Source of the DNA: an uncultured Clostridia bacterium
Lineage (GTDB): Bacteria > Bacillota > Clostridia > Christensenellales > Borkfalkiaceae
Direction: 5' to 3'
Assembly: GCA_944354535.1 (NCBI GenBank)
Contig: CALVPY010000025.1
Span: forward strand, 1-32,089
DNA length: 32,089 nucleotides
Numbering within the stretch: position 1 is the stretch's first letter; each line of letters opens with the position of its first letter. The notes beneath the pieces were generated by a model. It was not told where the DNA came from. It did not search any database and saw nothing but the letters and a program-made list of their open reading frames with translations. Shown piece after piece: positions 1-32,089 of the stretch. The translations under genes were made by a program, and so were the position numbers.

Positions 1-76
1 GCACTTTTAGCTCAGTTGGTAGAGCAATTGACTCTTAATCAATGGGCCCAGGGTTCGAGTCCCTGAAAGTGCACCA
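1..76 (+). tRNA. tRNA-Lys (anticodon CTT)
   Basis: Complete cloverleaf. The acceptor strands GCACTTT (1-7) and AAAGTGC (66-72) pair perfectly. The anticodon loop carries CTT, the T-arm is CAGGG-TTCGAGT-CCCTG, the discriminator is A73, and CCA (74-76) is encoded. It begins at the first base of the window, so its promoter lies outside. The 3' part of this gene is copied several times downstream (see the repeat array). Confidence 0.97.
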
Positions 77-672
77 AGAAAATGAGGAATGCTTCTGCAT
101 TCCTCATTTTCTTTGATTGCGTTTTCAGGGGAAGAACCACATCCGAACGATAAAATAGGATAGAACGAACCGTTGTTCTCGGATGTTGGTTCGCCCCGCC
201 GCTTGCGGCGGCACGAGGAGCGCAGCGACGAAGTAGTCCCTGTGAAAGTGCACACACTCCGCAAGGAGTGTATTTTGTGCCCGTGCTGTCTGTTCGCCCC
301 GCCGAAGGCGGCGGCACGAGGAGCGCAGCGACGAAGTAGTCCCTGAAAGTGCACACACTCCGCAAGGAGTGTATTTTGTGCCCGTGCTGTCTGTTCGCCC
401 CGCCGAAGGCGGCACGAGGCGCGCAGCGACGAAGTGGTCCCTGAAAGTGCACACACTCCGCAAGGGGTGTATTTTGTGCCCGTGCTGTCGGTTCGCTCCA
501 TTGCGAAGCAATGGCACGAGCCCCGAAGGGGCGAAGTAGTCCCTGAAAGAATGTTTTTGCATTCCTCATTTTCTTTGGTTACGTTCTCAGGGGAAAACCC
601 ACATCCGAACGACAGGGTAGGGGAGAACGAGGTTCTCTTCTTAGATTTTGGTTCGCCTCTTGAAAAACGATG
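77..672 (+). repeat. tRNA-Lys-tail tandem repeat array (A-B-B-B-A)
   Basis: Three B units of 103, 98 and 102 bp (236-338, 339-436, 437-538) each begin with GTCCCTGAAAGTGCA, the 3' T-stem plus 3' acceptor strand of the adjacent tRNA-Lys (unit 1 has an extra TG). A fourth tail copy at 539 leads into a second copy of the A segment (about 97-235 resembles about 559-672). Each B unit carries an ACACTCC-GCAA-GGAGTGT hairpin (254-271 in unit 1), a second hairpin with a GAA loop whose stem differs between units, and in two units plus segment A the motif AGGAGCGCAGCGACG. I see no convincing gene here; the open frames on both strands only follow the repeat. Confidence 0.9.
79..112 (+). terminator. Hairpin terminator directly after tRNA-Lys
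   Basis: A perfect 14-bp stem (79-92 with 97-110) around a TTCT loop starts three bases after the encoded CCA, and its 3' arm ends in TTTT. The right half of this hairpin and the sequence after it recur at 559-620, so this element is part of the repeat array. Confidence 0.75.
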
Positions 673-829
673 ATAAAGATCCTGCAGGGGAAATGTCAAA
701 CTTCGTCGAACAAAGTAAAGGAAATTGGCAGCCCATGCTGCATTTTAATTTCATTTCGTGAAAAGTTCGTTCAGTTTGTCTCCCGAAGAAATAGAATTTC
801 ATGGAAAGGTGAAGTTTATTTGGCTCTTG
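673..829. other. Intergenic stretch, no gene recognised
   Basis: AT-richer than its surroundings. It lies between the end of the repeat array and the promoter of the HAD gene. I see no tRNA, convincing small ORF with a ribosome site, or strong hairpin in it. Confidence 0.5.
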
Positions 830-838
830 TGGTATAAT
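830..838 (+). promoter_or_regulatory. Extended -10 promoter for the HAD phosphatase gene
   Basis: TGGTATAAT is a perfect extended -10 (TGn plus TATAAT at 833-838). No good -35 hexamer is seen at 16-18 bp, as is usual for extended -10 promoters. The predicted leader is about 60 nt. Confidence 0.6.
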
Positions 839-906
839 ATAAATACAGCGGTGCAGGCTCTGCTGTATGACAATATAATCCATAATTTATCGACCACAAG
901 GAAATC

Positions 907-1734
907 ATGAAGACATTATATGTGACCGACCTTGACGGGACTTTGCTTACGAAAGAGGAGCGTATCTCCGAGTACAGTCTCGAAAAAATCAATGCCCTTG
1001 TCGATCGCGGCCTGCTCTTTACTTATGCTACCGCGCGCTCCGAGGGGAGCGCAGATCGGGCGACAAGAGGCCTTAAACGTAATATTCCCGCCGTGCTTTA
1101 CAACGGCGCACTGATCTATGACCGCAAGACGGATACCCCCCTGTACGCTTCTTATTTCGACGAGGAAGGGAAGCGCTATGTTCTGCAAGTCCTGCGCTCG
1201 TACGGGATCTGCCCGTTTATCTACGGGGCGACTCCCGAGCGCGAACACATCAAGTGGATCCCCGAACGTGCTTCCGAAGGCATGAGACGGTATCTTTCGA
1301 GGCGATCGGGGGATTCTCGTCTCGTTCCCGTCCAAAACGATGACGAACTGCTTGACGGTTATGTGTTTTACTTCAAATGTATCGGCCCCGGAGATCAAAT
1401 CGGACGTGCATGGAACGCATTGAAATTCGATCCTCGCTTTGTATGTATCTATCATCAGGAAATGTATCAGAATGATTTCTGGATGGAGATCTCGACGCGG
1501 GGCGCCAACAAGGCAAAGGGGGTTCTCTTCCTCAAAGATTATCTGCATTGCGATAAAGTCGTATGCTTCGGGGATACCTCCAACGACTCGGATATGTTCG
1601 ATGTCTGCGACGAAAAATATGCCGTTATGAATGCGGACGAATGGCTCAAAGAGAAATCGACGGGCGTGATCGGGTACTGCGAAGAGGACGGCGTCGCCAA
1701 GTGGCTGGAAGCGAATTTCCGGCCGGAAGAATAG
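907..1734 (+). CDS. Cof-type HAD-superfamily phosphatase
   Basis: 275 aa, the usual length of Cof-type (IIB) HAD hydrolases, which dephosphorylate sugar phosphates, nucleotides or cofactors in the cytoplasm. Motif I is DLDGT at residues 8-12 (nucleophile Asp8, acid/base Asp10). ATARS at 41-45 fits motif II. GDTSNDSDM near residues 222-230 is motif IV with the Mg-binding aspartates, and the following YAVMNA fits the family. The ATG has AAGGAA a few bases upstream. The gene is monocistronic from the extended -10 promoter and convergent with the next gene. Substrate cannot be predicted from sequence. Confidence 0.9.
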   Translation: MKTLYVTDLDGTLLTKEERISEYSLEKINALVDRGLLFTYATARSEGSADRATRGLKRNIPAVLYNGALIYDRKTDTPLYASYFDEEGKRYVLQVLRSYGICPFIYGATPEREHIKWIPERASEGMRRYLSRRSGDSRLVPVQNDDELLDGYVFYFKCIGPGDQIGRAWNALKFDPRFVCIYHQEMYQNDFWMEISTRGANKAKGVLFLKDYLHCDKVVCFGDTSNDSDMFDVCDEKYAVMNADEWLKEKSTGVIGYCEEDGVAKWLEANFRPEE

Positions 1735-1763
1735 AGCGGCGAACAAGAAGTCTGTTTCCTCTT

Positions 1764-2069
1764 TTACAGGGCAAACCCGGAAACGCCGCTGTAGCCCAAG
1801 TAAAAGCAGTAGGCGTTGAGGACGGCAAGGACGGGAAGGGCGATCATCAGGAGCGCATTCCCAAGCCGGAACCGAAGGACGAGCATCGTGATAAACACCG
1901 CAGCCGCGCCGCCGAGCGCAGCCGCGAGCAGCAGGCGGACGTCTTCACGGCGCAGCCCGTCGCCTTCCTCGCCGCTGTCTGCCTGCGTCTTGACGAGGCG
2001 GAAGGCATAGAAATTCACCGCCAGAATGTAGACGGTGATGAGGATATAGAGAAAAATAGTCCCGCGCAT
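1764..2069 (-). CDS. DUF1294-like small membrane protein
   Basis: About 101 aa from an ATG at 2069; a TTG at 2108 would add 13 residues but has no better ribosome site. Three hydrophobic segments are visible: an N-terminal TM, LLLAAALGGAAAVFITMLVL, and a C-terminal TM. The order N-x-x-x-F...(charged)...R-x-x-D-x-x-LLLAAALGG matches the DUF1294 layout, but the HK motif that usually follows the glycine pair is absent (LRFRLGN instead), so this is a divergent member. Function unknown. It is convergent with the HAD gene and divergent from purH. Confidence 0.55.
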   Translation of the reverse strand: MRGTIFLYILITVYILAVNFYAFRLVKTQADSGEEGDGLRREDVRLLLAAALGGAAAVFITMLVLRFRLGNALLMIALPVLAVLNAYCFYLGYSGVSGFAL

Positions 2070-2122
2070 ATCAGAAGCAGTATGTGCGGGCTCAATAAAA
2101 TTTTTCAAAACAGGACGGATCT

Positions 2123-3649
2123 ATGAACAACAAGAAGAGAGCGTATGTGAGTGTGTACAACAAAGAACGCATCGTCGAGTTCTGCCAATACCTCATTGAG
2201 TACGGCTACGAGATCGTCGCCACGGAAGGGACTTGCAAGACGCTTGCAGAAGCGGGCGTCAAGGCGATCTCCGCACATGAGCTGACGGGCTATCCCGAAC
2301 CGCTCGGCGGAAAGGTGCGCGCGCTGCATCCTGCGATCTATACCGGTATCGTTGCCAACGAACTGACCGAAGATCAGCTTTCCGCGCTCGACGACAGCGA
2401 GATCTTTCCCATCGAGCTCGTCGTCGTCAACTGCTATCCCTTTGTGGAGGACATGGAGGCAGGGGTCGACTTCAAGGAAGCGGCCTCTCATATCGACTGC
2501 AACGGCGTGGCGCTGCTCAATGCGGCGGCGAAAAACTATCTCAATACCGTCGTCGTGTGCGATCCCGAGGATTACGACCGCGTCCTGTGCGATCTTGCCG
2601 CAGGAGACATCCCCGAGGACGAACGGCGCTACTTTATGTATAAGGCGTTCTCCTATACGGCGAGCTACGATGCTCTTGTGGCGCAATATCTTTCGCACGA
2701 ACTCGATATTCCCTTCCCCAAAATGTACACGGTGACGTTTGAAAAGACGCACGATATGCGTTATGGCGAAAACCCTCACCAGCGCGCCGCCGTATATCAC
2801 GAACCGTTCCTGAAAGAGGGGGCGCTTGCCCGCGCCCGTCAGATCGCGGGCGGCACGACGACGTACAACAACATCAACGACGCCAACACCGCATTGGAGC
2901 TCGTGAAAGAGTTCGATACGCCCGCGGCCGTCTCCGTCAAGCATTGTGCCATATCCTCCGTCGGTGCGGGCGAGAGCGCCTTTGAGGCCTTCAAAAAGGC
3001 GTATGATACCGACGCTCACCATATGAAGGGATGCATCCTTGCCATCAACGGCATCGTCGATGCGCGCCTTGCGGAGGAGCTTCGGCCCGTGGAATGCGAG
3101 GTCGTCATTGCGGTCGGGTTCACGCCGGAGGCGATGGATACGCTTCGTTTCCGCAAAGAGCTCATTCTTCTGGAAATGCCCGATATCCGTTCCAAGGTGC
3201 AGTTCTCTACGTTTGACATGAAGAAGATCTACGGTGGGCTCCTGGTGCAGTCCTATGATACCGCGCTGTATCATAACGTTAAATGCGTCAGTGAACGCGC
3301 GCCCACCGAAGAGGAGCGTGAAGCGCTCGAATTCAACTATCGCATCGTCAAGCACGCAAGTTCCAGCGCTGTCGTTATCGGCGAAAAAGATGTGACGCGC
3401 GGCATCGGCACGGGGCAGACCCTGCGCGAAAAGGCGGTCGAGCTTGCGATCGCGCTTGCCGGCGACTGTGAAGGCTGCGTCCTTGCTTCCGAAGCGCCTC
3501 TTGTCACTGAGGAATGCGTGGAACACGCCGCCGATGCGGGCATCACCGCGATCATACAATCCGGAAAAGCTTCGGATGAGATCATCTCCGTCTGCAACGA
3601 ACGCGGTATCGCGCTCCTCTGCACGGACGTTCGCCATTTCAAGAACTGA
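2123..3649 (+). CDS. purH: PurH-like AICAR transformylase/IMP cyclohydrolase, divergent
   Basis: 508 aa, full length for the bifunctional enzyme of the last two steps of IMP synthesis. The N-terminal MGS-like IMP cyclohydrolase domain (about 1-190) reads SVYNKERIVEF, VATEGT and GGKVRALHP where the family has SVxDKxGIVE, STGGT and GRVKTLHP. The transformylase domain keeps RYGENPHQ and the catalytic-type Lys-His pair (SVKHC), and ends in GITAIIQ-x-G...RHF as usual. However NPCG is ISSVG, SAFGG is HHMKG and KSNA is SSSA, so several active-site positions differ from the canonical enzyme. Start: ATG with a weak AGGA upstream. No other purine gene is nearby. Orthology is likely, full activity less certain. 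Confidence 0.8.
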   Translation: MNNKKRAYVSVYNKERIVEFCQYLIEYGYEIVATEGTCKTLAEAGVKAISAHELTGYPEPLGGKVRALHPAIYTGIVANELTEDQLSALDDSEIFPIELVVVNCYPFVEDMEAGVDFKEAASHIDCNGVALLNAAAKNYLNTVVVCDPEDYDRVLCDLAAGDIPEDERRYFMYKAFSYTASYDALVAQYLSHELDIPFPKMYTVTFEKTHDMRYGENPHQRAAVYHEPFLKEGALARARQIAGGTTTYNNINDANTALELVKEFDTPAAVSVKHCAISSVGAGESAFEAFKKAYDTDAHHMKGCILAINGIVDARLAEELRPVECEVVIAVGFTPEAMDTLRFRKELILLEMPDIRSKVQFSTFDMKKIYGGLLVQSYDTALYHNVKCVSERAPTEEEREALEFNYRIVKHASSSAVVIGEKDVTRGIGTGQTLREKAVELAIALAGDCEGCVLASEAPLVTEECVEHAADAGITAIIQSGKASDEIISVCNERGIALLCTDVRHFKN

Positions 3650-3771
3650 ACATATCGGCATTGCGCGCGGCAGAGTCCCTTTTTATGAAGGACGCTGCGG
3701 CCGATCGCCCGATCGTTCACGTTTTCCCCGTTTAGACATTCCGCCGGGATCGGCGGCGAAAAGGACGTAAT

Positions 3772-4974
3772 ATGCATTCTCTTCGGGAATTGTATAAGAT
3801 CGGACGCGGGCCGTCCAGCTCCCACACCATGGGACCCGAGCGCGCCGCCCGCGATTTCCAGGGCCGCTGTCCTTCGGCGGCCCGTTATTCCGTCGTTCTC
3901 TACGGCTCGCTCGCGCATACGGGCAGAGGGCATCTGACGGATGTCGCGATCCTCTCCGTCCTCGGCGAAGATCGTACGGAAGTCGTATTCGACAGGGATG
4001 TCAAGGAACTCCCTCATCCCAATACGATGACCTTTACGGCATACGACGGCGCAGGTAATGAAATTGAAAAACGCACCTATCTTTCCGTCGGAGGCGGCAT
4101 CATCCAAGCCCTCGGCGAAAGGGAAGGGGAGGGGAAAGACGTCTATCCCTTCCGCAGCTTTTCCGAGATCAAGGAGTATTGCGAGCGGGAAAACATCGGC
4201 CTTGACGAATGCGCCTATCGGTTCGAAGACCGCGGGTTCCGCGACTTTTTGCGCGAAGTCTGGGAGACCATGCGCTCTACCGTCGACCAGGGCCTTCGCG
4301 AGACGGGCGAACTCCCCGGGGGGCTGCACGTCGTAAGAAAGGCAAAGACGCTCTCGCTGCCTCAGCCCAACGAAAGCCCCGAGGAGCGAGAAAAGCGGGA
4401 GATCTGCAGCTATGCCTTTGCGACTGCGGAGGAGAATGCGAGCTGCGGGGTCATCGTCACGGCGCCGACCTGCGGCGCCAGCGGCGTTCTGCCGGCAGTT
4501 TTATATCACCTTGCAAAGAAATACAACCTGGCTGAAAACGCCGTTCTTGCGGCTCTTGCGGCGGCAGGGATGGTCGGCAATGTCGTCAAACACAACGCTT
4601 CGGTGAGCGGTGCGGAGGCGGGCTGCCAGGCAGAGATCGGTACGGCTACCTGTATGGCTGCGGCAGCCGTATGCCGTTTATACGGATATTCGCTCGAAGA
4701 GACGGAGTATGCCGCCGAGATCGCCCTCGAACATCAGCTCGGCCTCACCTGCGATCCTGTCGGCGGGCTCGTACAGATCCCCTGCATCGAGCGAAATGCC
4801 GTCGCCGCCATGCGCGCCCTCGATGCCGCGGAACTTGCCCACGTCCTTCACGGCACGAGGAAGATCTCCTTCGACACCATCGTCAAGACAATGTATGAAA
4901 CGGGGAAAGACCTGAGCGAGCGCTACCGCGAAACGAGCGAGGGCGGGCTTGCCGTAAACTATCGCGGCTGCTGA
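3772..4974 (+). CDS. sdaA: Iron-sulfur L-serine ammonia-lyase, beta-alpha fusion
   Basis: 400 aa single-chain serine dehydratase that converts L-serine to pyruvate and ammonia, common in amino-acid-fermenting anaerobes. The beta-type N-terminal domain starts with IGRGPSSSHTMGP (residues 10-22) and continues with YGSLAHTGRGHLTD. The alpha-type catalytic domain contains TAPTCGASGVLPAV, NASVSGAEAGCQAEIG and LTCDPVGGLVQIPC, with cysteines near 234, 285, 327 and 338 available for the 4Fe-4S cluster. It is shorter than the enterobacterial enzymes (about 455 aa). RBS AAGGACG. The 122-bp gap after purH shows no clear promoter; a strong bidirectional terminator follows. Confidence 0.92.
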   Translation: MHSLRELYKIGRGPSSSHTMGPERAARDFQGRCPSAARYSVVLYGSLAHTGRGHLTDVAILSVLGEDRTEVVFDRDVKELPHPNTMTFTAYDGAGNEIEKRTYLSVGGGIIQALGEREGEGKDVYPFRSFSEIKEYCERENIGLDECAYRFEDRGFRDFLREVWETMRSTVDQGLRETGELPGGLHVVRKAKTLSLPQPNESPEEREKREICSYAFATAEENASCGVIVTAPTCGASGVLPAVLYHLAKKYNLAENAVLAALAAAGMVGNVVKHNASVSGAEAGCQAEIGTATCMAAAAVCRLYGYSLEETEYAAEIALEHQLGLTCDPVGGLVQIPCIERNAVAAMRALDAAELAHVLHGTRKISFDTIVKTMYETGKDLSERYRETSEGGLAVNYRGC

Positions 4975-4981
4975 ATACGAT

Positions 4982-5020
4982 AAAAACAGCGTTCCCTTTC
5001 AAAAGAGAACGCTGTTTTTT
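4982..5020. terminator. Bidirectional terminator between sdaA and the TSCPD gene
   Basis: 13-bp perfect stem (4982-4994 with 5007-5019), A-rich on the left and T-rich on the right, between two convergent genes. It should work in both directions. Confidence 0.9.
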
Positions 5021-5028
5021 TGTTATCG

Positions 5029-5274
5029 TTATGCGTTGAGCTGTTCCTCGAGCGCTTTCGCGAGCTGATCGGGGCAGGAAGTATTATTCCTGCAGCGGAT
5101 CCCCTTGAGAAGGGGAACGACCTCTTCCGCCTTCCTGCCTTCGACGAGTTTTCCGATCCCCTGCAGATTGCCGCTGCAGCCGCCGATGAATTTCACGTTA
5201 TGGATGCGGTGATCCTCGTCTAAATCGAAAACGATTTGCTTGGAACAAGTTCCCTTAGTCGAATATGTGATCAT
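5029..5274 (-). CDS. TSCPD-domain protein (TIGR03905-type)
   Basis: 81 aa. The C-terminal TSCPDQLAKAL gives the domain its name; it also occurs at the C-terminus of some vitamin B12-dependent ribonucleotide reductases. Four cysteines (10, 33, 61 and 67: GTCSK, GGCSGN, IRCRN, TSCPD) match the four-Cys small-protein family TIGR03905 of Firmicutes, suggesting metal binding. Biochemical role unknown. RBS AAGGAG sits well before the ATG, and the upstream DUF4364 gene ends only 10 bp before, so the two form an operon. Confidence 0.85.
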   Translation of the reverse strand: MITYSTKGTCSKQIVFDLDEDHRIHNVKFIGGCSGNLQGIGKLVEGRKAEEVVPLLKGIRCRNNTSCPDQLAKALEEQLNA

Positions 5275-5284
5275 GATAGTCTCC

Positions 5285-5809
5285 TTAATCTACGAGCGTT
5301 TCGCTAACGACGGAATAGAGCTCGGCCGCCTTGTCCTCCCATTGCTTATAGATGTAGTTTGCCGTCTTTTTATCGGGAACGACAAATTTAAGCTCGAGAA
5401 TGGGCTGAACATTGCCGAGAATTTTCAAAAACACGGTATAAGAGCCGTCCTTATTCTGATAGTAGTCGGACTTGCATTCCTGCCGTTTGCGATATTTTAC
5501 GCTGTTTGTCTTGATGAAGCGGGAGATCTCCTCGCGCCTGCTCTTCGGGATGTTGATATAGAAGTTGGCGAGGGTCTCTCTCCCTTCCGGGGTGATGGTG
5601 TAGAGGGGGTCGTCGGAGGTAGGGATCTCGAGGATGAATCCGTCCTGGAGCATTTTCTGGATCAGGACCATGCAGTCCATATAGTTGAGCCAGTCGTTGG
5701 ACGAGGTGCACATATCGATGATCGTGCGTTCGGAAAGGGGACACTCCATCTTATCGAACACAAAGAGCAGAATTAACTTGTTGACAGATGTTTCGCCTCT
5801 TACCAGCAT
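5285..5809 (-). CDS. DUF4364 family protein
   Basis: 174 aa, whole-length match by eye to DUF4364, a Firmicutes family with a winged-helix-like N-terminal half (LILLFVFDKMECPLSERTI...MDCMVLIQKMLQDGFI...YTITPEGRETL, residues about 12-82) and an alpha/beta C-terminal half. It resembles PadR-type regulators, but no ligand or DNA target is known. RBS GAGGCGG. First gene of a two-gene operon with the TSCPD protein; its stop codon overlaps the next gene's ribosome site. Confidence 0.85.
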   Translation of the reverse strand: MLVRGETSVNKLILLFVFDKMECPLSERTIIDMCTSSNDWLNYMDCMVLIQKMLQDGFILEIPTSDDPLYTITPEGRETLANFYINIPKSRREEISRFIKTNSVKYRKRQECKSDYYQNKDGSYTVFLKILGNVQPILELKFVVPDKKTANYIYKQWEDKAAELYSVVSETLVD

Positions 5810-5843
5810 ATCGGGCCGCCTCTTTTGTGATGTCTTCTGACAA

Positions 5844-5866
5844 AACTGCGGGCTTTCCCCGCAGTT
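5844..5866 (-). terminator. Hairpin upstream of the DUF4364 gene
   Basis: 9-bp stem AACTGCGGG / CCCGCAGTT around a 5-nt loop. On the minus strand it is followed by TTTTGT. It lies between the HPr-like and DUF4364 genes; it could terminate HPr transcription or attenuate DUF4364. Confidence 0.55.
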
Positions 5867-5891
5867 CCTGTTTGGAAACAGAACACAAACG

Positions 5892-5914
5892 GCCGCTTAA
5901 AGTCTTTAAGCGGC
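5892..5914 (-). terminator. Terminator-like hairpin after the HPr-like gene
   Basis: 10-bp perfect stem GCCGCTTAAA / TTTAAGCGGC with a 3-nt loop, flanked by complementary ACACA/TGTGT. On the minus strand a T-rich but interrupted tract follows. With the hairpin at 5844-5866 it probably isolates the HPr-like gene. Confidence 0.6.
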
Positions 5915-5936
5915 TATATGTGTTGTTTTTTGAAAG

Positions 5937-6164
5937 TTACGCTGCGAAAGGAGCGAGCTTTGCGAGAAGATCTGCGCAGTCGTCGCTGTAGATCTCAACG
6001 GTGAGAGGCTTGCTCAGATCGAGGCTGAAGATACCGAGGATAGACTTTGCATCGACGACATATTTACCGCTCTTGAGCAGAATCTCAAAGTCGCATTCCT
6101 GCGTGATCGCCACGAATTCTTTGACGCGCTGTGCCTGTTCGAGTGAGATTTTGATGGACTTCAT
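5937..6164 (-). CDS. HPr/Crh-like protein lacking the phospho-histidine
   Basis: 75 aa from the ATG at 6164, chosen because GGAGGG lies 7 nt upstream; the longer frame would start with a GTG inside that ribosome site. The second half reads VDAKSILGIFSLDLS, matching the Ser46 region of HPr (Ser41 here). The region that should hold the GxHARPA active site reads SLEQAQRVKEF, with no histidine, so it cannot pass phosphate in the PTS. Keeping the Ser46 region without His15 is the pattern of Crh, the catabolite-repression cofactor, so a regulatory role is plausible but inferred. It has its own promoter at 6197-6225. Confidence 0.8.
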   Translation of the reverse strand: MKSIKISLEQAQRVKEFVAITQECDFEILLKSGKYVVDAKSILGIFSLDLSKPLTVEIYSDDCADLLAKLAPFAA

Positions 6165-6196
6165 AAGATATCCCTCCACGAGTTATTTTTTCCTAT

Positions 6197-6225
6197 ATTA
6201 TAACGAAAAACAAGAATAAAATCAA
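6197..6225 (-). promoter_or_regulatory. Sigma-A promoter for the HPr-like gene
   Basis: Minus-strand TTGATT (6220-6225), 17-bp spacer, TATAAT (6197-6202). It is back to back with the promoter of the gene at 6291. Confidence 0.8.
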
Positions 6226-6245
6226 GATATTTTCGGAAAATTTCT

Positions 6246-6273
6246 TTGTCATTTTTCCTTTTTGTGCTATAAT
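6246..6273 (+). promoter_or_regulatory. Sigma-A promoter for the gene at 6291
   Basis: TTGTCA (6246-6251), 16-bp spacer, TATAAT (6268-6273) preceded by TGC, an extended -10. The predicted start near 6280 leaves only a ~10-nt leader that contains AGGAGG. Confidence 0.8.
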
Positions 6274-6290
6274 ACCTCTAAGGAGGTAAA

Positions 6291-7034
6291 ATGCTGTCCA
6301 TTTTGCCTCAAACAACGGGAGGAACCATGCAAGATAAATACGCACAGATGCAGCGCTTCTTTACCGCCTGCGATGAGCTCATTTCCGGCAAGTATATTTT
6401 GGCCGATAATAAGATCAGCGAAGTGCTCAAAGCGATCGCTGCAAGCGAAGAACTGACAGGCCTGTTCACGGCCGTTACCGAACGTTTCGATTACCCCGCA
6501 GCCAAGCAGGCGTATCTTCGTTACCCTGCCGAACCCGGTGGGACGCGGGGAGCCGCCTATCTCCCCGCCGAGCGCGGCGATCTTATCGCCTTTATCTTCT
6601 GCCTGCTCGTCGATTTCGATACGGGGAACATTCGCCTGAGCGATTTTTTGCGCAAATTCTTCAATGAGGACGGAAGCCATACGGCAAGCTACACGCTCTT
6701 TGTCGAGCGCATGATCCGTCCCTTCCGCGACATCGTGCGCGACTGCTTCCCCGAACTCGCGCGTCCGGGCTCCGTCTCACGCGACAGAGAGGAGGCGCTC
6801 GATAAGATCGGCGAGATCATCAGTCTCGAGCGAGGGAGGATGCTTCAGTCCACGCTCGACAAAGTCGACGCGGACGCCTGTGAACTGATCCTTGCCGAGC
6901 TCTATGCGGCTGCCGGAAGGCGCGATACCGCCGAGCTCAAGGCGCTCCTTTGCGGGTATTCCTACTTCCTCAACACGGTGGGATACCTCAACGATGAGAG
7001 CCGCACGCTCTTCGAACTGAGCGCCAAGCTTTGA
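6291..7034 (+). CDS. Conserved-type hypothetical protein
   Basis: 247 aa. I do not recognise a family. It is predicted soluble, rich in helix-forming residues and charged, with no signal peptide or TM segment. There are two plausible starts: ATG 6291 behind AGGAGG, and ATG 6327 (MQDKYAQM...) behind GGGAGG. The strong first Shine-Dalgarno, sitting almost at the transcript's 5' end, favours 6291, but the first 12 residues could be a short leader peptide. The gene is followed 8 bp later by a Nudix hydrolase gene, so the two are co-transcribed up to the terminator at 7626. Confidence 0.75.
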   Translation: MLSILPQTTGGTMQDKYAQMQRFFTACDELISGKYILADNKISEVLKAIAASEELTGLFTAVTERFDYPAAKQAYLRYPAEPGGTRGAAYLPAERGDLIAFIFCLLVDFDTGNIRLSDFLRKFFNEDGSHTASYTLFVERMIRPFRDIVRDCFPELARPGSVSRDREEALDKIGEIISLERGRMLQSTLDKVDADACELILAELYAAAGRRDTAELKALLCGYSYFLNTVGYLNDESRTLFELSAKL

Positions 7035-7042
7035 GGTGAAGG

Positions 7043-7606
7043 ATGGATCTGAAAGAAAAGACCGTCAAGGTCAACTATGTGTATCGGGGAAAGATCGTCA
7101 ATCTGCGCTGCGATGAAGCGGAACTCCCCGACGGAAGGCCGTGCAAGAGAGAGATGATCGAACACCCGGGCGGCGCCTCGGTCCTCTGTGTGTATGAAGG
7201 AAAGATCGCTCTCGTCCGCCAGTTCCGCTACGTCTATCAGGAGGAGCTTTGGGAGATCCCCGCAGGCAAACTCGAAAAGGGGGAAGATCCCATGCTCGCC
7301 GCAAAACGGGAGCTGGAAGAGGAGACGGGGCTCGTTGCAAGCGAGTTGAAGCCTCTCTTTACGCTCTATCCGACGCCCGGCTACACCAACGAGAAGATCT
7401 ACATCTATGAGGCGATCGGCGTTACGGCGGGCAAGCAGCACCTCGACGAAGGGGAGTTCCTGAACGTCGTTTTCCTTCCCGTGGAGGAAGTTGCGCGCAT
7501 GATCGAAGCGGGGGAGATCCGCGACGCTAAGACCATCGTCGCCGTACAGCGCTATCTGTTGGAACACCAAAATGCGATCGAAATGCCGCAATGCGGTAAG
7601 ATGTAA
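7043..7606 (+). CDS. nudF: Nudix hydrolase, ADP-ribose pyrophosphatase type
   Basis: 187 aa. A complete Nudix box is present at residues 75-97 (G-x5-E-x7-REL-x-EE-x-G-L: GKLEKGED...RELEEETGL). The flanking VRQFRYVYQEELWEIPAGK and the YPTPGYTNEKIY segment after the box are typical of ADP-ribose/ADP-sugar pyrophosphatases, which cleave ADP-ribose to AMP and ribose 5-phosphate. Second gene of a two-gene operon with the hypothetical gene upstream; a terminator follows. Confidence 0.9.
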   Translation: MDLKEKTVKVNYVYRGKIVNLRCDEAELPDGRPCKREMIEHPGGASVLCVYEGKIALVRQFRYVYQEELWEIPAGKLEKGEDPMLAAKRELEEETGLVASELKPLFTLYPTPGYTNEKIYIYEAIGVTAGKQHLDEGEFLNVVFLPVEEVARMIEAGEIRDAKTIVAVQRYLLEHQNAIEMPQCGKM

Positions 7607-7625
7607 ACACATCGAAAACAAGATG

Positions 7626-7661
7626 AGAGCCCTCGGCCATGTATGCGGCCGGGGGCTCTTT
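7626..7661 (+). terminator. Terminator after the Nudix gene
   Basis: 12-bp stem GAGCCCTCGGCC / GGCCGGGGGCTC with one wobble pair, followed by only a short TTT, so of moderate strength. Confidence 0.65.
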
Positions 7662-7678
7662 GCGGGAACGGAATTAGT

Positions 7679-7876
7679 TTAGTTGTTGCAGCCGCCGAGT
7701 GAGTTGAAAAAGGACGCCAAAGTGCCGTTCTTGCTCAGCACATAGAGAGCGGCGATCAGCATGGGCCAGCCCGCGCCCGTGAATGCACTCGAGGAGAGCA
7801 CGCCGGAGTTAGTTCCCAAAAGAAGCAGGATGATCAGGATCCAGAGATAGCTGTTTGAGGTCGTACAGCAGTTCAT
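7679..7876 (-). CDS. Small Cys-flanked membrane protein, putative sporulation gene
   Basis: 65 aa from the ATG at 7876, which has AAGGAGG in ideal position. The open frame extends further upstream, but without a ribosome site, and the extension contains the promoter. The protein has an N-terminal MNCCTTSNS, a strong TM (LWILIILLLLG), a second hydrophobic stretch (WPMLIAALYVL) and a C-terminal GGCNN. No family recognised. A sigma-E-like promoter (7939-7968) suggests expression in the mother cell during sporulation; this is inference. Confidence 0.7.
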   Translation of the reverse strand: MNCCTTSNSYLWILIILLLLGTNSGVLSSSAFTGAGWPMLIAALYVLSKNGTLASFFNSLGGCNN

Positions 7877-7938
7877 AGCTTTTCCTCCTTGACCGCGGAC
7901 ACGGAGTATGTAAAGTCGATTCCGTTCCGCTTCTCTAA

Positions 7939-7968
7939 ATTGTATGAAGGGATGCTGAAAAAATGTTA
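7939..7968 (-). promoter_or_regulatory. Sigma-E-like sporulation promoter
   Basis: Minus strand: TAACATT (-35, 6 of 7 against KMATATT), 15-bp spacer, CATACAAT (-10, full match to CATACAnT). The predicted start is near 7932, giving a ~55-nt leader with a good ribosome site. Confidence 0.5.
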
Positions 7969-7985
7969 CGAGCCCCGTCATTTAC

Positions 7986-8014
7986 TTGCTAAATTGGCAC
8001 AAACTTGGTATAAT
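7986..8014 (+). promoter_or_regulatory. Promoter of the ECF S-component/coaX operon
   Basis: TTGCTA (7986-7991), 17-bp spacer, TATAAT (8009-8014) with an extended TGG in front. The predicted leader is about 107 nt. Confidence 0.7.
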
Positions 8015-8056
8015 ATCTGAGATAGCCGCGGAAAAACACGCATGATATGCGGTTTT

Positions 8057-8112
8057 ATCCGTTTTACGGCAAAGTACATTTTTTCTACGGATATTCCGCT
8101 TTCGGAAATCCG
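8057..8112 (+). promoter_or_regulatory. Structured leader with alternative hairpins before the ECF gene
   Basis: A hairpin at 8088-8112 (CGGAT, bulged A, TTCCG, CTTT loop, CGGAA, ATCCG) ends two bases before the GGAGG ribosome site. ATCCGT at 8057-8062 is complementary to ACGGAT at 8087-8092, the 5' arm of that hairpin, and is itself in a small CCGT/ACGG hairpin (8059-8069). Mutually exclusive folds are therefore possible. No known riboswitch is recognised. Confidence 0.35.
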
Positions 8113-8127
8113 ATGGAGGTCAATTTC

Positions 8128-8838
8128 ATGAAACGCAAGCCCTTTTTCTCGGCGAGGAACATCGCCTATCTTGCCGTCTTAGTAGCGCTCCTCATCGTCC
8201 TGCAGCTGTTTGCGAGCGCGATTCCGATGTTCGGCGTCACGCTGAACTTCTCGCTCATCCCCATTGTGCTGGGCGGCATCTTCTTCGGCGTATGGGGAGG
8301 GGGGCTCTTGGGGCTCATCTCCGGGCTTCTCACCTTTTTGGTGACTGCCGTAATGGGCAGGGAACCTTCTACTGCGTTTTTCTTTCAGGCAAGCCCCGTT
8401 ATCCTGACGCTCACCTGCATCGGCAAGACGACGGTCGCAGGGCTTGCCGCAGGGCTTTTATATCGCCTCATCGCCAAAAAGAGCGCCATAGCAGCTTCCT
8501 ATGTTGCGGCTGTTACGGTCGCAGTTCTGAATACGGGGCTCTATCTCCTCGGGATCGTCTTTATGAAGGATGCGGCTTCTCAATTTCTCGGCACGGACGC
8601 AACGGCATCGGCGGTATTTGTCGCAGTCTTTACCCTGATCTGGCTGAACTTTGTGTTGGAAGTGGTCATCAACGTCCTGTTTGCCCCCGCGATCTCGAGG
8701 ATCGAGCACGTCGTCAACAGCAAAGTCGCAAGATACCATGCCGACCGGGAGGGGAGCGTACCTAAAAAACAGAGCGCTCAAGCGCCGGAAGCCGCGCAAG
8801 AGAAACCACATACACCGCCAACGGAGGATAAGACATGA
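8128..8838 (+). CDS. ECF transporter S component, probably pantothenate (PanT-like)
   Basis: 236 aa from ATG 8128, selected for GGAGGT 7 nt upstream; the longer frame overlaps the leader hairpins. About six TM segments are visible (AYLAVLVALLIVLQL; LIPIVLGGIFFGVWGGGLLGLISG; SPVILTLTCIGKTTVAGLAAGLL and others) with a hydrophilic Pro/Gln-rich tail. This fits the substrate-binding S component of energy-coupling factor vitamin transporters (PF12822 group); no ATPase or T component is nearby, as is usual for shared-module systems. Its stop overlaps the start of pantothenate kinase coaX (ATGA), so the pathway context points to pantothenate. The specificity is inferred only from context. Confidence 0.8.
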   Translation: MKRKPFFSARNIAYLAVLVALLIVLQLFASAIPMFGVTLNFSLIPIVLGGIFFGVWGGGLLGLISGLLTFLVTAVMGREPSTAFFFQASPVILTLTCIGKTTVAGLAAGLLYRLIAKKSAIAASYVAAVTVAVLNTGLYLLGIVFMKDAASQFLGTDATASAVFVAVFTLIWLNFVLEVVINVLFAPAISRIEHVVNSKVARYHADREGSVPKKQSAQAPEAAQEKPHTPPTEDKT

Positions 8839-9617
8839 TCATCTGCATCGACGTCGGCAATACCAATATCAAATACGCTATCTTCGACGGGGATGCGCTC
8901 AAATTTTCCTTCCGCGTCGCGACGGACTTAAAGCGCACCTCGGACGAATACGGCTCCCAGCTCATCGGGATGCTCGAATTCAACGGGCTCAAAGCGGACG
9001 ACATCACGGGCGGCATCTTTTCCTCCGTCGTGCCTTCCCTCGATTACACCATCGAGCATATGCTCAAGATGTATTTGAAGATCGACCCGCTGCAGCTTGC
9101 GCCGGGGCTTAAATCGGGCCTTAAGATGCACGTCGATAATGCAAGGGAAGTGGGCGCGGACCGTATCGTCAACAATGTCTCCGCCCTTCACAAGTATGGA
9201 AGGGGAAAACCTATGATCGTTGTCGACTTCGGCACGGCGACCACCTTCAACATCATCAGCAAAGAAGGGGAGTTTATCGGCGGCGTCATCGCCCCGGGTA
9301 TCCGCGGGTCGCTCGACAGCCTTGTGAGCGGCACGGCAAAGCTCCCGCGCGTGGAGATCGAAGCGCCCAAGAGCGTCATCGCCACCAATACCACCACGAA
9401 TATGCAGGCGGGCATCGTGTTCGGTTTTGCAGGGCTCGTGGAATATATCGTCAAAAAGATCAAGAAAGAACTCAAGGCGGACGACGTGTTCACCATTGCG
9501 ACGGGCGGCTTTTCCGAGACCATCGCAAAGGAAACGAAGTGCATCGACGTCATCGACAAGCTGCTCACGCTCGACGGCCTGAAGTATTTATATGATTTGA
9601 ACTGTTCGGAGGAATGA
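8835..9617 (+). CDS. coaX: Type III pantothenate kinase
   Basis: 260 aa. First step of coenzyme A synthesis: ATP plus pantothenate gives 4'-phosphopantothenate. The ASKHA-fold motifs are DVGNTN (6-11), SSVVPSL, GADRIVN, DFGTATTF and GGVIAPGI, in the family's order and spacing. Translationally coupled to the upstream ECF S component by a 4-bp ATGA overlap. hom starts one base after its stop codon. Confidence 0.95.
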   Translation: MIICIDVGNTNIKYAIFDGDALKFSFRVATDLKRTSDEYGSQLIGMLEFNGLKADDITGGIFSSVVPSLDYTIEHMLKMYLKIDPLQLAPGLKSGLKMHVDNAREVGADRIVNNVSALHKYGRGKPMIVVDFGTATTFNIISKEGEFIGGVIAPGIRGSLDSLVSGTAKLPRVEIEAPKSVIATNTTTNMQAGIVFGFAGLVEYIVKKIKKELKADDVFTIATGGFSETIAKETKCIDVIDKLLTLDGLKYLYDLNCSEE

Positions 9618-9618
9618 T

Positions 9619-10899
9619 ATGAAAAAAGTCGGAATTGCCATTCTCGGGCTCGGGGTCGTCGGCGGCGGCACCTATCAGATCTTGAAAGAGCACCGGGAAT
9701 TTTATAAAAAGACACAGGACGTCGACCTTGAAGTCGTCAGCGTTCTGGAGCTTCGCAAAGACCGCATCGAGGCGCTCGGCATTCCCGAAGAGAATGTCGC
9801 CTCCAACATTGCGGAAGTCGTCTCTAATCCCGACGTCAATATCGTCGTCGAAGTGATGGGCGGCGTCGGCAAGGCGCGGGAGTTCGTTCTCGACGCGCTC
9901 AACGGCGGAAAAACGGTCGTCACCTCCAACAAGGAGCTCGTCTGCAAGTACTCCCATGAGCTTGAGCGGGCCGCCAAACGCCACAATGCGGGCCTGTATT
10001 TCGAGGCAAGCTGCGTGGGAGGCGTGCCCATCATCCGCACCCTTCTCGACGGCGTGCAGGCCAATCACATCTCGTCGATGATGGGCATCATCAACGGCAC
10101 GACCAACTATATCCTCACCAAGATGACGAACGACGGTGCAAGCTACGAGGACGTTCTGAAAGAGGCGCAGGCGCTCGGCTATGCAGAAGCGGATCCGACC
10201 GCCGACGTCGAAGGGTTTGACGCTTCTTATAAACTCTCTATCCTGTCCTCGCTTGCCTTCCACACGAAAGTTCCCTTCTCTAAGGTGTTCCGCGAGGGCA
10301 TCACGACCATCACGCAGGACGACATCTCCTACGGCAAGGAGCTCGGTTACAGCCTCAAACTCCTCGCGATCGGCAAGCAAACGGAGGAGGGCATCGAAGT
10401 CCGTGTGCATCCTGCTTTCATCAAGCGCGAGCATCCGTTGGCTTCCGTCAATGACAGCTTCAACGCAGTTTATATGACGGGCGACGCTGTGGACGACGTG
10501 ATGCTCTACGGCAGAGGTGCAGGCGCGCTTCCCACAGGCAGCGCGATCGTCAGCGACATCATCTATGCCGCGACGCACTCCGAAAACAAGTACTCGACCT
10601 TCAAGAACAACGCGACGGCGGAGAAAGACGTCAAGTTCGTCTCCAACTTCAAGAGCGCATATTATCTGCGACTCACCGTCGACGACGAGGCGGGTGTGCT
10701 CGCCAAGATCGCATCGGTTTTTGGAAAGCAGAACATCTCTATCCAGGAGATGGTGCAGAAAGAGAACGCAAAAGAGGGCAAGGCGACGCTCGTGCTCGTC
10801 ACACACGAAACGAGGGAATTTTCGCTCCGCACGGCGGTCGCAAAAGTTGCGTCGCTCGGGATCGCTTCGGTCGACTCCGTGCTCCGCGTCGTCTCTTAA
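9619..10899 (+). CDS. hom: Homoserine dehydrogenase with C-terminal ACT domain
   Basis: 426 aa. Reduces aspartate semialdehyde to homoserine for threonine and methionine synthesis. The Rossmann motif is GLGVVGGG (10-17). TSNKELV, ASCVGGVPII, GIINGTTNYIL and EADPTADVEGFDASYKL (with the catalytic Asp/Lys region) follow. The last ~80 residues (LRLTVDDEAGVLAKIASVFGKQNISI...) are an ACT domain, suggesting feedback regulation by an amino acid, typically threonine. RBS GGAGG overlaps the end of coaX. Confidence 0.96.
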   Translation: MKKVGIAILGLGVVGGGTYQILKEHREFYKKTQDVDLEVVSVLELRKDRIEALGIPEENVASNIAEVVSNPDVNIVVEVMGGVGKAREFVLDALNGGKTVVTSNKELVCKYSHELERAAKRHNAGLYFEASCVGGVPIIRTLLDGVQANHISSMMGIINGTTNYILTKMTNDGASYEDVLKEAQALGYAEADPTADVEGFDASYKLSILSSLAFHTKVPFSKVFREGITTITQDDISYGKELGYSLKLLAIGKQTEEGIEVRVHPAFIKREHPLASVNDSFNAVYMTGDAVDDVMLYGRGAGALPTGSAIVSDIIYAATHSENKYSTFKNNATAEKDVKFVSNFKSAYYLRLTVDDEAGVLAKIASVFGKQNISIQEMVQKENAKEGKATLVLVTHETREFSLRTAVAKVASLGIASVDSVLRVVS

Positions 10900-10914
10900 A
10901 CTTCACATGAATTG

Positions 10915-10934
10915 CGGCCGCCCTCAGGCGGCCG
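10915..10934 (+). terminator. Weak terminator or pause hairpin after hom
   Basis: 8-bp perfect stem CGGCCGCC-CTCA-GGCGGCCG followed by TCTTACTTTT, an interrupted T tract. Partial termination is likely. Confidence 0.5.
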
Positions 10935-10955
10935 TCTTACTTTTCGGGAGGATCT

Positions 10956-11861
10956 ATGTCCGTTTCTTCATTGCGCGGCAAACGGCGCGCCGTCGTCGTC
11001 ATCAACGCCTATACGACGCTGGAAAGCGAGCTCCATCAGCCATACGCGATCGCAAAAGCGCTGCGTGCGCGCGGCGTGGAGGCCGATGTTCTCAGAAACG
11101 GGTGCTTTCCCGCCTATTTGGAGCGAGAAAATATCGCCGCCGCTTGGGCGGAGCAATACGATTTCGCCGTCTATCTCGATAAGGATAAATACCTTTCCAA
11201 ACTGCTCGAACGGGCGAGGATTCGGCTCTTTAACTCGTCGGATGCCGTCGAAGCGTGCGACGATAAGCTTCTGACTGGCATTGCGCTTTCAGGCGTTGCG
11301 CCCATGCCCAAAACGCTCCCTGCGCCGCTCTGTTATACGCCGTCCGCGGCAGTAAACGAGGAAATGATAAATAGGGCAGAGGCGCTCCTTAGCTATCCCA
11401 TGGTCGTCAAGGAATGTTTCGGCTCGCTCGGAAAAGGCGTTCATTTGGCACGAGACCGAGCGAAACTGAGAGCACTTTCGGAACGCCTCAAAAGTGTGCC
11501 GCACCTCTTTCAGGAGTTTATCCAGGAGAGCATGGGGCGCGATCTGCGCGTCATCCTCATCGGTGGAAAAGTCGTTTGCGCGATGGAGCGGCGTTCGGAA
11601 CATGATTTCCGCTCCAATGCGGAATTGGGCGGAAAGGGGAAGCCCTATACGCCCGACCGCGAGACTGTGGCGCTCTGCGAACGTGTTGCAGGGGTGCTCC
11701 GCCTCGACTACTGCGGCGTCGACTTGTTATTCGGGAAAGAGGGGATGCTGCTTTCCGAAGTCAATTCCAACGCCTTCTTCGGCACGATCGAACGAGTGAC
11801 GGGCGTGGATGTCGCCGCACATTATGCGGAATATCTCGTTAAAACCGTCTATGGGAGCTGA
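10956..11861 (+). CDS. RimK-family ATP-grasp ligase
   Basis: 301 aa. ATP-grasp enzymes of the RimK group join amino acids or similar acids to a carboxylate with ATP hydrolysis. The N-terminal domain is followed by the ATP-grasp core: VVKECFGSLGKGVHLA (glycine-rich loop), QEFIQESMGRDLRVILIGGKVV, FRSNAELGGKG, then LDYCGVDLLF and the Mg-binding LSEVNSNAFF. Related proteins are alpha-L-glutamate ligases (S6 modification, cofactor tailing, lysine carrier-protein ligases); the substrate here cannot be told. RBS GGGAGG. Its 3' end faces rnhA across a bidirectional terminator. Confidence 0.85.
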   Translation: MSVSSLRGKRRAVVVINAYTTLESELHQPYAIAKALRARGVEADVLRNGCFPAYLERENIAAAWAEQYDFAVYLDKDKYLSKLLERARIRLFNSSDAVEACDDKLLTGIALSGVAPMPKTLPAPLCYTPSAAVNEEMINRAEALLSYPMVVKECFGSLGKGVHLARDRAKLRALSERLKSVPHLFQEFIQESMGRDLRVILIGGKVVCAMERRSEHDFRSNAELGGKGKPYTPDRETVALCERVAGVLRLDYCGVDLLFGKEGMLLSEVNSNAFFGTIERVTGVDVAAHYAEYLVKTVYGS

Positions 11862-11956
11862 ACTTTACCATTCTCTGGCAATATAAACTAAAATATTCCC
11901 GTTAGCATAGTATTATGCCAGACATAATTACAGATGACCATTCTATAAAAATGAAA

Positions 11957-11980
11957 ACCGCCTCGATCGAGGCGGTCATT
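11957..11980. terminator. Bidirectional terminator between the RimK-type gene and rnhA
   Basis: Perfect 20-bp palindrome ACCGCCTCGA/TCGAGGCGGT (11957-11976) flanked by AAAATGAAA on the left and CATTTTATG on the right, between convergent genes. Confidence 0.85.
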
Positions 11981-12442
11981 TTATGCTTTTCCCGTCGTTC
12001 GCAATTCGTCGATCGCTCCCCGCGCAAGTTCGTCGCAGCGGTTGTTGAGCGCATTATCTGCATGACCCTTTACTTTATGGAAGGTGACCTCATGTTCCCG
12101 CGTGAGAGCGAGGAGCTTCTTCCAAAGATCGTCATTAAGGACGGGCTTCTTGTCGGGTTTGACCCAGCCACGTTTTTCCCAGGCGTACACCCAGCCCTGC
12201 AAAAAACCGTTGACGGTATAGGCGGAGTCACTGTAAACGTCGACACGGCAGGGGAATTTGAGGCGTTCCAGCCCTTCGATGACGGCAGTGAGCTCCATGC
12301 GGTTGTTGGTCGTTTGCGCCTCTCCGCCCGACAGTTCGCGGCGATGCTCCCCGAAGATGAGGATCGCGCCCCAGCCGCCCGCCCCGGGATTGCCCGAGCA
12401 AGCCCCGTCCGTGTAGAGGGTCACCTGTTTGAGTTCGCTCAT
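11981..12442 (-). CDS. rnhA: Ribonuclease HI
   Basis: 153 aa, typical length. Degrades RNA in RNA-DNA hybrids. The catalytic DEDD set is intact: Asp12 (YTDGAC), Glu50 (NRMELTA), Asp72 (YSDSAY) and Asp137 (NNRCDELA), with His127 in KGHADN. The basic protrusion region (WEKRGWVKPDKKPV) is present. Its ATG overlaps the proC stop by 4 bp, so the two genes are translationally coupled. Confidence 0.97.
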   Translation of the reverse strand: MSELKQVTLYTDGACSGNPGAGGWGAILIFGEHRRELSGGEAQTTNNRMELTAVIEGLERLKFPCRVDVYSDSAYTVNGFLQGWVYAWEKRGWVKPDKKPVLNDDLWKKLLALTREHEVTFHKVKGHADNALNNRCDELARGAIDELRTTGKA

Positions 12443-13242
12443 TTCGAGAGCTCCTCCGCCCGCTGTTCTGCTGCCTGCATGGCTCGGACAACGCTTTCGG
12501 GAACTCCGTTCCGCCGAAGCACTTCGAGCGCCGCAAGCGTCGTTCCGCCTTTGGAGGAGACGGCTTTGATGAGTTCTTCGAGCGGCGTATCGGCGTGTGC
12601 CTCCGCCATAGCAACACCGCCTTTGAGCGTCTGGATGGCGAGAAGGCGCGCCTCATCGTCATCAAGTCCGCACCGCACGCCGCCGTCGATGAGCGCCTGC
12701 AAAAAGAGATAGACGTAGGCAGGCCCGCTCCCTGAAAGGGCGGTAACGGCATTGAGCTTTGTTTCGGGAACGGGGAGCGTCAGGCTCGTTGCGCCGAAGA
12801 GCCCGAACACAAACTCGGCATCTTCGGGAGCCAGATCTTCCGCATCGATCGCGGCCGCGCCCATTCCCACAGAGCAGGGAAGGTTGGGCATCACGCGCGC
12901 AACAGGGGCGTTTGTTTCGAGAGACGCTTTGATATCCGCCTTCTTCATGCCTGCCATAATGGAAATGACAGGGGGAAGGACGGCGTCTTTCAGATGAAGC
13001 GCGACTTCGGGGAAGGTCTGCGGTTTGACGGAGAGCAGGAGATAGGAACTTCGTTCCGCGGCGATCCGGTTCAAAAGCGTCGTCTGAAAGCCGCGGGCGG
13101 CAAAAAAGTCACGGCATTCATCGGAAGGATCGCTGACGATGACCTCATCGGGAGAGAGAAAATGCTGTGAAACGGCGCCGAGCACGATGGCACGCGCCAT
13201 AAAACCTCCGCCGATGACTCCGAGTTTGCATTGTTTTTCCAT
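12439..13242 (-). CDS. proC: Pyrroline-5-carboxylate reductase
   Basis: 267 aa. Last step of proline synthesis, NAD(P)H-dependent. The dinucleotide-binding motif is GVIGGGFMARAI (8-19). SVKPQ, IMAGM, RVMPNLPC, the signature ALSGSGPAYVYLFLQALIDGGV and the C-terminal VSSKGGTT follow in family order. RBS AAGGACGG lies upstream. First gene of the proC-rnhA operon, divergent from tRNA-Trp. Confidence 0.96.
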   Translation of the reverse strand: MEKQCKLGVIGGGFMARAIVLGAVSQHFLSPDEVIVSDPSDECRDFFAARGFQTTLLNRIAAERSSYLLLSVKPQTFPEVALHLKDAVLPPVISIMAGMKKADIKASLETNAPVARVMPNLPCSVGMGAAAIDAEDLAPEDAEFVFGLFGATSLTLPVPETKLNAVTALSGSGPAYVYLFLQALIDGGVRCGLDDDEARLLAIQTLKGGVAMAEAHADTPLEELIKAVSSKGGTTLAALEVLRRNGVPESVVRAMQAAEQRAEELSK

Positions 13243-13283
13243 AAAAATTACCGTCCTTTTTTTGATTTGAGTACAAAAAGTTC

Positions 13284-13312
13284 TTGACGAAAGAGGGAAG
13301 ATACGCTATAAT
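13284..13312 (+). promoter_or_regulatory. Strong promoter of tRNA-Trp
   Basis: TTGACG (13284-13289), 17-bp spacer, TATAAT (13307-13312). The start is predicted about 6 nt before the tRNA. Confidence 0.9.
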
Positions 13313-13324
13313 ATCTAAGGTCAC

Positions 13325-13399
13325 AGGGGAGTGGCTCAACGGTAGAGTAGCGGTCTCCAAAACCGTAGGTTGCGTGTTCGAATCGCGTCTCCCCTGCCA
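13325..13399 (+). tRNA. tRNA-Trp (anticodon CCA)
   Basis: The acceptor strands AGGGGAG (13325-13331) and CTCCCCT (13389-13395) pair fully. The anticodon loop is CTCCAAA with anticodon CCA, the T-arm is GCGTG-TTCGAAT-CGCGT, the discriminator is G and CCA is encoded. Followed directly by a terminator and a repeat array carrying copies of the gene's 3' part. Confidence 0.96.
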
Positions 13400-13401
13400 A
13401 G

Positions 13402-13428
13402 GCGGCTTGAGAAATCGAGCCGCTTTTT
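13402..13428 (+). terminator. Terminator of tRNA-Trp
   Basis: 9-bp stem GCGGCTTGA / TCGAGCCGC (one T-G wobble) with a GAAA tetraloop and TTTTT, two bases after the CCA. Confidence 0.85.
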
Positions 13429-13548
13429 GTTGCGTTGAGCGCGCCCGTGGGCGCGAGGTTGCGTGTGACGCGATCGGTCTCCCCAAGGGGAGCCGGCGAT
13501 CGCTATTCCGTCGCTTCGCTCCTTACGCACCGCGTCTCCCCTGCCAAG

Positions 13549-13576
13549 GCGGCTTGAGAAATCGAGCCGCTTTTTT
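13549..13576 (+). terminator. Copied terminator inside the tRNA-Trp repeat array
   Basis: The same 9-bp GAAA-loop hairpin as at 13402, followed by TTTTTT, after the second tRNA-tail copy. Confidence 0.75.
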
Positions 13577-13722
13577 GTTACGTTGAGCGCGCCGTTGGCG
13601 CGAGGTTGCGTGTGACGCGATCGGTCTCCCCATAGGGGAGCCGGCGATCGCTATTCCGTCGCTCCGCTCCTTACGAATCGCGTCTTTCTTGCCAAGTCGT
13701 CCGAGTCAGAATGCTCGGGCAA

Positions 13723-13951
13723 TTTTGTTTGCGTATTTTTTATTACAAACCGGAAAGAAAAACCGATCCTGTTGCCTCCCAAATATCTTAGCAAATTGAT
13801 TCGAAAAAGTCAAACGAATGAGATAGAGCAAGGCTTTCAAATCGAACGAGCGGCCTTCCCTGTTTTCATTTCATCCCATTATCACATGAATATGCTATCA
13901 TTGATATGAATCCGATGATATTTTGCGCGGCGATGCGATATACTGTATCGT
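13723..13951. other. Intergenic stretch, no gene recognised
   Basis: AT-rich gap after the array. A TATACT at 13939-13944 preceded by TGCGA could be the -10 of the following gene, but no clear -35 is seen. No RNA gene or repeat recognised. Confidence 0.4.
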
Positions 13952-15022
13952 ATGGGGGAGCTGCGTACAAGAACGGTCACAGCAATGAAAGAGAAACATC
14001 AACTGCACATCCATATCATTCTGCTCTTTTTGGCGGGGATCGCACTCGAGGTCTTCTGCGTTTTGCTCGCGTTCCTTCCGTCCGTCGCGGCAAAGGATTG
14101 GCTCAAAGGGCTCATCCTTTACGGGGGGAGCCTCTTGGTCCTCGTCCTGCTTCTTATCGGCGTCGTCGGTGCGCTCCGCGGAAAGGAAGTGCTTGCAAAG
14201 ACTTGCTTCCTCACTCAGATCCTTCTGCTGCTTGCTGCCGTCGTCTTCTATATTATTGTCAAGACGGGCTTTATCGAGGTCGTTCGCGATGAAGAGGAGT
14301 TCCGCGCCTTTTTAGAGCGGGCGGGCGTTTGGATGAGCATCGTGTTCATCGCCGTGCAGTTTTTACAGGTCGTCATCCTGCCCATCCCGAGCACCGTCAC
14401 CGTCGTCGCGGGGAGCGCGCTGTTCGGGCCGCTCCTCGGCAGTATATATAGTCTTATCGGCATCGTCTTGGGCTCTTTTACCGCATTTGCGGTGGGGCGC
14501 TTTGCGGGATACCGCGTCGTTGCCTGGCTGGTCGGGAAAGAGACGCTCGACAAATGGCTCAATAAGATCAAGGGAAAGGATAAGATCTTTCTTTCCGCCA
14601 TGTTTGTGCTGCCCGTCTTCCCGGACGACGTGCTGTGCTTTGTCGCGGGGCTTTCGAGCATGAGCTTCGGCTTATTTGCCGTCGTCATCGTCCTTTCACG
14701 CATCCTCGCGATCTTTACGACGAGCTATTCCGTCTCCCTCATTCCATTCGATACCTGGTGGGGTCTGCTCATCTGGGGGGTCATCGCGGCAGCCGTCGTT
14801 ATCGTGTTCTTCCTCCTCTATAAGAAGTCGGACGCCATCCTGGAATTCATTCATAAACTTCTCCACCGTGAAGTGCGCGTGAAGGAGAAACACAAAGAAG
14901 GGGAACTGCACGTTGAGATCGTCTCGCCCGAAGGAACGCTCGTGGAAAAGGGCGTAGGGGAGACGGTCGAGCAGAAGAGAATCGGCGAAAAGCGGACGAA
15001 CGATAAGAATGCAAAGAAGTAA
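13952..15022 (+). CDS. VTT-domain (TVP38/TMEM64, DedA-like) membrane protein
   Basis: Up to 356 aa. An alternative ATG at 13985 gives 345 aa and is favoured if TATACT at 13939-13944 is the -10; neither start has a good ribosome site. N-terminal TMs (about 20-40, 50-75, 85-105) are followed by a VTT/SNARE-associated core: ILPIPSTVTVVAGSALFGPLLGSIYSLIG, then GSFTAFAVGRFAGYRVV, and later LPVFPDDVLCFVAGLSSM, typical of the family. The last ~60 residues form a charged, Lys/Glu-rich cytoplasmic tail. Members are linked to lipid or membrane homeostasis (scramblase-like), but the substrate is unknown. Confidence 0.82.
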   Translation: MGELRTRTVTAMKEKHQLHIHIILLFLAGIALEVFCVLLAFLPSVAAKDWLKGLILYGGSLLVLVLLLIGVVGALRGKEVLAKTCFLTQILLLLAAVVFYIIVKTGFIEVVRDEEEFRAFLERAGVWMSIVFIAVQFLQVVILPIPSTVTVVAGSALFGPLLGSIYSLIGIVLGSFTAFAVGRFAGYRVVAWLVGKETLDKWLNKIKGKDKIFLSAMFVLPVFPDDVLCFVAGLSSMSFGLFAVVIVLSRILAIFTTSYSVSLIPFDTWWGLLIWGVIAAAVVIVFFLLYKKSDAILEFIHKLLHREVRVKEKHKEGELHVEIVSPEGTLVEKGVGETVEQKRIGEKRTNDKNAKK

Positions 15023-15028
15023 AATTCG

Positions 15029-15060
15029 CCCTCGGGATGATAGCGTCCCGAGGGTTTTTT
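15029..15060 (+). terminator. Terminator after the VTT gene
   Basis: 9-bp perfect stem CCCTCGGGA / TCCCGAGGG with an 8-nt loop and TTTTTT. Confidence 0.92.
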
Positions 15061-15092
15061 GTGCTTTTTTTCTCAACAAGCTTGTGTTTTTG

Positions 15093-15121
15093 TTGTAAAA
15101 TCCGAGAAAATGTATTAAAAT
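15093..15121 (+). promoter_or_regulatory. Probable promoter of typA
   Basis: TTGTAA (15093-15098), 17-bp spacer, TAAAAT (15116-15121), in an AT-rich stretch between the terminator and typA. Confidence 0.5.
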
Positions 15122-15151
15122 AGGCGACGGTAATATTTTTAGAGGTTTTTT

Positions 15152-16981
15152 ATGATCAGAGAAGATTTACGCAACATCGCGATCATCGCGCACGTCGACC
15201 ACGGCAAGACGACCCTCGTCGACCAGCTCTTGAAGCAGAGCGGCACCTTCCGCGCCAATCAGGTGGTGGAAGAGCGCGTGATGGACAACGGCGATCTCGA
15301 ACGGGAGCGCGGCATCACCATCCTTGCGAAGAACACGTCCGTTCACTACAACGGCGTCAAGATCAACATCGTCGATACCCCCGGCCACGCCGATTTTTCG
15401 GGCGAAGTGGAACGCTCGCTCAAAATGGTCTCGGGCGTGCTGCTCCTCGTGGACGCCGCTGAAGGCCCCATGCCGCAGACACGTTTCGTCACGCAGAAGG
15501 CGCTTGAACTCGGGCTCAAACTCATCATCGTCGTCAACAAAGTCGACCGCCCCGATGCTCGCGTCAAAGAAGTCATCGATGAAGTTCTGGAACTTCTGAT
15601 GGACCTCAACGCGACGGACGAACAGCTCGAAAGCCCCTTCCTCTTCTGCTCGGGCAGAGAGGGTACCGCTTCTACCGATCCCGACGTCAAGGGTACCGAC
15701 TTGAAGCCCCTGTACGAGGCTATCCTTTCCCACTTCCCGCCCCTTGAAATGGACACAGAAGGGGAGCTTCAGATCCTCGTCTCCTCCATCGACTACAACG
15801 AATATGTGGGCCGCATCGGCATCGGGCGCATTGAGCGCGGTGTCGCCAGGCCCAACATGGATGTGACGGTGTGCAACTACAATCACCCCGAAGTCAACAC
15901 GAGAGGAAAGCTCGTTGCGCTCTATGAGATCGAAGGGCTCGACCGCGTTCCCTGTGAAAGCGCGAAAGCGGGCGACATCGTCTGCTTTGCGGGCCTTGAA
16001 AAGATCAACATCGGCGATACGCTGTGCGCTTCCTCCTGCGTGGAGGCGGTGCCCTTCGTCAAGATCTCCGACCCCACGGTGGAGATGATCTTCTCTGTCA
16101 ACGACTCTCCCTTTGCGGGAAAAGAGGGCAAGTTCGTCACGACGAGGCATCTCCGCGAAAGGCTGTACCGCGAACTTCTGCGCGACGTTTCCCTCCGCGT
16201 CGAGGATACCGATTCGACGGACGCCTTCCGCGTGAGCGGCAGAGGGGAGATGCACCTTTCCATCCTCATCGAAACGATGCGCCGCGAAGGCTATGAATTC
16301 CAGGTGAGCGCACCCAAAGTGCTCTATAAAGAGATCGACGGCGTCAAGTATGAGCCCGTGGAGCGCCTCATCGTGGACGTCCCCGAAACGGTCACGGGCC
16401 CCGTCTTCCAGAGCATGGGCGAGAGAAAGGGCGAACTTCTCCACATGAGCGCAATGGGTTCGCGTATGCGCCTCGAATTTTTGGTCCCTTCGCGCGGCCT
16501 GTTCGGCTACAAGAGTGAGTTCTTGACGGACACCAAAGGCGAAGGCGTCATGAGCTCGGTGTTCTTCGAATATCAGCCCTACAAGGGTGAGATCAGCCGT
16601 AAGACGGTGGGCTCCCTTGTCGCCTTCGAGACGGGCGAAGCCGTCACCTACGGGCTCTTCAACGCACAGGGAAGGGGTGTTCTCTTCATCACGCCGGGAA
16701 CTCCCGTCTATGAGGGCATGGTGGTGGGGTATTCCCCCAAGGATGAGGACATCAACGTCAATGTCTGCAAGACGAAACACCTCACGAACACCCGTTCCTC
16801 CTCTTCGGACGAAGCGCTCCGCCTCATCCCGCCGAAAAAGCTCAGTCTCGAAGAATCGCTCGAATTTATCGGCGACGACGAACTTTTGGAGATCACCCCC
16901 AAGACGGTGCGCATCCGTAAGCGTATTCTCGACTCCGAACTGCGTGCAAAAGCACGCGCAAAGGCGAAAGCGGGACTTTAA
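15152..16981 (+). CDS. typA: Ribosome-associated GTPase TypA/BipA
   Basis: 609 aa, full length. Translation-factor GTPase that binds ribosomes and helps large-subunit assembly and stress adaptation. G1 is AHVDHGKT (13-20); the switch I region contains RERGITI; G3 is DTPGH; G4 is NKVDR. The domain order G, beta-barrel, EF-G III-like, V-like and the BipA C-terminal domain is complete (SRGLFGYKSEFLTDTKGEG is the typical C-terminal signature, and NTRSSSSDEALRL follows). RBS AGAGG. Single gene between two terminators. Confidence 0.97.
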   Translation: MIREDLRNIAIIAHVDHGKTTLVDQLLKQSGTFRANQVVEERVMDNGDLERERGITILAKNTSVHYNGVKINIVDTPGHADFSGEVERSLKMVSGVLLLVDAAEGPMPQTRFVTQKALELGLKLIIVVNKVDRPDARVKEVIDEVLELLMDLNATDEQLESPFLFCSGREGTASTDPDVKGTDLKPLYEAILSHFPPLEMDTEGELQILVSSIDYNEYVGRIGIGRIERGVARPNMDVTVCNYNHPEVNTRGKLVALYEIEGLDRVPCESAKAGDIVCFAGLEKINIGDTLCASSCVEAVPFVKISDPTVEMIFSVNDSPFAGKEGKFVTTRHLRERLYRELLRDVSLRVEDTDSTDAFRVSGRGEMHLSILIETMRREGYEFQVSAPKVLYKEIDGVKYEPVERLIVDVPETVTGPVFQSMGERKGELLHMSAMGSRMRLEFLVPSRGLFGYKSEFLTDTKGEGVMSSVFFEYQPYKGEISRKTVGSLVAFETGEAVTYGLFNAQGRGVLFITPGTPVYEGMVVGYSPKDEDINVNVCKTKHLTNTRSSSSDEALRLIPPKKLSLEESLEFIGDDELLEITPKTVRIRKRILDSELRAKARAKAKAGL

Positions 16982-17023
16982 CATAGTTATACGTCAGACA
17001 TAGCATTGTAAATCTTAACAATT

Positions 17024-17047
17024 ACCGCTCCATTCGGGGCGGTTTTT
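17024..17047 (+). terminator. Terminator of typA
   Basis: 8-bp stem ACCGCTCC / GGGGCGGT with an ATTC loop and TTTTT. The end of its T tract is the first base of the sigma-E -35 of yabP. Confidence 0.85.
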
Positions 17048-17075
17048 CATATTATTTCAAAACTTCGCATACAAT
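17047..17075 (+). promoter_or_regulatory. Sigma-E promoter of yabP
   Basis: TCATATT (17047-17053) matches the sigma-E -35 KMATATT in full. The spacer is 14 bp, and CATACAAT (17068-17075) matches CATACAnT. yabP is a sigma-E gene in Bacillus subtilis. The ATG follows the -10 by 5 nt, implying a leaderless or almost leaderless mRNA. Confidence 0.75.
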
Positions 17076-17080
17076 GCCGT

Positions 17081-17329
17081 ATGCAGGACGAAACAAACAG
17101 CCTTCTCACGCTGGAAAACAGAAACAAACTTACCCTGACGGGCGTTGAGAGCGTCGACGCCCTATCCGATCGCTGCATCCGTCTGACGGTCCGCAAGGAA
17201 AAGCTCGTCATCGAGGGCGAAAAACTCAAGATCCTATCCTTTTCCGAAGGGAGCGGGAATTTTACGGCTTCGGGGGAGGTTGCATCGATTCGCTACGGGA
17301 AAGGGATCAAAAAAGGGCTGTTTGCATGA
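17081..17329 (+). CDS. yabP: Sporulation protein YabP
   Basis: 82 aa. The pattern LENRNKLTLTGVESVDALSD...LTVRKEKLVIEGEKLKIL...GEVASIRYG matches the YabP/YqfC family (beta-rich, required for spore maturation). There is no Shine-Dalgarno, consistent with the promoter sitting directly against the ATG. The stop overlaps the start of yabQ (ATGA). Confidence 0.88.
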   Translation: MQDETNSLLTLENRNKLTLTGVESVDALSDRCIRLTVRKEKLVIEGEKLKILSFSEGSGNFTASGEVASIRYGKGIKKGLFA

Positions 17330-17715
17330 CGCAGCTCCGTGTTTTTTCCGCAATGCTTTTGTTCGGTTTTGCGGGAGGCATCCTCTATGAGCCGTTTCTG
17401 TTCATACATCACGCCCGCTCGGCTCACATGAAAATTATCGCCGCGCTGAGCGATGCTATTTTCTGCGCTTTGCTGGGCGGACTCTATCTCTTGCTTTTTC
17501 TCGCCTCCGACCTTACGCCCTTCCGGGTCTACCATATCTTCGGCATCGCGTTCGGGCTTTTCCTCTACGAGAAAAGTTTGCACAAAACCGTTGCTTTTTT
17601 CGCCCGAAAGGTGTATAATGTGAGCAAGAAATTTATTTCACTACAGAAGGAACATTCAGCATGCAAGACAAGAGACAGACCATCTCTCCCGAAAAAGCAA
17701 CGAGGATCGCCGTAG
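17326..17715 (+). CDS. yabQ: YabQ-like spore cortex protein
   Basis: 129 aa with an N-terminal membrane domain: three or four TMs (VFSAMLLFGFAGGILYEP; ALSDAIFCALLGGLYLLLFLAS; YHIFGIAFGLFLYEKSL), in the FSA-LFG-GGILYDxF layout of YabQ, which is needed for cortex formation. Coupled to yabP by an ATGA overlap. Its last 55 nt overlap the divIC gene in another frame, so the C-terminal ~18 residues carry no independent constraint. Shares the sigma-E promoter with yabP. Confidence 0.8.
   Translation: MTQLRVFSAMLLFGFAGGILYEPFLFIHHARSAHMKIIAALSDAIFCALLGGLYLLLFLASDLTPFRVYHIFGIAFGLFLYEKSLHKTVAFFARKVYNVSKKFISLQKEHSACKTRDRPSLPKKQRGSP
17591..17619 (+). promoter_or_regulatory. Sigma-A promoter inside yabQ for divIC
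   Basis: TTGCTT (17591-17596), 17-bp spacer, TATAAT (17614-17619). It would give the vegetative genes divIC-ppx-M50 an expression route independent of sigma-E. Confidence 0.7.
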
Positions 17716-17930
17716 GAGCTACCGTAGGCGGGGTTTTGCTCGTACTTTTTCTTGTCATCGTGCTCATCATCCAGTTTGTGCAGATCGGCGTTCAAAACCG
17801 TTTAGAGGACGAGCTCAATGAACAGATCGCCCAATACGAGCAGATGATTGCCGACGGAGAGGATAAGATCACCTATTACGAGGAGGGCAACGGGCTTTAC
17901 TACCTCGCTCGGAAACACGGTTGGCAGTAA
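17661..17930 (+). CDS. divIC: DivIC/FtsB-like septum formation initiator
   Basis: 89 aa bitopic membrane protein: a short cytoplasmic N-terminus, one TM at about residues 17-44, then a coiled coil (NRLEDELNEQIAQYEQMIADGE) and the ending YYLARKHGW, which resembles the typical IEYIARKxLGM/G end of FtsB/DivIC. Part of the division complex with FtsL and DivIB. The position after yabP-yabQ is the conserved Firmicutes order. RBS AGAAGGAA. Overlaps yabQ by 55 bp; its stop shares a base with the next start codon. Confidence 0.85.
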   Translation: MQDKRQTISPEKATRIAVGATVGGVLLVLFLVIVLIIQFVQIGVQNRLEDELNEQIAQYEQMIADGEDKITYYEEGNGLYYLARKHGWQ

Positions 17931-18793
17931 TGAAAGCGGCAGTTATCGATATTGGTTCCAATTCCGTTCGTCTCATGCTTTGGGCGGACGGAAAAGTTTT
18001 ATTTAAGACGCTGAAAACGACGCGCCTCGGCGAAGGCACGGCTTTTTCGCCCTTTCTCAAGGCGGAAGCCGTCGAGCGTACGGCAAATGCCGTTGCTGAG
18101 TTTGCACTGCAAGCAAAGACGGAGGGCGCCGAACAGATCTTCGCATACGCGACGGAAGCGGTGCGATCCGCCCGAAACGGCGCAGATTTTTTAACGTGCG
18201 TCAAAGAGCGTTCGGGGATCGACGTCGAAGTGCTTTCCGGGGAGACGGAAGCAAAGCTCGGCCTTTATGGTGCGCTCGGGAAAAGCTCAGACGGGGGCAT
18301 GATCGACGTCGGCGGCGCGAGCACCGAAGTGTGCTTCCGGGAAAAGGGAGAACTTGTCTTTTCCGTGAGTATCCCCCTGGGAGCAGTGCGTCTCTTCGAT
18401 CTGTGCCGCGATGACAGGGCGCTTTTGCAAGAGAGCATTACGCCCTATCTGAACGCCTTGAACGAAGCACCCAAAAAACTTCCCGTCTATGGCGTCGGGG
18501 GGACGGCGACGACGATCGCCTCCGTCTGCCTGAAACTTGAAACTTATTCCCCTTCCTCCGTACAGGGATTTCGCATCAAGTCGGAAGAGCTCCAAGCGCT
18601 TTCTGCAAAGCTTCTTTCCCTTCCCGCAGAGGAGAGAGCGAAGCTTCCCGGCATGGATGCAAGGCGTGCGGACATCATCGGAGGAGGCGCGTTCCTGCTC
18701 GCTTCCGTCTTAGAGAAGTTGGGACGGGACGAGCTCATCGTCTCCGATTCCGATAACCTGGAGGGCTATCTCGCCTATCGGGGGCTCATATGA
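17930..18793 (+). CDS. ppx: Ppx/GppA-family phosphatase
   Basis: 287 aa, single Ppx/GppA domain without the C-terminal HD part of long forms. AVIDIGSNSVRLML (4-17), YATEAVRSARNG, EVLSGETEAKLGLYGAL, MIDVGGASTEV and YGVGGTATTIA are the ASKHA phosphate-binding motifs. These enzymes hydrolyse polyphosphate or pppGpp. Start at ATG 17930, which overlaps the divIC stop (TAATG); an upstream in-frame TTG is not needed. The stop overlaps the next ATG. Confidence 0.9.
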   Translation: MKAAVIDIGSNSVRLMLWADGKVLFKTLKTTRLGEGTAFSPFLKAEAVERTANAVAEFALQAKTEGAEQIFAYATEAVRSARNGADFLTCVKERSGIDVEVLSGETEAKLGLYGALGKSSDGGMIDVGGASTEVCFREKGELVFSVSIPLGAVRLFDLCRDDRALLQESITPYLNALNEAPKKLPVYGVGGTATTIASVCLKLETYSPSSVQGFRIKSEELQALSAKLLSLPAEERAKLPGMDARRADIIGGGAFLLASVLEKLGRDELIVSDSDNLEGYLAYRGLI

Positions 18794-19842
18794 ACGCGAA
18801 AAAAAGAGCCGTATATTCGTCCGTCAGTTACTTCCTGTTGGCAGCGGCGCTCGCCCTTACCATTTTCCTCATCGTAAAAGGGGATATCGGAGAGGGCAGC
18901 AGGGTGCTTATCTGCGCACTTGTGTGTATTGCGGCCGTGCTGCAAGTACATTATCTCATCCACGAGCTCGGGCATCTTCTCATCGGGCTTACGGCAGGCT
19001 TTCGTCCCGTCTCATTTTCCGTCGCGTGCGTGCGCTTTTCGCGCATCGGGAAGAGAGTATCGTTGATCCCCAACTCCGCCGCTGCGGGCGCCTGCGAAAT
19101 GTTTCCCGTAGGGGAACGCAAGCTGAAGGGCCGCCTCGTCTTTTACGCGCTTTCGGGCGCTCTTTTCAATTTTATTTTTTCAGCCGCAGCCATTCTGTGT
19201 TATCTGTTGCTGCAGCCCTCTGCACTTCTGCTCTTTTTTGTCTCTCTTGCGCCTCTCAATCTGTATGAGTGCGCAGCGGAACTGATTCCCGCAGAACTAC
19301 CCGCAGGGAAGACGGACGGAAAGTTCGCACTCGATCTTGTAAAGGGGGAGGCCGGTGCGCGAAACGCGTTTGCCGTGTTCCGCGCCCAGAGCCTGCTTGC
19401 AAAGGGCTGCTTTTCGGATATGCCTCGCGCCGTCCTTTATGACGTTCCCGTCGTCCGTGAGGACGATCCCGCCTTTATATCGCTCCTGTCCCTCCGCATG
19501 ATGCGCGCAGCGCTCTCGGGCGAGAGAGGGGAGGCACTCGCAAATGCCGACAGACTGAGTGAATTGAAAGAGTACCTGCCGCCCTATGAAGCGGCCGAAC
19601 TTTCGGCAGACTGCGCATCCGTCTTTTGGTTGTTTTCCGAACAGGAAAAAGCGGCCGCCCTCTTTTCCTCCGCGCCTGCCGCCAAAGGCAGCTGCGCATA
19701 TTGGCGCATCAGGGCCGTTTCAGGGGAAAATGTCGATAGGGAAACGTTTTCGGCATGGGAAAAAGCCATCAAAAAACTCCCGATGCAAGGGCAGCGGGAG
19801 TGGGAAATGTTCTTTTACGATGCGCTGCGCCGGAGCCTTTGA
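18790..19842 (+). CDS. M50-like site-2-protease-type membrane peptidase
   Basis: 350 aa. Two N-terminal TMs are visible; the second ends in LIHELGH (residues 56-62), the HExxH zinc motif. Further TMs follow (LVFYALSGALFNFIFSAAAILCYLLL; LLLFFVSLAPLNLYECAAELIPAELP), then TDGKFALDL, which fits the NxxPxxxLDG-like third-ligand segment of M50 peptidases. The C-terminal ~150 residues are soluble, Ala-rich and helical, possibly a TPR-like domain. Translationally coupled to ppx. Target unknown. Confidence 0.72.
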   Translation: MNAKKRAVYSSVSYFLLAAALALTIFLIVKGDIGEGSRVLICALVCIAAVLQVHYLIHELGHLLIGLTAGFRPVSFSVACVRFSRIGKRVSLIPNSAAAGACEMFPVGERKLKGRLVFYALSGALFNFIFSAAAILCYLLLQPSALLLFFVSLAPLNLYECAAELIPAELPAGKTDGKFALDLVKGEAGARNAFAVFRAQSLLAKGCFSDMPRAVLYDVPVVREDDPAFISLLSLRMMRAALSGERGEALANADRLSELKEYLPPYEAAELSADCASVFWLFSEQEKAAALFSSAPAAKGSCAYWRIRAVSGENVDRETFSAWEKAIKKLPMQGQREWEMFFYDALRRSL

Positions 19843-19961
19843 ACAAACGACAAAATTCTGCCCGGATAAGGACAGAATCATCGGTGAAATACCCCGGGTC
19901 TCGGGGTGACAATAAGGCGCCGTGCGCGCTCAAAAAACAGATATGAAGTTGTAGTTCGAAC

Positions 19962-20165
19962 TCAATCGGAAAGTCCGAGAAGATAATCGGCGGAAACGTT
20001 GAAATAACGCGCCACCTTAGCGATGTTCGAAGCCGTAGGATCGCTCTTATTGGTTTCCCAATAGCAGACGATGCCGAGGCTTACACCGAGATCTTTCGCG
20101 ACAGTAGCCTGCGAGAGACCTCTCTCTTTTCTGAGTTCCATGAGTCTTTCGGAAAATGCTTTCAT
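19962..20165 (-). CDS. XRE-family DNA-binding regulator, leaderless
   Basis: 67 aa, a whole-protein Cro/CI-type HTH: SERLMELRKERGLSQATVAKDLGVSLGIVCYWETNKSDPTASNIAKVARYFNVSADYLLGL. It keeps the usual W/E helix-4 and the YLLG ending of small Firmicutes XRE proteins. The promoter lies directly against the ATG and there is no Shine-Dalgarno, so the mRNA is predicted to be leaderless. Stand-alone gene; target unknown. Confidence 0.88.
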   Translation of the reverse strand: MKAFSERLMELRKERGLSQATVAKDLGVSLGIVCYWETNKSDPTASNIAKVARYFNVSADYLLGLSD

Positions 20166-20171
20166 GCGTAT

Positions 20172-20200
20172 ATTATAACACAGGATAAAAAGAATTGCAA
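20172..20200 (-). promoter_or_regulatory. Promoter of the XRE gene, start on the ATG
   Basis: Minus strand TTGCAA (20195-20200), 17-bp spacer, TATAAT (20172-20177). Six bases separate the -10 from the ATG, so +1 is predicted at the A of the start codon. Confidence 0.8.
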
Positions 20201-20277
20201 GGCTTTTTATTCAAATTTCGAGACGTCTTAACACTTTATTTTTGGTTTTCACAATGATTGATAAAATCGGAGAAAGT

Positions 20278-20736
20278 ATGATCAGGATCTTGTTTGTCTG
20301 TCACGGAAATATCTGCCGTTCTCCCATGGCGGAGAGCGTTTTTTCCTTTCTTCTCAAAGAAAGGAAGATCGACGATATTTCCTGCGCCTCTGCGGCGGCA
20401 CACAGCGACGAGATCGGGAACACGCCGCACTACGGAACGCGCGAAAAGCTTAAAAAAGAGGGCATCCCGCTCGTGCCGCATCGTGCGCGCCTCATGACCA
20501 AAGCGGACGGCGAAGATTTTGATCTTCTCATCGGCATGGACGAATACAACGTGCGCGATATGAAGCGCATCGTGGGGGAAAAGAATGCGCATAAAGTGCA
20601 CCTTCTCCTCGAATATGCGGGAAGCAACCGCCCGATCGCCGACCCGTGGTACACGGGTGATTTTGACGAGACATTTGAGGACGTCATGACGGGCTGCAAA
20701 GCGCTTCTGAATGCGCTGCGAAATGAGGATCTCTGA
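20278..20736 (+). CDS. Low-molecular-weight protein-tyrosine phosphatase
   Basis: 152 aa from ATG 20278 (GGAGA upstream; the longer frame has none). The P-loop is VCHGNICRSPMAE, with Cys8 and Arg14 of C-x5-R. The general acid is Asp122 in DPWYTGDF. HRARLMTKAD and MDEYN are typical. Removes phosphate from tyrosine or arginine in the cytoplasm; in Firmicutes the homologues include arginine phosphatase YwlE and YfkJ. Which activity applies is not clear. Confidence 0.92.
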   Translation: MIRILFVCHGNICRSPMAESVFSFLLKERKIDDISCASAAAHSDEIGNTPHYGTREKLKKEGIPLVPHRARLMTKADGEDFDLLIGMDEYNVRDMKRIVGEKNAHKVHLLLEYAGSNRPIADPWYTGDFDETFEDVMTGCKALLNALRNEDL

Positions 20737-20873
20737 AATTTCAAAGCGTCAGGTCATGGATCTTCGGAACGTCAAGTTACGGCCGCATGGAAGGCACGAA
20801 GGATCGGGAAAGCGCCCGCATTTCGGAATTTATCTATCTCTTTGCAGAGTAAACAGCCGAGGAGGGGAACAGC

Positions 20874-22427
20874 ATGAAAGCAGGATATCAAGCGGGCATC
20901 TTTCTTGCCGTGCTGGCAGCGGCGCTCTATGCCCTGAATGCGCCGCTTTCCAAGCTCTTGCTCGACTTTATGCCCTCTACGCTGATGGCAGGCTTTCTCT
21001 ATCTCGGCTCAGGGCTCGGGATGGGCGCGATCGCACTTGGCAGAAAGGTCTTCCGCCGCGCAGCAAAGGAGAGCCGCCTCACGAAAAAGGAGCTTCCCTT
21101 TACGCTTGCGATGATCGTGCTCGATATCGCGGCGCCCATCTCTTTGATGCTCGGGCTCAAGAGCACGACTGCCGCCAATGCCTCCCTTCTCAACAATTTC
21201 GAGATCGTCGCGACCGCCGTCATTGCGCTTGCCGTCTTCAAGGAGAGTATCCCCCCGCGGCTTTGGGCGGGCATCGTGTTCGTCACGCTCTCGTGTGTGA
21301 TCTTGTCGTTGGAAGACATCGAGGGTCTCCGCTTTTCCTTCGGCTCGCTGTTTATCCTGCTCGCCTGCGTATGCTGGGGATTTGAAAACAACTGCACGAG
21401 GAAGATCTCCTCGAAAGACCCGATGGAGATCGTGCTTCTGAAGGGCATCTTTTCGGGGCTGGGTTCGCTCGTCATCGGGCTTATCCTCGGCGAGCGCATC
21501 ACCGTGCTCTGGAGCGTCTTTGCCGTGCTCGGCGTGGGGCTCGTTGCATACGGACTGAGCATCTTCTTCTATGTGCACGCGCAGCGGCTTCTCGGCGCGG
21601 CGCGGACGAGCGCATATTATGCCGTCTCGCCCTTTCTCGGAACGCTTCTTTCGCTTATCATCTTCCGCGAACTTCCGCACTACACTTACTTTATCGCGCT
21701 TGCCCTGATGGCGGTCGGCGCCTTCCTGTGTGCGGAAGATAAGCCGCTGTTCCGAAAACGAGCCGAACGTGCTGCGTCAAACAAAAATACCCCCTTGACA
21801 GAAGAGGGGAAATCTGTTATACTACAAAACGAAGCGGCGGACGGCACTTTTCCGCAATATGAACTGCCGCTCAACAAGGAGGAACCAATGGACAACAAGT
21901 ATGCTGGCACGCAGACCGAGAAAAACCTCGAAGCGGCTTTTGCAGGAGAATCGCAGGCAAGAAACAAGTACACCTACTTTGCATCCGTTGCCAAAAAAGA
22001 GGGCTATGAGCAGATCGCGGCGCTCTTTTTGAAGACGGCAGACAATGAAAAGGAGCACGCAAAGCTCTGGTTCAAAGAGCTCAAAGGCATCGGCAATACG
22101 CCCGAAAACCTGGCAGCCGCTGCTGCGGGCGAAAACTACGAATGGACGGATATGTATAAGGAGTTCGCCGAGACCGCCGAAAAGGAAGGCTTTAACGAAC
22201 TTGCCGCAAAGTTCCGCCTCGTCGCTGCCATCGAAAAGCATCATGAAGAGCGCTATCGTGCGCTTCTCAAGAACATCGAGCTTGCAGAAGTTTTCGCAAA
22301 GTCCGAAGTCAAAATCTGGGAGTGCCGCAACTGCGGTCATATCGTTGTCGGCACCAAGGCGCCCGAGATCTGTCCGACCTGTGCGCACCCGCAGAGCTTC
22401 TTCGAGATCCACGCCGAAAATTATTGA
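20874..22427 (+). CDS. EamA/DMT-family transporter, ORF running on into rubrerythrin
   Basis: Residues 1 to about 300 form a ten-TM drug/metabolite transporter with two EamA repeats ([19 protein letters not shown]...; [22 protein letters not shown]...; ending [14 protein letters not shown]). RBS GAGGAGGGG. A normal DMT protein would stop soon after, but no stop codon occurs between the last TM and the rubrerythrin start at 21888, which is in the same frame (residue 339). The linker (about 305-338) is the translation of the rubrerythrin promoter and leader. Either a natural 517-aa fusion is made from the upstream promoter in addition to free rubrerythrin, or a stop codon has been lost. Substrate unknown. 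Confidence 0.8.
21795..21823 (+). promoter_or_regulatory. Strong promoter of rubrerythrin inside the transporter ORF
   Basis: TTGACA (21795-21800), 17-bp spacer, TATACT (21818-21823): nearly consensus, located in frame between the transporter and rubrerythrin parts. Confidence 0.88.
21888..22427 (+). CDS. rbr: Rubrerythrin
   Basis: 179 aa, the start supported by AAGGAGG and a dedicated promoter. Diiron ferritin-like domain: [32 protein letters not shown] and [11 protein letters not shown] supply the Glu and His ligands. The C-terminal rubredoxin-like domain has CRNCGH and CPTCAHPQ, the four Fe-binding cysteines. It reduces hydrogen peroxide with electrons from rubredoxin-type donors, an oxidative-stress defence of anaerobes. 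It is also the C-terminal part of the long ORF that starts at 20874. Confidence 0.96.
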
Positions 22428-22435
22428 TAACACGC

Positions 22436-22465
22436 AAAAGACCCGCCTTCCTCGGCGGGTCTTTT
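22436..22465. terminator. Bidirectional terminator between rubrerythrin and aroA
   Basis: 12-bp perfect stem AAAAGACCCGCC / GGCGGGTCTTTT with a TTCCTC loop, A-rich left and T-rich right, between convergent genes. Confidence 0.93.
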
Positions 22466-22482
22466 TATATGCAGTTTTGCAG

Positions 22483-23742
22483 TCAAAGGCGGGATAAAAG
22501 CTCGAAATAGCCTTCGAAGGTCTTTCGCGTACAGTCGGGGTCGTCGATCGTGACGTTGCCTGTTTTCAGTCCGATCAGGGAGAACGCCATGGCGACGCGG
22601 TGGTCGTGAAAGGTCTTCACCGTTCCGCCGCGGACAGGCGCGGGCGATATGGAAAGTGCTCCTTCCCGATAAGCGGCAGGTACGCCAAGCGTAGTCAAAT
22701 TTTCCACGATGGCATTGACGCGGTCGCACTCCTGCGCACGGATATGTTCGAGCCCCGTCAGGCGGGAGGGAGTGCGGGCAAAGGGAGCGAGCGCCGCCAC
22801 CGTGAGCGCCTGGTCGGAAAAATCCTGCAAGTTCTCCTCAAACCCGTCGAAGCCCTTGACGGCAGTGCCGTCCGCAAGCAGCCCGCGCTCCGTCTCGCAA
22901 AAGACAACGCCGCGCCGCTCCAAGAGTCGCAGAAAGGCGGCGTCGCCCTGCAAACTCTTCTTTTTTACCCCGCGCACGAGGACGCGTACGGAAAAGAGGA
23001 GCGCAAGGGCATAGAGATAGCACGCCCCCGAAAGATCGGGCTCGACCGCGTATCGGGCGGGCGAAACTTTGGGCGCAGAGACGGTGATACGGTCGCCTTC
23101 CCGCACAACAAAAGCGCCGAAGGAGCGGAGCATCGTTTCCGTCATTTTCAGATAGCTGCTCTGCGTGCGGCCGCCCATAAGCGATAGAGTAAAGGGGCGG
23201 GAGTGGATGGTAGAAGCGATGAGGAGCCCGCTTGCAAACTGCGTGCTTTTATCGGTATCGATGACTGCTTCATCGGAAGAAATGCCTTCGGAAACGAGGC
23301 GGAAGGGGAAGTGTCCGCGCTCTTCGAGATACTCGATCGCGACACCGAGACGTTCGAGTTCAAAGAGGACATCCATCGGACGCCCTTTCATCTGATCGGA
23401 GCTTTCAAAGCGATAGTCTCCCCCCGCAAAGGCGAGGACGACGGGCAAAAAACGCGCCGCCGTCCCTGCGCTCATCACGTTGAGGAAGGCGTTCTTTTCA
23501 GGGAACTCCCCGCCGCATCCCGTTACCGTGACACCGTCCTTTTTCCGCCGCACTTGGATGCCAAGCGACTGAAGGCAGGAAAGAAGGGCGCGGGTATCTT
23601 CCGAAAAAGCGCCGCACTCCAAATGCACGTCACCCTTAGCGAGTGCGGCAAGCAGGAGAGCACGGTTCAGGATGCTTTTCGACGCAGGAACATCGGCTTC
23701 CACGTCATGAGGCACAAATTGTTCGACAAGCAACTGCTTCAT
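22483..23742 (-). CDS. aroA: EPSP synthase (3-phosphoshikimate 1-carboxyvinyltransferase)
   Basis: 419 aa from the ATG at 23742; the frame stays open upstream across the promoter, which is not coding. Joins shikimate 3-phosphate and PEP in the shikimate pathway. Motifs in order: DVPASKSILNRALLLAALAKG, AGTAARFLPVVLAF near residue 90, DQMKGRPMDVLF, SSQYASGLLIA-type (TQFASGLLIAS), EPDLSGACYLYALAL and the C-terminal DHRVAMAFSLIGL. The mRNA is predicted to be leaderless. tyrA, another aromatic pathway gene, is on the other side of the divergent promoter region. Confidence 0.96.
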   Translation of the reverse strand: MKQLLVEQFVPHDVEADVPASKSILNRALLLAALAKGDVHLECGAFSEDTRALLSCLQSLGIQVRRKKDGVTVTGCGGEFPEKNAFLNVMSAGTAARFLPVVLAFAGGDYRFESSDQMKGRPMDVLFELERLGVAIEYLEERGHFPFRLVSEGISSDEAVIDTDKSTQFASGLLIASTIHSRPFTLSLMGGRTQSSYLKMTETMLRSFGAFVVREGDRITVSAPKVSPARYAVEPDLSGACYLYALALLFSVRVLVRGVKKKSLQGDAAFLRLLERRGVVFCETERGLLADGTAVKGFDGFEENLQDFSDQALTVAALAPFARTPSRLTGLEHIRAQECDRVNAIVENLTTLGVPAAYREGALSISPAPVRGGTVKTFHDHRVAMAFSLIGLKTGNVTIDDPDCTRKTFEGYFELLSRL

Positions 23743-23748
23743 GAAAAA

Positions 23749-23778
23749 AGTATAACACAATCTGCGGGAAAACGTCAA
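23749..23778 (-). promoter_or_regulatory. Promoter of aroA, start on the ATG
   Basis: Minus strand TTGACG (23773-23778), 18-bp spacer, TATACT (23749-23754). Six bases then separate it from the ATG; no Shine-Dalgarno. Confidence 0.8.
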
Positions 23779-23797
23779 GAGAAGGGCGCCCGAAAAG

Positions 23798-23826
23798 TTG
23801 TCAAACCCGGTAAATTGTGGTATAAT
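23798..23826 (+). promoter_or_regulatory. Promoter of the ygjP-tyrA unit
   Basis: TTGTCA (23798-23803), 17-bp spacer, extended -10 TGGTATAAT ending at 23826. An ATG at 23828 is too close to be transcribed; the next in-frame ATG, at 23834, falls on the predicted +1. Confidence 0.8.
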
Positions 23827-23833
23827 CATGCGT

Positions 23834-24472
23834 ATGGAAGGCATTGCATACAAGATAAAGCGTGGCCGACGCAAGACGATGTCGCTCAATATCGAGCGCG
23901 ACGGCAGCGTACTCGTGCGTGCGCCCATCGGCACAGGGAGCGAAGATATCGAGGACTTTGTCTTTCGGCACAGAGCTTGGCTGGAAAAAAAGCTCTCAGA
24001 TTTTCGCCCCGTTTCCCTCGATCTTTCAGACGGTGCCGAGCTCATTCTCTTCGGAGCGCCCTATGTGATCGCTTCCGGAAGGACACGCATCGCGGGGGAT
24101 CATATCTACCTTCCCCAAGAAGGACGCGAAGAAGCGCTGAACCGCCTCCTGCATCGATTTGTTCACGAGGTCATGAGCGTCTTCACGGCGCAGCTTGCTC
24201 GGCGGTTTGACTTTCCCTTTCAAGGGATACGCATCACCTCTGCACGCGGGCGCTGGGGCTCATGCAGCCGCGATGGGATCATCCATTATTCCTTCCGCAT
24301 CGCCTTTTTGCCGACCGCCCTCGTTGAATACATTGCCGTACACGAACTTTCGCATACCATTCGGTTCGACCACAGCCCGGCCTTCTGGGCGCAGGTGGAA
24401 AGCTGCCTTCCCGATTGGAAGGAGCGGAGAAGTGCGCTCAAAGCAAAGAGCTCCGTCATGAATTTACTTTGA
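23834..24472 (+). CDS. YgjP-like zinc metallopeptidase (DUF45)
   Basis: 212 aa. The pattern IKRGRRKTMSLNIERDGSVLVRAP at the N-terminus, RGRWGSCSRDGIIHYSFRIAFLP, and VHELSHTIRFDHSPAFW (HExxH plus a third histidine) are the hallmarks of the YgjP/WLM family. Cytoplasmic, with no TM. Physiological substrate unknown. The start was chosen for its position relative to the -10; the mRNA is probably leaderless. tyrA follows 8 bp later. Confidence 0.87.
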   Translation: MEGIAYKIKRGRRKTMSLNIERDGSVLVRAPIGTGSEDIEDFVFRHRAWLEKKLSDFRPVSLDLSDGAELILFGAPYVIASGRTRIAGDHIYLPQEGREEALNRLLHRFVHEVMSVFTAQLARRFDFPFQGIRITSARGRWGSCSRDGIIHYSFRIAFLPTALVEYIAVHELSHTIRFDHSPAFWAQVESCLPDWKERRSALKAKSSVMNLL

Positions 24473-24480
24473 AGAATAAG

Positions 24481-25299
24481 ATGAATATCGTAATATATGG
24501 ACTTGGCATCATCGGGGCGTCGCTTGCGGCGGCGCTCAAAGATGCCGGGCATACCGTGCTTGGGAAAAACCGCAGCCGCGGGGCGATCGAATACGCCCTC
24601 GCACATCAGATGATCGACAAAGAGGCAGCTTCTTATGAGGGAGCGGACGCCGTCTTTGTCGCGCTCCCGCCCGACGCTACGATGAAAGAACTTGACGAAG
24701 GAGACTTCCCCGAGTGCTGCATCGTGTGTGATATCTGCGGCGTCAAGGAAGCGGTGGAAAAGGTCGTCTTTTCCAAACCGAGGAAGTACCGCTATGTCGG
24801 AACGCACCCCATGGCGGGCAAGGAGACGAGCGGCATTTTGTCTGCTTCGCGCGATCTGTATCGGGGAAAAAATCTTGTCATCACGCGGGCGGCAAAAACG
24901 GATGAAGAGGCGCTTGAAACGGTGAAGCGCCTGGCGTGCGACGCAGGCTTTGGTTATATCGTCGAATGTACGGCAAGAGAGCACGACGAAAAGATCGCGC
25001 TCACCTCTCAGCTCGCGCACATCGTCTCCAATGCTTACGGAAAGAGCCCGCTCGCACTCAGCGTCAAAGGGTTTACGGGCGGCAGCTTTCAGGATATGAC
25101 GCGCGTGGGCGGCGTGGACGAAACGCTCTGGACCGATCTCTACTTCTATGACAGGGAACCACTTCTGAATGAGCTCTCCGACCTGATCGAGCGGCTCACA
25201 GAGTACAAAAAGGCATTAAAAGAAGGGGATCGGGAAGAAATGCAGCGGCTTTTGCGGGAAGGAAGGCTCGCCCACGACAAGTTTTTCAGCGAAAAGTGA
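24481..25299 (+). CDS. tyrA: Prephenate dehydrogenase
   Basis: 272 aa. Oxidative decarboxylation of prephenate to 4-hydroxyphenylpyruvate for tyrosine. NAD-binding GLGIIGASLAAAL (7-19), CDICGVKEAV, the active-site segment YVGTHPMAGKETSG, EHDEKIALTSQLAHIVSNA with the family histidine, and GFTGGSFQDMTRVGG are all present. No ACT domain follows, so feedback control must differ from ACT-bearing forms. The longer open frame upstream overlaps the ygjP gene and is not used. Weak ribosome site (GAAG). Confidence 0.93.
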   Translation: MNIVIYGLGIIGASLAAALKDAGHTVLGKNRSRGAIEYALAHQMIDKEAASYEGADAVFVALPPDATMKELDEGDFPECCIVCDICGVKEAVEKVVFSKPRKYRYVGTHPMAGKETSGILSASRDLYRGKNLVITRAAKTDEEALETVKRLACDAGFGYIVECTAREHDEKIALTSQLAHIVSNAYGKSPLALSVKGFTGGSFQDMTRVGGVDETLWTDLYFYDREPLLNELSDLIERLTEYKKALKEGDREEMQRLLREGRLAHDKFFSEK

Positions 25300-25318
25300 A
25301 AAATTTGTTACAATCCTA

Positions 25319-25347
25319 TTTACAAACGCACAAAAATCCTTTATAAT
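25319..25347 (+). promoter_or_regulatory. Promoter of the DUF1934-MBL-rho operon
   Basis: TTTACA (25319-25324), 17-bp spacer, TATAAT (25342-25347). The leader before the GTG start is only about 12 nt. Confidence 0.8.
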
Positions 25348-25365
25348 GGTGAGGATCGGATCGAA

Positions 25366-25746
25366 GTGGAGCAATGCAAGGTCGAGATCAAAACGCATAC
25401 AAAGGGAAAGGTCTCACTCTTCCGCGTCCGCGGCGCGTTTGAACGCACCGAACGCGGCCTTGAAGTGAGGTACTCTCACGAAGACGAGGAAGTCCTCCTC
25501 GTTCTCGGAGAGCAAATCCTTTCTATGGAGCGGGAGAGCTTGTCTATGTTCTTTCGGCGCGGGGAAGAGACGGCGGCGCGCATTCGTGCGGGAAGCCATG
25601 AGGGAAGTTTACCCATCGTAACGCGATTCTACGCCCTGAAAGAGTTGAACGGCCTTTACAGCGCAGCCATAAAATACGAGCTGGGGGATCCCGCTCAGAA
25701 ATTCAGTTTGGATATCCGCATCGGTCCGGGTTCGGAGGAGAGATGA
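25366..25746 (+). CDS. DUF1934-like protein (YwiB type)
   Basis: 126 aa with a GTG start at 25366; no in-frame ATG exists upstream. Predominantly beta, with alternating strands (VEIKTHTKG...LEVRYSHEDEE...MFFRRGEE...TRFYALKELNGLYSAAIKYELGD...FSLDIRIG) that fit the calycin-like barrel of DUF1934. Function unknown. First gene of the operon; its stop overlaps the next start (ATGA). Confidence 0.6.
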   Translation: MEQCKVEIKTHTKGKVSLFRVRGAFERTERGLEVRYSHEDEEVLLVLGEQILSMERESLSMFFRRGEETAARIRAGSHEGSLPIVTRFYALKELNGLYSAAIKYELGDPAQKFSLDIRIGPGSEER

Positions 25747-26408
25747 AAATACGATATTTGGGACATTCCTGCTTTTTATTGACCGAGAGTACCGGTACGC
25801 GCATTTTGACCGATCCCTACGGGGATGTCGGCTTCAGGATGCCGCGCGTCGAGGCAGACGTCGTCAGCGTCAGCCACGGCCATTACGACCACAACAACGT
25901 CAAAGCCGTAGGCGGGAACCCAATCGTGCTGGACAAAGAGGGTCAGTACGAAGTCGGCGGTGTGGAGATCATCGCCGTCAAGAGCTATCATGACAATGCA
26001 AACGGCGAAGAGCGCGGCGAGAACCTCATCTTCAAGTTCCGCCTCGACGGCATCGAGGTGTGCCATTTGGGCGACCTCGGAGAGGAATGTTCTTCTTCAC
26101 TCATCGAAATGCTTCTTCCCGTACACGTCCTCCTGATCCCGGTCGGCGGGAAATACACCATCGACTCGGAACAGGCCAAGGAGTATGTGGACCGCATCAT
26201 GCCGTCCATCGTCATTCCCATGCACTATAAGTCCAAGGGGCTTTCTCTGGATATCGATAAGCCGGATAATTTCCTCTCCGAGTTTGAAGCGGAGGATGTG
26301 GAAGAGCCCGGCACCTGTGAGATCGAGCTCACCCGCGACGATATCGACGAGGAAACGACCAAGGTCATTCTGATGGAGCGCGATAAGCATGGCAGAAAGG
26401 ACGCTTGA
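25743..26408 (+). CDS. MBL-fold metal-dependent hydrolase (UPF0173-like)
   Basis: 221 aa. Metal-binding SHGHYDHNN (HxHxDH), then CHLGDLGE, PVGGKYTID and IPMHYK: the reduced metallo-beta-lactamase layout of the UPF0173/UlaG-like group. It begins MKIRYLGHSCFLL, the typical first strand. Substrate unknown. ATGA overlap with the upstream gene; its last 20 bp overlap the start of the rho homologue. Confidence 0.88.
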   Translation: MKIRYLGHSCFLLTESTGTRILTDPYGDVGFRMPRVEADVVSVSHGHYDHNNVKAVGGNPIVLDKEGQYEVGGVEIIAVKSYHDNANGEERGENLIFKFRLDGIEVCHLGDLGEECSSSLIEMLLPVHVLLIPVGGKYTIDSEQAKEYVDRIMPSIVIPMHYKSKGLSLDIDKPDNFLSEFEAEDVEEPGTCEIELTRDDIDEETTKVILMERDKHGRKDA

Positions 26409-27828
26409 AGAGGAGTTCCGAGATTATTTAGAGACACTTCCCATTCAGACGCTCCGTACACTCGGACGTAAATTCGGCAGCCCCGCTTCCAGCAGAAAGA
26501 ATAAACCCGAATGTATCGAAAGCATCATCGAACTTCTGACGGGCAAAGCCGACCCCGTTCCCAACTCGGGCAAAGGCGCACCCGTCAAACAGAACTTTCT
26601 CGATCCTTCCATTATCCGCAGGCTTGAAGAGCTCAGGCTCGCATGGGAAAAGGCTCATAAAATACCGGAGCCACAAAACTACTTTACCGTTCATTCCCCG
26701 AAGCAGCCAAAGAGCCTCTACGATGAACCTGTTTATTCCGGGATATTGGAGATCATGCCGGGCGGTTACGGCTTTTTGCGCAGTCAAAGCTGCCATCCTT
26801 CCAAGAGCGATGTCTTTATCGCGGCACCGCTCGTTCAGTCTCTGCTGCTGAAGGAGGGCGATCTTGTCGCCTGTACGGCAAAGCAGGCAGAAAAAGGTGA
26901 GCCTCCCGCCATGGAGCACCTTTTAAGCGTCAACGGGATGCCCTTTCCCGATCTGTCACAGCGTCCCGCATTCGAGGGATTGACCGCGTGTTATCCGCAG
27001 GAGCGCATCCCGCTTTCTCAAAAGGACAATACGCTTTCCCTTCGCGTCATCGATCTGTTCACGCCCATCGGCAAGGGCCAGCGCGCACTCATTATTGCGC
27101 CTCCTCAGGCAGGAACGACGACGCTGTTCAAAGAGATCGCGCATTCCTGTGCCGCTCTCAGGCCTCAGATCCACCTGATCGTCCTGCTCATAAACGGACG
27201 ACCGGAGGAGATCAACGAGATCAAGAGCACCGTACCGGATGCCGAAGTCGTTTTTTCTTCCTTTGACGAAGACCCGCACCAGCACGTTCGCGCGGCGGAA
27301 CTTACCGTCGCAAGAGCAAAGCGGCTTGCGGAACACGGCAGGGACGTCGTTGTCCTGCTCGACTCGCTCGATCACCTCACTAAGGCGTATCACTACGGAA
27401 CGGAGAACATGGGAAGATCGCTTCCCGGCCGTTTGGACGTCGGGGCGCTCACGATGGCAAAGCGCTTCATGGGAGCAGCCAGGAATACGCGGGAAGCGGG
27501 CAGCATCACCATTGCGGCGACCCTCTATACCGACGGGAGCCGGGCGGGCGACATGATAATGGAAGAGTTCCGGCAAACGGGAAACTGCGAGATCGTTCTC
27601 TCGCGTCAGCTTGCCGCACGACGCATCTATCCCGCCATCGACCTCAGCCGCTCGGGAACGAGGAAAGCAGAACTTTTATTGACGGAGACGGAGCTTTCGG
27701 CAGTTAGGAAGTTATCCGATAAGATCGCCGCGGGTGATCTTATGTCCATCCTCACACTCATGAATAAAACGAAGGACAACACGGAATTCGCTGCAAAGTG
27801 CGATGAAGCGTTTTCTTCCGAAAAGTAA
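26389..27828 (+). CDS. rho: Rho-family protein with degenerate ATPase site
   Basis: 479 aa, homologous over its whole length to transcription terminator Rho. An N-terminal SAP-like helical region (LPIQTLRTLGRKFG) precedes the OB-fold RNA-binding domain (GILEIMPGGYGFLRS...SDVFIA) and the RecA-like core (FTPIGKGQRALIIAPP to SRSGTRKAELLL). The ATP site is altered: Walker A PKAGKT reads P-Q-A-G-T-T (Gln240, Thr243), LIDERPEE reads LINGRPEE (Asn269, Gly270 for Asp and the catalytic Glu), the Q-loop Lys is Arg343, and the R-loop Lys is Arg395. The Walker B Asp325 and the SGTRK arginines remain. Likely ATP hydrolysis is lost or greatly reduced. In an operon with DUF1934, MBL and ROK genes, not next to rpmE. 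Confidence 0.88.
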   Translation: MAERTLEEEFRDYLETLPIQTLRTLGRKFGSPASSRKNKPECIESIIELLTGKADPVPNSGKGAPVKQNFLDPSIIRRLEELRLAWEKAHKIPEPQNYFTVHSPKQPKSLYDEPVYSGILEIMPGGYGFLRSQSCHPSKSDVFIAAPLVQSLLLKEGDLVACTAKQAEKGEPPAMEHLLSVNGMPFPDLSQRPAFEGLTACYPQERIPLSQKDNTLSLRVIDLFTPIGKGQRALIIAPPQAGTTTLFKEIAHSCAALRPQIHLIVLLINGRPEEINEIKSTVPDAEVVFSSFDEDPHQHVRAAELTVARAKRLAEHGRDVVVLLDSLDHLTKAYHYGTENMGRSLPGRLDVGALTMAKRFMGAARNTREAGSITIAATLYTDGSRAGDMIMEEFRQTGNCEIVLSRQLAARRIYPAIDLSRSGTRKAELLLTETELSAVRKLSDKIAAGDLMSILTLMNKTKDNTEFAAKCDEAFSSEK

Positions 27829-27839
27829 AAGGAGATATC

Positions 27840-28787
27840 ATGATCATCGGAATCGATCTGGGCGGTATGTCCGCCAAGGGCGCCATCCTGCAGGATGGGA
27901 AGCTTTTAGGAAAGACTCGCGTCAAGACTTCGGCAGACCGTTCTGCCGAAGAGACCGCTTTGGAACTCGTGCGCCTTGCCATGGACACGGCAGAAAACGC
28001 AGGCGTTGATTTTTCCAAAATAAATGCGATCGGCATCGGCTCTCCCGGCGTCATCGACAGTAAGAACGGTACCGTCGTCAACTGGACCAATTTCGGCTGG
28101 AAGGACGTTCCTCTCGCGCAGATCATCCGCGAAAGGACGGGCAAGCAGGTATTCGTTACCAACGATGCCAATGCGGCGGCGCTCGGTGAGGCGAAGTACG
28201 GCGCAGGCAAGAATTATTCCGACAGCATCCTCATTACCCTCGGCACGGGAGTCGGCGGGGGGATCATCCTCGGCGGAAAACTCTTTGAAGGCTACAGGAG
28301 CGCGGGTGCCGAGATCGGCCATATGGTCATCCGCCAGAACGGCAGGATCTGCTCCTGCGGGAGGCGCGGCTGTTTTGAAGTGTACGCGTCTGCAAGGGCG
28401 CTGCTCGAAATGACGCGCGATGCGATGCAGGCCGAGCTTACGAGCAAGATGTGGGAGTACGCAAAGACGCTCGATGAGGTCGACGGAAAAACCGTCTTCG
28501 ATGCGCTCCGTGCAGGAGACGAAACGGCGGAAAAGGTGCTTCACGAATACGTTGCCAATCTCGGCGAAGGCATCTTAAATCTTGCCGCAGTTTTCCGCCC
28601 GCAGGCGTTCATCTTAGGCGGCGGCATTTCGGCGGAGAAGGAGACGCTTCTAAAGCCTCTTCGTGACTATGTCTATCCCCGTCTGTATGTTTCGGAAAAC
28701 TACGCGCCGCTCGAGATCTGCTGCGCGGAACTCGGAAACGATGCGGGACTTTACGGCGCCGCACAGTACGCCTACGACTGCCTCTGA
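27840..28787 (+). CDS. glk: ROK-family sugar kinase, probable glucokinase
   Basis: 315 aa. DLGGMSAKGAIL (phosphate-1), GIGSPGVID, NDANAAALGE with the catalytic Asp, TLGTGVGGGII, GAEIGHM and the zinc motif CSCGRRGCFE (CxCGxxGCxE) match ROK glucokinases of Firmicutes, which phosphorylate glucose with ATP. No N-terminal HTH, so not a ROK repressor. Good RBS AAAGGAG. Follows the rho homologue by 11 bp. Confidence 0.9.
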   Translation: MIIGIDLGGMSAKGAILQDGKLLGKTRVKTSADRSAEETALELVRLAMDTAENAGVDFSKINAIGIGSPGVIDSKNGTVVNWTNFGWKDVPLAQIIRERTGKQVFVTNDANAAALGEAKYGAGKNYSDSILITLGTGVGGGIILGGKLFEGYRSAGAEIGHMVIRQNGRICSCGRRGCFEVYASARALLEMTRDAMQAELTSKMWEYAKTLDEVDGKTVFDALRAGDETAEKVLHEYVANLGEGILNLAAVFRPQAFILGGGISAEKETLLKPLRDYVYPRLYVSENYAPLEICCAELGNDAGLYGAAQYAYDCL

Positions 28788-28788
28788 T

Positions 28789-29928
28789 ATGAAGAAAAAA
28801 GTTGCCGCGGCGAGCTTGCTCGCCGCGACCGTTTTGATGGGAAATTTTTGCCTGAGCGCGTGCGCCGGCACGGGCAGCTGGCAGGGCTTTCAAAAGAGAT
28901 ATTTTTTCCACACGACCGCAGATCTGAAGCTGTTTTCGGGCGCGGAAGGGCTTCCTTCCAAAGAGGAGGCCGTGCGCACCGCAGAGGAAGCCGAAGCGCT
29001 CTTAAAAGACCTGGAACAAAGCCTTTCCGTGACGGAGGAAGGCTCGTATGTTTACGCTTTCAACGAAGCGGAAGCGGGGGAGACGGTAGAACTCGACCGC
29101 GCCGCTTACGAAGTTTTTTCTCTTGCGCAGCAGCTCTATGAAGAGACGGGCGGCTGTTACGATCCTTCCGTCTATCACAGCGTGGAGGCGTACGGCTTTT
29201 ATAACTTTCAGGCGGGCGGACCAGCTCCCGAAACGCTGCCGACGCAAGCGCAGCTTTCCGCCTTTTTGCAGCTTTCCGACTATTTCCCCCTGATCGAGCT
29301 TTGGGAGGAGGACGGAAGATATTTTGCGAAGAAGCCCGAAGAGGCAGCCGTCGAAGCGGAGGGCGTTCGATACACCCTCAAAGTGGACTTCGGCGGCATC
29401 GCCAAAGGATATGCCTGCGACCGCGTGAAGGAGCTTTTGGGAGCGTTTGAGTACGGCTATTTCAGTTTCAGCGGCAGCAGCATGGCGGTCGGGAAATACA
29501 GAGAGGACCGCGCCTATTACGAGCTCTCCGTGGCGGCTCCCCGCGAAAGGGGCAGCTATCTCACGGCAAACGTGCAGGATACCTGCCTCTCGACGAGCGC
29601 CGACAACGGGCTCTACTATGAGATCGACGGGACGCGGTACAGCCAGATCATTGACCCCGAGACGATGATGCCCGTCAATGTGGAAGACGGCAAAAACGTT
29701 GCGGGGATCGTGACGGCGACCGTGCTTGGCGAAAGCGCCGCCCGCTGCGACGCCTTGACGACTTCCCTCATGGCGATGGGCGAAGAGCGCGCCAAAGAGT
29801 TTGTGAAGACCATCGACGAGACCGTTTGGTTCGTCGTGCTCGACGGGGATAAGCCGATCGTCTACACCAACGCGCCCGAGGGAAATTTTTCACTTGCGGC
29901 GGGGTACGGAGAGGCCGTCTCCATTTAA
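28789..29928 (+). CDS. apbE: ApbE-like FAD:protein FMN transferase, lipoprotein
   Basis: 379 aa from ATG 28789, immediately after the ROK stop (TGATATG). A lipoprotein signal peptide (hydrophobic LLAATVLMGNF, lipobox LSAC) anchors it outside the membrane. DFGGIAKGYACDRV, the TCLSTSADNG segment, SQIIDPETMMPV and RCDALTTSLMAMG follow the ApbE order. It attaches FMN to threonine in RnfG/NqrC-type flavoproteins. The CLSTSADNG segment departs from the usual ATSG motif. No ribosome site, so probably translationally coupled. Paired with a NusG-domain-II gene, an association seen with Rnf systems. Confidence 0.9.
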   Translation: MKKKVAAASLLAATVLMGNFCLSACAGTGSWQGFQKRYFFHTTADLKLFSGAEGLPSKEEAVRTAEEAEALLKDLEQSLSVTEEGSYVYAFNEAEAGETVELDRAAYEVFSLAQQLYEETGGCYDPSVYHSVEAYGFYNFQAGGPAPETLPTQAQLSAFLQLSDYFPLIELWEEDGRYFAKKPEEAAVEAEGVRYTLKVDFGGIAKGYACDRVKELLGAFEYGYFSFSGSSMAVGKYREDRAYYELSVAAPRERGSYLTANVQDTCLSTSADNGLYYEIDGTRYSQIIDPETMMPVNVEDGKNVAGIVTATVLGESAARCDALTTSLMAMGEERAKEFVKTIDETVWFVVLDGDKPIVYTNAPEGNFSLAAGYGEAVSI

Positions 29929-29946
29929 CGCCGATATGAGGATAAC

Positions 29947-30420
29947 ATGAGCAGAGAGAAGCTGCAGCAAACAAAACGTGCCGCATGGTTCAAGGGGTGG
30001 GATATCCTCATCTACGCCCTCATCCTGCTGCTCCTTTTGGCGCTCTTTTTGTTCTTTGTCATTTTTCCCGAGCGGGAACAGCTTTCAGGCATCGAGATCT
30101 TTGTAAAGAACGAGCGCGTCTTTTTCTGCGATTTTGAAGAGGGGAGTTATACGATCGAAGACGCTTCCCGCGTCCGCGTGGAAGAAAACGGCGCTCTCCT
30201 TTTAGTGACAGTTACGACGGAGGAAGGGTTCAACACCGTTGAGATCGATACGAAGGCGAAGCGGGCGGATATGACGGATGCGGACTGCTCCATGAGCCGC
30301 GACTGCGTCCACATGCCCGCGATCGAAAACACTGCGTCTGCGCCCATCTCCTGCATCCCGCACGGCGTCGTCGTGATGCCCGTGGGCGGAGATCAAGATC
30401 CCGACGGAACATTGCAATAG
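29947..30420 (+). CDS. NusG domain II membrane protein
   Basis: 157 aa. One TM near residues 18-42 (DILIYALILLLLLALFLFFVIF), then an extracytoplasmic NusG-domain-II-like region ending in DADCSMSRDCVHMPAI and APISCIPHGVVV, the family's C-x-x-x-x-C and C-x-P-x pattern. Such proteins often lie beside ApbE or Rnf genes. RBS GAGGATAAC. Last gene of the operon. Confidence 0.82.
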   Translation: MSREKLQQTKRAAWFKGWDILIYALILLLLLALFLFFVIFPEREQLSGIEIFVKNERVFFCDFEEGSYTIEDASRVRVEENGALLLVTVTTEEGFNTVEIDTKAKRADMTDADCSMSRDCVHMPAIENTASAPISCIPHGVVVMPVGGDQDPDGTLQ

Positions 30421-30434
30421 AATAAATACAAAAG

Positions 30435-30466
30435 GGCGCCGCCGCGGCATTTGCCGCGGCGGCGCC
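30435..30466. terminator. Bidirectional hairpin terminator
   Basis: 14-bp perfect, all-GC stem GGCGCCGCCGCGGC / GCCGCGGCGGCGCC between convergent genes. The T-rich side lies on the minus strand (CTTTTGTATTTATT), so it terminates the LRR gene best. Confidence 0.8.
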
Positions 30467-30479
30467 TCGTTGTGCCGTT

Positions 30480-31742
30480 TTATTCGCCCTTATAGTTGAA
30501 TACGATTTCTGCATTGAGCAGTTCGTCGTTCCAACTGCCGAAGTCGATCTGTTCCCACTCCGCCTCGCTGCCCATATAGTAGACGTTCGTAAGACTGCTG
30601 CAAGCCATGAATGCATAGTCATCAATCGCCGTAACGGAATCGGGGATGACGATGCTTGTAAGGCTATCACAATCTTGGAATGCCTGCTTTGCAATGTATG
30701 TAACGCCTTGTGAAATTTCGATCTTCGTCAAGTTGATGCTGCCTGCGAATGCCGCAGCCCCAATGTGAGTGACACCTTCGGGAATATCGATTTGCATCAA
30801 TCCGGTACCACCAAATGCACCCATACCGATGGATGTGACGCTGTCGGGGAGGGTAATGCTCTCTAAGGCAGTACAAGTTGTAAAGCCCATAATGCTGATT
30901 TTTGTGAGAGACAGGGGCAATACGACTTCCTTTAAGGAAGAACAAGCAACGAAAGCGCGACCGAAAGCTTGTGCGCTGTCCGGAAGAACGACTCTTTGGA
31001 CGTGGCATCGGGAAGAAGGTGAAATTCCAACGTCTAAATCAATATGATCTAAGAAAGCCATCCCTGCAATTCCATATGTTCCCGCCTTTACGGTATAATC
31101 GGTCGGAAGAGTTTCGTTGGTGGCAAGCAGCCAGTCGTTCATATACAGTGCGCCGTCTTCCCAATTGTCGGGATCTTGATAGAAGGCACAATTTTCCCAA
31201 GCGACCGAAACAATAGTATCCTGATTGCGTGGAAGACGGATATCTGTCAATGAGGGAAGCTCGGGAGCATAAAGCTCTTGGGTAGTGATCGTGACGATAC
31301 TATCAGGAAAATATAAACTCGTAATGGGTCCGCTTAGCTCGTCTAAAAAAGCCATGCGAACTGCTAAGCCATTGTATTCCGAAGGGATGACAACATCCGT
31401 ATCGGAGCAGCTCCCCATCCCGATAAACATATAGCAAGGAGCATAATTTTGCCCAAACAACTCAGCCATATATTCTGCCATATAGCTGTCTTCTGTGATA
31501 AGCTCAAACTCCAGCCCTTCGGAAGGTTCGGGGGCGGGTTCGGGCGTTTCTTCCCCGCCGGGCTGTTCACTTCCTCCTGGTTGCTCACTGCCGCCGGGCT
31601 GTTCGGTTCCGCCCGGCTGATCGCCGCCGGGGGTGACGACGCCCGTGTTTCCCTTATCGTCCGTCGGCGCGCAGGCGGCAACGCCGAAGATGCAGGAAAG
31701 TGCCATTACAAAGCATAACAGCATGGTCAAAAATTTCTTCAT
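30480..31742 (-). CDS. BspA-like leucine-rich-repeat lipoprotein
   Basis: 420 aa from the ATG at 31742 (GGGAGG upstream). A lipoprotein signal peptide (KKFLTMLLCFVMALSCIFGVAAC, mature Cys about 23) is followed by a repetitive linker of EQPGGS/T units and a Pro/Glu stretch. The C-terminal ~250 residues contain BspA-type LRR_5 repeats, for example ITLPDSVTSIGMGAFGG, IDIPEGVTHIGAAAFAG, IEISQGVTYIAKQAFQD and IVIPDSVTAIDDYAFMA. Such surface proteins mediate adhesion or host interaction; no cell-wall anchor is needed because of the lipid. A long structured leader precedes it. Confidence 0.9.
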   Translation of the reverse strand: MKKFLTMLLCFVMALSCIFGVAACAPTDDKGNTGVVTPGGDQPGGTEQPGGSEQPGGSEQPGGEETPEPAPEPSEGLEFELITEDSYMAEYMAELFGQNYAPCYMFIGMGSCSDTDVVIPSEYNGLAVRMAFLDELSGPITSLYFPDSIVTITTQELYAPELPSLTDIRLPRNQDTIVSVAWENCAFYQDPDNWEDGALYMNDWLLATNETLPTDYTVKAGTYGIAGMAFLDHIDLDVGISPSSRCHVQRVVLPDSAQAFGRAFVACSSLKEVVLPLSLTKISIMGFTTCTALESITLPDSVTSIGMGAFGGTGLMQIDIPEGVTHIGAAAFAGSINLTKIEISQGVTYIAKQAFQDCDSLTSIVIPDSVTAIDDYAFMACSSLTNVYYMGSEAEWEQIDFGSWNDELLNAEIVFNYKGE

Positions 31743-31909
31743 AGGGTTCCTCCCAAATGTATTTTTGAGGGCAGAAAAAGGCGTGCCGCCTTTCGGAGAC
31801 ACGCCCTGCATTGTATCTCCGATTTGTTGGGTACAAACTTTCACATAACGGAAAATAGAGATACGAAATGCCGATCCGTACCCGTTATGTGAATATTCAG
31901 TTTGTACCC
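31743..31909 (-). ncRNA. Structured 5' leader of the LRR lipoprotein gene (attenuator-like)
   Basis: The predicted transcript starts at 31909 with GGGTACAAACT, which pairs with 31829-31839 (11 bp); next to it 31882-31891 pairs with 31842-31851 (10 bp). A 6-bp stem CGGAGA/TCTCCG (31816-31821 with 31794-31799) then overlaps a terminator-like hairpin GGCGTG/CACGCC plus TTTTT (31775-31805), so the two cannot fully form together. The frame upstream of the ATG is open, but its extension is this leader, not protein. Confidence 0.5.
31775..31805 (-). terminator. Possible attenuator terminator in the LRR leader
   Basis: Minus strand GGCGTG, 3-nt bulge, CCG, loop, CGG, CACGCC, TTTTT, located 33 bases before the start codon. 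Confidence 0.5.
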
Positions 31910-31915
31910 GAGTTC

Positions 31916-31944
31916 AGTATAGCACATACGCAAGGGAATTGCAA
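31916..31944 (-). promoter_or_regulatory. Promoter of the LRR lipoprotein gene
   Basis: Minus strand TTGCAA (31939-31944), 17-bp spacer, TATACT (31916-31921) with TGC in front (extended -10). +1 is predicted at 31909, the first base of the long inverted repeat. Confidence 0.75.
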
Positions 31945-32017
31945 GTACCGTGTGGTGTTTGCGGGGAAATATTGCAGAAAGCTGCTTTCAGGAAAAAAGA
32001 TCCACCGGCATTTGAAG

Positions 32018-32089
32018 TGAGCCCCAAAGTTTGGACAAAAATTTAATCAAATAGTTTGGCAATGAGTTCGGTACCCAACCGGACTCATT
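32018..32089. mobile_element. Possible end of an IS3-type insertion sequence (cut by the window edge)
   Basis: TGAGCCCCAAAGTTTGGACA (32018-32037) resembles terminal inverted repeats of IS3-family elements by memory, and a hairpin AATGAGT-CGGT-ACCG-ACTCATT (32061-32089) follows. No transposase is in the window, so this is a weak call. Confidence 0.3.

Follow-up and report, generated by a model that had tools for sequence, protein, structure and literature searches.

The window analysed here, a stretch of 32,089 nucleotides from an uncultured Clostridia bacterium, carries a rho gene whose product has lost the residues of the ATP-driven motor and retains those of the primary RNA site. Judging from its sequence, we consider it somewhat probable (at a rough probability of 0.57) that this Rho is an ATP-independent RNA- or polymerase-binding protein retained for a non-motor role. 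Rho seems able, in other words, to persist as a protein without its motor. The original prediction of a pseudo-ATPase Rho that may bind RNA is supported, in that the catalytic residues are gone and the primary RNA-site residues are present; the antiterminator and RNA-chaperone roles that it named are candidates.

Motor and RNA-site residues of the window Rho

The rho gene (Table 1) begins with ATG and runs through 479 codons with no internal stop. Its product scores above the cut-off of the NCBIfam Rho model NF006886 (382 bits versus 315) and below that of TIGR00767 (371 bits versus 509), as do nine other sampled genomes of the genus for the latter model. The top eleven rows among sequence matches to solved structures are Rho proteins, and all 50 PDB matches listed for the AF2 model (mean pLDDT 89.4) are Rho structures or complexes; the AF2 model of the heavily eroded Rho of genome G046 likewise folds as Rho. 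Homology to Rho, and the predicted fold, extend across both the RNA-binding and the RecA domains.

Table 1. Features of the window rho gene and its neighbours (window positions).
Feature	Position	Strand	Evidence or remark
rho gene, 479 aa	26389-27828	+	sole Rho found in genome; motor residues lost
N-terminal helix-bundle region, residues 1-113	26389..26727	+	AF2 helices 6-14, 19-29, 33-36, 39-51
OB-fold RNA-binding domain, residues 117-184	26737..26940	+	Pfam PF07497, 55.7 bits, cut-off 27
Primary RNA-site residues kept: Y127, F129, R131, D141, F143	26767..26817	+	E. coli 62, 64, 66, 78, 80
P-loop APPQAGTTT; K181Q, K184T	27097..27123	+	alignment to E. coli Rho; four nearest sisters retain both lysines
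LINGRPEE; D210N, E211G (catalytic Glu gone)	27187..27210	+	alignment to E. coli Rho
Walker B LLDS, Asp265 kept	27355..27366	+	alignment to E. coli Rho
Q-loop GRSLPGRLD; T286P, G288R (K283R common in other families)	27412..27438	+	
R-loop DGSRAGD; T323 deleted, M327A, D328G (K326R usual in genus)	27532..27552	+	
SGTRK, R366 kept	27652..27666	+	alignment to E. coli Rho
Metallo-beta-lactamase-fold hydrolase, upstream of rho	25743..26408	+	order and strand shared with four nearest sisters
ROK-family gene, downstream of rho	27840..28787	+	order and strand shared with four nearest sisters

Residues were mapped by aligning the window protein to the Rho of E. coli MG1655, window residues being counted from the ATG. 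The reading of the P-loop as PQAGTT and of the following motif as LINGRPEE, in an intact frame, is borne out by the open reading frame and by this alignment. Neither the Walker A lysines nor the catalytic Glu is present: K181 corresponds to Q240 (27106-27108), K184 to T243 (27115-27117), and D210 and E211 to N269 and G270 (27193-27198). The translocation residues of the Q- and R-loops are altered as well, with G288 replaced by R348. P297A is a further change in the protein. The lysine-to-arginine replacements in the two loops, to which the original prediction had drawn attention, are both there; they are not unusual, as arginine occupies the place of K326 in 89 of 102 genus rho rows and 12 of 13 other-family rows, and that of K283 in 10 of the latter 13 and 7 of the 102 genus rows (four of those degenerate), and by themselves they would not count as a loss. 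In E. coli Rho the altered positions are needed, and serve to bind the ATP phosphates, to activate water and to pull RNA. With these residues changed the window protein would be unable to hydrolyse ATP or to translocate, and hence to carry out classic termination; we think it very probable that it is catalytically dead.

The changes are unevenly distributed. Of the 146 columns with a conservation of 97% or more among 83 canonical Rhos of the genus, the window Rho alters 26: 17 of the 59 within six catalytic or loop stretches, as delimited by us, versus 9 of the 87 others (Fisher p 0.007). All five equivalents of Y62, F64, R66, D78 and F80 carry the canonical genus choice, while E108 and Y110 differ in the window Rho and likewise in the canonical Rhos of the genus; in the N-terminal bundle 10 of 10 conserved columns are kept. 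Also retained are D265 (D325 of the window protein), T185, R212, R353, R366 and K367, so that the earlier statement that the fold, the RNA-binding domain, the Walker B Asp and SGTRK survive agrees with the alignment, with Pfam and with the predicted fold.

Recurrence and selection within the genus

Among the 103 genomes of the genus that were searched, Rho is present in 100; a repeated search with eroded forms also found none in the other three (70-79% complete). Among readable genomes, 10 of 99 lack K181, 7 of 98 lack K184 and 7 of 98 lack E211, each of the seven K184 losses being accompanied by loss of K181. The ten genomes without K181 are G000 (the window), G016, G020, G046, G050, G052, G056, G057, G060 and G062, of which G052 and G062 are the mildest cases. 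On a species tree of ValS and RpoB for 30 of the 103 genomes (the ten degenerates, G074 and a further 19, the selection being ours), the degenerates do not form one clade and are scattered among canonical species. Eight losses are implied if no reversal is assumed and the sister pairs G046/G020 and G052/G062 are each counted once, or possibly seven, as G052, G062 and G056 are joined with the canonical G017 on nodes with support of 57 and 40. In the Rho gene tree some of the most eroded copies group with one from another family; this clustering is probably due to long-branch attraction, and the losses were therefore counted on the ValS and RpoB tree. The gene tree and the analysis of conserved columns excluded nine Rho fragments of less than 400 aa.

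G060 and its canonical sister G012 are 99.9% identical in RpoB and 96% in ValS, and 65% in Rho. Erosion is graded, from the near-canonical G074 (D210G) to the heavily eroded G046 and G020, and the most eroded copies also lose RNA-site residues (F64I and R66H in G046). When the ten lineages are pooled, the cells kept at columns conserved in the 83 canonical Rhos amount to 98 of 100 in the N-terminal bundle (a comparison of just 10 columns per lineage), 170 of 210 in the RNA domain and 713 of 1070 in the ATPase domain, the cells of related species not being independent. At the equivalents of E. coli positions 62, 64, 66, 78 and 80, between 8 and 10 of the 10 lineages agree with the canonical residue. 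Most of the columns lost in at least half of the lineages belong to the P-loop, the region around E211, or the Q- and R-loops along with the residues that directly follow the R-loop; four belong to the RNA-binding domain and linker.

Selection was evaluated over 30 genomes with a codon model having a shared neutral time and a separate ω for each domain. The values for the N-terminal, RNA and ATPase domains were 0.214, 0.150 and 0.092 on the other branches, and 0.120, 0.216 and 0.212 on the ten degenerate terminal branches; all are rough, since the terminal branches are long and cover periods on either side of the loss, and since synonymous sites approach saturation (t of about 1-12 neutral changes per codon). 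The lnL of the full model was −33442.7, versus −33483.7 with the ATPase ratio tied, −33459.6 with the N-terminal ratio tied and −33707.7 with a neutral ATPase domain; twice the lnL difference amounted to 82 when the ATPase domain was given its own ratio, to 34 for the N-terminal domain and to 12.5 for the RNA domain, and to 530 against a neutral ATPase domain. On the degenerate branches the ATPase domain is relaxed (ω from 0.09 to 0.21) yet far from neutral; the N-terminal domain, for the branches as a set, is not relaxed and is if anything tighter, and there it is the region with the strongest constraint. Four lineages were also fitted singly, against backgrounds near 0.17, 0.16 and 0.12. The window branch gave 0.056, 0.18 and 0.145 (N-terminal, RNA, ATPase), G060 0.067, 0.149 and 0.231, G020 0.064, 0.132 and 0.091, and G046 0.188, 0.289 and 0.278; there is no N-terminal tightening in G046 (0.188 versus 0.168) and no ATPase relaxation in G020 (0.091 versus 0.121).

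Canonical Rhos of the genus evolve fast too. Those of G064 and G043 are 76% identical, versus 99.5% for RpoB and 97.8% for ValS, and their synonymous divergence is 1.24 in rho versus 0.17 in the neighbouring ROK gene (loci L042-L045), which may reflect recombination at the locus. Since Rho is fast even in canonical members, the relaxation is genus-wide. G111, with 4% contamination, has two rho pieces on separate contigs (L072 and L090), one full and one partial.

Eroded Rhos across the order

The order was sampled with 198 genomes, of which 197 have a completeness of 90% or more and low contamination. A search with TIGR00767 gave some match, often weak, in 186 and none in 12. Twenty-two genomes, nearly all chosen for their weak matches, were searched again, and 18 of them read as carrying eroded Rhos; the other four were two canonical Rhos (G119 and G139), a piece at a contig edge with canonical motifs (G253) and another ATPase (G161). 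Some members of family f4 and of genus g74 retain a GKT. In genus g18, which belongs to f1, the family of the window, five of six lack DERPEE, and four of those five have a P-loop-like motif.

Relatives were also sought with an alignment in which three families (f25, f28 and g18 of f1) were represented by eight eroded proteins. In f25 a relative of 361-477 codons, stop to stop, was found in all 16 sampled genomes, three of them contributing to the query alignment; [AGSC]x4GK[ST] and DERPEE are absent from all 16, and a bare GK[ST] occurs in three, away from the place of the P-loop. In f28, 13 of 15 genomes were matched: ten matches were taken as eroded Rho (two of them in the query alignment), and the remaining three look like ATP-synthase subunits. 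The sole match to the P-loop pattern in f28, in G224, lies near the N terminus. The single f26 genome also gave a match in the eroded-Rho search. No Rho was found in g13 of f13 (0/2; 95-96% complete) or in g86 of f28 (0/2); G156, of another f13 genus, has a canonical one.

The f25 proteins are most similar to each other in the N-terminal bundle. Pfam searches on nine eroded proteins placed Rho_RNA_bind above its cut-off in six, ATP-synt_ab in four and Rho_N in two. For three f25 triplets (8 genomes) ω was 0.03-0.04 in the N-terminal part, 0.08-0.10 in the OB domain and 0.07-0.09 in the RecA remnant, each fit having one branch at the upper time bound of 12.2; a fourth triplet gave boundary values only. 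At four-fold sites three close pairs were 0.43-0.51 identical versus 0.30-0.32 expected at saturation, and a fourth pair 0.20 versus 0.25; the amino-acid identities of the four pairs are 0.66, 0.55, 0.52 and 0.41. The fits on these eight f25 genomes indicate purifying selection on their motorless Rhos, the estimate being a rough one with synonymous sites near saturation. As no sampled member of the family still has the motor, the constraint has most likely been exerted since its loss. Overall, loss of the motor is recurrent and in places old, and in f25 the motorless form looks lasting.

Eight of the 16 f25 proteins (e.g., L344 and L327), and also the canonical Rho of G139, have a [KR]G[RA]PxK motif after the N-terminal bundle, which we take to be somewhat AT-hook-like. 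In three f28 loci examined, from two genera (L337, L340 and L341, of G130, G166 and G224), secA is no more than about 1 kb away from the eroded rho. Among the top 80 of 587 rows of an alignment-based scan for relatives, the first two ranks, both at 41%, go to Christensenella sp. UBA1259 and Ca. Stercoripulliclostridium merdipullorum, and the eighth, at 38%, to Ca. Limihabitans; the window protein alone, used as the query, yielded no named relatives. The genus would belong near Christensenellales and in a gut setting.

Interpretation, alternatives and known systems

According to the interpretation that we favour, Rho in the window has become a pseudoenzyme with neither ATP hydrolysis nor translocation nor classic termination, and its gene would be kept because the protein still grips RNA through the primary site of the OB fold, the N-terminal domain providing a hold on nucleic acid or polymerase. 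Such an ATP-free factor, bound to RNA or polymerase, could shield, pause or occupy transcripts, and the state would have been reached repeatedly in this clostridial order once the need for Rho-driven termination had relaxed. A broader proposal, for and against which we see even odds, is that there is a motorless class of Rho, in which a helicase was repeatedly, and permanently in one family or more, made into an ATP-independent binder of RNA and polymerase, with the N-terminal bundle as its most strongly selected part. If true, this would imply a motor-free function of Rho, which could be to dock on RNA polymerase and hold it in the absence of translocation. Motorless Rhos under selection would separate the binding role of Rho, which has been studied as an ATP-driven motor, from its pulling role, a question hard to settle with mutants where rho is essential; pairs of motor-dead and canonical Rhos in close sister species are ready-made comparisons.

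The strongest competing explanation is a staged decay, in which Rho is dispensable in the genus, the motor goes first because its constraint is all-or-none, and the window copy is transient, on the way to being lost, and without a role; it is possible and in our judgement less likely. It would account for the graded series from G074 to G046 and G020, for the relatives in which no Rho was found (2/2 in both g13 and g86) and for the unusually fast evolution of canonical copies; against it, the ten degenerate branches jointly reject neutrality in the ATPase and N-terminal domains, the latter is not relaxed in the degenerate set, the reading frames, 438-493 codons from stop to stop, remain open with loop deletions in frame, and the motorless form is found throughout the f25 sample. 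Base composition bears on the same point. According to PMC13323073, genes are expected to lose their purine excess when Rho termination ceases, and gene purine content in B. subtilis is given as 54%. In 10 degenerate and 10 canonical genomes (22-72 kb each, with genes called by an in-house codon score) mean purine was 0.520 and 0.514, respectively (p 0.21). The corresponding shares of C-rich windows were 0.175 and 0.225 (p 0.43), and the two differences run counter to the prediction. The range of purine content over the 20 genomes was 0.498-0.538, mostly low in both classes with respect to the B. subtilis value, as decay would have it; because of these low values in both classes we regard the comparison as uninformative. 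The purine content of valS and rpoB showed no clear difference by eye in 30 genomes. Joint loss of NusG was considered as another correlate and rejected, as NusG is present in 33 of the 34 genomes searched, including 8 degenerate genomes of the genus and 16 of f25; the sole miss is G043, canonical and 84% complete.

It is improbable that termination activity has survived in the protein on the basis of an unorthodox ATP site. The retained Walker B Asp, R212, R353, R366 and predicted fold would suit such an enzyme, and so would the ATPase ω of the window branch (0.145), which barely exceeds its background of 0.119; both lysines of the P-loop, however, are altered together with the catalytic Glu and the two loops, and in the genus K184 has changed in just 7 of 98 readable genomes and never without K181.

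The original prediction had also envisaged a partner of a second Rho, and a canonical second copy could in principle do the work while the window Rho serves as a regulator or as a subunit of mixed rings. The genome is 92.8% complete in 53 contigs, so that a second gene could be missing from it; the search for a canonical rho found this Rho and no other. Two further matches, weak (5e-10 and 3e-4) and 2 kb apart, look like ATP-synthase subunits. No canonical second Rho appears among the matches listed (down to E 1e-4) for the other nine degenerate genomes of the genus, 80-95% complete, and coexistence with a canonical Rho is thus not what we observe. Moreover, the window gene occupies the place of the canonical one. 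The nearest sisters, G059, G064, G043 and G065, have a canonical rho 60-67% identical to the window Rho, and all share with the window the order and strand of a hypothetical gene, the hydrolase, rho and the ROK gene, with identities of 93-95% for the hydrolase and 88-90% for the ROK protein. Since its neighbours are those of the sisters' canonical rho, the window gene is the orthologue, altered in place, and we regard the two-Rho arrangement as very improbable.

An artefact of assembly or sequencing, or a contaminant contig, is very improbable in spite of the 53 contigs and the canonical sisters, since 26 conserved columns are altered in an intact frame, the flanking genes match one sister clade in identity and order, and there are independent cases in other genomes. 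The related concern that canonical residues in sister genomes would reduce the window Rho to a single mutant or an error holds in its premise, as the nearest sisters are indeed canonical, but the loss recurs independently in other species and the window branch does not look neutral, so that a lone mutant or error explains the data poorly.

The retained, non-motor Rho that we favour can be compared with known systems. It shares with canonical Rho (E. coli; NF006886/TIGR00767) the order of domains, the predicted fold, the primary RNA-site residues, the Walker B Asp and SGTRK, and differs in the P-loop lysines, the catalytic Glu, the Q-loop Gly and the R-loop, and in falling below the TIGR00767 cut-off. 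Inactive E. coli Rho P297S has been used to occupy or mask a site on the polymerase (PMC8964686); it resembles the window Rho, which carries P297A, in being motor-dead, and is taken to sit on RNA polymerase, but it is a laboratory mutant, whereas the window Rho is a natural and sole copy whose binding to polymerase is putative. In T. thermophilus the productive contact with polymerase is on the C-terminal side of Rho, and an N-terminal contact is judged unlikely to be relevant to termination (PMC9908020), which counts against a simple story of N-terminal docking. Bacteria described as lacking Rho in PMC13323073 (some Bacilli) and PMC13289151 (cyanobacteria) are similar in that Rho-driven termination is presumably absent; here, unlike there, a Rho-derived protein is kept and apparently selected, and the purine-bias signature of loss was not seen in the 20 genomes. 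The short second Rho of NF041509 (paralog_Rho2) is another atypical form, to which the window protein scores 337 bits, far below the cut-off of 628; NF041509 describes a paralogue and a short form, whereas the window Rho is the only copy found and has an N-terminal region. Within the literature searched, we found no report of a natural motorless Rho.

Two other features of the window are mentioned for completeness. An EamA transporter and a rubrerythrin with its rubredoxin-like domain (Pfam) share a single open frame at 20874-22427 (+), which is either a real fusion or the result of a lost stop. A BspA-type leucine-rich-repeat protein (Pfam LRR_5) is encoded at 30480-31844 (−).
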